Origin: Phascolomyces articulosus
Taxonomy: Eukaryota; Mucoromycota; Mucoromycetes; Mucorales; Lichtheimiaceae
Direction: 5' to 3'
Assembly (NCBI GenBank): GCA_025677815.1
Contig: JAIXMP010000013.1
Coordinates: 620,001 to 684,000, forward strand
Length of the DNA stretch: 64,000 bases
This document shows positions 1-64,000 of this stretch, one piece after another (within the stretch, counting starts at the first letter, position 1; the number at the start of each line of letters is the position of its first letter). The notes under the pieces were generated by a model. That model saw only the letters and a list, made by a program, of their open reading frames with translations. It had not been told where the DNA came from and did no database searches. The position numbers were made by a program, and so were the translations under genes.

Positions 1-46
1 CTATATTGTCTGTGAACAACCCCAATTTTTTTCCTTTCTCTCCTAG

Positions 47-2122
47 ATATTGGGTTTGGGCAAGAATCATTGAAAATCTAGCAGCTATCGGCTATGATAG
101 TACGAATATGCACTTAGCAAGTTATGACTGGCGATTATCTTTTTCCAACCTCGAAATCCGCGATCATTATTTTTCCAAACTTAAATCTATTATTGAAACG
201 GGTAACCGAAATGAAGGACGTAAAACGGTCATTGTGACACATTCCATGGGTAAAGTTATATACAAAAGGGAAATGCTTCAACTTGACAGATAGAAACACT
301 TGTGAAACGAACATTTCAAAAAAAAAAAATCTCACCATGCTAAACGACATATCATACAAAAAAAAAAAAGGTTCGATTTTATTTCCTTATTTTCTTAAAT
401 GGGTCGAACATCCTGATTTGGGAAAAGGTGGTGCTTCTTGGACTGAACAAAATATCGAAACATTTGTGAATATTGGTGGTCCTGCATTGGGTGTACCCAA
501 AGCACTTGCTGCTATGCTTTCAGGTATAATTCAAGTTAAACATACACAAAAAGCGTGCAACGGGGGTCATGTGATAACATAAATAATGCATATGTCCACA
601 TGCATAAATTAAAATAAATTTATAGGCGAGACGCGTGATACAATGGCATTAGGAAGTTTTGGAGCTTACTTATTAGAAAAATTCTTCTCAAGAAGAGAAC
701 GGGCCAACTTGCTACGCACTTGGGGTGGAGCTAGCTCGATGCTACCCAAGGGTGGTGAACTTTTATGGGGAACTAACAACGTAGCACCAGATGATCCGAC
801 TTTTGGGTTTCAAGGTGATCATCTCTCCTATGGCAACATGATTTCATTTACCAAATCAGATGCAGCAACAGCCATGGATAAGGGTGGTGAAGATCATGAT
901 GAAAGAATCCGTAATCATACAGCACAATCCTCTATTGAATTATTACATGAGAATAGTTCCAAGGAGTATCATGATATGTTGCGAACAAATTACTCTTTTG
1001 GTATTTCGACGGACAAGAAACAATTGAAATTGAATGATATGGATGAAACGAAATGGAGTAATCCATTGGAATCTCAACTTCCGAATGGTAAACTATCCTC
1101 CATACGATTCCTTCACCTCCCTTCTTTTCTATCCCCCTTTCCAAAAGGTAACAAACAAAAATGAACTCATCCTATACAACATTCTTTATAGCACCCAATA
1201 TGAAGATCTACTGTATGTATGGTGTTAACTTACCGACAGAACGAAGTTATTATTATGCCAAAACCAAAAAATCGTACGACGAAATATTTTGTGATGAAAG
1301 TAATATGACAGATGCTCGCTGTCAAGCACAAGAAAGAGCACAAAGGGCGAAAGAAGAATATGAAGAAAAAGCCAAAGAATTTTTAGGATCCTCTTTTACC
1401 AATACAATGGATGAAGTGCTACGCCCACCTGAACTGGTAAACGTTACACACATCAACATCCAATTACTGCTATCTCTATAATAATTAATAACTTTGCTAA
1501 TACATATGTTGAAACCGGGTTCATTTACTTCTTTTTCATGGTGCATAGTTTATTAACCCAGATGCGCATGATCCAATAAATGGTGTTGAGACGGGTGTTC
1601 GATTTGCAGATGGGTAAGTGTGTACACACACGCGGATATATGTAAGAAAGTTTCCGATGTACTTATGGATTCAAATTCATATCTATATAGTGATGGTACT
1701 GTACCTGTTCTATCGTTAGGATACATGTGTGAACCAAAGAATGGAGGATGGACGAAGCACGCCGACTTGTATAATCCAGCACATATTCCCGTTGTTCTTA
1801 GGGAGTATAAACATGAGGAGAGTGAAAGTAAGCTTGATGTTCGTGGTGGCAGAAAAGCAGGCGACCACGTTGACATTCTTGGAAATTGGGAGATGATTGT
1901 AAGTTATATTATTATATTATATATATAGAAAGGGGATGGCCTTATTTTATATATAAATAAGGGGAGTGACACTACTTCTAGATTCATAGTAAAAACTCAC
2001 GTCCTTATTATTTTTATATATAGTCGGATATCTTGCAGATTGTTTCTAACAAAGGAAATAATGTTACCCAACGTATCTTTTCTGACATTGAACGATACGC
2101 CGCCAATATTCACCTTGTATAA
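47..2122 (+). CDS. lro1: phospholipid:diacylglycerol acyltransferase (Lro1/PDAT), 3' part
   Basis: Likely makes triacylglycerol by moving an acyl chain from a phospholipid to diacylglycerol (LCAT-like family, ER-linked in yeast). The 5' part lies before the window; bases 1-46 are the end of an intron. Exons I can support: 47-249, 371-523, 626-1087, 1192-1436, 1549-1613, 1691-1898, 2024-2122, all with GT-AG borders and matching phases. Family landmarks in order: YDWRL, the nucleophile elbow THSMG (Thr where yeast Lro1 has Gly), LGVPKAL, EKFFSRRER, TWGGASSMLPKGG, KIYCMYGVNLPTERSYYY, the DGDGTVP block holding the catalytic Asp, and HVDILG with the catalytic His. The serine, Asp and His are therefore all present. 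The short C-terminus after HVDILG matches the yeast protein. The next gene starts 577 bp downstream on the same strand. Confidence 0.93.
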
Positions 2123-2699
2123 AAAAATAGAATAAGGAGCCTCTTCATGGTGATTGTTGTTGTTATTCACATGAGGAGATGGACAAGATATATATATATA
2201 TAAAGGGGATTTTTTTTTATAATAACTGACATCTTTATTATTGCAACACAACCACTGATACTTGAAAAGACTCAACAACATATTCAAAATGTTGTTCATT
2301 GTCATTTGACAATATTGTACTCTCTTATTTACTAATTGAACCCCTCCAAATGTATCATTATAATATGTAATAAATAATAATAAATAATAATAAATAATAA
2401 TAAATAATAATAATAAAAAAGTGAGCTGTTCTGACGATAATGATGGATCTGCAAAAATATATGTGTGTTAAAAGGATAATGAACGTGACTAGTTTCTTTC
2501 TCAGCAACTAAGTTTCAATGGCATTTTGATTCGGAATATCAGATCCCGATGAACAATTAAAGTGTGCAAGAAAGAGTGTGTGACCCATTTCTATTTCTTT
2601 CACTTTTTTTTCTTCTTTTCAACACTTTTTCCTTTTTTTTTTTTTACTTTCTTCTTTTACACACTTGTTTAATAAATCCTTTCGACACGAAATCTAAAA
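2123..2699. other. intergenic, PDAT to kinesin
   Basis: No gene is seen. The region is AT-rich. It carries a tandem repeat of a 10-base unit (TAAATAATAA) in four copies at 2371-2410, and a long T/C-rich stretch at about 2596-2660 just before the kinesin start, as expected for a fungal promoter and 5' leader. Confidence 0.6.
2371..2410. repeat. 10-bp tandem repeat, 4 copies
   Basis: Four perfect head-to-tail copies of TAAATAATAA, followed by a partial unit. It is a simple AT-rich satellite with no sign of coding. Confidence 0.9.
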
Positions 2700-5600
2700 A
2701 TGATGATACGACCACGATCTCTTAATTTAACTCCTACTTCATCTTTTAGCACAATCACAACAGCAACTTTATCCAATATACCACCTTCTTCTTCTGTCGT
2801 TGGTCCAGTCTCACCTCCAGCCACGCCTTTATTACCTTCTTCACCTGATTCTATGGCTTCTCCTTCTATCTTTCCATCACCTACCAATTCGTCCAGGTCC
2901 ATGTCTATACGAGAAAACGTTCAAGTGGTGGTTCGATTAAGACCTCCTTCAACAAAAGAACGAGCACAATCAGAAGAACCTTGTTGGCATATAGGGCCTG
3001 ACCCTGGTATGATCCAACAACTGCAAACGAGAAAAAATCAAACCGCCGTCTTTCAATATGGTACTTATTCTATTTCTAGGATGGAATGGTAGTAGCGCCA
3101 AAACGAATATGGGGTTAGAACCGATAAAACAAGTTTTATATTAAATATTTCATAATAGATTCCGTCGTGAGCGGGGTGGACAACAAACTTGTGTACGACA
3201 CTGGCATCGGGAATCTTGTCAGGTAAAAAAAAAAAAGAATGAACAAGAGGTTGATAATGAAAGGGCTTAGATGAATGAAAAATTAAAGTTTGAAAAAAAA
3301 ATAACGTATGATGATTCTCTCTTTATGCAAAAATAAAATCGATAAATAACGACTTAAAACAAAAAAAAGGTCAACAATGGCAGGATACAATGGTAAAAAT
3401 AGAATTCTTTTTTTTTTTTTTTGGTTATGTGTTTCTTGTTAACTAACTGAGTTTCGCTGCGGTGTTGACAATCACCCTCTTATAATATTCCAGGAACTGT
3501 ATTTGCATATGGTCAAACTGCAAGTGGAAAAACCTATGTAAGTTGTTTGTTTGTTTATTGTTATTACTATTACAACTTAAAAAATCCCCTTATGACGGAT
3601 AATCGAAACAAGAACTAATCATCATTATTATTATAGACAATGGTAAAAAGGAGATTTTTTTTTTTGTGAAATTGGGTGACTGTTTGACATGTGTAGGTTA
3701 TTGTTTTAGTTACTAAGATAAAATCATTCATGTTGAAATCGTTACACATAGATGGGTAAGCTTAGTAGTAATAGTGATTCATTTATTTGTTTGGCATGAA
3801 AATAAACAACAAAAATGATGGAAATATTAATCATTTTACTATTAGGTACCCATGATCAACCTGGCGTGATTCCAAGGGCTATTGATGAATTATTCGCTTA
3901 TATTGAAGAGGTAATTATCGCCAAGATGAAGATGATATAACGCTACAGGGAAAAAAAAGAGAGAGTATGTAATATGCATGTCATGCATAATAACAGAGTA
4001 ATTTATATTTATAGAATCCTGGTCGAGAATTCATGCTTCGAGTTTCATACCTTGAAATTTATAAAGAAAAAATTCGTGATCTTATTGGCGATAATGATCA
4101 AGTCATTCCAGAAATTCGCGAAGATAAAAAGGTATTTCTTTTTCCATGACAACTATCGAAAGGCGTGTATATGAAATATCTTACCTATGGTTATTTACTA
4201 GAGGGGAGTCTATGTACGAAACCTGCGTGAAGTGATCGTTACATCTGCACAACAAGTCTTGGATGTTATCAAACAGGGTGAAGGTAAACTAGTTCCTTTG
4301 TATGCATATATTGCAAATAGAGATATATAAGATGATGGTTGACTTACGTCAGTTTAGATAATCGCCATATAAGTGCTACGGATTATAATACAGAAAGCAG
4401 TCGATCTCATACTATCCTCCAAATTGTATGTTTTCACTTATTTACCATGCAAGGGTTTTGGCTTTTATTTTATCCCTTTCCTCCTCTTGCTACTTGTCAC
4501 CCTTTCCCGCTCATTTTTTTTGTTACTAACATACAAATATATATTTTGTAGGTGATTGAAAGTCGTTCAAAAGATGTATTTACGACGGATCAAGGCTCTG
4601 TTCGTGTTTCACAATTGGTATGTTTTGAAAAATGACATTTGATATTTATATATCATATGCAAGATGCTGTTCAACTGACATTCTTATTTATTTATTTATC
4701 TTAAAAATTACACACAGAATTTGATTGACTTAGCAGGTTCCGAAAAAGCAACTTCGGATCTTGATCGTCGTCAAGAAGGCGGATATATCAATAAAAGGTA
4801 TGTAAATTATACATCCTCACTCTCTACGAATATAGAAATAATGAATTGGTTTTTTTTTCTAGTCTTTTAGCATTAGGCAATGTGATTTCACAACTTATCA
4901 ACAAAATGAACAAGTAAAGCTCAATGAAAAAAAAAACACGGGGGATGAAGAGATGATTCAGATGAAAGAACAGGGGGTGGGGAAACGGAAAATATCACGG
5001 AGGATGATGAATAAGAAGGAAGATAGAGTTTTTTTTTATACAAAAAAAGATATATCATTTAACTTTATTCTTTATTCTAGCGAAAAAGTACATGTTCAAT
5101 ATCGAAGTTCAACCTTAACACGTGTATTACAAACAGCGCTTTCCGGTAATGCACGTATCTCCATCGTATGTACCATTAATCCAACTTGGAAATCCAAAGA
5201 TGAATCATTGAATACTTTACGTTTTGCTCAACGGGCGAAACAAATCAGAACATCCGCAAAAATGACAAAGGTAAATGATAATACATGATTATTTGTAAAT
5301 ATATACTAATATTAACTTTTATGATGATGGTGATAGATCAATGAACATTCCGAGTTACAAAAATGTCTTTCCACTATCGCTGAGCTACAAACAAGAATGC
5401 AGGAGAAGACTGAGGTAAACTTTAAAAAATGCCGGATGATGCATAAAAGAGCATGATGGCGTTTTATACATCTTTTTGTTGAATATTTATTTATTAACGT
5501 TTTTATATTTTCAATGTTTATAGCAAGAATTTGAAACGAAAGAAAGGTACTGATCAATTGATTCTTCTCGTAGAATTATTTTTTAACTGATCTTTTTGTT

Positions 5601-6764
5601 TTTGAAATATTATTAGATTAAGTCATCTCCTGAGTCTTATTTTAACAAGTTCCAAAAATGCACCTCCCACTGTTGCTGCAGTAAGTGCCCTGTCTCTTTT
5701 TTTTCAAAAAGCAGTAAAAAAGACATGTGACAAATCAAATATACTTATATAAGTAATAATAGGTATCCAAACTTGCTGATCGCGTTGTGACAGGTGATTC
5801 GATTCTAAGTCATAGCACCATGCAAGAAGTATTTGCTCAATGTGAACAAGGCTTAACAGCAACACGTGAAGAAATGGTAGAGTTACAACAATCTCTTGAA
5901 ACCGAACGTAAAAAGACAATTGAACAGAAGACATTGATGAAAGAACAAGAACGACAAATTCAAACGTATACACAAACCGTGGCCGATTTGGAATTTCAAA
6001 TATCTTCATGCGAAAAAGAAATCGAAGAATTAGAATTAAAGTTATCTACATCTAACGACGCATGTACTGATTTGGAAACACAACTTTCTACCTCCAATCG
6101 AGATCGTGATGAATATGCTCAACAAGTGGAGGAATATCGAGAACATATTAAAGAATTGACGAGTAGAATGGCCAGTCTTGAAAATGAATTGGTTTCTTCA
6201 CAAGAAAAACAAGATGATTTAGTTCAAGTCATTGTCACCAAAGAAGGAGAAGATAATGAACGTGTGGAAGAATTGAAAAAGTTGACAGAATCATTGCAGG
6301 AACAAGTGACTTTGTTACAAGAACAATTAGAAGAATCTACAACATTATCAGAATCATCCTCCTCTTCTATGACATCAACTTCATCATTAAAGCATCGTCA
6401 TGAGCAACAACAACAACAACAACAAATAGAAAAAGCAAGTCGAATGGAAGAATTAGAAAAAGAACTTGCTACATGTATGCAATCATTGGATGACAAGACG
6501 ACAAAATCAATTGTGATAGAAAAGGAACTTGCATTATGTATGAAATCATTGCAAGAAAAAACGGCAGAATTATTAATGACAAAGAAACAATTAGAAAAAG
6601 AACAATATGAAAGACAATCAGAATTATTGACCATGACCATACAAACATCCAAATTGGATGACAATAACAAGAGAAATAGTCGATTGAATATTCCTGTTTT
6701 GTATGGTGGTGCATGGACAATGATTGCTGCTACTGCCATGTATGCCTATTCCATTAGTTCTTAA
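2700..6764 (+). CDS. kinesin-7 (CENP-E-like) motor with C-terminal membrane segment
   Basis: Plus-end-type microtubule motor. I reconstruct 18 coding exons giving 795 aa: 2700-3060, 3159-3222, 3370-3392, 3494-3537, 3637-3642, 3752-3755, 3846-3910, 4015-4131, 4202-4283, 4358-4425, 4552-4617, 4718-4797, 4863-4913, 5081-5270, 5337-5414, 5524-5546, 5617-5680, 5763-6764. Residues 1-75 are Ser/Thr/Pro-rich. The motor follows: VQVVVRLRPP, P-loop GQTASGKTYTMMG, switch I SSRSHT, switch II DLAGSEKA, and a CTINPTWKSKDESLNTLRFAQRAKQI neck region. A long coiled coil runs from about residue 470 to 770. The last 20 residues are hydrophobic (YGGAWTMIAATAMYAYSISS), suggesting a tail anchor. The TMMG and GVIPRAIDELF motifs resemble CENP-E most. 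The TMMG motif is built from a 6-nt and a 4-nt exon, see findings. Confidence 0.9.
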
Positions 6765-9609
6765 AAAAGCATATGACGATGACAATAATAATACCACTAC
6801 CCATTTATATTTTATTCATTGTAAAAACAATCAAAAAAAAAGTTGCATACCCAAACCCTCTCATTTCATTCCATTTAAACATCTTTTTAACAAATAATTT
6901 GTATATAGTCTTCACAATTACACACTCACTTTTTTTTTCTTTTTTTCATATTCCATTTATATTTTATTATATTATTATATCACCCTATACCTTACTTTCC
7001 TTATACAATATATTTAGCAATACTTTTCATAATAATCTTTGTTCAACAATTGGTGGCTGTGTGATATTTTGTGGATGAGGCACATCTTATAAAAGAGCAA
7101 ATTTAATCGGTGTACTTTGAGAATTACCTGAAAAATGAAAATGTGCGACATGATCGAGTAAGCAACTATAAGTACTCATTTTTTAGCATATATAGGGTGA
7201 TAATTACTTTATAGTTTTAAAAGATATGTATGATAAACATGGATAAAGTATAAGTAATTACTGTACAAAATTGCAGTAATGGTGAGAATTAATTGTAAAA
7301 TTTAATTGTTTTTGTAAAAGAAACACGATAAAAAGATGTATATATACTGCTTCTTAAGCTTACTATGATACTACCATACTATTATGTATTATTGCGAATT
7401 GCTACAAGAGCAACTACATGAAAAAACCAACGCCACTCCACATCCATGGTAGTAAACACACGTTTTCTTTCTCACGTCATTTCACTTCTTCTGTTCAATT
7501 ACAACATATTGTTTTAGACAATAAATATAGACAGAGGTATTTTATGGTTTTCATCATAAATATAAAGTAACTATTTCTTATGCCATCACTCTTCTTCAAT
7601 CAGGGTAAACTCGGTTTAGTTTGGGAACTTCAAAATCGATTTGGTTATCCAATATGTCATATCCTTCAATGATGTTTACACAGCAAATATATATGTCCAT
7701 TAAACCTTTCTATTAAATACAAAGCCAAAATAAGAAATTGACCTATCGTTTTAATATCCTATTATTTCTTATAATACATTTAATTTAGATAATACAACAA
7801 TGAAAATCATCATACGCAAAATAGTCGAAAAGGAATAAAAGAGATGATTGTTGTAGCTTCATTGAAAATATAAAAATATTATTCAAAGAAGTTGTTTTGT
7901 AAATGCCAAAATAAAACAACTGATAACTTTTGAGAGAATCCAGGCAGACTTGCATTACCACGTAACTTCAGTTGTAAAAAAAAAAAAAGCTGAACGGCAA
8001 AAATAAATTTCAATGGCAGCAGTGGCTATAAGCTTAGAATTAATTTCTCCCACATAGTTTACTTTTTCTATCCTCCATTAAACGAACGAATCACAGGTAC
8101 AAAGTTAAATGAATGCTGGTTGGCGATAGCAATTAAAATAGTAATGGCTGCAAAGAGTCCATTAATTCATAAATAATGCTTTTATTTTTTTCTTTCAATT
8201 ATAGTATGCTCACACGCTCAAAAAGCGTGAAAGATTATCGGGTAAGTCAAGGCGAGCGTGTCTGGCGATCAACGATGCGAAACGAACGGAACGCAGGTAC
8301 AGTAACTAGTTAAATAAATGTTGCTTGGCAACAGTGCTGCTTGGCAACAGTGCTGCTTGGCAACAATAATAGTAGTAATGCGATTATTAATTTGTGAACA
8401 CTATTATTTCTTTTAAAAATCTTAAGACATGCTCACACGCTTTAAACGCGTGCGAAACAAGACGAGCGTATTCGGCGATCCGTACCTTATAGTTCAAGGG
8501 CTCTTTTTGGTTCAAGTTTCCTTTTGGTTCAAGTCTCCTTTCGGTTGATCCGTTCTGGTAAAATCATTTATGATTTGGTTTTCTGAAATTGGTAAATGAG
8601 TTGAAAACATTTTTGGTTCGAGTTTCTTTTGATTCAATCGGTGATGCTTGAATCGAAAGAATGAGAAACAATTAGAGTTTTAAACAATTTACGAATTACA
8701 ACTATCAATCCTTTTTGGTTCAAATTCTTTTGGTGAAATCAATGACGGGTTGGCTTTCTGAATTGCACAAAGATCAGTTGTAATCCCATAATGATTACAT
8801 CATTATTTTTTCTTTTTGGGAATCTAGGCGATACATGACCTCCTTGTTGGTGTTTCCGAGCAACATATTTAAAATGACATGGCTAAGAAGTATCGCTTCT
8901 AACTTTATATTAATATTCAAATAATAAAATACATTTTGTATAAATTTATTATCATTGTTGTGGTTGTGCGTTCTTATATTGTTTCATGTGTGTTGCTATT
9001 CATCAATACATGAATAAAATGAGAAAGTTTATAAAAAAACATATACTTCTGATGATAGACTTATGGATTACTATATTGGCATTAATACGTTTATATTACA
9101 TGCTATATATATATATATATATCACGATGAAAAAGAATGAAGATATAACAAAATTGATGCAAGTACTATACGTAATATAAAAAAGAACAATTGACTGATA
9201 TTGACAGTATACCTATTTTACGTAATAATAATATACACTCAAGTTTCTGGATACATTTGTTCTTCCTTAACACCTATAAAGCCTTCCTTTTGTACACCAT
9301 CTCAAGCACGCATTTAATGATCTTAACAATAATTTACGGTTATTTTATTTCATTTACTATTGGCTCCACACCATTTGATATATATATCAGTTTCATATCT
9401 CGAAAGTTTAATAAAGTATATCAATCGCATTCAATAGATAAATTAAAAAATTGATCTTTAATGCAAAAAAAATATATATGTATTACAAAAAGATGAAATG
9501 ATATGATGAAACAAAGGTGTATATATATATATATATATAGGACAAGAGTGTATGTGTGAGTGTGCGTGAGTATGGGGGATAAAAAGAGATTCTAATATAA
9601 TTATAAAAT
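6765..9609. other. long AT-rich intergenic region with decayed coding and repeats
   Basis: No intact gene is seen. Around 7383-7670 there are short coding-like stretches (reading CELLQEQLHEKTNATPHPW, then VQLQHIVLDNKYRQR, then KLGLVWELQNRFGYP) broken by stops, perhaps an old gene remnant I cannot name. From about 8040 to 8490 there is a set of diverged repeats with hairpins, listed separately. TA microsatellites occur at 9103-9121 and 9520-9538. Small open frames at 8986-9180 and 9191-9454 look like chance. Confidence 0.5.
8206..8490. repeat. diverged repeat module with hairpins, two copies
   Basis: ATGCTCACACGCT occurs at 8206-8218 and again at 8429-8441. In each copy the CACGC part is the left arm of a perfect short hairpin (CACGCT/AGCGTG at 8213-8229; CACGC/GCGTG at 8436-8452) with a different loop. 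Each hairpin is followed by GAGCGT and then GGCGATC. A partial third relative is seen near 8085-8135. Between the two copies there is a short tandem array (8323-8362) of a 16-base unit containing GCTTGGCAACAGTGCT. It may be an old non-autonomous mobile element; no target duplication was found. Confidence 0.5.
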
Positions 9610-10629
9610 TTATCGTCGATTTCTTTGAGCATTACGTCTTGATTTACCAAGTCGACTAGATGGTGCCTTCTTTTTCGATTTCATTGCAGAAAATGGTTGT
9701 TTTTTGCCGTGACCAACGATTCTTCGTTTAAGTTTCATATTAGGTGAATTTGCCTTCCATTTCTTTTTGAATGGTTGATCATCATCTCCGTCCATATCAT
9801 CCATATCCATATCAAAATCTTCATCCAAAGTAAATCCATCAAATCCACCTTTATCTTTTCGTTCTAATATAACAAATAATGGTATTGTATTAGTATCTAT
9901 CATAACCATCACCATTCTAATATTCTCATTCATCCGATCAATCCATGTAAACATACTTCTGCTTAACAGCTTTCCTTTATCCATCATTTGCTCTGTCTGT
10001 TCAATCTCTTTATCAGCCTTAATCTTTTTTAACGATTTCTTTGCTGCTTGTGTATTTCTACTATGTCGTGCATCCTAATAATTGATATATTAGAAACTAG
10101 CTTTAGTATTCATCCTCATGCACACTCCATGCACATATAATGCCACACCCATCAATTGAATCAACATACCCTGAGTGTAATACTATTATCTGTACTAGGT
10201 GGTAAAAATGGTGCGTCTTGTTCTTCAGCCTGTTTTTTCACTTTTCTTGCAGCATCCAGTGCTTGATCATAAAATGCTTGCTCGCGTGAGAGATCGTCAA
10301 ATACATCACCAATACGAACTGGTGCATCGGCAGTAATCGATAAACAATCAAAAGGTGCAACGTCTTCAATATTTAAATCGTCACGTATACGAATTAATGC
10401 TGCCTAATAGTGTTCCCCATCCCATTGTTGTTAATAATCAGAACAGGATCGATCTTGAAAAAATAAAGTACAAAAAGGAGCCTACTTTGTTGTAAATAGT
10501 AATATGTTGCTCAGCAATAAGATCGCCATCTTCATCGTCAATATCACTATCACCTAAATCTTCAAGACGATAACCCCATTGACCTTTGTCTTCTTCCACC
10601 AAGATTTCTTCACTGTGATCTTTTTCCAT
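9610..10629 (-). CDS. ebp2: Ebp2-like rRNA-processing protein
   Basis: Probably the Ebp2 homologue, a nucleolar protein needed for 27S pre-rRNA processing and 60S subunit assembly. Four exons on the minus strand: 10629-10486, 10403-10170, 10074-9957, 9863-9610, giving 249 aa with all phases closing. It starts with an acidic N-terminus (DLGDSDIDDEDGD). It then has REQAFYDQALDAAR, matching the Ebp2 helix, a Lys-rich middle, GFDGFTLDEDFD followed by a Met/Asp run, and a very basic C-terminus ending RLGKSRRNAQRNRR. The yeast protein ends in a similar PGKSRR motif. It is shorter than yeast Ebp2 (427 aa). The assignment rests on pattern match to the family, so I hold it moderately. Confidence 0.72.
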
Positions 10630-10680
10630 GACTATTTTTTTTTATATATAGAAAAGAACCTGTAGAAGGTAGGTTGTATT

Positions 10681-10740
10681 CCTGCAGACTTAAAAGGTGG
10701 CTGGCGCTGAGTCTACAAAGAATTTGGTTAATTAATTACA
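10681..10740. repeat. short dispersed repeat, copy 1
   Basis: Shares the order TTAAAAGGTG, CTGG, GCT-AG, CTA, ACAAAGAAT and AATTACAC with 33934-33992, with small indels. It lies just upstream of the Ebp2 start. It could be a shared regulatory block or an old mobile fragment. Confidence 0.45.
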
Positions 10741-11683
10741 CAGACCAAAAAAAAAGAGATCTGTTTTCATGCATAATTTTCTTCAATACGCGCTTTTCTT
10801 TTTTCTTTTTCACAGAAGACGTATTTATAAGACACGTCAGATTTTACATTTATCTCACTATCAGAAATTATTTCCATTATTTTATCTCATGATAGTCAAG
10901 ATGATTATATTGAATGTGTGTGAGTATGTCGTCGTTGGCTCGATCGGGTTCCAAAGCATGTGATGTTGTTACAAACTTTGTCAAGTCTTCCATTTCACAC
11001 AATCAGCTTATATGGATATCGTTTACAAAGCGCTTGACAATGACTCTATGGATAGGATTTACTCAAAGGTTAAAGTTTAAATAAAGAAGAACACCGCCCA
11101 TGTAATAGTCATGCTTTCATGAAGATCTTGCTGAGGTTCACTGAAAAAAAAGACAGATCCAGTGAATTCCAGTGTTTGAAAAAAAAAAAAAAAAAAAGTG
11201 AAAAAACTGTTGATCAGCGTCAAATCAGGAGCTTTTTTTCGTGGTTATTCTTTACTATCTAATCAAAGTTTAGTCAACTTTATTATTTGCCGACAATATT
11301 GTATCCAACATACAATAGTTCCATAATTATGATTATTATTATTTAAATTATCATATATAAAGAGTTATGTTATTGACCCTATGCTTTATTTGTGTGGTAC
11401 TATCATTAGTTGCCGTCAATCCTAGTGCTTCAGACTAACAGGTACTAAGTAACAACCCTCCAGATGCCTTTTTATTATTACTGGCATATATTCATGACAA
11501 GGGATCTATATCCCAAAGTATCTACTTGATCATATATGATGCCATATAATACACACGTAATGGCAATCGGTCTATGATGAACAATTATGATAAATGGAGA
11601 TTATTTTGAAGCATAATAAAGCCAATCAAGAATCATCCTTGGGTCACATTGACATATTTTGTCTTCTTCTATTCTATTTTTAA

Positions 11684-12490
11684 TTGATATATTTCTCTGA
11701 TACACAGATGAAAAAAAGTACAAACTGCTATTGGTCCTCTTCCTTCCCAAAAACAACCATGACCCTCACCAATTATCTTAAAAAAAATACAGAAATCAAT
11801 TGGAAAGTGGTGAAATTGTTTTGGAAACATGAATTCATAAAATTGATGGCAGTTGTTCTCAATTAAAGTAAGTATGTTCTATTTATCGATATTCAGCATT
11901 GAATCACTTAATAACAATATATGTTTGATATGCTATTAAAAACATAAATGAAGTTGATTGGGACACCTTTTACACAAGAGCAATTGAAGTAAGTTTATTT
12001 TGTTACTACAAACCCAGGATTGTAATGAGTCTAATAAAGTTATGACTACCATTGATTAGAAAGTTCAATTAATTGTAATCGTTGCACGTCAACGTGAATT
12101 CTATGCCAGTATACATGCCAAACAAAATGACAAAATTATGGAGATGACTGAAAAGGAATTAGCAGAACCAGGAACACACCACCAAGTTCCATCAAAACGA
12201 TTATCATTGGATAAAAGCATTAATAGTAACAGCAAAAAACCACGTATTACAACAAGCACAGCCTACGACGATCTTTGTCAAGAGGCATCTTTCAATGCTA
12301 ACTGGAACGACACTAATAATCACCATTCATTAGAGTAAGCAATATGAGAGTATTAATAAAATGAGAAAGAAATATTCTGATCACAAAAATAAGTTTATAA
12401 AGAACCCGACGGCGACCAGAAATCTTTGTGGCCGTGTTTGAAGAAGCAAATGATAATGACAAGGCAATAGAAGCAATGGATATTATCTAA
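11684..12490 (+). pseudogene. unrecognised gene remnant, broken 5' end
   Basis: I do not recognise the family. Three stretches join with good splice sites and matching phase: an exon ending at 11988 (VDWDTFYTRAIE, donor gtaagt), 12060-12334 (KVQLIVIVARQREFYA then a Lys/Ser-rich tail), and 12403-12490 (TRRRPEIFVAVFEEA to a stop). The ATG at 11921 would enter the first stretch one base out of frame, so the start looks broken. An upstream open frame at 11684-11866 (INWKVVKLFWKHEF) may belong to it. It could also be a living gene whose first exon I cannot place. Confidence 0.35.
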
Positions 12491-12599
12491 CACTATCAAT
12501 ACATTAATAATTGAATATCGTCACTTGATATGTGCTGCTGAGAAATTGCTTTATTCGTGATTAGAAGTGCTAATCATGAAAAATAAGTAAAAACAATAC

Positions 12600-13480
12600 T
12601 CGCAAGTGATCATTTACCAAGCACAACGGACACTCAACGACAAGCACTGCAAGACAGTATATATCCATTGTAAATACACTTTTTCGAATATTCTTTATAA
12701 TATCAGCTACCATATTATAGTAACATTATTCTAACTTTTTCCAATGTTCCAAATATTAGATAGGAAGATATCAAAACTATGTCACAAACTATAAAATAAC
12801 CATTAATACTCTTGGTCACGACGGGAAATAGGATTCATTTCGATGAGAAAATGCAATTACTACATTCATTTCTGGTAACCATTCATAGATAACATTTGGG
12901 AATCTTTATGGTGGGAAATAGCAAGCGAACATCATTGTGGAAAATACCCTATGTATGACGTACTAAAAATGGTTTAGATGCACATTTATTTTACCTCTCC
13001 ACAAAGAATACATTCCTGTTTCTCGATGAAATGATAAGTAAGCTTTCCTTGTACTGGAAAAAAAAAAAAAAAAAAACTTGGGCAAAATACGGATGACCTT
13101 AAAAACATATGTAATGTCATCGAAAGTGAATTTCTCCTCTCATTTTTTATTGCAATTTTATCTCATCTCCAAATACCAATAATTTGGACGGTGCGCGTTA
13201 TTTACGTTCCTTGGGTGATTTTTAAAAAAACTGACGATACCAATGATCAATGATATGGGGTCACTTGTAGAAACTCTTGGTGAACTATACACCTGGATCA
13301 AAAGCAAACGACACTTCCCTCATCAAGCCCATATTACTACAAATGCACAATCATCATCAAAACGATATATTTCCTTCTATGATTAATTAAGAGCCCCAGT
13401 ACTATTACGCTTCTATATTCTCGACAAAGACCGTCAAAACAAACTCTATTATCCTATAAAAATGATTGATCTTATCTAAC
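12600..13480 (+). pseudogene. unrecognised decayed coding region
   Basis: Coding-like fragments lie in different frames. One at 12600-12675 reads LASDHLPSTTDTQRQALQDS to a stop. One near 12890-12980 reads IWESLWWEIASEHHCGK. One at 13085-13249 reads DDLKNICNVIESEF onward. One at 13240-13480 reads MINDMGSLVETLGELYTWIK, then after an in-frame TAA continues in the same frame with LRAPVLLRFYILDKDRQNKL to a final stop. The in-frame stop and frame changes point to a dead gene. It may be the 3' part of the remnant just upstream. Family unknown. Confidence 0.35.
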
Positions 13481-14256
13481 TAATATATATAGTGGCATAT
13501 AGTAACAATTGCGTGCATAGATAGTTTCAATATAATTACCTTTAGTTCAAGGTCACAAATATTAAACAACGTATTCTATTTTGTACAAAAGGATTTATCT
13601 GAGATCAATAAATCTCTTCATATAACAATTTACATATGTCAATTTCCTGATTCGTGGAAGCTATATTTGTACTATATAATTATTTGTTTTTCACTTTTAT
13701 TATTATTATTATTATTACGTTGAACAATCTTATATGGTATTATTTTTCTTTACGTATCAGACATAGGTAATGTAATTATAATACCTGAGAAGTAGACATG
13801 TCTAAGCATGGTTTTTGTCACTTGTAAAGATAAACATTACCCCGTTTTAAAAACGGGGCCAATGGACTACACACAAAAAAAAAAAAAATACAATTCCAGC
13901 AAATTCAAAACCTTTAATTGATTGGCTAATTGGATAATTATTTTAAATTTCGTTTGGGTGCATGACCTGTGAAGCTTACTAATGTTAAAAAAATAAAACT
14001 GGTACTATATACTAAACATGAAGAAGGTAGGAGAAAAAAGAATGTATATATATATATATATATATGATAATATGAAAAAAAAGGATAGGTAATGTATATA
14101 CTAATATATATTTATATATATAAATATAAAAATGATGGGTGATGGGATTTAGCAAAAAAAAAAAAAGAGACATGTATTTCAAATAGTAATGTTGTATGGA
14201 TAGTAAAAAAAAAAAAGGGCAAGGGAAAAAGACGGGTAAAGGTTGTTTGTTGTTTT

Positions 14257-15783
14257 TTAGGCTGGTGATGGTGAGGATGTATTATTATTACGACTTGTAT
14301 TATTCTCTTCTACAGGCACACCACGACACACAGGACACGAATTATGGGTTTCACATAACCAACGATCCACACATTCTTGATGAAATACATGACAGCATTT
14401 CAATACACGTACTGATTGTTTTGGTACAAAATCATCCAAACATACAAGACATCGATCTGTCCCTCGCATACGGCTTTTGGTATCATCTGACCATGGAATC
14501 ACTGGCATTGCTGCATCAATCGCTGCTTGTGTAGTGGTGGCAGGTCTTGCAGGTCCAATTATATTGGATAACCACATTAAATCTTCATAAGTTGGATTGT
14601 CGGATAAAGCCGTATTGCCAGGTTGTGCGCTAAGAACATAAATGATCCATTGATCACCTTCGTTATTATTGTTGCCACCTGTATTAGAAGTGTTGTTATT
14701 GTTGTTGGATGAGGAATGCGTGGATGATGAAGATGGATGAGGTGGTACAGGAGGTGGAGGTGGAGGCATATATTGTTGTGATGAATGTGTAGATGATGAA
14801 GAAGTTTGTTGTGCTGCTTGTTGTACTGCTGTACGATTGGAATGAACGGAAAGTGGCATGGATTGTAAAGTGGCCAAGGAAGATGAAGTGGATACAGTGG
14901 ATCGTGGTCTTCTTCTTGGTAATGGAAAATCACTATGGGATGTGGTGGTGGTAGGTGAAGTGGATGCACGGTATCCAATAATCACAATAGGTAATACACG
15001 TTCAGAACCCGTATCCTCTTGATGTTGATTCGTACCCGTATTACTATTAGGACGTAACGGTACCTGAACATAATAACGGAAAAAGGAATTTCCTCGATCA
15101 TTCGTACCAGTATTGGTTGTATGTACAGAATCTCCACTACTATTCACATTATTATTGTGAGTACTGATGCCACTATTACTGTTATTATCTTGCTGTTGCC
15201 GAGGAAGGGATGAAAATACAGCAGAGGCAATGATATCCGAAAGCATATGACGTAAATCGGACGCATGAGAAGAAGTCGTAGAAGCTGCAGAACTACTAGT
15301 CGTGGCTGAAGAAGGATGTGTATGAGGGTTTATTGTCGTTGGTGTTACATTGTTGGTACTGGTAGGTGTGGTCACGGTGGGTGAAATAAATGGCGCATCG
15401 AGATTTAAAAAGGGAATGGGAGGAGGTGGACCTGTTGCAAGGGCAGCGGCACGAGTGGCTGCTACTGTGGCATGACGAACAGAAGAAGTGGTGGATGCAG
15501 AAGAAGAAGATATAGGATGACGACGATGGTGTCCCTCGACAATAGAAACTCGAGTGGTTCCTCCCCCTATCGTTGCATGATGCATCCCATTTTGATGACC
15601 ATTAACATTATCGGCATTACGTCGTAGTCGTTGACGACCAAACCGATGTCTTGATGGGTGATTATGCAGACGATTCGAAAGCCGCCTTAAAAAAGAAATG
15701 GGACGTCGAGAATGGATAGAAGAAGAATGAAGGGTTCGGGTAGACGCATTGTCTTGTCTGATGGAAGAAGGTGCTTGTCCCAT
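14257..15783 (-). CDS. RING-H2 finger protein, putative N-myristoylated E3 ligase
   Basis: Single-exon gene of 508 aa. It starts MGQAPSS, which fits the N-myristoylation rule (Gly2, Ser6), so the protein may sit on membranes. Residues 30-60 are rich in Arg/His. The middle (about 70-390) is low-complexity Ser/Thr/Asn/Pro. The C-terminus (about 445-490) has a complete RING-H2: CLVCLDDF, CCHVFHQECVDRWL, CPVC. Such fingers bind two zinc ions and recruit E2 enzymes for ubiquitin transfer. Substrates cannot be read from sequence. The tail after the RING is Asn/Ser-rich. The gene is followed 1.0 kb away by a second ubiquitin ligase gene, also on the minus strand. Confidence 0.85.
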   Translation of the reverse strand: MGQAPSSIRQDNASTRTLHSSSIHSRRPISFLRRLSNRLHNHPSRHRFGRQRLRRNADNVNGHQNGMHHATIGGGTTRVSIVEGHHRRHPISSSSASTTSSVRHATVAATRAAALATGPPPPIPFLNLDAPFISPTVTTPTSTNNVTPTTINPHTHPSSATTSSSAASTTSSHASDLRHMLSDIIASAVFSSLPRQQQDNNSNSGISTHNNNVNSSGDSVHTTNTGTNDRGNSFFRYYVQVPLRPNSNTGTNQHQEDTGSERVLPIVIIGYRASTSPTTTTSHSDFPLPRRRPRSTVSTSSSLATLQSMPLSVHSNRTAVQQAAQQTSSSSTHSSQQYMPPPPPPVPPHPSSSSTHSSSNNNNNTSNTGGNNNNEGDQWIIYVLSAQPGNTALSDNPTYEDLMWLSNIIGPARPATTTQAAIDAAMPVIPWSDDTKSRMRGTDRCLVCLDDFVPKQSVRVLKCCHVFHQECVDRWLCETHNSCPVCRGVPVEENNTSRNNNTSSPSPA

Positions 15784-15972
15784 AAAAAAAAGAGATAGAT
15801 TTTCTTTATATTTATTTTTATTATTGTTATCTTATTGTTATTTAATATGAGAAAAAGAAGATTGGTTTTTTGAGTTTTTGAGTTTTTGAGTTTTTTTTTT
15901 TTGAGTTATAAAAATAAAAATTGGGATGCAAGTGTTTTCTCAGATGCAGTATCACGCACACGCTCACCAGTA

Positions 15973-16005
<33 letters not shown>

Positions 16006-16791
16006 GTGATTTTGAAAGTGGGGAAAAGATTGTAGACGAAGGATGATAATAATAATAACAAATATGACAATAATAAAAAAAAATGAATGAATCACCAAGT
16101 AATGTGAGTTTTTATTATATTTAAAAAATTGGCCACATGCCTGTCTCTTTATTAAACAATCTTTTTTTTTCCTCTCCTACACCCCCAATATCGGTATAGA
16201 TAGGTTACAAAATGATACAGAAACTTTTTTGGCATACAATATAAATATCTGTTTACCCTTCAAACAAAAATATAATTTTGCATCAAAAACACAATGCATA
16301 ACAATGTATGATTGCTTGTCATTATTATATCAATGATAACTAGATAGTTTTTAATAAATCATCATTATCATCATTATGTAAATTGCAAAGTGCTACGTAT
16401 TTTGTTCCAATTTGTAAAAATAGACTTGTATAAAGTAACAAAATGTTGTATTCTGGGGTTCAGCATTGAAAAATTTATGGTATATATATACTATTCTGTC
16501 GATTTTCCTTTGGAAGTAATAATAATGATAATAACAATAGTAGTAATATATGGTTTGTTATGAGTGAATGAGTGAATGTGTGAGCGTGAATATGTGTAAG
16601 CTGTGTGTTGTTTATATATATATATTTAAAAAAAGAGAATTTTGAAAGGGGACAAGCTATATATGTTTGTTGAAGGAAAAGAAAATATAGCAATTATACA
16701 ATTTCAAGGTGTGTGTGTATGTATGAGATATATATATGTGTGCGTGTTTGTTTGTTGTTATTGCAAGATGATGTAGTAGTAATAATAAGGA
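15784..16791. other. intergenic, RING-H2 to RBR gene
   Basis: No gene seen. It contains a 10-base direct repeat of TTTTTGAG near 15869-15905, an ATT repeat at 15975-16003, and TA/TG microsatellites at 16615-16625 and 16709-16750. It holds the promoter of the RING-H2 gene and the 3' flank of the RBR gene. Confidence 0.6.
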
Positions 16792-19349
16792 TTAAGTGAT
16801 AGGGAATAATCGAGCTTGTATTGAAGATACATTAGGCACACCTAATTCAGTCTATAAATATAAATAGAAAAAAATGAGGAGAAGGAGGAGGAGGAGGAGT
16901 GTGAGTCAGTTTGAAAGGAGGAAGGGAGAAACCATTCCCTTTTATTTACCTTTGCTTCAGAGAGTTCTGGTGAATTGGTAGAGATTTGTTCTGCTTTTGC
17001 TTCTGCACAATGATAAAAACCACATTTCTAATAGAAACATCATCCATTAGTGTTAATGAATGCTTATACACATACATCTTAACAACATGACTAGTTTATT
17101 TACCTCTGACCAAGGAGATCGACACGCCCAACAAAAACAGAATCCACATAATGAACAATCCACTTTATTACATCCTTCGTCACGATTAATCATGATGGAA
17201 CAATTGGGACACCGCCGACTATATCATTATTTTCCATGGTTAAATTATTTTAAATCATGTGAAAAAAATGTACTCCCACACCAACAAGTACAATATCCAT
17301 CCAAGATTCCATCCTATTGTCCATCCCATCCATGAATCATGAAATACAAAATGATTATTTTACCTGTTTTTAAGTTCCCATCGTACCGTTTCAATGAATT
17401 CCATGGGTCCATTATTATTATCCACCACTTTTTGCATTGATTCTTCACACGTTACATTGGGATGTTCTCGTTGTCCGCATTGTAAACAAAATGTCACAAG
17501 ACATTTTGGACTAAATTGAATGATGGGTGAGATTCTCGTTTTTCATTCTCTTTTCTCCCCCAAACCTGCTCTTCCTCTTCCTTCCTGTTTAAAAAATTCC
17601 CCAATTCGCAATCCAATTTTCTTATTTACCAGTCAATATCACGGAAAAAGCCAATATGTTGAAATTGAAGTTTTCGCCAAGTATCTGGTTTCATATCAAA
17701 AAGTAACATTGTTTTTGAAATGGCTAATGCAGTTGTGTTTTTATTGTGCGACGCTAAGCTGGGAAACGGCGTGGTTGTTTCCGATCCAATCCTGCTACTA
17801 TTAAAATTAGATGTGGTCGTCATCACTGTATGCGAAGTAGTGGGCGTGGTAGGAGACTGCGGCGAGGATGGCGGCGCCACCAGAAATCCACCCTGTTGTG
17901 CCGCCGAAGGATGATTCATCATAAAAGTCGTCGTAGTCGTCGTCATTGTGGTTGCTGTTGTTGTGGGTGATGTAGGTGTGGTAGGGGATAAAGGAGTGAA
18001 TAAAGCATGCCTTTGTTGTTGCTGTTGTTGATATTGATAATTTTCAAATGCCATAACAGCCAAAATGATTTTTTGATAAAGGTCTGGTAAAGTAGTACTA
18101 TTCCAATCTTGTTTTTCAATGATAGGTAAAAGTTTTCGTATCGTTTGTTGATATTGTTCCAAAGTAGTATCATTTGTTTTTTCATGTGAGTGTATCAAAT
18201 CTTTCAACATGGTATGAACTTTTATTGGACCACTAATAAATATATATATAAAAATGACATGACATACACACAAAGGTACATAAACATACATAGATTAAGC
18301 ATTTCTTGTAATTAAAAAAAAGATACAAATATAAATAAAAGAAGAAGAATGACTTACCCTTGATGTTGACGATCTCGATAATCACAAGGAGTCACTTCAG
18401 TTTCACAGCTTGGACAACACCTTGAAAAACTACGATAAGGTTGATTATAACGATTATAATGTTCAACAACACTACCGGGTACAAATTTACTCCATTCACT
18501 TTGTGGGATTGGATCCTGGCAAACGGGACACCTGATCTTGGTCACACTTAGACCCCATGATGAAGTAACGACTTCGGTCACATATCTATATAGAAAAAAA
18601 CATTGATGATCATTATTATATTACTATATTATTATTATTGTAGGTTGTTGAATATAAAATGTAAGGGGGGATGATATGATACTTTACCTACGAAAACATT
18701 CAAGACAATATTGATCTCGACAGTATTCTAAACAAAGATCAAGTTGTGCATCAAAACAAATAGAACAACGTTGTAACCAATAATCCATATCTTGGTGATC
18801 TTCTTCCTCATCCTCATCTTCTTCTTCATCCATCATGGTCGTCCCTGTTGTATGATGTACAGAAGGATGATGATGATTTTGTCGAAAAGAAGTAGTTGCT
18901 CCAGTTGCAGCAGCCGCAGCTGTAGAAGAAGAAGATGGATGGTGATGATTGTTTTCTCCTACACCATCCTCACTTCCTGAAGAAGATGAAGATGATGAAG
19001 GAGAAGAAGGTGAATTCGGATTGGTGTTATGCACCATATGATTGATAATGATACCGAGTAAACTTGAAATCAACGTGGTAAAAATGAAAACGGGGAATAA
19101 GAATAAACAAATGACAGCAACGATAATACGATGACTGAAAAATAAAGGAATTAAACAAGATCGAGCAAGTTGTAAAGGGTATACAAGAAGAGTAGGATAA
19201 AAACCTAGAATAGAATCAAGGATACGATGGATCGTAAGAGTAATCGTCGTAGTAAGAAGATTGGGTTTTCTTTGTTGTTGGTGATGAAGATCTTGTAAAT
19301 TGTCGTTGACACTGTTGCTGTTGTTATCGTTTTGAATGGTAAAGGGCAT
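16792..19349 (-). CDS. RBR (RING1-IBR-RING2) E3 ubiquitin ligase with N-terminal membrane segment
   Basis: Seven exons on the minus strand: 19349-18688, 18585-18358, 18232-17630, 17510-17364, 17218-17104, 17027-16950, 16851-16792; 630 aa, phases close. A strongly hydrophobic stretch at about residues 75-103 predicts membrane anchoring. A Ser/His-rich and acidic linker follows. RING1 starts at residue 194 (CSICFDAQ, CLEYC, CLEC, CPVC). An IBR begins with CCPSCETEV. About 200 residues of Gln/Thr/Pro-rich sequence then separate this from the remaining zinc ligands (CPKCLVTFCLQCGQREHPNVTC). RING2 has CPNCSIMINRDEGCNKVDC and FCFCWAC; the Cys in GCNKV is the expected catalytic cysteine that carries ubiquitin. 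RBR ligases work through this thioester intermediate. The linker between the first IBR-like cysteines and CPKC is unusually long. Confidence 0.88.
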
Positions 19350-20736
19350 AACAGAATTGGATATAGGTATATAATATAAATGTATGTATGAATGTATATG
19401 TATATAATGTAATATATGGTTTTGAACAAAAAGAGGTATATATATAAATATATAATAAAAGAAGTATTTCTTTTTAATAAAAACACATACGCTGTTTATA
19501 TAGTTTTTTTCTTTCTTTTTATTGTAAAGTTTTTGGTTTATAATATTTGTCGCTTTTTCTTTATCGAACGATCAACTTCAAACACATATAAAAAAAGAAG
19601 AGGAGAGAGGGGGTTATAAAAAGAAGAGATACTCAAAAAAGTGGAATGGATTGGATTGATAATCTTCTTCTTCTTCTTCTTCCTTTCAATGAAAAAAGAA
19701 AAAAAAAGGATTTGAATATGCAAGGGGAGAAAAGGGAAAAAAAAAGTGTTGGGAAAAAGAAGAAGAAAGAGAAGTTTGATTTTTTTGATTGAAAGTGTTT
19801 TGATTATATAAAAACTCAAAAAGGAAACTTTGATGTGGTGAATGAGTGAAATTTCACTTTATCTTATTTTGGATTGCTTATAACATCATCATTCATTCAT
19901 TCTAATCATCCGTATATCATTTAATTATGATTCTAAGCCTTATCACCAGTCAATAGAATACTCAGGCAAATTGCTGTTGCATAATAATAATGATAATAAT
20001 AATAATAGAATCAGCTTTCTTATTAAGACGTACGTTATTCTCTCCTTAACAGTAGCAGTTTATATACATAAAGTACATAACTCCTCTCACTTCCCCTCCT
20101 CCCCCCCAAAAAAAAATGATAGCCTGCATGAATCAGACTAGTTATTTCCTTTACCCACGCTAAATGAAAATTAGTATCGGTGTAAAGAATCAATGTGGCT
20201 CCGTGTTTAATCAAATGATGGATAATGAAAGGACCCGCTCCACACCTTTTTTTTTTTGTCTTCTCACTTTTTCCCTGAAACATTGTAATAAAATCTCCTT
20301 ATTCCAATACCATTTCTTTATCATATTATATATATCAATGGAATGACACCATCTACTACTATTCTGTATTTTATTGTTATCATACTATAATGCTAATGTT
20401 GGAAGAGGAGAAAAAATATGTGACAAGATATCATCGATAAACTTACATAAATATGTATTATACACAATCAATTGAAATGACTCATCCTTGTAGAATATAA
20501 CATCATTATCATTCATAGGGTCAATTGTATTACCTGTATCCAATCCGTTACCAATTATATATTTTTATCAGCAAATCCCCTCTCTCTCTCTCTCTCTCTC
20601 TGACCGTGAATTCATGTCATGCTGCTACAATATTCAATTTTACTTTAAAAAAAAAGTCAGCCAGAAAAAAAAAGCGCGTTGTTCAATCCAAAAGTAACTT
20701 CCTTTACAATATCCCAACAGACCAAAAATAAAAAAA
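19350..20736. other. intergenic between divergent RBR and HTATSF1 genes
   Basis: No gene seen; this is a shared promoter region between two divergent genes. It has TA-rich tracts around 19385-19460, purine-rich runs at 19590-19760, and a (CT)n run at 20579-20600 close to the HTATSF1 start. Small open frames here look like chance. Confidence 0.6.
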
Positions 20737-22708
20737 ATGAGTAGTAGTGCAAATACGAGTAAAGAGGCGCCTGATTTTTCCTCTGATCCACGCATGAAGT
20801 TTGATTCAGAAACCAATAAATGGTCTTATGTCGGTGACGATGGTGTTTCTTATGAATATGATACAGTGCTTGGTGCTTGGTTTCCTATGGTAAAAAAAAA
20901 GAAAAAAGAAAAATATTTCATTCGAATCGTTCTCCATTAATTATATATATTACTCACTTTTTTATTATTATTTCAGCATAGTGATGAATTAATTGAACAA
21001 CAACAATCAGCATATGCAGTAAAAGGAGTGGACGAATCGGTAATCATGGGCTTGGTTTTTTTTTTAAAAAAAATATATATATATATTGGAGCAAGCAAAA
21101 ATCATGACCCGAAAGAGGGAAGGGAGCGACTATATGAACCTTTGCAATTTTTTCCCGGTTATATTATAGGAACCAGCAATGAATCCAAAACAAAAAAAGA
21201 AACGAGTCTATACATATGAAGAGGTAAATATATCTCGAATGGATTCAAAAACAATCAACGACTGTGGATCATCCATCTCATATATCGTTTATATTTGGGA
21301 CATATATACATAGACCGATAAAAAGGATCCAAAGAAACAAAAACGAGAACCAAAAATTACATCAGTTTATGTCACAGGTGTTCCTCCAGATGCTACTATG
21401 GATGAAATGAAAACCGTATTTAGTAAATGCGGTGTGATTATGGAAGACCTTGATTCAGGTATGATGGTTTGGATCAAAAAACACACATACTTCCAGTTTG
21501 TTGGGTTTGATATTGATTGTGCTTTTGTAGGTTTACCCAAGATTAAAATATATCATGACAAGGAAGGAAATCCTAAAGGTGATGCATTGGTCACTTATTT
21601 CAAAGAAGAATCGGTACCACTAGCTATCAATTTATTGGATGAATCTGAATTACGATTGGGTGATCCAAAAACAGTAATTAAAGTACAAAAGGTAAGTTAT
21701 TTTCTTATTCTTAAAGTGTCCATGAAATGAATGCCATCTCATTGATCTTGTGTGTGTGTGTGCTAGGCCGAGTTTAAGGAAAAAGAACCTTCTGCAGATA
21801 AGAAAAAAAATCAATCCACGAATAAAAATAAAACCAAGAAACGATTGCATCAACTGCAAAGGTAATAAGAAATAAAAATGGTTGGATTGTAGGGATAGAG
21901 ATATTAAATTGTTAATTTTATTATTTTTATAGAAAATTGGATTGGGTAGATGAAGAAAGTGGTAAAAAGGCTGAAAAGTTTAATAAGATTGTCATTTTAA
22001 AAAATATGTATACTCAAGAAGAATTGGATGTAAGTGTTTAGCAAGAAAATAAGATATTATGATTTTGTGATACCCACCATATATTTATTTGGATATATTA
22101 TTGTGGATGGCTCATAGGAAGATCCAACGTTATTATTGGAATTAAAAGAAGATGTTCGTGAAGAATGTGAGAAATTAGGTGAAGTGACCAATGTTATTCT
22201 ATATGATGTAAGTTTATTACCATAATTCATTGTTAGTGTTAAGTGTGGGAGAGAATAATGCTTTATATAAAAAAAATAGGGGACTAGGATCTATCTCACT
22301 TTAAATTGAGTAAATAATCAATTGAACACAAATAATAATAATAATAATAGAAATCGCCAGGAGGTGTCATTTCGGTCCGGTTTATGGAGATAGAATCGGC
22401 TCAAGCTTGCATTTTGGTAAAGCCTTATTTATTTTATCATTTCATCTGCATAAAAATATAAGCAAACTAATTAAATTTCTATATTAATATTTATGTGTAA
22501 GAAGATGATGAATAATCGATATTTCGCTGGACGACAAATCAGTGCAGAAATTTATGATGGAAAAGAACGATATCAAAAAAGTGGTACCAAAGGAACAGAG
22601 GAAGATGATGAAGAAGCAGAAAAAGCACGTTTGGAACGCTATGCTAAATGGTTGGAAGAAGGTGGATCTGATCATGAAGAAGATGCTAGTTATAAGAAAA
22701 CACCTTGA
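20737..22708 (+). CDS. cus2: HTATSF1/Cus2-type splicing factor with RRMs
   Basis: U2 snRNP-associated factor; in yeast and animals it binds SF3b1 and helps U2 snRNA folding before the branch site is chosen. Multi-exon; the start MSSSANTSKEAPDFSSDPRM at 20737 is followed by KWSYVGDDGVSYEYDTVLGAWFPM, the short N-terminal motif of this family. RRM1 includes SVYVTGVPPDATMDEMKTVF and, after an intron, KIKIYHDKEGNPKGDALVTY. The second RRM (UHM type) includes VILKNMYTQEEL, GEVTNVILYD, GGVISVRFM and RYFAGRQISAEIYDG. It ends in an acidic tail (GGSDHEEDASYKKTP). The domain order and the long charged linker (KKRLHQLQRKLDWVDEE) fit the family well. Exact intron borders in the 5' part were checked only in outline. 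Confidence 0.88.
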
Positions 22709-22978
22709 TATTTTACATATGACACACCTATTTCAGATAATATGCAATAAAACCTGTTTGCAACACAGACAAAACGCGTGGGTACACAAGTATCTCTTTT
22801 AAATATGCATGTTGTACACCAACATTATAAAAAAAAAGGAGTTTAACGATAGACAAAAAGATGTACGTGTGTTACCTGTAGAGTTAAGTTGGTGATGGGT
22901 AACAACAAACAAGCTTGCAAGTCAATTTTTTAGTAACAATAATACCAAACAAATTAGGTGAATTTGCAATCAACAATT

Positions 22979-23025
<47 letters not shown>

Positions 23026-23112
23026 TGGCTCTCCTCTTCTCTCTTTCCTTTTCCCACTTTTTCTTCTTCTTGATCTTACTTGTTTATCTATTTATTTGTT
23101 TATTATTATTAA
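22709..23112. other. intergenic with long poly(A) tract
   Basis: No gene seen. It contains an uninterrupted A tract of about 43 nt (22980-23023), then a C/T-rich stretch ending at the next start codon. Both are typical promoter-type sequences, though the A tract is exceptionally long. Confidence 0.7.
22980..23023. repeat. poly(A) tract, about 43 nt
   Basis: Uninterrupted run of A on the plus strand, ending about 90 bp before the start codon at 23113. Possible roles are nucleosome exclusion in a promoter or a retroposon tail; there is no retroposed gene directly 5' of it. Confidence 0.95.
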
Positions 23113-24582
23113 ATGATGCCACATAATAATGCGTTTCAACCTAAAAATGCAAGAACCATTCAACCTTTTGATGATGATGATGATGATTTTGATGATACCA
23201 GTTTATTTGGTTCTTCCATTACCACCAATACTAAAAAAACGAGTGGCACACAAGCATTAGCTGATTTTTTGAATACAACAAGCCCAGAAGAATTTCAACG
23301 ACCAAGTCCCGCATCGACTATCAGTACAAGTAGTAGTACCACAACAAGTAGTAGTACTTTTTTCAGATTACGCAAGAGCAAACGTCCCAGTAATAATAAT
23401 AACGCATCCTCCTCTGTATCATCCATCACATCCACTACACCAACGCCGACTCCCACCACTACCTTATCTACTTTGGGGGATCTTCCTAATAATACCATTT
23501 CTATGATCCAGCAAGGTGGCAGTGGTAAGAATAAAAAACATATAGAGATCGTCCCTTCAAGATCAACTCAAAAACATCAACAACCTTATAATTTTCAACG
23601 ACCTCCATTACAGCCACAGCATCAACAACATCCGACAAAACAACCTGCTCCTCCCTCTTCTCATCATCCACATTCTCAGCAACAGCAACAGCAGCCATCA
23701 TCACCGCCACCATCCCAGCAACATGTACCAATTCAACAACGTCCTTTACCACGTATTCCCACAAGCCCTACAGCATCTCTTTCATCAAGCCATCAATCCT
23801 TAGCTTTACGTGAACCTCAGAGTCCTATATTACCTAATCGACGACGCGAATCCAGTCTTTATAGTGGTAGTTTAAGGAACAATGCCAGTTTACGTGGAAG
23901 ATTTAGTGATTATGGATCATCTAGTGCTGGACGTGCACCAGCTACCTCGAATCGACGTAATATTATGGAATTATTTGATCAACCTATGCCTCCTCAACCT
24001 ACTTCCACTAGTACAAAACCAAAAGAAATCGATCATATCGATACAGCCCTTTTGCAACGATTGGAACAACATCCAAATACTATTAGCAATGAATCAACAC
24101 CACTTCCTAAAGAAATACAAACCATACTCTCCCCTACAACAACAACAACAAAAACGCGTCGTCATTGTCAAACACAAACAATTCAAACATGTATCTCTGA
24201 ACCTCTTTCACCATTGGATCGTCATCCCCATCAAGTGTTACAACGAAGTCATAGCTTATCCATGTCAGGGACTACGGTAGAACAACTTGAAAAACAAATT
24301 GCAGAAGAAAAAAGACGGCAAAAACGATTACAAGTGGCCATGCAAGAATCAACGGATCAATTTGAGGTGTTGAGTGGATTGGCTTATATGAAATTACGTG
24401 AGTTATGGGAAGAAAGAATGCGGTGGGAAGAAGCTTATTTTACATTAAATGAACGATTGGAAGAAATACATCAACAACGACAACAGCAACAAGGAGGAGG
24501 AATGATGGATCCAAATTCAGTTCCTTCAGCCGCAGCTCTTGTGTCACAGTTACCACCTCCACCACCTGCTCAATCCATTTAA
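23113..24582 (+). CDS. low-complexity protein with C-terminal coiled coil, function unknown
   Basis: Single-exon ORF of 489 aa; I do not recognise the family. The start has a second Met (MMPHNN). Features: an acidic patch (FDDDDDDFDD) at about 20-28; a conserved-looking segment GTQALADFLNTTSPEEFQR at about 45-63; long Ser/Thr/Pro and Gln/His-rich regions to about 230; a basic Ser-rich middle with SRRNIMELFDQPM; and a helical, heptad-like C-terminus at about 388-455 (VEQLEKQIAEEKRRQKRLQ, then LRELWEERMRWEEAYFTLNE), followed by Pro-rich residues. This looks like a scaffold or adaptor with a coiled-coil tail. The open frame, start context and composition support a real gene. Confidence 0.75.
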   Translation: MMPHNNAFQPKNARTIQPFDDDDDDFDDTSLFGSSITTNTKKTSGTQALADFLNTTSPEEFQRPSPASTISTSSSTTTSSSTFFRLRKSKRPSNNNNASSSVSSITSTTPTPTPTTTLSTLGDLPNNTISMIQQGGSGKNKKHIEIVPSRSTQKHQQPYNFQRPPLQPQHQQHPTKQPAPPSSHHPHSQQQQQQPSSPPPSQQHVPIQQRPLPRIPTSPTASLSSSHQSLALREPQSPILPNRRRESSLYSGSLRNNASLRGRFSDYGSSSAGRAPATSNRRNIMELFDQPMPPQPTSTSTKPKEIDHIDTALLQRLEQHPNTISNESTPLPKEIQTILSPTTTTTKTRRHCQTQTIQTCISEPLSPLDRHPHQVLQRSHSLSMSGTTVEQLEKQIAEEKRRQKRLQVAMQESTDQFEVLSGLAYMKLRELWEERMRWEEAYFTLNERLEEIHQQRQQQQGGGMMDPNSVPSAAALVSQLPPPPPAQSI

Positions 24583-25074
24583 TTTTCAAATAAAAATGAA
24601 GTATGGTCGTTAAAGGCTGATGGATGATAGTTTGCATGCTAATTTATTCAATAAAGATATTTGGTTTATGGACGATAAGGGGCGGTTATCTTTATTTTCC
24701 CCATCCCCTATTTTCCTAAAAAAGAGAAAAATTGTTCAATTAGTAAAAGTTGACAGCATCAAATTGAGATTATCATTATTCTGTACGCTATACATCCTTA
24801 TCGTGTTAACTGGTTTAAAAATTCTACAACTTTAATTATTGAAGGTTTTTCGCTTTCTCCTTATTTATCCTACGTGTATAAAGGATGTATATAAAGAATA
24901 TAAAATCAAATGTATATAGAAAAGTTTTTTTTTTTTTTTGAAATACAATGGATAAAATGAAATATTATCATGGATACTGTATACATAAAAACGAACAAGC
25001 GATATCATACCTTCACTTAGCATCATTGATCCAGCAATAATAATAGCAATTACAAAAACAACAATAACGACAAA
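24583..25074. other. intergenic
   Basis: No gene seen. AT-rich; a poly(T) run lies near 24926. It separates the coiled-coil gene from the decayed gene beginning at 25075. Confidence 0.6.
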
Positions 25075-25872
25075 ATGAATTCATATGGCCGAAAGATTGA
25101 TTTGATTATTGCGGGTAAAAAATCCAGCTAGCTACCAATGAATGGAAAAAGAGCGAATGCACCGATTGGGATGCAGTCTAAAAACGTTCGTATAAATAAA
25201 GTAGCACTTAACAGTTTGAAAAAAAATAATGTACACGAAGATGATCAAAAGTACGTATTCTCATTGGTTATGGACTGGAGAGGTATGATCGTTTATTCAT
25301 TTATCCATCCATCAATTCCCTTTACTTAATCATTATTATTATTTGCATTTGTTATAATTTATAGGCAATTCTGATTATCTATTTTATGTTTCAAGACTTG
25401 ACTATGCATATTTAGCAGAGTATATATAAATGCATTTATATGGGAAAGCAGTTTTATTGGATATGTTCATACATTAAGCATCCCAAGTACATTAAATGAA
25501 TTGACAACCTTCTATAATGATCTCAATGCTTTGTATGTTTGGAAGCATCACTTCCAGCGCCTTGTCAACATAATTAAAAGCTCATTGAGACATTCTGAGG
25601 GACAAGAATCAGTCGAAAGGATTATTACCACGCATTTGGATGAATATGATGAAATGTTTGACAAATCACCGAACGTGCTCTTCAATCCTCCTTGTAGTAA
25701 AAGAAAAGTAACCATTATGGCGGATGATGACACCAAACACTCAAACATGGAAGCTCAGCATAATCGATATTTAACCTCATTTTTTCCCCTTCATACATAT
25801 CATATACATATCCAGTCACCAATATTTTTTTTACAACAAACCAACCACGACATATTCCCAGTACATCTATAG
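25075..25872 (+). pseudogene. decayed member of a nuclease-like (PD-(D/E)XK-type?) fungal gene family
   Basis: Starts ATG at 25075 with YGRKIDLIIAG, then an in-frame TAG at 25129-25131. The next recognisable piece (ATNEWKK) lies in another frame, and QSKNVRINKVALNSL is back in the first. A normal-looking intron (about 25283-25364) leads to GNSDYLFYVSRLDYAYLAEYI. A 2-base TA shift at about 25421-25430 then moves the frame to AFIWESSFIGYVHTLSIPS and a long tail to 25872. The D...E-x-K order (KIDL then EWK) resembles the PD-(D/E)XK nuclease core. I recall similar GRKIDL/SSNEWK proteins as expanded in Mucoromycota, but this is from memory and not checked. At least three lesions make it a pseudogene. 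Confidence 0.6.
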
Positions 25873-26194
25873 TTCTTTTTTTTTTCTTTTTCAAATTTGT
25901 ATATAGTATTGCATATCTGCATAAAAGTGTTGTAGTCATTTCAAGAAATATGTCGTGAATGAAGTAAACTCATTATATCCTTGAAACTTTAAATTACTAA
26001 GCGACAAGTTTTTCTTGGAAATACTGTTCTACCCGTTGCAACAACTACTCTATCCACCATCATCATTGTCGGGTTACGTATGAATTCGAATTGTTAAGTT
26101 ACAAAGCCATGATGTCTTGCATCCTATCCTCCCATTCTAGCCCAAAGTGAAGATGAATAAGTTTGATATGGGTCAGCATAACTGTTTTAGAACT

Positions 26195-26772
26195 TCATAT
26201 TATTTTCATGATAGACGTTCGACGAAATAAGTTGAGTGAAAAGAATCGATTGACACCAAGAACAATTGAAACTGTTAAGCATGTAACCAAGGATGGTTGA
26301 GTTAGGTGGATCAAGCACTCAAAGTCATTTTTGGTAACTCTCTCAAAAAAAAAGTGTTGCAGTTTTCCATTTTCCATTTTTTTTTTCTTCACAAATAGCT
26401 TATCAATATAGTAAAGGTTGATATTATAGTAGAAGTTCAAACTTTCGCTTTTACTGGGTGCAAAGCTACTTACGCATTTCTCGTAATCAATATTTTCCTT
26501 CTCCATGTTGTGGTGTACCCAATTCATCTTTTCTTGATTGTTTCTGACAAGTTCCGGTAACCCATGACTTTTTCCAGCTTTTTCATAGTGAGATAGCAGC
26601 ATGTCACCATGTGTTTTTGAAGACCATTTTGAGTGATCGCCACTGTAAAGCGCTCTCGTAATTCATCTTGAACCTGCGTGAATGTTGCTGAAGGACTCTT
26701 ATCATATAAATTTTGTAATAGCATGCTGTATTCATTTGTTAATAAGGGATGTTTCTTTACTTGATATGACAA
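26195..26772 (-). pseudogene. Tc1/mariner-like transposase remnant
   Basis: On the minus strand, the 26772-26524 frame reads LTNEYSMLLQNLYDKSPSAT, then FTQVQDELRERFTVAITQNG, which fits the helix-turn-helix DNA-binding part of Tc1/mariner (IS630-type) transposases. It is followed by LEKVMGYRNLSETIKKR and, after a frame change, MNWVHHNMEKENIDYEKCV. The region that should hold the first catalytic Asp (FIDEAGF-like) is scrambled. A later frame has TVSIVLGVNRFFSLNL, similar to the T-V-T-I-L-G-A-I stretch of the family. The DDE catalytic residues cannot be traced, so the copy is dead. Terminal repeats were not identified. Confidence 0.55.
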
Positions 26773-27180
26773 ACAGGTCTCTCCGTCTCAAAATTGTGCA
26801 AAATATCGCTGAGTGGTCCTTTCTGGAATTTGAAGCATGTGAGAAGCTTAAAGTTACAGTTTATATAAGGCCAACGAGTTCAATAATCTGCAATTCTATA
26901 TATCGTCTGGTTGGACCTATTAAATATGACTTCTAAGTAACCTAAGTGTAACTATTATGAATTGATAATTCATTCATTCTAACAACATATACCTCTTGGT
27001 TTAATTATTGCTTTTTTGAGTTTGTTACTACAAGATCGCCCACGTTTTATCTTTGGATTCAGTTTTTTGTTACTGAAGAGTATTTGGTGCATCGGTTTCT
27101 ACTTCATAAACTCCAGGCTGAAATGTATGTGTATATTATATATACTGTTAATCGATATATTATATTTTACTTTTTCTGAA

Positions 27181-27372
27181 TTATTTGATTGATATCGATG
27201 AGTATACACCCTCTTTTCCTGCATCAAATTCGGTATTAATGATATGATATGGATTGTTCTCTGCTTCAATTTCTAACTGATCACTGTCTTCTGTATCGTG
27301 TTCGTTGGCAAACGGTAACTTCGGTTCTTCGATATCGATTTTCTGCTTTTCAAACCCACGAAGCATGGGCAT
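27181..27372 (-). pseudogene. possible extra fragment of the transposon or a small lost gene
   Basis: Open frame of 63 codons on the minus strand (IDIEEPKLPF, HDTEDSDQLEIEAENNPYHI). A stretch further downstream on the same strand (near 27080-27120) reads PGVYEVETDAPNTLQ. The acidic, non-repetitive composition looks coding. It lies upstream of, and on the same strand as, the transposase remnant. I cannot assign a family; it may be chance. Confidence 0.25.
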
Positions 27373-28517
27373 ATGCTACTTGTCAGAGGGAGGATACATG
27401 ATTGCAGGCGGTTTGTGGAAGAAAGAAGAAAAGAATACAAATACTTTTGCTTAGCTTTTGTGAACAAAAAAAAAAAACGGCTGCTTATATTGAAAAGGTA
27501 ATATCTTGGCATGTTTTTCTGATGCTTGCAAATATTTAATTTTTATAGTGTAAAATACCTTTTTTTGAACAACATGAAGGCGACATCATTTCTTATATAT
27601 GCAAAAAAAATATATATATTTTATACTTCTTAGTCACAAAAAACAGCATGATGATAAAATGAGAAAAAAGGGGAGGAAATAAAGTGGGTTTAATATGTGA
27701 AACGATGAGGATCATCCAAAATACCATAAATGAAAAAGTCTCATTTTTATGAAATCATTGGTGCAACATGTTTTCCATCTGTTCTAATTACTAAATAATG
27801 ATCCATGACCCGACCAAAAAAGAACTGGTCTTGGCTCCACCACTCTATTTATATATGACATATTTCACTCACACACATCCAACATCCTTTCTTCCAAGAG
27901 TAATCTAAGTTATATAGAAAAACAGAACAGTGAACCTGGAACGGGTGTTTTTTTTTCTTTTCATCGAATGATAATCCAAAATATCTCATGATAAAATAAC
28001 ATAAATAAAGATTCGGTTCAATTAATAAGGTTACGCTGAAAAGATGAGATGTGTGAATGATAATAATATTATGTGATATGGAGTAATAGAAAAGGTTGCT
28101 ATCAAACACAAAATATATCATCACATAATTATATATGCATAAAAAATTTGATATGCTCGGCCCCTCTTTGCAAAAAATTTAAGCCGGGAAAAGGGAAAAG
28201 GAGCGTGTCACATGTATTCACGCCAATCAGTATAGTAGTGTACCGTGTGTGTATGTATGAGTTATATAAGATACTACGTAGACTAAATAAAAATTATATT
28301 CCCCGCGTCGACGGCTTAAGGAAAAAAAAAAACCTCAAAAAAAAAAAAATAACCAGCCAATTATGCGTCATAAGAAGTTGAGAAATTATATAAATATGCG
28401 TGGTCGATCTTGAACTATTTGCTTATTTATAATAAACTCCTTCTCTTTTACTTTTATTACACTTTTTTTTTCCCTTTTTCATACACCTTATACTCTCTAT
28501 AGACTTGTAACAAAAAA

Positions 28518-30651
28518 ATGACATTAAACTATGATAATGAAGCCTTACCCAAGGTATTGACCGTAGAAAATATGAACCCTCATATTCGTGAGATGGAATA
28601 TGCTGTTCGTGGTCGACTTGCTATTCGTGCTGAAGAACTTCGTGATGCATTGGCTCAAGGTGAAAAATTGCCTTTCAAGACTGTTGTCAGTTGTAATATT
28701 GGTAATCCACAACAATTGAATCAAAAACCCATCACCTTTTTCCGTCAGGTAAAAAAAAAAAATCGATTTTATTTTATTGATAACAGATAACAAAAGAAGA
28801 AAGATATTATTATATCTTTTTGATTATTATTCTTTTACACACGCCATCATTTTATGGTAAACGACAAAAAAGAAAATAACTAAAAACAATTTTTTTTTGG
28901 GTTTGCCGGTTGTTACTTTTTTTTCTGTTTATAGGTTGTTTCTTTATGTGAAAACCCCGATCTTCTTGCACCAGAAAAAGAAGCCATTGTCTCACAATTA
29001 TATCCTATTGATGCTATTGAAAGAGCTCGTCAAATCTTGAAGGATGTTGGTGCTAGTATCGGTGCTTACTCTCATTCTCAAGGTGTTCCTGCTCTTCGAA
29101 AGTCAGTTGCTGATTTTATTGCTGAACGTGATGGTCATCCTGCTGATCCAAATTCCATTTATTTGACTCAAGGTGCTTCTTCTGGTGTACAAAACATTCT
29201 TTCCATTTTGACTCAAAATGAAAAATCGGGTATTCTCATGTAAGTTTGGATTTGGGTATGGATTTGGGAATACATGGATATATATATATATATATATATA
29301 TATAATAATTTGGGAGATGTTGGAAAAAGAGAGGGTTGTAAATAACAATATCAACAACGTTGTGATGAAACACTATTTTTTTGTAATTAACATCAAAAAA
29401 CAAACAAACAATCTATAATTTTCCTATATTTAGTCCTATCCCTCAATATCCATTGTACTCTGCCACATTGACTCTTTTGGGCGCCACACCTGTTCCTTAC
29501 TATTTGGATGAAGAAACTGGTTGGAGTTTAGATGTAGAAGAAATCCGTCAAACTGTTCGTGAAGCTCGTAGCAAGGGTACTGATGTCCGTGCATTGGTCA
29601 TTATCAACCCTGGTAACCCTACTGGTCAATGTTTGGATGCTCTCAACATGCAAGATGTCTTGACTCTTTGTCACCAAGAACGTTTGGTCTTGCTTGCTGA
29701 TGAAGTCTACCAAACTAACATTTACGAACCTGAACAACGACCTTTTGTCAGTTTCAAAAAGGCCTTGAAGGAACATCCTCAACATGATACGATCGAATTG
29801 GTCTCTTTCCATTCGATCTCCAAGGGTATGATTGGTGAATGTGGTCGTCGTGGTGGTTACTTCGAATGTTGTAATTTGGACAAGGGCGTGATGGACCAGT
29901 TGTACAAGATGGCTTCCGTGTCCTTGTGTCCTAACGTCAGTGGTCAGATCATGACATCGTTGATGGTGACCCCTCCCAAACAAGGTGACCCATCCTATGA
30001 ACTTTACCACAAGGAAATGACCGGTCTTTACGAATCCTTGCGTCGCCGCTCTAAAAAATTGGAGGCGGTGTTTAATGACTTGGAAGGCGTTACTTGTCAA
30101 CCTGCCATGGGTTCCATGTACCTTTTCCCCCGTATTCGTTTGCCTGAAAAAGCATTGGCTAGGGCTGCTGAATTGAATCAAAAGCCTGATGCTTTCTATT
30201 GTGATCTTATGTTGGAAGCTACTGGTAAGTTTTGTATGATGGAAGGAAATAGAAGGGATTAGCGAGAGAGAGAGAGAAAATTAAACGCGGGTGTATTTTA
30301 CCATTTGCATATTAATTGTGTGATTTATTTTATTCCGCGGATTCCCAATCTAACTTTTTTTTTCTCCACACAAAAAAAAAAAAAATAAAATAAAAACAGG
30401 TGTTTGCGTTGTGCCAGGTAAGAATTTCAAGAAGGCATTTTAATTCCCACGACAACAGCCAATCAAATAGTAACATACTAATAAAAAATTTTATCTTTTT
30501 TTTTTGGGAACGATTAGGTTCAGGTTTTGCCCAAAAGGATGGTACATGGCATTTCCGTTCTACCTTCTTACCTCCTGAAGAACTCTTTGATGATTTCTGC
30601 AATGGTATTAGAAAGTTCCATCAAGATTTCATGAATGAATATAACAAATAA
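28518..30651 (+). CDS. alt1: alanine aminotransferase
   Basis: PLP enzyme converting alanine plus 2-oxoglutarate to pyruvate plus glutamate. Exons 28518-28748, 28935-29239, 29434-30224, 30400-30417, 30518-30651; 492 aa, phases close. Family landmarks: NPHIREMEYAVRGRLAIRAE at the N-terminus, CNIGNPQQL, YSHSQGVPALRKSVADFI, LTQGASSGVQ, IIPGNPTGQ-type motif (INPGNPTGQ), LLADEVYQ, and SFHSISKGMIGECGRRGGY, in which the Lys of SISKG (about residue 309) is the PLP-binding lysine. The C-terminal PGSGFAQKDGTWHFRSTFLP carries the substrate-carboxylate Arg. No clear mitochondrial presequence is seen, so a cytosolic form is likely. One exon is only 18 nt. Strong use of C-ending codons suggests high expression. 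Convergent with the WD-repeat gene downstream. Confidence 0.95.
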
Positions 30652-30883
30652 TTATATTATCTACCTTATGCATGATCATCATCTCTCTTATCACCTATTC
30701 ACTATCTTATCATCATTCTTTTTTTAAAATCAATCTTCCTCTTACTCCTCCTCACCTAGTCATACACACACACACACACACACACTATACACTCATCTAG
30801 TTCATCTAAAATCATACTACATATGTATAATCAATGTAGAAATCTAAAAAATCATTTTCATCTTCTTAAATCATCTTTATTTA

Positions 30884-33248
30884 TTATAATTGAACAAATT
30901 TGTTTTTTTGTATATGTTCATCATGATCCTGCTGCTGTTGTTGTTGTGCTAGACAAAATAATTCAGAATCATGAAATAATAATGATTCACCATTCATACT
31001 CCAATTTAGTTTCCGTATCCTAAAGTCAGCTAAAATGGGATTTACATCCAAAAAGAAAAAGATAGATTAGCCGGATACATACAAAAAAAAAGTTTTTTTT
31101 TTAATTGGGGCTACACGGGTATTCCGAGGAAGGACGATAAAAATGGTGATGGTCCATTGAATGTTGTCATAGTAGGGTAGAAGACATGGTTGTAGGATGA
31201 TGAAAAAAGTGACGGGTGAAAAAGTGACGGGTGAAATGAAAAAAAAAAAATTGATTGATGTAATGGGGATGATTGTTACCCAGACCCAACAAACCCTCGT
31301 TCGTTTTATAAATAATTACCTGCAGGAACGGGAACCACGCCCAGTTTAAGTTGTTGTTGTTCATTATCACCATGTTCAGTCAAATACACATATTGATAAC
31401 CACAGGTGACAGCCAATCTATACGGATCGCGTGGATGCCACGCCAATTGTTTCACGGATTGTTGTTGTAGCACAATCATGCAACATTCTAATCGGCTGAT
31501 ATCCCAAATCCAAAACGCCGTCGGCATACTATCTAATGATTGATATGAATTATTGTTTACTCTTATAATTATATCATTCGTTTTTATTTTCTCAATCTTA
31601 CCATCGCGAGTACATAAAAATTTCCCATTCGAGTTAAATTGACAATATCCAATACCTATCTTTGGAAAAGGTGTATCATATTCAGGTCGTAATATGGGTA
31701 TATTAAAAGGTCGTTTTAAAACAGAATGATCTATAATATAAATATATGCATATATATGTGTGTGTGAATATCAAACGCCCCAATGCCATCTAGAAGATAA
31801 GGATAAGAAAAAATAAACTGTATCTTTCTCTTTCTTTTGGTATCCCATTTGATCTCTCTTCCCCCTCAACATGATGAGACTTACATGATACTGCAGGAAT
31901 TTTGGTAGATCCATCTTGATGATAGACTGTCTAAAAAGAAACATACAGAGTGTTTATCTTTGTGATTGAATACATAATCCAGAAAAATGATCCAGGCAAT
32001 ACTTACTGCTGATTTTTGAAATTTTTGATCCAGTGTAGATGGATGTAAAAATTCACAAATAGGCTCCCAATCACTCGTTCGTAATATTCGCGCCTAAAAG
32101 AAACCCAACATGTATATCAACTTGGATACTTCATATTTTCTCCCTATTCCACATTTTTTAAACTTTACCTTTTGATCATAACTTCCTATAGCCAGTAAAC
32201 TGGAATCCGGACTCCATGCAATACTTTTAATTCCAAGACCATGTTCATAAGCTTGATAAGACGCGTGTAATGTTCCCTCTACCCCATACACCAAAAGTTT
32301 ATACTATATATACAAAAGTTCCTTTCCAAGTTTAATACAATGAACGGTTCCTTTTTCCTAACAATAACAACAAAAGATGTTTGTTTCTCGGTAATGAGTA
32401 GATATATTTACATATAAACAATTATCCCATACGGCTATGAATCGACTATCTGGAGACCATCGTATATTACATAAATCGATTGTATCCGTTACAATATACT
32501 ATATAAAGTTCAATTTTAAAATTATGGTTTCAAGTCCCATCCCTTCTTTCTCTTTGATCCAGAAAAAAAAATCCTACCTTAAATAATGCAGTCGCTGACC
32601 ATGTATAAATACTAATTCCATCTTTCCCTTGACGATTTTCAATCACGGCAACATATTTCCCGTCTGGACTGATCTCACATCCTTTTTCCATAAATTTTGG
32701 GTACCGAATGTATCTGACTTGTTTATCCGCCAACATCCAGACTGATATCCGTAACTTATATAAACATAACACGATCATTTTCAACATATAACCTTTGGCT
32801 AAAGATAATGAACAAAAAAAATAATAGACGGATCATCTCTATATACCCAATGTGGTATATTTACCTTGAAATCAGAGCTACATAATAGACTGGTGGAATC
32901 CGCACTCCACCAAACACGACGAATACCGAAAAACTCATCACGAATGCGCCCATGCCAATAAATATCAATCAAGGACCAGGCTTGAACAATAGATCGATCG
33001 TAACTGACGGTGACTATATGTTTTGAATTGGGTGACCATTGAAAGTGTTGAATAGGGTGTTGACAATCAAAGACATGCATAATGGTCAAGGAGATGGTGT
33101 TGTTTCGAATAACGAGACGTTGTTGATCGACAATACTAGCGACGTAGGATCCATTCGGTGAAAAAGTGGATTGGGTATGTTTGTATAAATCACTGAATTT
33201 GAGCATGGTGTTATTAGTAGTAGTTGCTGTTGTTGAATGGGTATGCAT
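30884..33248 (-). CDS. wrap73: WD-repeat protein WRAP73 (WDR8)
   Basis: Homologue of WRAP73/WDR8, a beta-propeller protein that in animals works at centrioles and spindle poles and in fission yeast acts with the Msd1 spindle-anchoring system. Minus strand, multi-exon. The first exon (33248 downward) reads LKFSDLYKHTQSTFSPNGSY, matching the human start, so either ATG at 33248 or the second (14 codons later, directly before LKFSDLY) may be used. Later exons: QVRYIRYPKFMEKGCEISPD, SYQAYEHGLGIKSIAWSPDS, FPKIGIG, PTAFWIWDISRLECC. The last exon is 31029-30884 (DFRIRKLNWSMNGESLLFHD, then a Gln run), reached over a 290-nt intron, much longer than the others. The gene ends 232 bp from the convergent aminotransferase gene. 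Confidence 0.85.
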
Positions 33249-34283
33249 TATGCATTATACAGTTGTGTATAAATCTAATTTACAGAGAGTTACGAAATAT
33301 ATGTACAGAGCTTTGAAGAATAAAAGGGGGTACGTGAAATCTTAAAAAAAAATACACGTAAAATTTTCAATAACGCGTATGAACGAGTTTTTTCACCATA
33401 ACTATTAATTATGAATTTATGCTGTAATAATGAGGTATTTTTTATTTCGAGACCATAACAAAGAATCAAGTCAAATAATAATAATGATTAGTGTCTTTAA
33501 AAAAATAAAGTACACAATCAACTTTGCTGTAAATGCATCATCGACATATATTGAGCAATAAATCCCTTTAGAAGATGTTTATATTTAGTATCTACGATTG
33601 CTATGGAATTCTAGATAAATGTGTTGTATTTTTAGCAAACTTACTATGCATTGTAATAGTCCAACAAATAAACCAGAAATAGCTACATTATAAACATTAT
33701 AAAGTAAAGAAACAGACAAGAAGTATGTTATAAACCGTCCAATAAGTGATCGTAGATCAGTTCACTATCCTATTTCTTATACATATACGGTTTTATTATT
33801 TATATACATATGCTACGCAAAAGAAAAAAAAAACGTTCCCAAAGATTTGTTGTTGTTGTTGCTATTATTGAATCTTTGTAGATAATCTATTCTTATCTGT
33901 TAAACCAAACAAATCCAAGAGCAAACAATAAAAACCTGTGATTTAAAAGGTGCTGGTGCTCAGCCTATAACAAAGAATAGTAATAATTACACTCTTTATC
34001 TTCTTTTATGTTTTCAACAAACCAGATGATTCCCCCAAGAATAAAATAAATTGTTCCTTTTTAATGAATAAAATGCAATATAGCCACAAGTGCTACCATT
34101 TTACTTCTTTATAGAAATAAGAAACAATCCAATATCAGCCTCAATCATGATAAGAACGAATATTAGGAAAAGACGATATCTATAATTATTTATTTATTTT
34201 ACACTGCTACGTAAACAAAAACACTTTGTTGTATTTATTTATTTTTATATATATTTTTAGTAATAATATCTTGCCCATATAGT
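33249..34283. other. intergenic, WRAP73 to multicopper oxidase
   Basis: No gene seen. 33934-33992 resembles 10681-10740 (short dispersed repeat). The rest is AT-rich; the right edge holds the 3' flank of the multicopper oxidase gene. Confidence 0.6.
33934..33992. repeat. short dispersed repeat, copy 2
   Basis: Matches 10681-10740 in the same orientation over about 55 bases with a few substitutions and indels; the core TTAAAAGGTG and ACAAAGAAT are exact. Neither copy is in a coding region. Confidence 0.45.
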
Positions 34284-36327
34284 CTATGATGAATGATGTT
34301 GATTCAAAACCAATCTTTCTGGTGCAATTTCTAATGCAGTCATCATACCCATGATCATGTGTAGTGTATTATGACAATGGATTGCCCCTAATAAAATAAA
34401 AGTATGCGTGAGTAAATAAACTATTTTTACATAAAGGAAAACGTTGTCATTGTAGTATAATTGATCACTATCCCACTTTGATATAGAATACTTACAAACA
34501 CCAGGATTATCGGCTAAAAGTCTAATTTTTGTCCATCCACAAGGAACATAGTCACCATCCTTGGCTTCTTGTTCAAGTTTTGGATCATCGATCGGATACA
34601 CCAATGTTACATCACGTAAAAAGGGATGAGGCACATTACGCAAATCAGCATCTCTTTCTGGGTCATATTTTCCAGGACCATAGGCGATCTCCCAGAAAGA
34701 ATGACCATGCGTATGCCATGGATGACTTCGACATACATCATTTTTGGCATGTGTTGTTTGGATCACAATATCCACAGTCTCCATATAACGTAAGGGGTAA
34801 GTATTCAAGAAAGGATCATATCCATCCGCAGTCAATGTATGAAATTGAGGTTCTTGTCGTTCTCCTGAAAGAATGGTCGTCAAGATAGTTTCCTTTGGAT
34901 CTTCAAAAGAAACATTATTGACTTCCCATCGTTCTGCTTGTCCTTCTATTTTGATATTGTTGGTATGGAAAACAAGGGTACGATCTGGTTCGTGTCTGGC
35001 TACAGCGTCTACATCATGCATAGGTTTCAAGTCTGGCCAGAACCAATGAGGAGATTGTTGAGGGAATTTAAACTTGTCACGCGGTGTCTGGTACACGGTG
35101 ACCCCTTGATCCACCTCTTTATGTTCACTAGAAATATAATAGTCTTGATTTTCCAATTGTTGTTGAGAAGAGGTGTAACGCAAAATGGCCATACCATTGG
35201 AAAATGGGTCCACACCTTCAGCATAACGACGAATGGTAGTTATAGAATAATCCTTTTGACGTTTACGATGATTTCGAAACTTGGGTTTTAACAAGACAGA
35301 AAACCGTTGACCTGCCGAAAGTTCCAAAAACGGGACATCGTAAGGTTGAAGCATGGTACCATCCGCTTCAATGACCGTCAAATCATGTTGAGCAATGGCA
35401 AATCCGAGTGTACGGAATGTGGTTGCACCAATGACACGGATACGGTAAGTCTTTTCTGGGTCTACAGAAATGACAGAATAACCACGACAGTCTCGGCTAC
35501 CTTGAGGATACGTGGGATCATTCACCGTACGCCCATTTATTAAGATACTTTCCGCGTCTGGAAGACCATGGAACCCGGGTGCCAGGAGATAACTGGTTAG
35601 TTCTTCTGCTGTTTCATGCCACCACTCACTCAATACAATGGTGCGCTCATCATCGTATGTATAAGGTCCTGCTGATAGGGATTGAGTGCTATTTTGTTTT
35701 TTTTCTGGATTTGCTCGGTCCGATTCGTATACGATAAAAGGTCCAAACACGGATTCATCATGGGATGAAACATGAGCATGATAAAAATAAGTACCCGATT
35801 GATGCACTACTTTAAATTCATAAAGAAAACTCTCCCCAGGTTTGATGGGATCTTGGGTCAAAAATGGAACACCTAAATAATGAACAGAAGGATGGTCAGT
35901 CTTTTATATATACGCAAAGTGAAACTTTTTCTTCTCGCATCTTTATTCCATTTTTCTATCTCTTTTTTTTATCCTCCATCCTCTGATCCTTACCATCAGC
36001 TTCTGGTGTACCATATTGACGAATGCCATGAGCATGAATGGTGATATCATTGGAACGACCTCCGCTTGATGAATCACTTGGGAACGCCGTATTATTGTAT
36101 GTGGGTAACAAATTACGCACCAACATCTTGACATGGTCTCCAGATGTGACAGCAATGGCTGGACCTGGCAATTGACCGTTAACCAGAAGTTTTTCACCTG
36201 CATAATTGGAACAATCCGCGTTCAAACTTTCACGAGTAATATTTAATTCATAGTAATGTGTTTCGTAGCCTTGTACAAAGATAGAAACCAATGCAATCAA
36301 TGTCAAAAATTGAAATAGTGAAATCAT
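34284..36327 (-). CDS. secreted multicopper oxidase (laccase/ascorbate oxidase-like)
   Basis: Copper enzyme that oxidises small organic molecules or metal ions and reduces oxygen to water, outside the cell. Exons 36327-35994, 35872-34496, 34387-34284; 604 aa, phases close. Residues 1-20 are a signal peptide. All four copper-ligand blocks are present: HAHGIRQ at 98-104 (His-x-His kept, but Ala where most family members have Trp), YFYHAHVSSH at 140-149, HPWHTHGHSFW near residue 515, and HCHNTLHMIMGM near 578 with the type 1 Cys, His and Met. Typical three-cupredoxin length. A laccase, ferroxidase or ascorbate oxidase role cannot be separated by sequence alone. Two unpaired-looking Cys near the N-terminus (DCSNY) may form a disulfide. 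Confidence 0.9.
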
Positions 36328-38583
36328 AATGAAATGTGCTACTATAAATGGAAGAGGAAATGTATAGATGAATGTGTGTTATCGTCTAAGGGATAAATAA
36401 AAAGAATGCAAGTGAAAAAAAAAAAGGATGATGATATGGTTGTAATAATGCAATGAAAATGCTAATGAAGAAAAAAAGGATAAAGAAGTCAACATTTTAT
36501 TATTTATATATGTTTTTTTTTTACTTGCTTACTAGTTACTGAAGTAGTTGAATCATCTCTGGCTGTTTTTTTATCCTGTTTCTACTGCTAAAAATAATCC
36601 TTATGTAAATTCAGGAATCTACCATGGAAGAAGAGTTCGCCTTGGTGCTACTGATAACTTTATTATTATTAGCAAAGAGGCTGATTATTATTATTGTTAA
36701 CATAAAAAAACAGAGTCCAAACTATTACTCAAGTTTATAAAAAAAAATACGCCGAACAAGATAATTATTTTTAGCATATTTTATTTTGTTACAAAGTGAG
36801 TTAGGACCAATTCTTTTTGATAACAGGAGGCTGGTTGCTTCTAAACAACAAAGGGGCCACGCGAATAAGAGTAGTAATGATGATGATAATGTTGAATGAT
36901 GAATAGACCTATATTTATCACTTGTATAAAAGAAGACGCTTTTTGAAAGCAGTAATAAATAGGTTGAACCTCTTTGCTTATAGTTGACGCATCCTTGGAA
37001 CAAAATAAAAAAGCTATGCGTATAATTTATTTACCAAGAATAGATTTGTGCTTATTTTGGCGAGGTGCATGAGAAATACAACCTTGTTATAAACAGGTTT
37101 ATTTTTTAGCATGAAATTTACCCCATCTTTTTTAATAATAAATAATCATAGCACATAACAAGTGTTTTCAAATATGGGATATTCAAAGGCTGTTGTCTAG
37201 TACTTGTTGTGTAATAAAAATAACGGAAGTAACGTATTCTATTTTATTTTTGGTGCTGAGCCGCCTTTGCATATTATAGAATCATGTCATAAATATATAT
37301 ATATATATACATATACATATTTAAACTTCATCATTCACCAAATCATGACGTAGTCAGTAGAGGCCGTCGTCTATTTTGCTACGGAGGAGCTCGTTGTTTG
37401 ATGACAAGAAGGTTAAAAAAATGCTACTTGTTTACACCACTCGTAATTGATCATATGCAAAGAAAAAGATCAGGCGAAGTAATAAAAAATAATAATAATA
37501 ACATCGAAGATATTGAGCCACATTATCATCAGTCAATGAAGATACACTTTTTTATTTGCATATAATAATAGAAGTATTATGTTGATTTAAACAAATATGC
37601 ATCCTTTGAACCCTTAATTCTTGATTACCATTATACATAATACACGTATACAAAAGGGTGGCTCAACATGTATATATATAAATTAGGGGCCACGCGATAT
37701 CTCAAGACCCTCTTTTCATTCAGCCCTTGTTGGGACGGAACGAAATCAACACAAAATTGCATTATTTCTTTATTGTTACACGATTCTATTCTTTGTGTAA
37801 CTATTTTACTTTCTTTACAACAAAGTCGTTTCTTGTATCTTTCTTCTTGCAACCATTGGTTTATTAATTACAATCGAAAAACTAAAAACAGGTCTTACGG
37901 ATTGAATATAGTACAAATGGTGACGGTCATACTACAACAACAAATTTTTGTTTTGTTAAAAAGATCATTATCCAATAATGTTGATATGTATAATATATAT
38001 GGAAATATTTATGCAAAAAATTGAAAAGGTTATTTATAATTGATGACACCACTTTTGTTTAAAAAAAATGACTGAACGCACGAAAGAATGGAATGAAACC
38101 AACAAGCCATTTGAAAATTTTTCAAAAAACCAATGAGTCAAACGGAAAGTATTTTATACTTGAGATAAGGGATAATACCATTATGATTTGTTACTACTTC
38201 AGTTTCTCAATGAAATACTCATGTCTTACAAAAATTGCTAACTTTATAACTAGCATCATTTTTCACATCATCATATTCTATCTCATAGTTATCTCTCTTC
38301 ATCTTCCTTTTCTGTAACTTACTGAACAACTTACTCAACAAATTCTTCTTCATTCATGTGACCATTTTTAATAACATGCCTTTCTCCCACCAAAATGAGT
38401 CAAATAGATTCAGTAGGGACATAGCCATTACAATAATATTTTTTAAAACGACAAATGCTTTTTATTACCTGTCACCCGCTATTATCTTCTTCAGAGTTAC
38501 TTTCCTTATATGAGTCATTATAAGATGATCACCAACGAGCTGAATAGTATTTACTCGTAGGCCATCATTTGATGCAACAATAT

Positions 38584-39205
38584 CACTGCAAAAAAACCTG
38601 AATTCAGGTAAACGGGAATTCATATTTCCAGGAGGAGAAAAAAAACATGAATTTTGGTTTTTTGGGTTATATTTGAACAAGAAAAAACTTGAATTATGGT
38701 TTTTTTTACTTTGCAGTCCCTTCAGACTGAAGTTCCATACTCTCCTTTTTAGAGAAATTCATGCTCCCTCTTTATAGATATTTATCGTATAAACTTTATG
38801 TGCTTTTATTCTTTTATAGTTGTCAGTACAGTAAAAGGAAATTATAAGTCTCAATCTATACTATCATCATATACATGTAGTTCATATATCAACTATTTCA
38901 CTTTTTAACAGATATAACTGAAGAATTTAAGAACAAACATTGTCATGAACTGGTCTTCCCATACATATGACATAAGCTTTAACTATATTCCTAGTGTAAT
39001 ACCACAAAAAACGCCACTAATATCGGATGCCTTATCCGATCACGATAGCCACATCCGTGTAACATTTACAGAAATATCTTTTACCTATTCAAGTATTTTT
39101 TTGATAAATTTTAAACCAGAAAAACCCAAATTCCAGTTTTTTTGGTTCTTTCACCTGAATTCTGGTTTTTTCCGAGCAAATTCCCGGAAATCTTTTTTTA
39201 CAGTG
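38584..39205. mobile_element. non-autonomous element with CACTG ends and 3-bp target duplication
   Basis: The left end reads CACTGCAAAAAAA and the right end is its inverse complement type (TTTTTTTACAGTG), so the termini are inverted repeats of about 13 bases with one mismatch. TAT flanks both sides (38581-38583 and 39206-39208), fitting a 3-bp target site duplication. Inside each end there are related GAATTC-AGGT and GGGAATT motifs; a further inverted CAAAGTAAAAAAAACC-type segment lies near 38700-38720. It has no transposase. CACTG-type termini with 3-bp duplications are a CACTA (EnSpm) trait, so a small CACTA-like MITE is the best guess. Confidence 0.5.
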
Positions 39206-39503
39206 TATAACGTAAATAATTACGTACGCACTGCATTTCTTAATTTGTTTTTACTCGGTTGTTCATTGATGTTTTTTACTGTTGTTGTTGTCACTATTGC
39301 TGTATTTTTTTCGTCATGAACATGATCAGATGCAAGGTCATCTGGTAGATATTTTTTATATGTCAAAGGTTTGGAGTTGATCTTTACGTTCAACATACGT
39401 AACCAAAGCATCCTCGGGATCATCAGTATAAACAACCAGTCACTTATCTAATCAACTAGATATACTTAATTCATTCCACTTGATTTACTTCATTTGATGA
39501 TTT

Positions 39504-39674
39504 ACTTGTCCGATTCAGTATGGGCTCCATGACGATATCCGAGTTAAGAGTTTTTCACCTTCTACATAAAAAACTTAGAGAGAAAGGAAAAACTAGAAAG
39601 CATAACAGACAGGACTATGTGATGTTGTTTTAACTCAGATATTGTAAAGGAGCCCTCACTGAATCGGATCAAGT
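39504..39674. mobile_element. MITE-like inverted repeat, about 170 bp
   Basis: The left arm (ACTTGTCCGATTCAGTATGG, then GCTCC and GAGTTAA) is mirrored by the right arm (TTAACTC, GGAGCCCTCACTGAATCGGA, then TCAAGT). The arms are about 43 bases and roughly 80 percent alike, with an unrelated 80-base middle. The inverse similarity may extend outward to a CAGTG at 39680-39684. No coding capacity and no clear target duplication were found. Confidence 0.5.
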
Positions 39675-40523
39675 AGGTTCAGTGAAATGGGTCAATATGC
39701 AGCAGTGGTTTTATGGTGTTTATTATTATCTCTACTTTGCTACAGACGCAAATTATATTTGTATAGCGAGTACTAGCGATATTATGGTATATCACAAACA
39801 AAAATATATAGGTTTTATAAAAAGTTCTATAGAGACAATATTTGATTGAGTGAAAATGTTTTTATGTCAAATAAATCTTATTTTAGTGATATTATGTTAG
39901 TATGGTTATTGTTTTCTTATAATGTGTTTTTATGTTTTATGAATGATAGCATCTATCAATCGATATAATTTTTAAAGTTAAATGGGAAAACTATTGCATC
40001 CTATCCTAAAATTTGTTTAATTAAATTAAACCTACCTAGAGTTTTTGCTGTTGGGTGACTAAAGATAAAATTTATTGTATAGTAAAAGTGAATATAATTC
40101 GATATCTTTAATTCAATTTAAATACTTGGGATTTATATATCTCTACATTGTTCTACAGCAACTTTATAATGTTGCACAGCTAAACATGTGAAATGAATTC
40201 ATTACAAGTTCATTCAGGAGCATCTTCCTCTGGTTGGCAATATTTTTTTTTGTAATTTTCTTGTTTCATATAATATTACCAAAACTGCCAAAAGTATCAC
40301 TTTTATTATTATCTCTCTTCAAAATTAGCATGTAATGAATAGTATAGCTTTTATTGTTGTTGGTAATGGCATAAATTATCTTTCAAAAGTGATTTGGTTT
40401 TTTTTTCATCTTTGCACTTTTTTATATACAAAAGCAGTTTATCAATGTAAGTTTCATTATCACTTATATTTATTCCATTTAAAAATATAACTCTCACTGA
40501 TAAGCAATAATATGTTATCATAG

Positions 40524-41516
40524 ATGGGCAAGAAGCATAAAAAAAGCGCGTCATACAATCGTTGGAAATCACCAGCTTATAGGAAGCACAAGAAAAGGCA
40601 TAATCATTTGGGTAGTAAGTTTCAACAACAGCGTCATCGAACGCATCAACAGGCGTGTCTTCCATATCCTTATCAAGTACAGCAATAATATCATCCACAA
40701 CAATATCTTTATCGAGAGGAACAAGAGTATCAGTATTCGCGCCTATATCAGCAGCAAACATATGATACAGCTTTAACTAGTATGATGCCGACAACTGGCA
40801 TGATAATGAATGTACCGCTTTTGAACAATTCTGCATTAATGGCTTCCACAGGTGTCAGTGGTGATGGTTGTGGAGTAACTGTAGATCAACTATCCTTATC
40901 TAATAATACAAACTTTGCAATGCCTCAACGAGAAGATAATCATACGATTGAACAACAACAAAATTTACTTGCATCATTAAGCTCAAATATGTTACTGCAA
41001 ACTACTTCATCTGCGCCTACCAATCCATCTTCTGGAGGTTCTATCCCACTACTTGCCAACACAAACCAAATAACAAATGTATATACTCCATATCAACACC
41101 AACACTTGCAAAAAGAATTACAACAACAACAACAGCCACAAAGTGCTAACGGTGATAGTCTCAGTGATTTATCATATCCGTTTGTTATTGATGATGCCTT
41201 ATTTGGTGATCTAACATTATTTGGTCTTCAAGGTGCAGAAATAAATCAATCACTTTATTCAATGGACAATGATGTAACAGCTTATACTGGCAAAGGGATC
41301 GACCCTTCTTTATTGTTTGCAAATACCAGTATGGATCAGACCGCTATGAATTCATTATTTTCTGATTCTGCCGATGGGGTATTATCTGGGATAGAAGCTG
41401 CTGATGGTATGATAATACAATTTGGAAATCAACAAAAGCAACATACCGGGAGACCTTCTTCCTCTGCATCAGCAGCAGCGATGTATTTGGATAGTAAAGC
41501 AAAAACACATCTTTAA
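40524..41516 (+). CDS. Q/S-rich protein, possible transcriptional regulator; in-frame stop or intron near the N-terminus
   Basis: One frame stays open from ATG 40524 to the stop at 41516 except for a single TAA at 40686-40688. The N-terminus is basic (MGKKHKKSASYNRWKSP, RKHKKRHNH). After the stop the frame continues Gln/Tyr-rich and then, from Met codons at 40782 and 40785, gives 244 aa rich in Gln, Ser, Asn with acidic hydrophobic stretches (YPFVIDDALFGDLTLFG) like an activation domain. A donor (GTAAGT, 40615) and acceptor (ATACAG, ending 40770) would remove a 156-nt intron including the TAA and keep the frame (278 aa). Otherwise translation starts at 40782, or the gene is inactive. No DNA-binding domain is recognised. 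Confidence 0.55.
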
Positions 41517-42122
41517 TGGGAGGATTCAACATCATAACACCATTTCAGCGTTCAAAATAAAATAACATCTTATCTTTTAAACTTTACTTTTGTTTCGTAT
41601 TATTGCGTGTTTCTATAGTTTTTACCCTCCCTTTCTCTTTTTGAATATTTTACATTTGAAAGCACATATAGCTTACGTCTTTCATTTTCTTGGTCACAAA
41701 AGTTGAATAAATGCATTATTAACTGTTATAGTCGTATTTTTTGACTACTGTTTTTGTTCAAGTTTATATGGTCTACTACAAAGATAATGCTTCCATTTCC
41801 TAGTTTTAATACAAAGTAAAATATGTAAGTCACAGCTAATAAAACCACGTTATCAGCATTTTCCTTGTCATCACCAGACAATTGAATTAATACAAAAAAC
41901 TCTGTAATATAAAATCATTTCCTATAAAAGGAGATAGCCTTGTGATAAATCAAGCCGCATCAGGATGAAATTTGACAGTTTTTATAATTCTTTTTTTTTT
42001 CTTCAGCGGTGAAAAAAAAAAATTACGTGACTTGCTAAGCCGTAAGTCGAAGGAAGCTTTTTCTTGACCGACAAAAGAAAAATTTTTTTGCTCCCTCTCT
42101 TTCTACCCATCGGTGCTGTACT
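41517..42122. other. intergenic, promoter of rpl7
   Basis: No gene seen. It ends in a pyrimidine-rich leader (about 42091-42121), typical of ribosomal protein gene 5' ends. Confidence 0.6.
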
Positions 42123-43565
42123 ATGGTCGCTTAGTAAGTTTTGTCATGTTAAAATGTCTTTCATTCGTTCTTCATTTTGCCTTCCATATTTTCCATTGTG
42201 ACCTTATGAATAATACCAATTGTATTTTGTTTAAACAAAAACTTTTGTTTTTATCCATTTTGATACATTATATATAAAAAAACTTTTTTTGCTTTTTTTT
42301 CCACCAACCCCTTTGATCAGCAACCTGGGTGGCGCGCATATATTCAACTATACGTGCTTATTTTATATATATTTTATTTATTCTATTTTCTCCCTATATT
42401 ATGGATTGCAAATCGATTGCACGATTGAAGAAAAATTTTTTTTATTATAATCAAGAATTAAAGATTAACCTTTAATAATTTTTTCTCTCTCTTTGATATA
42501 GCACTGTTCCCACCGTCAAGGACGTCGAAGTCCCCGAGACTCTCTTGAAGAAGCAAAAGGCTGATGCCAAGGCCGCTGAAAAGGCCACCGCTGACAAGGC
42601 TGCCCTTAAGAAGGCAAGTATTATAATATATAAGCATTTGGGAAAGAAGGATTTTGTATTTTGTTTCAACAAGTGATGACAACTCTGGGGATCCGCCCCT
42701 TTTGACTAGCGAAGCAATGCTGTCATAAATATACCATCTTTCGGGACTGATTATTATAAGAAGCAAAAAAATCTTTATTGGAGAAAAAGGAATTAGAGAA
42801 AAGAAATATATAAATATATATATTAACACGATGACCATGATATAATAGGCTGCCATCGTCCGTCGCCGTCAATATGTCAAGCGTGCTGCCAAGTATGCCC
42901 GTGAGTACAAGGCTACTGAGCGCAAGGAAATCGACCTTAAGCGCCAAGCTAAGGCCAATGGTAGCTACTACGTTGCTGCCCAACCCAAGCTTGCCTTTGT
43001 TGTCCGTATCCGTGGTATCAACAACATTGCTCCCAAGCCCCGCAAGGTCTTGCAATTGTTGCGTCTTCTTCAAATCAACAACGGTGTTTTTGTCCGTTTG
43101 AACAAGGCTACCACTGAGATGCTCCAACTCATCCAACCTTATGTCACTTATGGTTACCCCAACCAAAAGACCATCCGTGAACTCATCTACAAGCGTGGTT
43201 ATGCTAAGGCCAACAAGCAACGTATCCCTCTTAACGACAACGCTGTCATTGAAAAGGCCCTTGGCAAGTACGACATCATTTGCGTCGAAGATTTGATCCA
43301 CGAAATCGCTACTGTCGGTCCTCACTTCAAGGAAGCCAACAACTTCTTGTGGCCATTCAAGTTGTCCAACCCTAACAACATGTGGCGTACCCGTAAATTC
43401 AACCATTTCATCGAAAACGGTGACTATGTATGTACACGTGTCCAATTAAGCATTTCATTTTACTGTAATTCAATCGATTGAACATATACTAATTCATTTA
43501 TTTCTATATTTTTTTAGGGTAACCGTGAAGCCTTCATCAACAACTTGGTCCAATCCATGAACTAA
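42123..43565 (+). CDS. rpl7: 60S ribosomal protein L7 (uL30)
   Basis: Structural protein of the large ribosomal subunit. Exons 42123-42133, 42502-42613, 42849-43427, 43518-43565; 249 aa, phases close. The first exon (ATG GTC GCT TA) is inferred from a canonical donor and the pyrimidine-rich leader before it; its intron of 368 nt fits the long first introns of fungal ribosomal protein genes. The body is clear: [107 protein letters not shown]. Codon use is strongly biased to C-ending codons, as for a highly expressed gene. The second intron (42614-42848) starts GCAAGT, so it is a GC-AG intron, and it hosts a box C/D snoRNA. A degenerate copy of this region lies at 49757-50108. Confidence 0.95.
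42666..42757 (+). ncRNA. intronic box C/D snoRNA (snR39b/U32-like, predicted LSU Gm805 guide)
   Basis: Inside the second rpl7 intron. C box GTGATGA at 42673-42679 and D box CTGA at 42747-42750 are 67 nt apart. The 14 nt before the D box (ACCATCTTTCGGGA) are complementary to the highly conserved LSU rRNA stretch CCCGAAAGATGGT. The fifth base before the D box is C, pairing with the G of CCCG, the site known as Gm805 in yeast (guided by snR39b) and Gm1509 in human (guided by U32). Yeast RPL7 introns host the neighbouring-site guides snR39/snR59, so the host gene also fits. The rRNA sequence and yeast numbering are from memory. Internal C' and D' boxes are not clear. Confidence 0.75.
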
Positions 43566-45042
43566 ATTAGGGTTTAACGCGTTGTAATAAAACGTATTGC
43601 TTCTTCTCTCTATTTAGTTTTCCATAAATTGTTGTGTAAAATTTTGTCATTTACTATCATTTTGAGTAGACTAGTGAAGTGCGTGTGGGTGCTAGTGTGT
43701 GTTTTATCCATTGTCATGGTAAAAAGTTTTAAAACAAGGATGCCAACCAAATTATGAGGCAACCACTATTTGATATTCCATTTGCATAAAATGCTGTAGT
43801 TTGTTTATTAATCGATGGTTTGATATCCATCTTTTTTTAGATGGTCATGCTAAGTGGGCCGTGGCGCAATTCTTTCATCACAATGTATAGATACCATCCA
43901 CTGATATAAATAATATGTTCATATCAACCCATTAACCAATCTCATTTTCTTAACCTTTTTTCTTTCTTTCATAGTTAAAAAAGAACCATTAGCGAATGTA
44001 TAAAATTATGATAAAATAGCTTTAAATATTTAGTATTTTGTTGGATTACATAGGCCAAAGTTTCTCGTTTGCTCTTTATAAAATGAGTTGGTACAAATAC
44101 TAGACTCCATTATCGACCTCCATATGTTTACGCAAAGCGTGATGTCCGATATCCTTTTCACTATCAATTCTTTGGAACATTCAAAAGCAGGTTATTGATC
44201 CAATTGTATGCTCAGTCCATGTTTGAACATAGATAGTTTTCATTATCTGAGTAGATTTAAAATTGCTCGTTAGGATACTCCTTCTCCAACGCTGAAATAT
44301 TGCTTCTTGATTCTCGCGTAGTATGACAATAAGGTTGTTGATGCTACAGTCACTCACGTTGTTGTTTTTATGCATAATATGGATCTCGTCATGTTCGTTT
44401 GATGAAATAAAACCAAATGATTAGGTATAATGTACACTGTATCAAATTTTGGATCTGTAAAAATAGTCCGGTAAGAAAATTTTATTATTGCATTTTTCGC
44501 CAAACACTCACATCCATTCATTCAGGAAAGGTGCTTTTACCTCAAAGCTCCATATACTTCGATCTTGGCTTCCTTTGGCTTATCTTGATTCTAGAGAATC
44601 GGTAAATTTTAACTTTAACAACAATGGCAAGATAGGCTATTTAGAGAAAGTAAAACTCGTAACAAGGTTTCCGTAGTTAATCCAACAGAGATTCACGAAT
44701 CATTGATACACCTTTTTCTGTATTTAATTATGTCGATAGATTTTTTTAATAAATGAAATACTAATTTCACCACTATGGTATACTAAGATGAAACCTAGAA
44801 TACTTCTGTAAATTATTATTGGAATTTCATGTTCGTATAGCAATAGTTTTTATTATCATTGTGGTGTTTTTTGCTCAAAATGTTTATGAATGAAGCAGAT
44901 ACTAATGCTATTTTACTATCCTTATCGTATGATTTAACTTGAAGAAAAAAATTTAAACTGAAGATGATGGATTCATTATACTATTTATTTTTTTATAATA
45001 ACCGGTGTATTTATATATAAGTAAAAGAATAACAATAATAAA
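43566..45042. other. intergenic, rpl7 to GH51
   Basis: No intact gene. It holds an 18S rRNA 3'-end fragment at 44636-44676. An open frame on the minus strand (44375-44181; ENQEAIFQRWRRSILTS) may be chance or a remnant. The rest is AT-rich. Confidence 0.55.
44636..44676 (+). pseudogene. 18S rRNA 3'-end fragment
   Basis: About 41 bases match the end of fungal 18S rRNA: ATTTAGAG, AAGTAAAA, TCGTAACAAGGTTTCCGTAG. I see two or three substitutions against the usual sequence (for example AAACTCG for AAGTCG-type and GAGAAAG for GAGGAAG). The match stops just before GTGAACCTGCGG. The flanks are not recognisable rRNA. It is an isolated insertion, not a functional gene. Confidence 0.8.
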
Positions 45043-48000
45043 TTAACTATCAATCTTCATAGTCAACACAGTAGCAGAGTAGGGTTCAAAAGTGTAACCA
45101 AATTGATTTTGATGTCTGATATGGAATGTATTCTTCTTGGGAACAACCGTGTTTGGAGAATCGAGAGTATTTTCATCGGCAAGGTTTCCGGTCACAAAAG
45201 TAGCATTACCATAGTTCAAGACCTTCAGACCCTTTAACGAAAAGTTAACAGGTTGTGGTGCTGGATCAAGGTTGATAACCTATATATATATATGATTACA
45301 CACATTAAGAAGTAAATCCCCTTGTCCTATAATTTGTTATATAATACAATTTATATCCTACTATATACCTTTACGTAAATTTCATTCAAGTCCTTGTTAG
45401 ATCCAGCTACCCAGTAGAGAGGATCAAAACCTCCTTCCTCAGCATCTACTTGCAAAATGGTATCGGAATCTAGTGATGATAGTATTAGTAATATGAAGAG
45501 TCAATATGTCTATATAACATCTTTGCCTTTAATTTCTAAATAACAGGCACTTACGATGTGTGCTATACATTTGAAATATATAGTAAAATGGAGCAACAAC
45601 AATTTTTTCGGTATCAAAGTGAATCATATCTGATGAGGTGTAGTAGATAAATCGTATTAGGTTTCATGCTAAAAAAATCATATAAGTATATATAAATTTT
45701 ATACCTGGATCCCATTGCTCTTGGTCAAGGCGTTTCATGCTTGGGGCATACGCAATCATTTTGACAAAGTCAGAGTTTCTTTCCAAACCAGTAATAAATA
45801 CACCATCCGCCAAAGCAGCTTGTAAGTTTGCCGGACTAGTACCACAGCAACCAGCCGTGTTTGTTGCAAACTATATAAATTGATAAAATTGGTAAGCTCA
45901 TGAGGATATATTCATGATAATGTTGTAGTATAAAAGGTATTTAAATGAACTTACCTCTAATAATAATATAGCATACAATGGATATAATATTAAAATGCTT
46001 GATATTAATTGACATATATTTTCATTATCATAATTCTCTATATATATTTGACTTACCTCCGACAAAGATACCAGATCCATTTCCACTACGAGCATAATTA
46101 TCATAATAGTCAAAGTTCGAAATCATTTCTTCAGTAGTCATCTACGTATATTATATGAGTATAATGTATATTCTCCAATGTTAGTATATTAATCTTCCTC
46201 TTTATCCAATATTCATGTGTAAGAGCTTTTTTTGGCTCTTACATAGTAATGATCATCGATTAAGTCCCAAGGTCGTGATTCTTGAGCAGCAGTTGAGATG
46301 ATAGTCTTGTCTGGATACTTTTCAGTGATAGCATCATAATAAGCTTTGTAACGATAGTCATATGTATCACTAAACCAATCTTCGTTGCCAATCTCAATCA
46401 TATCAATTTTAAAGGGTTCTTTGCGACCATGTTCTGCACGAAGTTTGCCAAAAGGAGTTGATGCATCTCCTAAAAGGTATTCTAATTCATCCAAGGCATC
46501 CTGTACAAATGGGCCAAGCTCATGTTCAGGGACTAAATGTATATATTATATAAAGCGGTTTAAAATAAGTGCCTATCTTTAAACATAAGATCACGTATAA
46601 CTCTTTAAAGGAGAAAGCAAAAGGCAAACCTGAATCGCCTTGAAGGGAATAACCTGCATAGAGATCGAGAATTGGTTCCATGTCCATGTCTATAAATATA
46701 TATTTTAGTTAATAATAATAACCACATTTAAAATATTTGTATTTTGCATACATAAAAAAATATAAACACTGCTTACCATCAGTCTAATATGATTTACAGC
46801 GGTAGTTATCATCCGTTATTATCAATAAAAAAAGTCAATGTTCAAAGTTTCCCATGAAATATTTATAAATTAGTTCCATAAATTTCCTTTAGTTCTTACC
46901 ATATACATGTAATCGAGAAGACCTTGACCATTTGTATTCCAACTAAATGTACCATGTAAGAAAAATGAAGTGTAAAGAAATATTATCCAGGAATAAAAAG
47001 TCAGGTACTTACTATTGCCAGTCACCCATACGTCCACGGCGTTCCTCTAAAGTACCTATAGTTTCATTCCACTTCCAGCGTGTATCAATGAATTGACCTT
47101 CGAGATTATTACCACCAGGAAATCTAATATTTGAAAATTTTCATTTTACATATTAGTTGGGATGGAATGTAATAGCATGCATTTTTTTTTTTTTTCAAAA
47201 AAAAAAAAAAAAAAAAAAACAGTTACCTAAAGAACTTGGGCTTCAATGCAGCAAGAGTTTCTGCGATATCCTTTCGAAGACCATTTTCTCGATCTTTATA
47301 AGTTTCACCAAACAAAGAAAATACTTGGAACCAGATCGGGTTACCCACTGCTTCATCAGAATTGACTGAAATGGCGAAGACGTTATCAATAGATGTTTCC
47401 TTTACATCTTTAGGAGATAATGTCACTTCAAACTTTTGAAAATCTTTAGATAAGCCATCAATTTGTGCAGATGCAAGGACACCACCGCCTGCTTTTTCCA
47501 AAGTAACGTTCAGTGGGCCAGAATATCCATCAGACTTGGCAAAGAAACTAGCCTTGTATGATTCACCTTCCTGAACACGAATACCCCACCAGCCTTTGTT
47601 TAAGAAACCAGCACGACCGGAGCCCAATTCATTGACATCTAAGCGCAAAGAGTTTGTATTGGCATCATTCAAACCGATATCGGAATCTAACTTGATGGAT
47701 GCCTTTGTTCCCTCTTCGATCACATTCCAAAACGCAAGATCCGGTTCTCCACCAGTATCGTTAGCTTGAAAATTCCAATTGCGAAGCATTTGACCATAAA
47801 GTGCACTGTCACCACATCGATTAATATCCTCATACATAAGCTATAGATACATATTAAATTTTATTAGCTTCTAGTGAAAAAATAAATGTTGATGAGATCA
47901 AATAAATATCAACATACACCGTAAAGAATAGGTGAACTCGAGTTTCCAGGAACGTCATTTCTGATGGTTAAGGATAATGCAGAAGCCTGCTGCATTAATG

Positions 48001-48177
48001 TAGTAGAAGCTACCAACAGACCTGCTGCAATCGATAAACTGGGAAGATGAAACTATAATTTTTTTAAGTAAAAAATGTGTCAAAATTTTTGGCATAGATG
48101 TTTTTTTTTGTCATTTCTGTAATTCTCTCCTCTTTCTTATTTATAAATAATTCAGCGATATAGAAAAATACCTTCAT
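45043..48177 (-). CDS. secreted alpha-L-arabinofuranosidase, GH51
   Basis: Removes arabinose side chains from arabinoxylan or arabinan outside the cell. Minus strand, 14 coding exons: 48177-48172, 48052-47918, 47840-47227, 47123-47013, 46942-46900, 46783-46777, 46689-46630, 46532-46243, 46141-46057, 45956-45955, 45870-45705, 45629-45555, 45469-45369, 45279-45043. The sum is 1932 nt, 643 aa. The signal peptide spans exons 1-2 ([11 protein letters not shown]). Then [18 protein letters not shown], a carbohydrate-binding-like insert (to about 200), [26 protein letters not shown], acid/base Glu376 in IEIGNEDW, and nucleophile Glu451 in GIFVGEFATNT, followed by [17 protein letters not shown]. The Glu451 codon is split over two introns by a 2-nt exon, and exon 6 has 7 nt; see findings. 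Confidence 0.93.
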
Positions 48178-50339
48178 ATTATTATTTTAGTGCGTTTATA
48201 TATAATGCAAAAAAAGACCAAAGAGAAGTATACCCATCCTTTTTATATAAATATCTGATTCTCCGCAAAACTTTCTGTAATTTATGAGAAGTTATTGTGC
48301 AGCACAAGAAAATATCACAAAAAGAAAAGTTCCCCGCGGTGAACTTGTCAGAATTCCATCCATCAAAGAGATGATTAATAAAATGTAAGGTGGGTTCAAC
48401 TAAAATTGAGTTTATATTTCTTGCTTGCTCAGATGAATAGAGATTGTGTTAAAAATCTGATTTAATATTTCTTGAACGTACAGCCGTGGGTATTTCATCT
48501 ACCATCATAAGAATATACCAGGGCTACCGGATAATAATACTAATGGGGTAATAATGAATATATACAAGTCGGTTGGATGATTTACACAAAATATTCCCCG
48601 GAAAGAAATCATTCAACAAGAGTTTTAGGAAAGGATAGTACAGAAACCACACATATCATAAATTCGGTAAACCTAAATCTCCTGCGAATAAGCTACAGTG
48701 GAACAAGCCTTGATTTTTTCTAAATGTCATAAGTTAAGCGAAAAAAAGAACCATTACATATACTTAATGTTCCTTTCGACCATTACTATGCAGCTGCCAA
48801 AATCTTGGTACGTATTTCATAAATTATTACATGACGACGTTCTGTTTTGCAAAGACATACCCATTGATTACTCTAAATATAAATTCAATAATATGATAAG
48901 ATGTATCACAAGCAGTTTTGAGCAGTAGAATTTTGGATATAGTTCCCATATATGAATATTAGGATAATTATAAACTATTATGCAAACTTTGTTGTGGGGC
49001 TCCATCTTACTTTAGTAGAAAACACACTGTCCTTATATACATAATTCTACTATGTTGTGAATTGTATTATAGAGAGTACAATGGTATGAACCATCTTTTC
49101 TCTCTAGTCGTATCCAAAACAATTCTATTATCTACTTGCAAATGCATTATTATGATTAAGCTTGTTGCATTGAGAGTAAACGAAATTTGACAAGCTCCCA
49201 TCTTATTCATTAAAAAAGGTGCTTATACAACAGACTGTAAAGGTTAGATCCAATTTTTTCATTATATAATTATTATGATTTGTCCATCGATTCAAGGAAA
49301 ATAATAGGGCAATAGTCATGTAATATTTTCCGAAAAAAAGTATTATATAGAATATTGTTATTCTTTTTCCCATTACAAAAAACACACCACACATTTATTA
49401 TATATTCTTCCATTCTATTAGAACGTTCCTTTAAATATAATATTTTACTAGATAGATGTACGCTGTACAAAGATTCATATAAATATATTACTACTTTGTT
49501 TAACAATACAGCTGCAACAGATTCCCGGACCTCTATGATAATTATTTAAACCCATTCTCTTGGAAGAAAAAGAGGGCTTGGTGTAACGTTAATACTTTGC
49601 ATTTGCAGAAGTTTCGGATGAAAATGGATTATGTACCAAATTCTAGTTTTCACAAGTAATCATATTAATAGGCAAATATACCCGGAGGGAAAAGGAGAAA
49701 TAACGAATGAACCGAAATTATGGAAAATTTAGCATAAAAGATCCTGTTTATCAATATGTACTCACAGACATACTTGGCAGCACGCTCGACACGTTGACGG
49801 TGACGGACGATGGCAGCCTATTATATCATGGTCATCGTGTTAATATAAATATTTATATATTTCTTCTCTCTGATCCCGTTCCCTCCAATAATGATTTTTT
49901 TTGCTTCTCATAATAACCAGTCCCGAAAGATAGTATATTTATAACAACATTACTTCGCTAGTCGAATGGGCGGATCCTTCGAGTAGTCATCACTTATTGA
50001 AACAAAATACAAAATCCTTGCTTCTTTTCTAATGCTTATTTATTATTCTACTTGCCTTCTTAAGGGTAGCTTTGTCAGCAATGGCCTTTTCAGCGGCCTT
50101 GACATCCTTATTTTTAACTTTGTACCAAAGCAACATATAAAATACATACAGGATATATTCATCATACAATAAATTCTCTCAGATTTTCATTATTGCAAAT
50201 CTACCATGGCGATTTGCTTTGCTTTGCTGTAGAAATTTGATGCGAATAAGAAAAAACTCAGCTGAGGTGCTTCATACAGCTGCCAGTCTTGTTGGCTACA
50301 TTCTTTTTTTATTCTCGATCGTTGATATACACCAAACCA
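48178..50339. other. intergenic, GH51 to Cdc73
   Basis: This is the promoter region between two divergent genes. The only recognisable content is the rpl7 fragment at 49757-50108. Open frames at 48698-48928 and elsewhere look like chance. Confidence 0.55.
49757..50108 (-). pseudogene. rpl7 partial duplicate retaining its intron
   Basis: On the minus strand it carries the end of rpl7 exon 2 (DVKAAEKAIADKATLKK), the whole GC-AG second intron including the snoRNA region, and the start of exon 3 (AAIVRHRQRVERAAKYVCEY). It stops where the similarity to 42555-42910 ends. Because the intron is kept, it arose by DNA duplication, not reverse transcription. It has several substitutions (for example R to H and K to E changes) and no start or 3' end, so it cannot make L7. 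The snoRNA copy (minus strand, 50000-49910) keeps the C box GTGATGA but its D box is CTGG instead of CTGA. Confidence 0.9.
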
Positions 50340-52151
50340 ATGCAATCATTACAATTTTTACGCGAGTACACGTGCAACAATAAACCTGTATCTTTAAAAG
50401 ATTCAGACGGCAATATAGTAACGAATATTGCAGATGCTGTGTCTGTATCATTTGATGACCATTCCTTTCCTCGAGAGATACCTACCAACTTTCGAAAAAG
50501 TGATTCCACGGATACCTATACACTCGACACATTGATCTTTCTTGTTCAAAACGCCCATCTTGATAATAGTGCCTATTTTAAAGAATGTCGATCACGAAAT
50601 ATTGAACATGTGTCAATTATTGACAAGAAAAAAGTAATGGATTATTTGACAGGCAAAGTCGAAACTCAACCCAACATTGTAGTAGACAATGAAAAAGAAT
50701 CAGCAGCTGATCAAAGCATTACTGGTATATATTTATGAAAATATCTATTTATTTATTTATCTATACAATGTGTAATGGAGGTTGTGATATTTAATTGATT
50801 TGTTGGGGTATTTTATTATTCAAGGTAAAAGAGCTCGAGAAGATGCATCAAAATCAGCGGGTACTTCAGCATCGAGCAAAGCAAAAGGCAAAGAGATAAC
50901 GGATACAGGGGTAGCAAAGAAACGAGTTCGAGTTCTCGATGATAAGAGCGAAGAAATTGTGAAAAAAGAAAGAACACGCGAGATTGCCAGTCAAACGCCA
51001 GCGAGCTTAATGCGTGGATCAAAAGTAAGAGAATAAACAAGTGAAAAAGAAGCGAAAATGGCGGTTGTCATTCACACTATTTCTTTTTTATTCAGGATTT
51101 TAATTATGCTATTGTGATGGTGCAAACCATTATGCAAGGAAAAGATGGTCGTCTCAACACAGCACAACCCAAGTCAGGTATATCATATTTTACTTTGGTT
51201 GGGTGAATTGTTTGGAGTGTTAGCATTAACCATTTGATTATTTTACATTTAGCAACCAAACAAAAATTATCAAGCAAAGGTAAATGTATATTATATTGCT
51301 CTGGATGCCAATTTACTGATTTGACAATTTTCAATATGACAGATAAAATTCCTCTTATTATCGTTCCTGCTGCACCTACTGCAAAATTTACATTGTTTAA
51401 TATAAAAGAATTTTTGGAAGATTCAAAGTAAGTATATACTGTTCTATGTTTTAAGGTTGAGTTATACTGAAATTCAATGTAATTGGTTATTATACAGTTT
51501 TGTTGATTCCCAACATTTACGAGCTCAAGGAATGAAGAAACCAGACCGTGTCACAGTAGAACGGCGGAGACGAGATGGGCAACTTGTCGTTTATCATGTT
51601 GTGGATTCTGTTGCGCATTTTAGACAATCAGACTGGTAATATACTAATGCAGATTTCGTAAATGGCTTCAGAGGAGGGAAATCATATGTTTTGTATTAAG
51701 GAATTTATAATATCCAGGGATCGTGTATGTTGCGTTTTTACAGGTGGTCAAGCATGGCAATTCAAAGGATGGAAATATGAAAAACCTGTTGATTTGTTTT
51801 CACATGGTAAAAATTGGATGATATAATGTAATAATATCGATGAGAAAGGTTTTTCTCTAACTTTTGGCTTTTATTATACCTAGTGAAAGGTGTATTTCCG
51901 AAATGGAGTGATGAAAAAGTATCAGGACCAGTAGCAGATTGGGCTGTGACTCCAATTAATGTAAGTACACAATTATAATAATAGATGAAAGCTAGGACTC
52001 TTTTTTTTTTTTATTGAACCTCCCCACATATACATGTCTATTTTTATAGATCCATCGTCATAAAAGACATCATGATAAAGCCTGTGTGTCTCAATTTTGG
52101 GATACATTGGATAAATACAATCAAGCAAATAAGAGTTTCTTGAATTTTTAA
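50340..52151 (+). CDS. cdc73: Cdc73/parafibromin, Paf1 complex subunit
   Basis: RNA polymerase II elongation factor of the Paf1 complex. Nine exons: 50340-50724, 50825-51024, 51096-51177, 51253-51279, 51343-51427, 51498-51635, 51718-51806, 51884-51960, 52050-52151; 394 aa, phases close. The start MQSLQFLREY fits the family start (short N-terminal LLRxY-like motif); an upstream in-frame Met at 50289 would add 17 residues not seen in homologues. The N-terminal part has YTLDTLIFLVQNAHL. A charged Lys/Arg-rich linker follows. The C-terminal Ras-like domain is very clear: IPLIIVPAAPTAKFTLFNIK, RAQGMKKPDRVTVERR, WDRVCCVFTGGQAWQFKGWK, HRHKRHHDKACVSQFWDTLD. One exon is 27 nt. Confidence 0.93.
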
Positions 52152-53337
52152 TCGCATCTTGTAGCGATAAAAAAAGATAAACCACCAACTAGTCTTGAAA
52201 ATGAATACGCACAGTTGGTTTATAAGCTGTTGATGTCCTTTTCCAGCATATAACAGAGCAACGTGCTGTATTTTGGATCATTTTATAATAAATAGAACAA
52301 AGAGCTGAACATACTGAATTAATCTTTGGCTGTAAATATGATATAGATCTTTTATTAGAAAGATGTGCTGAATCTATCAAAACGAGAGCAATCGAAATAT
52401 ATATTGATATACAACGGGTGGCATTACTCTCCTTCAAAAGGAGACTCTTCAGTTTGCACGCGTTTCTCCTATTTTGTAAATCTACATAATTTTCCAAGTT
52501 GGTCTTGTATTACACTATTTGTAGTTACACATATAGAGCCTTTTTTTTTTCTTCAGGTTACGTACGATCTATTGAAAAGAGTTGAAACAAAATATCTTTC
52601 ATACATAATACTATGTCATCAAGAACATAGTATTGTATGTGTTTTACGGAATGGGGCGGTCTGTGCTTATACTAGATGATTAAGTTGGATATTTGACTGT
52701 GGAAATAAGTAATGTTTCTAAAATAGTAGAACGATCAAAAAAAAAAATAAGCTGGTCCGCTTTGAGATGGTTCAATGACTCTGGCACACATCAATCTAAT
52801 GATGGTTATTATTTGCAAAAACAGAAAAAAAATACAATAGTCAATTTGGTATCATCCTTGATTATTCTTATTGATATATGAAATAAATATCTCTTAAAAT
52901 AGTCGATCATTTTTCTTGAAGGTAGCACAAAGAGTATTGGGTTCCAAAATAAGCTTACAAGGCATTTCAAACTAAAAGTAATATGAAAAGAATCAAAGAA
53001 TACATTACTTCATCTTTGGCTCTACTTATTTATAATAGCTATAAAAAAGCATGATTTTACCTATTCATATAATAACTGTTTTTTATTAATAGTGATGACT
53101 GTCTATATAAAAACAAATAATTGTTTTTGCTTGAAAAGAAACAATAAATCCAACACGATTCTTTTCTGACTTCGAATCAATTAGCGTGCTAGTATTTAAA
53201 AATAGGTACAAGAAAAAACTTGTGTTCCAGATTATTGAATTAATTTTGGACCCATATTCTCATCCACTCCTTTTCTTTATTTTCGTTTTCTTTTTACAAC
53301 AAACCTACCTTTCCTTTCGTTAATTATTTATTTAATC
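52152..53337. other. intergenic, Cdc73 to S41 peptidase
   Basis: No gene recognised. An open frame at 52560-52679 (YDLLKRVETKYLSYIIL) could be chance or a remnant. The right edge has a T/C-rich promoter-like stretch (53255-53330) before the peptidase start. Confidence 0.55.
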
Positions 53338-55476
53338 ATGAAGTTGTTACCAAGTAACCCAAGTAGCTCGGGTTACAAGGTCACTGCTGCAATCCTTATC
53401 CTTCTTTCCGTCACCTCTTCTACCACATTTGCAGCCAAAGATGATCCCTGTGCTGCTATTGCTGGTAAATCAACTGCCAGTTTTACCGACGCAAAAGCAT
53501 GTCTCGACCATTTTCCTTTTGATCAAGACATTGCTGATCAAACCCTTGAAACTATTCGAAGTGTCACCAACGATCTTTACGTCTTTAATGTAATTCAATT
53601 CTATTTCACCAATTTAGATCCCACTTCCAAAATTGACACCACAAATGTTTCCCTTTAAATATTTTAGGAAATTGCAGCTAAACCACCTACCGTCGATGGT
53701 TTAGCAGTCGTACCTGTCAATATTTCGTATGGTCTTGACGTGATTAAGAATGAAAAATGGGAATCGGACCGTGCTTTCCAAGATGCTGTTGCATTACTGC
53801 TCGACAAAGTTCAAGACGCTCATTTGGTAAAATAATTTCCTCCCTTCTTGATTTTCTTTGTTCTAATGTTTGCAGTAAAACAAAGAGTCCTGACAATCTT
53901 ACTTTAGGTCTATGCACCATTCTGTTATCGACAATTCATCTTCTGGCAACCTATCCAACTTAATTCACTTATTCGCAACCGTCGTCTTGTTGTGAATGTC
54001 GCTTATGTTAAAGATGATATTTGGCCTGATGCCAAAAAATCTTGGACTGGTTGTGAAGTAACTCATATTGACGATCGCGAAGCCATTGATATGGTTGTCG
54101 ATTATGCTGTCAACAACAATGGCGAAAGCAAGGATGTCAACACATGTTATAACAATATCATGAACACCAAAAGTTATTTCCACGGCTGGGACGATGGTGC
54201 CGATGATTTGGGTTACCATCGTTTCTTGCCTGCTCAAGAAACACACGCTTATACACTTCGATGTCCCAAGAAGGGTACCAACCCTATCGACGAAAAGTAT
54301 GACGAACCATTTACTGTTAAGGTCCCTTGGGTTGCTCAAGTACCTCAAGGTTTCAGCGACGCAGATTCATATTGGCAAAGCTATTGTCAATCTTCTTATG
54401 CATCGACATCTCCTTTTGGAAAACGTAATGCCGTATGGTCAGATGAAACAGTCGATGAATTGAAACGTATTCATGAAGGTCAAGCCTTTGATCTTGCACC
54501 TGTTTCTGGCAATAGCAACAGTGCTGGTGCCAGTCAAGGCGGTCGTTACTTTGAATTTATCGAATTAGATAACAAGGTTGGTGTCATTGATATTCAAAGT
54601 TTCTCCGTGGCTATGCAAGACCGTGCTGAATTCGCTTCCAACTTTACCGAAGGCTTGGAAAAGTTTGAAAAGAATGGCATTGAAAAGATTATTCTCGACT
54701 TGTCACAAAATGGAGGTGGTGATGCCTGTGCTGGTGAATATATAATCAATTCCCTCTTTGGCTCAACACCTGATTATATGTCTGATGTCAAATATTCCCC
54801 CTTTTTGGAACGTGTCGTTAAAAAGGCATATGATGACAAGGCCACTAAATGGTATGATTATCGTTCCGAAGCCGATCCTAGCAAGATTAACGCAGACTGG
54901 TTTTCTGATACCATCACTTACAAGCGTGGTGGTCAAGATGTCAAGTTCTCTCAACCCATTACATTGAGCTGTGGCGGCTGGAATGCTGGTGTAAAGAAAC
55001 AATACAAGAACAAAAAATATAAAGCATCTGATCTCCTCATCTTATCCGATGGTCGGTGTGGTTCTACTTGTGCTATTGTTGCTTCTCGCTTGCGTCTTTC
55101 TCATCAGGTTCCTGCTTTAGGCTTTGGTGGTATCCGTGGTAACCGTATGCAATTTGCCTCTTTTCCTGGTGGCGAAAGTGAACGTTTGTCTGGCTTTTTG
55201 ATGGATTTGCAAAGTCTTGGTTTGGAAAATGATCCCGATGCTCCTTCACCATTCCCAGAACGTGCTGATATGGGCTGGACTTTCCGCGAAATGTATCGTC
55301 CCATGGATAATGAAAACAGCAAGGGTGATGAACGTTATCTTCTTGAATACAGTGTCAATTATGCTGATTGTAGACTCTACTTCGACGATGAGAATGCTGA
55401 TAATGTTCAAGTATTGTGGAAACAAGTTGCCAAGATCATGCTTGATGGTGAATGTCCTCTTTTGGCTGACGAATAA
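53338..55476 (+). CDS. secreted S41-type (tail-specific protease-like) peptidase
   Basis: Likely extracellular serine peptidase of the C-terminal-processing (S41) fold. Exons 53338-53589, 53668-53826, 53908-55476; 659 aa, phases close. The N-terminus has a hydrophobic signal segment (AAILILLSVTSSTTFA, about residues 18-33). Then comes a Cys-containing region (DPCAAIAGKS, KACLDHFPF). The S41 core has DNKVGVIDIQSF, IILDLSQNGGGDACAG (about 399-413) and LLILSDGRCGSTCAIVASRL, in which Ser523 of SDGRCGS or Ser528-type position is the expected nucleophile; in the family the consensus is S-A-S-A-(S/A)-E. The two Cys flanking the motif are unusual for bacterial members but fit fungal ones. I cannot identify the general base. 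Many Asn-X-Ser/Thr sites suit a secreted protein. Confidence 0.8.
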
Positions 55477-55768
55477 AGTTTTTTAACTTAGAAAAAGAAA
55501 CCATTTCTCTATTTTATTATCACTATTTTTTCATTGTTGTGTTATTAATCCCTTTCATTATCTTTTTTATTGCACACATTCCTCCTTTTTTTTCTTTTTA
55601 TCTCTTTATCTCTATATTTTGTATTTCTTTTGTTCTTTTTTCCCGTTTTATCCTTTACCATACCCATTATATACAACTCACTTCACAATCTTCCTCTTTG
55701 TTCCGAATATTAAAATGAAAATTAAAAAATCCTTTTGATGATTTGAAATAAAAAATTATATAAGAGTT

Positions 55769-57429
55769 TTATTCTTCAGACATTAAACGACGTTTACTAT
55801 GAGGGGAAAGATCACGTTCTCTTTGTTGTGCTGACGAAGATGATCGATGTTCCTTTGGTTCTGATGTAGGGGATGGTGATCGAGAATGAGTACGACGACG
55901 ATAACATGGGGGTGATACTGATCTACTCAAACTTCTATCAGCATGACGACGACGAACTGGTGACATGGATCGGCTTGGACTACGTGCAGCACGAGGAGAA
56001 CGATATTGACGTCTTTCTTCACGACGACGTGGTGATGGAGACACAGATCTACGTCGTCTATGAGTTGATGATTCAGACCGTTTTGGACTACGTGCAACTG
56101 AGGAACGACGCCGTCTTATGGGTTCACGACGAGGTGAACGGGATCTGTTTCTCGATTCATAACGATGTGGTGAGCGGCGATCACGGCGGTTACGCGGTGA
56201 ACGTGATCGACGGTTGTATCTAGATGAACGACAGTCAATAGGTGAACGCGATCTATATCTCGAAGAACGACGTTGAGATGATTGTGGGCGAGGTGAAACG
56301 GATCTATCTCGAGGTGGTTCTGGTGATACATCTCTGCCATGGTAATCACGGCGTGAAGTACGAGGCTCATCATTATTATTACGAGATGAGGATCGATGAC
56401 GATGTTGACGGTGATGTGTAGGTGGTGATTGTTCTTTATCACTGTATCTATGACGATGATGGTGGCGTGATGGCGGTGATGGTGATCGTGCTGACGATAC
56501 GGATCGGTCTTGTTCTGGAGACACGGATCGATGTCGATGCTTACGCTTCTTCTTTTCAGACTTTTTGTGCTTTTTCGATTTTTTCTTCTTCTTTTCCTTC
56601 GTAACACTTTCATATTCAAAATCATATTGTGATGATGCCATGGCAGCTGATGAAGCAGGTGTCATTGTAATTCTATCGTCTTTATTCATAGTCTCCATTG
56701 CTTGGCCATCATTGGGTATCAATCGATTGGAACGGCCATAACCTAATCCTTTCTCGTCTGTTACTTTGAGTTCATCACCTGAATCATCGTTTCGTTTAAT
56801 AGCGTGACGAAGTTCTTCTTGGGTAACATTACTTTCCATAATACGTTTCTTTTTACCACCCCTATAAATATAGTAAAAAAAAGGTTTCTTGGTTTGTATT
56901 TTTTTTTCTCCCACCAATGAGTAATAGATTAATAGAAACTTACAATGCAACAGCCATAGCATCTGCTTCAGCTTCTTTAATTCGAGCAAGTTCTTCTTGT
57001 TGTGCTTTTATTTTGGCATCGTCCTTTTTATCTTTGGCGTACCATGTAAGATCTTTGCCTATTTTGATATTTAGTTAATAGGCTGTCATTTGTGTTATGC
57101 AATGGTGTCCTCATTATATATACCTTGTTGCCAACGACCTACAGGAGCCATTAATGAATGGCCAAGATAGTATTCTCTGTATTTGTCTTCTTTAACATCT
57201 TCCCAACTAAACTATATAGAAATAAAAATGATAATGGTTAATCGATTGCTTTTGAGAATCCCTAATCTATTTTAAATCTCTAATTTAATAGTTACTTGAT
57301 CTTTTCCACCTCGAACACCTATTAATAAAAATAACAAACAATGAGCATTATTTGAATTTATTATTGATCAAATATAATCATTTATATTATTAAAAGTAAT
57401 CATTTACCTCCTCGACTTGGATGAAACAT
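55769..57429 (-). CDS. MMTAG2 (C1orf35)-like RS-rich nuclear protein
   Basis: Minus strand, exons 57429-57408, 57318-57296, 57211-57124, 57058-56944, 56861-55769; 446 aa, phases close. The N-terminus [20 protein letters not shown], then [20 protein letters not shown] and [12 protein letters not shown] matches the start of human MMTAG2 almost residue for residue. A helical [20 protein letters not shown] follows. From about residue 150 the protein is Lys-rich ([17 protein letters not shown]) and then a long Arg/Ser/His tail with many SPR, RSR and RSVSP repeats, typical of splicing-linked nuclear speckle proteins. Function is not well known; a role in RNA processing is inferred from the RS tail. 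Its start is 110 bp from the divergent phosphatase start, a likely shared promoter. Confidence 0.85.
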
Positions 57430-57431
57430 AA

Positions 57432-58525
<1,094 letters not shown>

Positions 58526-58700
58526 CTCTGATTTTTTTTTCTTTTCTTCCTTCACCCCCCCCTTTTTTTGTATATACAGTTTCATCTACACAAACATAAT
58601 CACTCTTTATCCACGATAATCTTTTTTACTATTGTACAGAAAAGAAAAAAATTACATATATGATCATCGTTTGTCATAAAAATAGTTATATATCTCCAAA

Positions 58701-61159
58701 CTATGGTTCATCCGGTTTTCTTTCATGATAATCAATTTGACTTGCATAATAAAATGAAGATCGACTATCCGGCTTTTGTCCTAGTAGTAACCCATTATTG
58801 GCAATGGGCGCTCTATTGCTGCTATTTAATGACGAGAAGTTGTCATTTTGCTTCTTTCCCGAACCATCTCCTTCACCATACTCTGCTCGTCGATGGCGTA
58901 GGAGAACCGCACTTAATGCTACAATAGCACCACCTATTATCTAAATTACATCACATTAGAATATATACGTAATGTAATATAATTATTTTCAGTGGTTCAT
59001 GTATTGAAAGAAATTGTCTATATTATTCAACTTACTGCAACGACTCCACCACTTATTACACCAGCAATCACACCTGCGCGTACATGAGAACTCTGCTCAT
59101 TCTTATTTTTATCTGCCATAATTTTATCATATGTAAAATTAGTTATATATATACTCTATACCATCATATTTACCTAAGTATTTTTAATTATATCCACATA
59201 CCATGATAATCTGATGAGCTTTCTTGTGTTTCAGTGTCACTTGTACCTACGACAGCACCATTATCAGTGTTGATCGAAGTTGGTAAAGATGGTGAATTTG
59301 TAGTTCTCGTCGGAGAATCAAATACTGTTGTGTCATTATTCATATCTGTTACTGTGGTCACCATACTGGTTGTTCCATTTCTTGTCAACCAATATACATT
59401 GGGATGGTAATCAGAAATCCAGGTCCATGTAGAAGTACTTAACAGATGTACGCTATTAGTACCATGATGTTCGTCACCAGTTCCTAATCCAAACCCTACA
59501 AGCATCAGGTCTTCATCCACCAAATGTGCTTTAAATATAATAGTATAGTAAATAAAGGATTAATTTAGCATATAATGAACAACTCACTACTCTAAATGTA
59601 TTGAGTGATATATAAATTGATTCTCTTACCGTAGTGGTATTTTCGAGGTAATGGTGGTTCACCATAAACAGAAGGTGCTGACCATCGCATGGTTGCAAGT
59701 TCCAAAACAAAAATATCATTGAGCGTTTTAAAACTACCGTTTTCCTCTAAAAACAAATAAAAATAGATCATGTAAACGGTCCCTCTCCTTTTAAAATATA
59801 TTTGTTGTTTGTCGACTGTTGGGATGTGTATTACCAATGGTGCTACCACCAAAAACAATAATGGAATTGCCATCTGAACCTGTATAAAAATTTATTTAAT
59901 TCTTGAAGATATTATGTCAAACGCACTCTATCGTATATATTTGCATAAAATAAATGTCATAAAAAAAAGATTTACTTAGAACCGCAGAATGACCTCCCCT
60001 CGGTGCCGGTATATTTCCAATGGCTGTGACATTCTGCCATTGGCTTTCAGCAGCATCAAACTTCAGTAATGAATTCATAGAAACTGGATTTAATGTATGT
60101 TGACCTAAAGGATCCGTTACATTGCGTGAATAAACAAGACCACCAATAATAATAATATTGCCATTGGGTGTAAGCGTTGCTGTATGATCTAGTCGTGGAG
60201 CGGGTGGGTTTGAAATATCTGGATAGTTGTATGACCATGTCTAGATTTTAAAACATACTAAGCTATAATTACGCATTCTCTCTTTCTTCACTCTATTTAG
60301 AATATATTCATGCTTATATACTACATACATTGGTGTCGATGACCATCCATCGATTATCATATACCACTGTATTACTTCTCAGATTACTATATATATTTTA
60401 CATTTAAGATTAAAGTTAATCACTTTCATTATTTTTTTTGACAATACAAGATAATTACCTTTTACCACCCCATATCCATACTCGGCCTTGATTATCAGAC
60501 GTTGCAGAATGTCGAATTCTAAATAATATTATCACCAAATGAATATATTCTTTCTCTTGGAAAGCTCTTATATAAACAACACATACCTTTGTGCCGGCAG
60601 ATCACCAAATACTTGAGGTTTTACCCATACATTTTGATAAATATCGTATACTAAAGTATCTCCTGTTGTTTTCATATGATCTCCTTGGCCACCATGAATC
60701 AAGAATTTATTTTCATCCAGCAAATTTGCCGCTGCAAAATATCCCAAAGGCTGTAAAGCAGCATCTTTTACTGATCGAACCTCTTCCCATAAAGGTTCAT
60801 CCACACTCCATGGTTCAAATAATGATAATCGATACATGGTATTTGTTGGCATTTCTTCATAAAATACTGACATATCATTAATGCAATTACGGTCAATGAT
60901 ACCACCATAACAATATAAAAACCCTGGAGTTAAAACGCAATCTATTGTAAATTTTTGTTAGTTTCGTTTGATAAAATGTATCTTCTATCTGAACATCCAT
61001 TTGATTACCTGTACCCCATCTTGGCGTTGGAAATTTTTGTTCATCTTTATCATCTATACGGTAAGAAAGTCTAGTTGCTGTACCAGCAGCAGCGATTATT
61101 TGTAGGAAAAATGAAATGGTGATAGCAGTACTAGCCGCTACTTGTAAACTAAGTAACAT
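58701..61159 (-). CDS. kelch-repeat protein with signal peptide and C-terminal membrane segment
   Basis: Cell-surface or endomembrane protein with a kelch beta-propeller. Minus strand, multi-exon, from ATG at 61159 to TAG at 58701. Residues 1-27 form a signal peptide (ITISFFLQIIAAAGTA). Kelch motifs: GFLYCYGGIID, NKFLIHGGQGD, GRVWIWGGK, GNIIIIGGL, NSIIVFGGSTIG, each followed by the usual ...W or R-HSA / DHTAT elements (RHSATSDNQG, RLDHTATLTPNG, RGGHSAVL). A Ser/Thr-rich stalk follows. A Gly-rich transmembrane helix (AGVIAGVISGGVVAIIGGAI) then leads to a basic RHRRAEYGEGDG cytoplasmic tail. This single-pass layout is frequent in Mucoromycota, but the partner is unknown. The exon order was read through at least nine exons; borders in the middle are less sure. 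Confidence 0.85.
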
Positions 61160-62447
61160 AAAATTACAACAAAAGAATGTAAAGGAAGAAAAGAATAAAT
61201 AATAGAGAAAAGAACATTAGAGAAGAGAGAAACATGATCAAAATATATGAATCATTACTTTTATTATTACAGCAAATATATATTAACTTTAGTAAAATAA
61301 GAGTGCGAAACTATAAAGTTTTAGATCATGTTAATATGATAATATTATGTCTCCCACTCCTTATATAGTACTGTTTCACATTTAATTTTCTTGCCATGTC
61401 TTATTATATCAATTCATTACAGCGACACTGCTCCATCATATCATCTTCAACTCCTTTTTTTTTGTTTTTCTGGAAAGTATTAAACATTGTGAGCGTATAT
61501 ATATATATTGAAAAAAGCTTATATATTTACTTTAAGCCGATTCTGGAACCGAAGTAAATAGTCTATCAATCTTGATTTCATCCAAAAAATGGTCGAATTT
61601 CTGAATTGGACTTGTTTGGTGAGGGGAGCAAATGTTTGATGTTTGTATACAAAGAAAGGTACTTTCCTCCTATTTTATTTTGTTGTTTTTTAAGAATCCG
61701 AACAAATTATTATATACCTACTTTAATGCATTAATGAGAGAAAAATGGTGGTGTTTGTCCAATATATAAGGATGTAGTATTGAAGGGACTAATATTTTCA
61801 AATCATGAATTGGCATAAAATAACATTTATATTGCTAAAACTTGAAGAAGTGAATATAGCAATATGAGGCATAATATTACATCATCATCATCAGAATAAT
61901 AATATAAAGCATGGTATACTTTATAATTAAACTCTATGAGTTCGATTAGAACTATGGTATATATAAATATGTAGTAGAGCAAAATGTCCAGATAGTTGTT
62001 GAAGTATCAGAAGATTTTTTCATAACATCATGTATATACAGTGGTTCATACCATAGGAATATAGACTAATATTATTGTTTCTAAAGACTAATCCAATATA
62101 TTGTTGGATAACATATAGCATAACTCTGAAATGATGTATTGTCAAAAAATTCACTTTGGTTCGTATCGTAAAGAATGAAAAAGAAAGTGGTTGAAGAAAG
62201 TTCTCATAGGTGATATTTTGAGAGCGGAATTGATCCTTGTTTCTGACCAATGAATTTGATATCATGGCGGCCTTATAAAAGTTCCCACGGGTGCTTCAGT
62301 CGCTTTTTTTTTGTTCCATTCCCCACTTTTTTCTCTTTTTTTTTTTTCCCTCTCTCTCCCCCTTCTCCTTTTATTTTTTATACATACACCAACCTCTCTC
62401 TCTCTCTCTCTTTCACTCCTCCAATAGATATATACATATATTAAACA
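61160..62447. other. intergenic between divergent kelch and BCKDHB genes
   Basis: No gene seen; shared promoter region. TA tract at 61497-61510, and a long pyrimidine-rich tract (about 62302-62422, including a CT repeat at 62395-62412) just before the dehydrogenase start. Confidence 0.6.
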
Positions 62448-64000
62448 ATGTCAATCATATCCAAAGTCGCTCGTCGCTCAATATCCATTCGAGTTTCTCA
62501 GGTAATTTTTGATACGATCACCTTTTCAGCATATGAATTGATTATCTAAAACAATAAAAAAAATTACAGCAAAAACGCGGCTATGCTGCTGGTACAGCAC
62601 AACCACAAGACGGTATACAACAAGGTGTTGCTTATTCACATTTACTGAAACGCGGTCCAGAAGATGCCTTGCGTAACCCTGAATTGGCTCATATTAGCGC
62701 TGTCAATGGTATATAGACGAAGAAAAGCACGCCAAAAAAAAAGTTGCTATCTTTTAAAAGAAAGCCTGGGAAAAAATTAATTGATAACGCTCGAAATTAA
62801 AAAAAATTGTATAGGTGAAACCACAAAAATGAATTTATTCCAAGCTGTCAACGACGCCATGTCAATTGCCTTGGCTACAGATGATAATGCAGGTAATAAA
62901 ATAAAAGGAATGATAACATGCAAATGTCATTTTTACCATGACAACTAAAAAACAAACATTAACGATTCATTCATTTTTTTAAAATTATGATACAGTTGTA
63001 TTTGGTGAAGATGTGTCATTTGGTGGTGTATTCAGAGCAACAACAGGACTTGCAGAAAAGTTTGGCAAGGATCGAGTATTCAATACCCCGTTGACAGAAC
63101 AAGGTATTGCTGGTTTTGCCATTGGTATGGCCGCTGTGGGTCATACTGCTATTGCCGAAATCCAGTTTGCCGATTACATTTTCCCTGCTTTTGATCAACT
63201 TGTCAATGAAGCTGCCAAATATAGATACCGCTCTGGAAACCAATTTAATGTGGGCGGTTTGACTGTTCGTGCCCCTTGCTCTGCTGTTGGTCATGGTGGT
63301 CACTATCATTCTCAAAGTCCTGAAGCTTTCTTTGCTCATTGCCCTGGTTTAAAGGTAAATTTATCATTGCGAAGGAAAACGGAGGGGATGTGAAGAAATA
63401 AAATAACTAAATTTTGGGGGATGTTTTAGATTGTTAGTCCTCGTAGTCCTATTCAAGCCAAGGGTCTTTTACTCGCATCCATTCGCGATCGTAATCCTGT
63501 CATCTTTTTCGAACCCAAGAACTTGTACCGTGCTGCAGGTAAAAAAAAATTACCATCCATTTATTTTTTGGGATAATTTTCTCACGCTGTATTATCGGAT
63601 TAACAAAAACTAAACCAAATTTAAAAAAAAAAATTATAGTGGAAGAAGTACCAGTAGCCGATTATGAATTACCTTTGGGTAAAGCTGAAGTCTTGAAGAA
63701 GGGTTCCGACGTCACTATTGTAGGTTATGGTGCACAAATGTATACCTTAGAAAATGCAATTCAATTGGCAGAAAAGAAAATGCCTGGTTTGAGCTGTGAA
63801 TTGATTGATTTGAGAACCATTGTACCATGGGATGTGGATACCGTTGTTGAATCAGTAAACAAGACAGGTCGTTTGGTAATTGCTCATGAAGCTCCTAAGT
63901 CCAGTGGTATGGGCGCTGAAATTGCTTCTACTATTATGGAACGATGCTTTTTACGATTAGAAGCACCTATTCAACGTGTATGTGGTTGGGATACACCTTT
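62448..64000 (+). CDS. bckdhb: branched-chain 2-oxoacid dehydrogenase E1-beta, 5' part
   Basis: Beta subunit of the mitochondrial E1 that decarboxylates the 2-oxoacids of Leu, Ile and Val. The 3' end is beyond the window. Exons 62448-62501, 62580-62708, 62815-62892, 62996-63354, 63430-63538, 63640 onward, phases close. The N-terminus [18 protein letters not shown] is Arg/Ser-rich without acids, a mitochondrial presequence. Family landmarks: [96 protein letters not shown]-type [10 protein letters not shown], and [17 protein letters not shown]. The GHYHSQS stretch marks BCKDH rather than pyruvate dehydrogenase E1-beta. The last bases (CGWDTPF) precede the usual end. Confidence 0.95.

Follow-up and report, generated by a model that had tools for sequence, protein, structure and literature searches.

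The GH51 alpha-L-arabinofuranosidase gene of the fungus Phascolomyces articulosus (Mucorales, Lichtheimiaceae; assembly of 47.4 Mb) very probably contains a true, constitutive exon of just two nucleotides, AG, at positions 45956-45955 on the minus strand of the window, by which we mean the whole 64,000-nt stretch of DNA that was analyzed. The gene appears to be a working one, and the two introns that flank the exon would be spliced sequentially by intron definition. We infer the use of the exon in RNA, the order of splicing, constitutive inclusion, and activity of the enzyme from the anatomy of the DNA, the reading frame, homology, and a second exon of this size found elsewhere in the genome. 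If RNA confirms this reading, exons in Mucoromycota reach down to two bases.

Structure of the GH51 gene and position of the 2-nt exon

The GH51 gene occupies positions 45043..48177 (minus strand) and has 14 coding exons, with a coding sequence of 1932 nt, including the TAA stop codon, for a protein of 643 aa. Exons 1 to 4 were positioned manually, with protein alignment as the only check, and the part from 47000 down was covered by spliced alignment as well. The protein carries the GH51 catalytic and C-terminal domains (Pfam entries PF22848, E value of 6.5e-34, and PF06964, E value of 2e-29, both above the cut-offs). Its nearest proteins among the matches listed come from Circinella (90% identity), Zychaea (87%), Fennellomyces (80%), and Syncephalastrum (68%). 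The 120 and 113 proteins listed include no model for this locus that bears the host's name; the cluster of P0001 could contain one.

The coding part of exon 1 comprises only the 6 nt ATGAAG (48172..48177) and was placed from the start codon, the donor, and the frame, as it lies outside the spliced alignments. Exon 6 is a 7-nt microexon, ACTGATG (46777..46783), recovered by spliced alignment. The intron upstream of this microexon is also found in a paralogue of the gene, the downstream intron is absent there, and skipping of exon 6 would shift the frame. Elsewhere in the window, seven open reading frames of at least 250 aa, such as those at 14257-15783 (minus strand) and 23113-24582 (plus strand), represent further probable genes; scans of the window for tRNA and Rfam families gave no match.

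Exon 9 (85 nt, 46057..46141) ends with the codons for GIFVG and a single G (...GTC GGA G/gtaagtc; slashes mark splice boundaries). It is followed on the minus strand by intron 9 (100 nt, 45957..46056; gtaagtc...attattag), by the 2-nt exon 10 (45955..45956; attattag/AG/gtaagttc), which supplies bases 2 and 3 of the GAG codon of Glu451, by intron 10 (84 nt, 45871..45954; gtaagttc...tttatatag), and by exon 11 (166 nt, 45705..45870), which starts with TTT GCA ACA (FAT). Both introns are canonical GT-AG introns. Their donors score 5.4 and 9.4 and their acceptors 8.2 and 8.0 for introns 9 and 10, respectively, within the ranges of the GH51 gene and its paralogue (1.9 to 10.4 for 21 donors and 4.0 to 11.5 for acceptors). 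The donor of intron 9 lies in the weaker part of its range, with 4 of the other 20 donors scoring no higher. The lengths of the two introns are normal for these genes, in which the other 19 introns placed measure 70 to 119 nt; taken as one intron, the interval between exons 9 and 11 would have 186 nt, more than any of these 19 and more than the introns placed in the neurofibromin gene described below (at most 138 nt). A preliminary description of this DNA had proposed the same arrangement, and every coordinate and length that we checked holds, from the end of exon 9 at 46057 to the start of exon 11 at 45870, as do the ordinary size of the flanking introns and the 14-exon model that closes in frame.

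We then analyzed the residue encoded across the 2-nt exon. E451 is invariant in all 15 aligned proteins, and in the alignment to 6zps, E376 and E451 (numbers counted along the alignment rows) pair with Glu351, the acid/base residue, and Glu429, the nucleophile, of MgGH51. The available text of PMC7604909 describes Glu429 as the nucleophile, with covalent inhibitors bound to it in crystals. This alignment agrees with the earlier proposal that the AG completes the nucleophilic Glu of a GEF motif. In the paralogue from the same genome (contig C23, locus L004), the corresponding site (...IFIGEYGTH...) lies inside one uninterrupted 278-nt exon.

Need for the 2-nt exon and alternative splice solutions

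The protein-to-DNA spliced aligner that we used allowed GT-AG introns from 40 nt upward and exons down to 1 base, with uniform site scores. Its input was the gene DNA from 47000 down and three of the 120 proteins listed (P0001, P0002, and P0004), from YWNTNGQG on. With each of the three orthologues given (Circinella, 90% identity; Zychaea, 87%; Syncephalastrum, 68%), the aligner picked the 2-nt exon at 45956-45955, so that the comparison with GH51 proteins suggested in the preliminary description came out in favor of the exon. None of the three alignments contains a frameshift, and the one with P0004 inserts one codon and deletes one residue at other places.

Splice solutions between exons 9 and 11 were also enumerated, covering single introns of at least 30 nt (GT-AG, GC-AG, or AT-AC) and pairs of GT-AG introns of at least 40 nt each. 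The ranges searched held 41 in-frame, stop-free solutions (21 with a single intron and 20 with two), which calls for a correction of the earlier statement that no other donor or acceptor pair tried gives two bases without a stop, but a single one of the 41 encodes VGEF, namely, the 2-nt exon AG with the donor at 46056. Its total site score is 31.0, versus 31.2 when this 2-nt exon is combined with the donor at 46071, a choice that would drop GIFVG; given this near equality, it is homology, not site strength, that fixes the donor at 46056. We consider it extremely unlikely that the gene uses another splice choice, either a non-canonical acceptor or a single intron running from a weak donor at 46063 to 45871, which would give GIF-FAT without V-G-E and an inactive protein. 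Among the 21 single-intron solutions listed, the 46063-45871 intron comes out best, but it has a donor score of 0.8, lower than any of the 21 placed donors, and its removal would take the invariant nucleophile with it.

Skipping of exon 10 would lead to a stop after 461 codons, and retention of intron 9 or intron 10 would do so after 459 or 469 codons, respectively. The preliminary description had raised the possibility of regulation by splicing, which found no support here, as these events give merely truncated frames. Regulated inclusion, with skipping as an off-switch of the enzyme via the premature stop, is compatible with the exon reading, and we hold it to be unlikely: the stop on skipping does fall ahead of the last exons, and a regulated microexon is described for the sugar-use regulator Xlr2 of Trichoderma in the text available on it, but the skipping products are plain frameshifts, as with any 2-nt exon.

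The sequence AGAG/GTAAGT also holds a juxtaposed acceptor and donor, as would suit a zero-nucleotide recursive-splicing ratchet or a stwintron, in which intron 9 would use the second AG of AGAG as its acceptor and no exon would be left. Stwintrons are not known to leave anything in the mRNA. As far as the available descriptions go, they resemble the GH51 site in that two adjoining introns of a fungal gene are removed consecutively, and they differ from it in having an external intron with a splice signal that is interrupted by the internal intron, whereas the GH51 gene would keep two bases. In terms of coding capacity only, a zero-nucleotide cut would join G to TTT, with the same frameshift and stop after 461 codons as in skipping and no Glu. 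Moreover, the [D1,2] stwintron layout, with the internal intron between bases 1 and 2 of the external donor, is absent, since the acceptor is followed by AGGTAAGT. Because the layout differs and two bases would stay in the mRNA, the GH51 site is not a [D1,2] stwintron, and we give the zero-nucleotide cut a next to negligible probability.

Returning to the 2-nt exon, we compared conservation on its two sides. Identity with P0001 is 92.2% after the site and 88.9% before it, and the corresponding values are 86.5 and 86.9% for P0002, 79.8 and 82.9% for P0003, and 69.3 and 68.9% for P0004. Conservation is thus equally good on either side, which argues that the frame is not decaying. The GH51 proteins of relatives, as annotated, cross the site unbroken in a comparison made on the aligned proteins, so that nothing shows the split of the GH51 gene to be shared or old. 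An origin of introns 9 and 10 by duplication of one intron was considered and rejected, as their likeness is unremarkable (rank 20 of 253 pairs).

Chance expectation

The frequency of such sites by chance was estimated in 20,000 random segments drawn from 204 kb of the genome, on both strands, each fitted with intron ends resembling the gene's own (constructed length of 184 nt, versus 186 nt in the gene) and splice scores at least as high as those of the weakest real sites. Some stop-free, frame-restoring exon of at most 59 nt was present in 1,483 segments (7.4%), and frame rescue by itself is therefore weak evidence. A 2-nt exon giving exactly Glu was found within the same limits in 65 of the 20,000 segments (0.33%) and at the observed score sum in 13 (0.065%). 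Since the random sample takes in loci that had been chosen for holding TAGAGGTAAGT, the test is conservative. The 2-nt exon site of the GH51 gene is more than chance.

The 7.4% of segments with a frame-restoring exon of some kind would speak for an assembly error or a young pseudogene, in which exon 11 has lost an initial AG, the true or ancestral intron is a single one of 186 nt, and the internal AG with its splice signals is coincidental. We judge this very unlikely. Just 0.065 to 0.33% of the segments contain a 2-nt exon with sites of this quality that gives exactly Glu, the single intron would exceed the 19 others in length, downstream conservation equals upstream conservation, and the genome holds an independent second 2-nt exon. 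The exon reading predicts the cDNA GGAGAGTTT.

The 11-mer TAGAGGTAAGT has 18 occurrences in the 47.4 Mb, counted on both strands, versus 35 for the reversed control; as this 11-mer was chosen after the fact, the random-segment test is the fairer one.

A second 2-nt exon in a RasGAP gene

We inspected the other 17 TAGAGGTAAGT sites and found that one (L009/L022, C18:665091) falls within a neurofibromin/IRA2-type RasGAP gene. The upstream flank of this site reads ...CAACAAAC/gtaaattt and the downstream flank tttag/TGGCTGCC... Four orthologues, from Fennellomyces (P0123), Radiomyces (P0124), Cokeromyces (P0139), and Benjaminiella (P0128), were taken from the 15 unbroken proteins with the motif, and all four spliced alignments place a 2-nt exon AG at C18:665094-665095 (L022:695-696) on the plus strand, although that with P0128 goes astray further downstream. 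The exon lies between introns of 138 and 96 nt, reads QQ-T-V-AALIELSK, and completes the T and the V of QQTVAALIELSK. This additional case from one and the same genome greatly raises the credibility of the 2-nt exon in the GH51 gene.

The host's public neurofibromin protein, P0121 (BDA99DRAFT_547292), is without its N terminus, and its opening residues, MDDNWIIWKAILSFNK, correspond to exon 2 read in another frame. The Zychaea protein (P0122) passes from QQT directly to YFRLPT. A rough pattern sort of the 120 proteins of the neurofibromin set gave 42 that are contiguous across the junction, 58 with neither half (including P0121), and 20 others. Ten of these 20 (P0122, P0127, P0133, P0134, P0136, P0141, P0143, P0145, P0148, and P0152) were judged to be broken at the junction, and the remaining 10 were judged to be misses of the pattern. 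The breaks hint that other Mucorales may have an awkward intron at this place, which they fit, and are no proof of a 2-nt exon there. Close relatives such as Fennellomyces are contiguous across the junction.

Proposed splicing route

Introns 9 and 10 are short (100 and 84 nt), so each can be recognized as a unit, and we propose that they would be spliced by intron definition. An acceptor and a donor only two bases apart can presumably not be occupied simultaneously, which implies removal of one intron after the other, and consecutive removal is the likely route. If intron 9 left first, the joint ...GGAG/AG/gtaagt would restore a nine-base donor, GAG/GTAAGT, as used by intron 9, and intron 10 would leave next. 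If intron 10 left first, TTAG/AGTTT would stay behind, with an ordinary acceptor. In either order, the mRNA would read GGA-GAG-TTT (G-E-F). In the neurofibromin gene, removal of the first intron first would build the donor AACAG/GTAAGT, which is nearer to the donor consensus than the original first donor, AAC/GTAAAT. A combination of intron definition and recursive removal has been proposed for an Arabidopsis 1-nt exon, according to the available text of PMC4674806, which also cites a potato 9-nt exon where the second intron leaves first.

As a tentative and, on balance, doubtful extension, there might be a small class of such AG exons of 2 nt in Mucorales, each representing the exonic half of a donor (AG/GTAAGT). 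They would arise where an existing donor gained an intron immediately ahead of its final two exon bases, with the first removal then rebuilding the second donor, and the neurofibromin case may be old, shared in part of the order, and repeatedly lost from public models.

Comparison with known ultra-short exons

The GH51 exon is an addition to the ultra-short internal exons already known. The preliminary description had ranked it among the shortest exons of any organism, which is true, but exons of 1 nt are documented in Arabidopsis APC11 (PMC4674806), in plant VPS55 (PMC8831610), and in Fusarium CYP621A. The authors of the Fusarium study (Nelson and Syed 2026; PMC12940212) present theirs, in the available text, as the first from any fungal gene, and exons of 2 to 5 bp from Arabidopsis, Drosophila, and human that are cited there fall into the same size class in other lineages. 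As described in that text, the CYP621A exon resembles the GH51 one in that it is fungal, fills in a codon of a conserved motif (PKG), and was found via flanking exons that are out of phase, with an intron-free relative as a yardstick. It differs in having 1 nt, in being common to 20 orthologues, and in having RNA reads behind it, whereas the GH51 exon has 2 nt, comes from Mucorales, concerns a nucleophile codon, is accompanied by a second, unrelated case, and is predicted from DNA.

The available parts of the plant papers show further parallels. VPS55 likewise combines an ultra-short exon with strong GTRAGT donors, and annotations that miss a plant 1-nt exon give proteins with lost or altered N-terminal residues, like the host's neurofibromin model. 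APC11 and VPS55 differ from the cases reported here in being plant genes whose exons were verified by RT-PCR and RNA-seq and are conserved across land plants. The open-licence literature, judged by titles and the starts of abstracts, yielded no report of a 2-nt exon in Mucoromycota, and a search by species name found no paper on Phascolomyces articulosus. A Mortierella paper that matched the term "microexon" was set aside, as in its available text the term only names an aligner option.

That annotation often misses 1-nt exons is stated in the available texts of both PMC12940212 and PMC8831610. Since annotation often misses such exons and trims the protein instead, they are probably under-counted, as two cases in one genome suggest. 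If the present reading is true, a large Ras regulator depends for its start, and an enzyme for the codon of its catalytic nucleophile, on two introns being spliced through a two-base joint. Exons of 2 nt would also allow intron definition and splicing order to be tested cleanly, because exon definition should be impossible at two bases.

Genome-wide census

We then looked for similar sites throughout the genome. A gapped pattern (branch site, TAG, any two bases, and GTAAGT) had 13 sites, versus 86 for the reversed control, and none of the 12 besides the neurofibromin site was exon-like by eye. TAGAGGTRWGT had 77 sites, versus 86 for its reversed control. As the reversed controls were not exceeded, there is no genome-wide excess of such sites.

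A test of coding potential in the flanks was applied to 40 of the 77 TAGAGGTRWGT sites, representing 37 distinct upstream sequences, some of them repeat copies. Twelve of the 37 were without a flanking donor and acceptor within the limits, leaving 25 that were scored. The neurofibromin site ranked first (margin of 8.1) and the GH51 site second (6.5), a ranking biased by a codon table trained on the GH51 gene and other parts of the neurofibromin gene and by site models trained on both GH51 genes. The third site, L045 (margin of 4.0), was rejected, as its acceptor score of -3.1 is below that of every real acceptor. In this genome, 2-nt exons thus look rare but real, with no large hidden excess. 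Five of the TAGAGGTATGT sites (L010, L041, L046, L056, and L058) have similar upstream sequences, such as GACATGGCC...TTGCCATTAG, resembling a dispersed repeat with an acceptor-donor-like motif.
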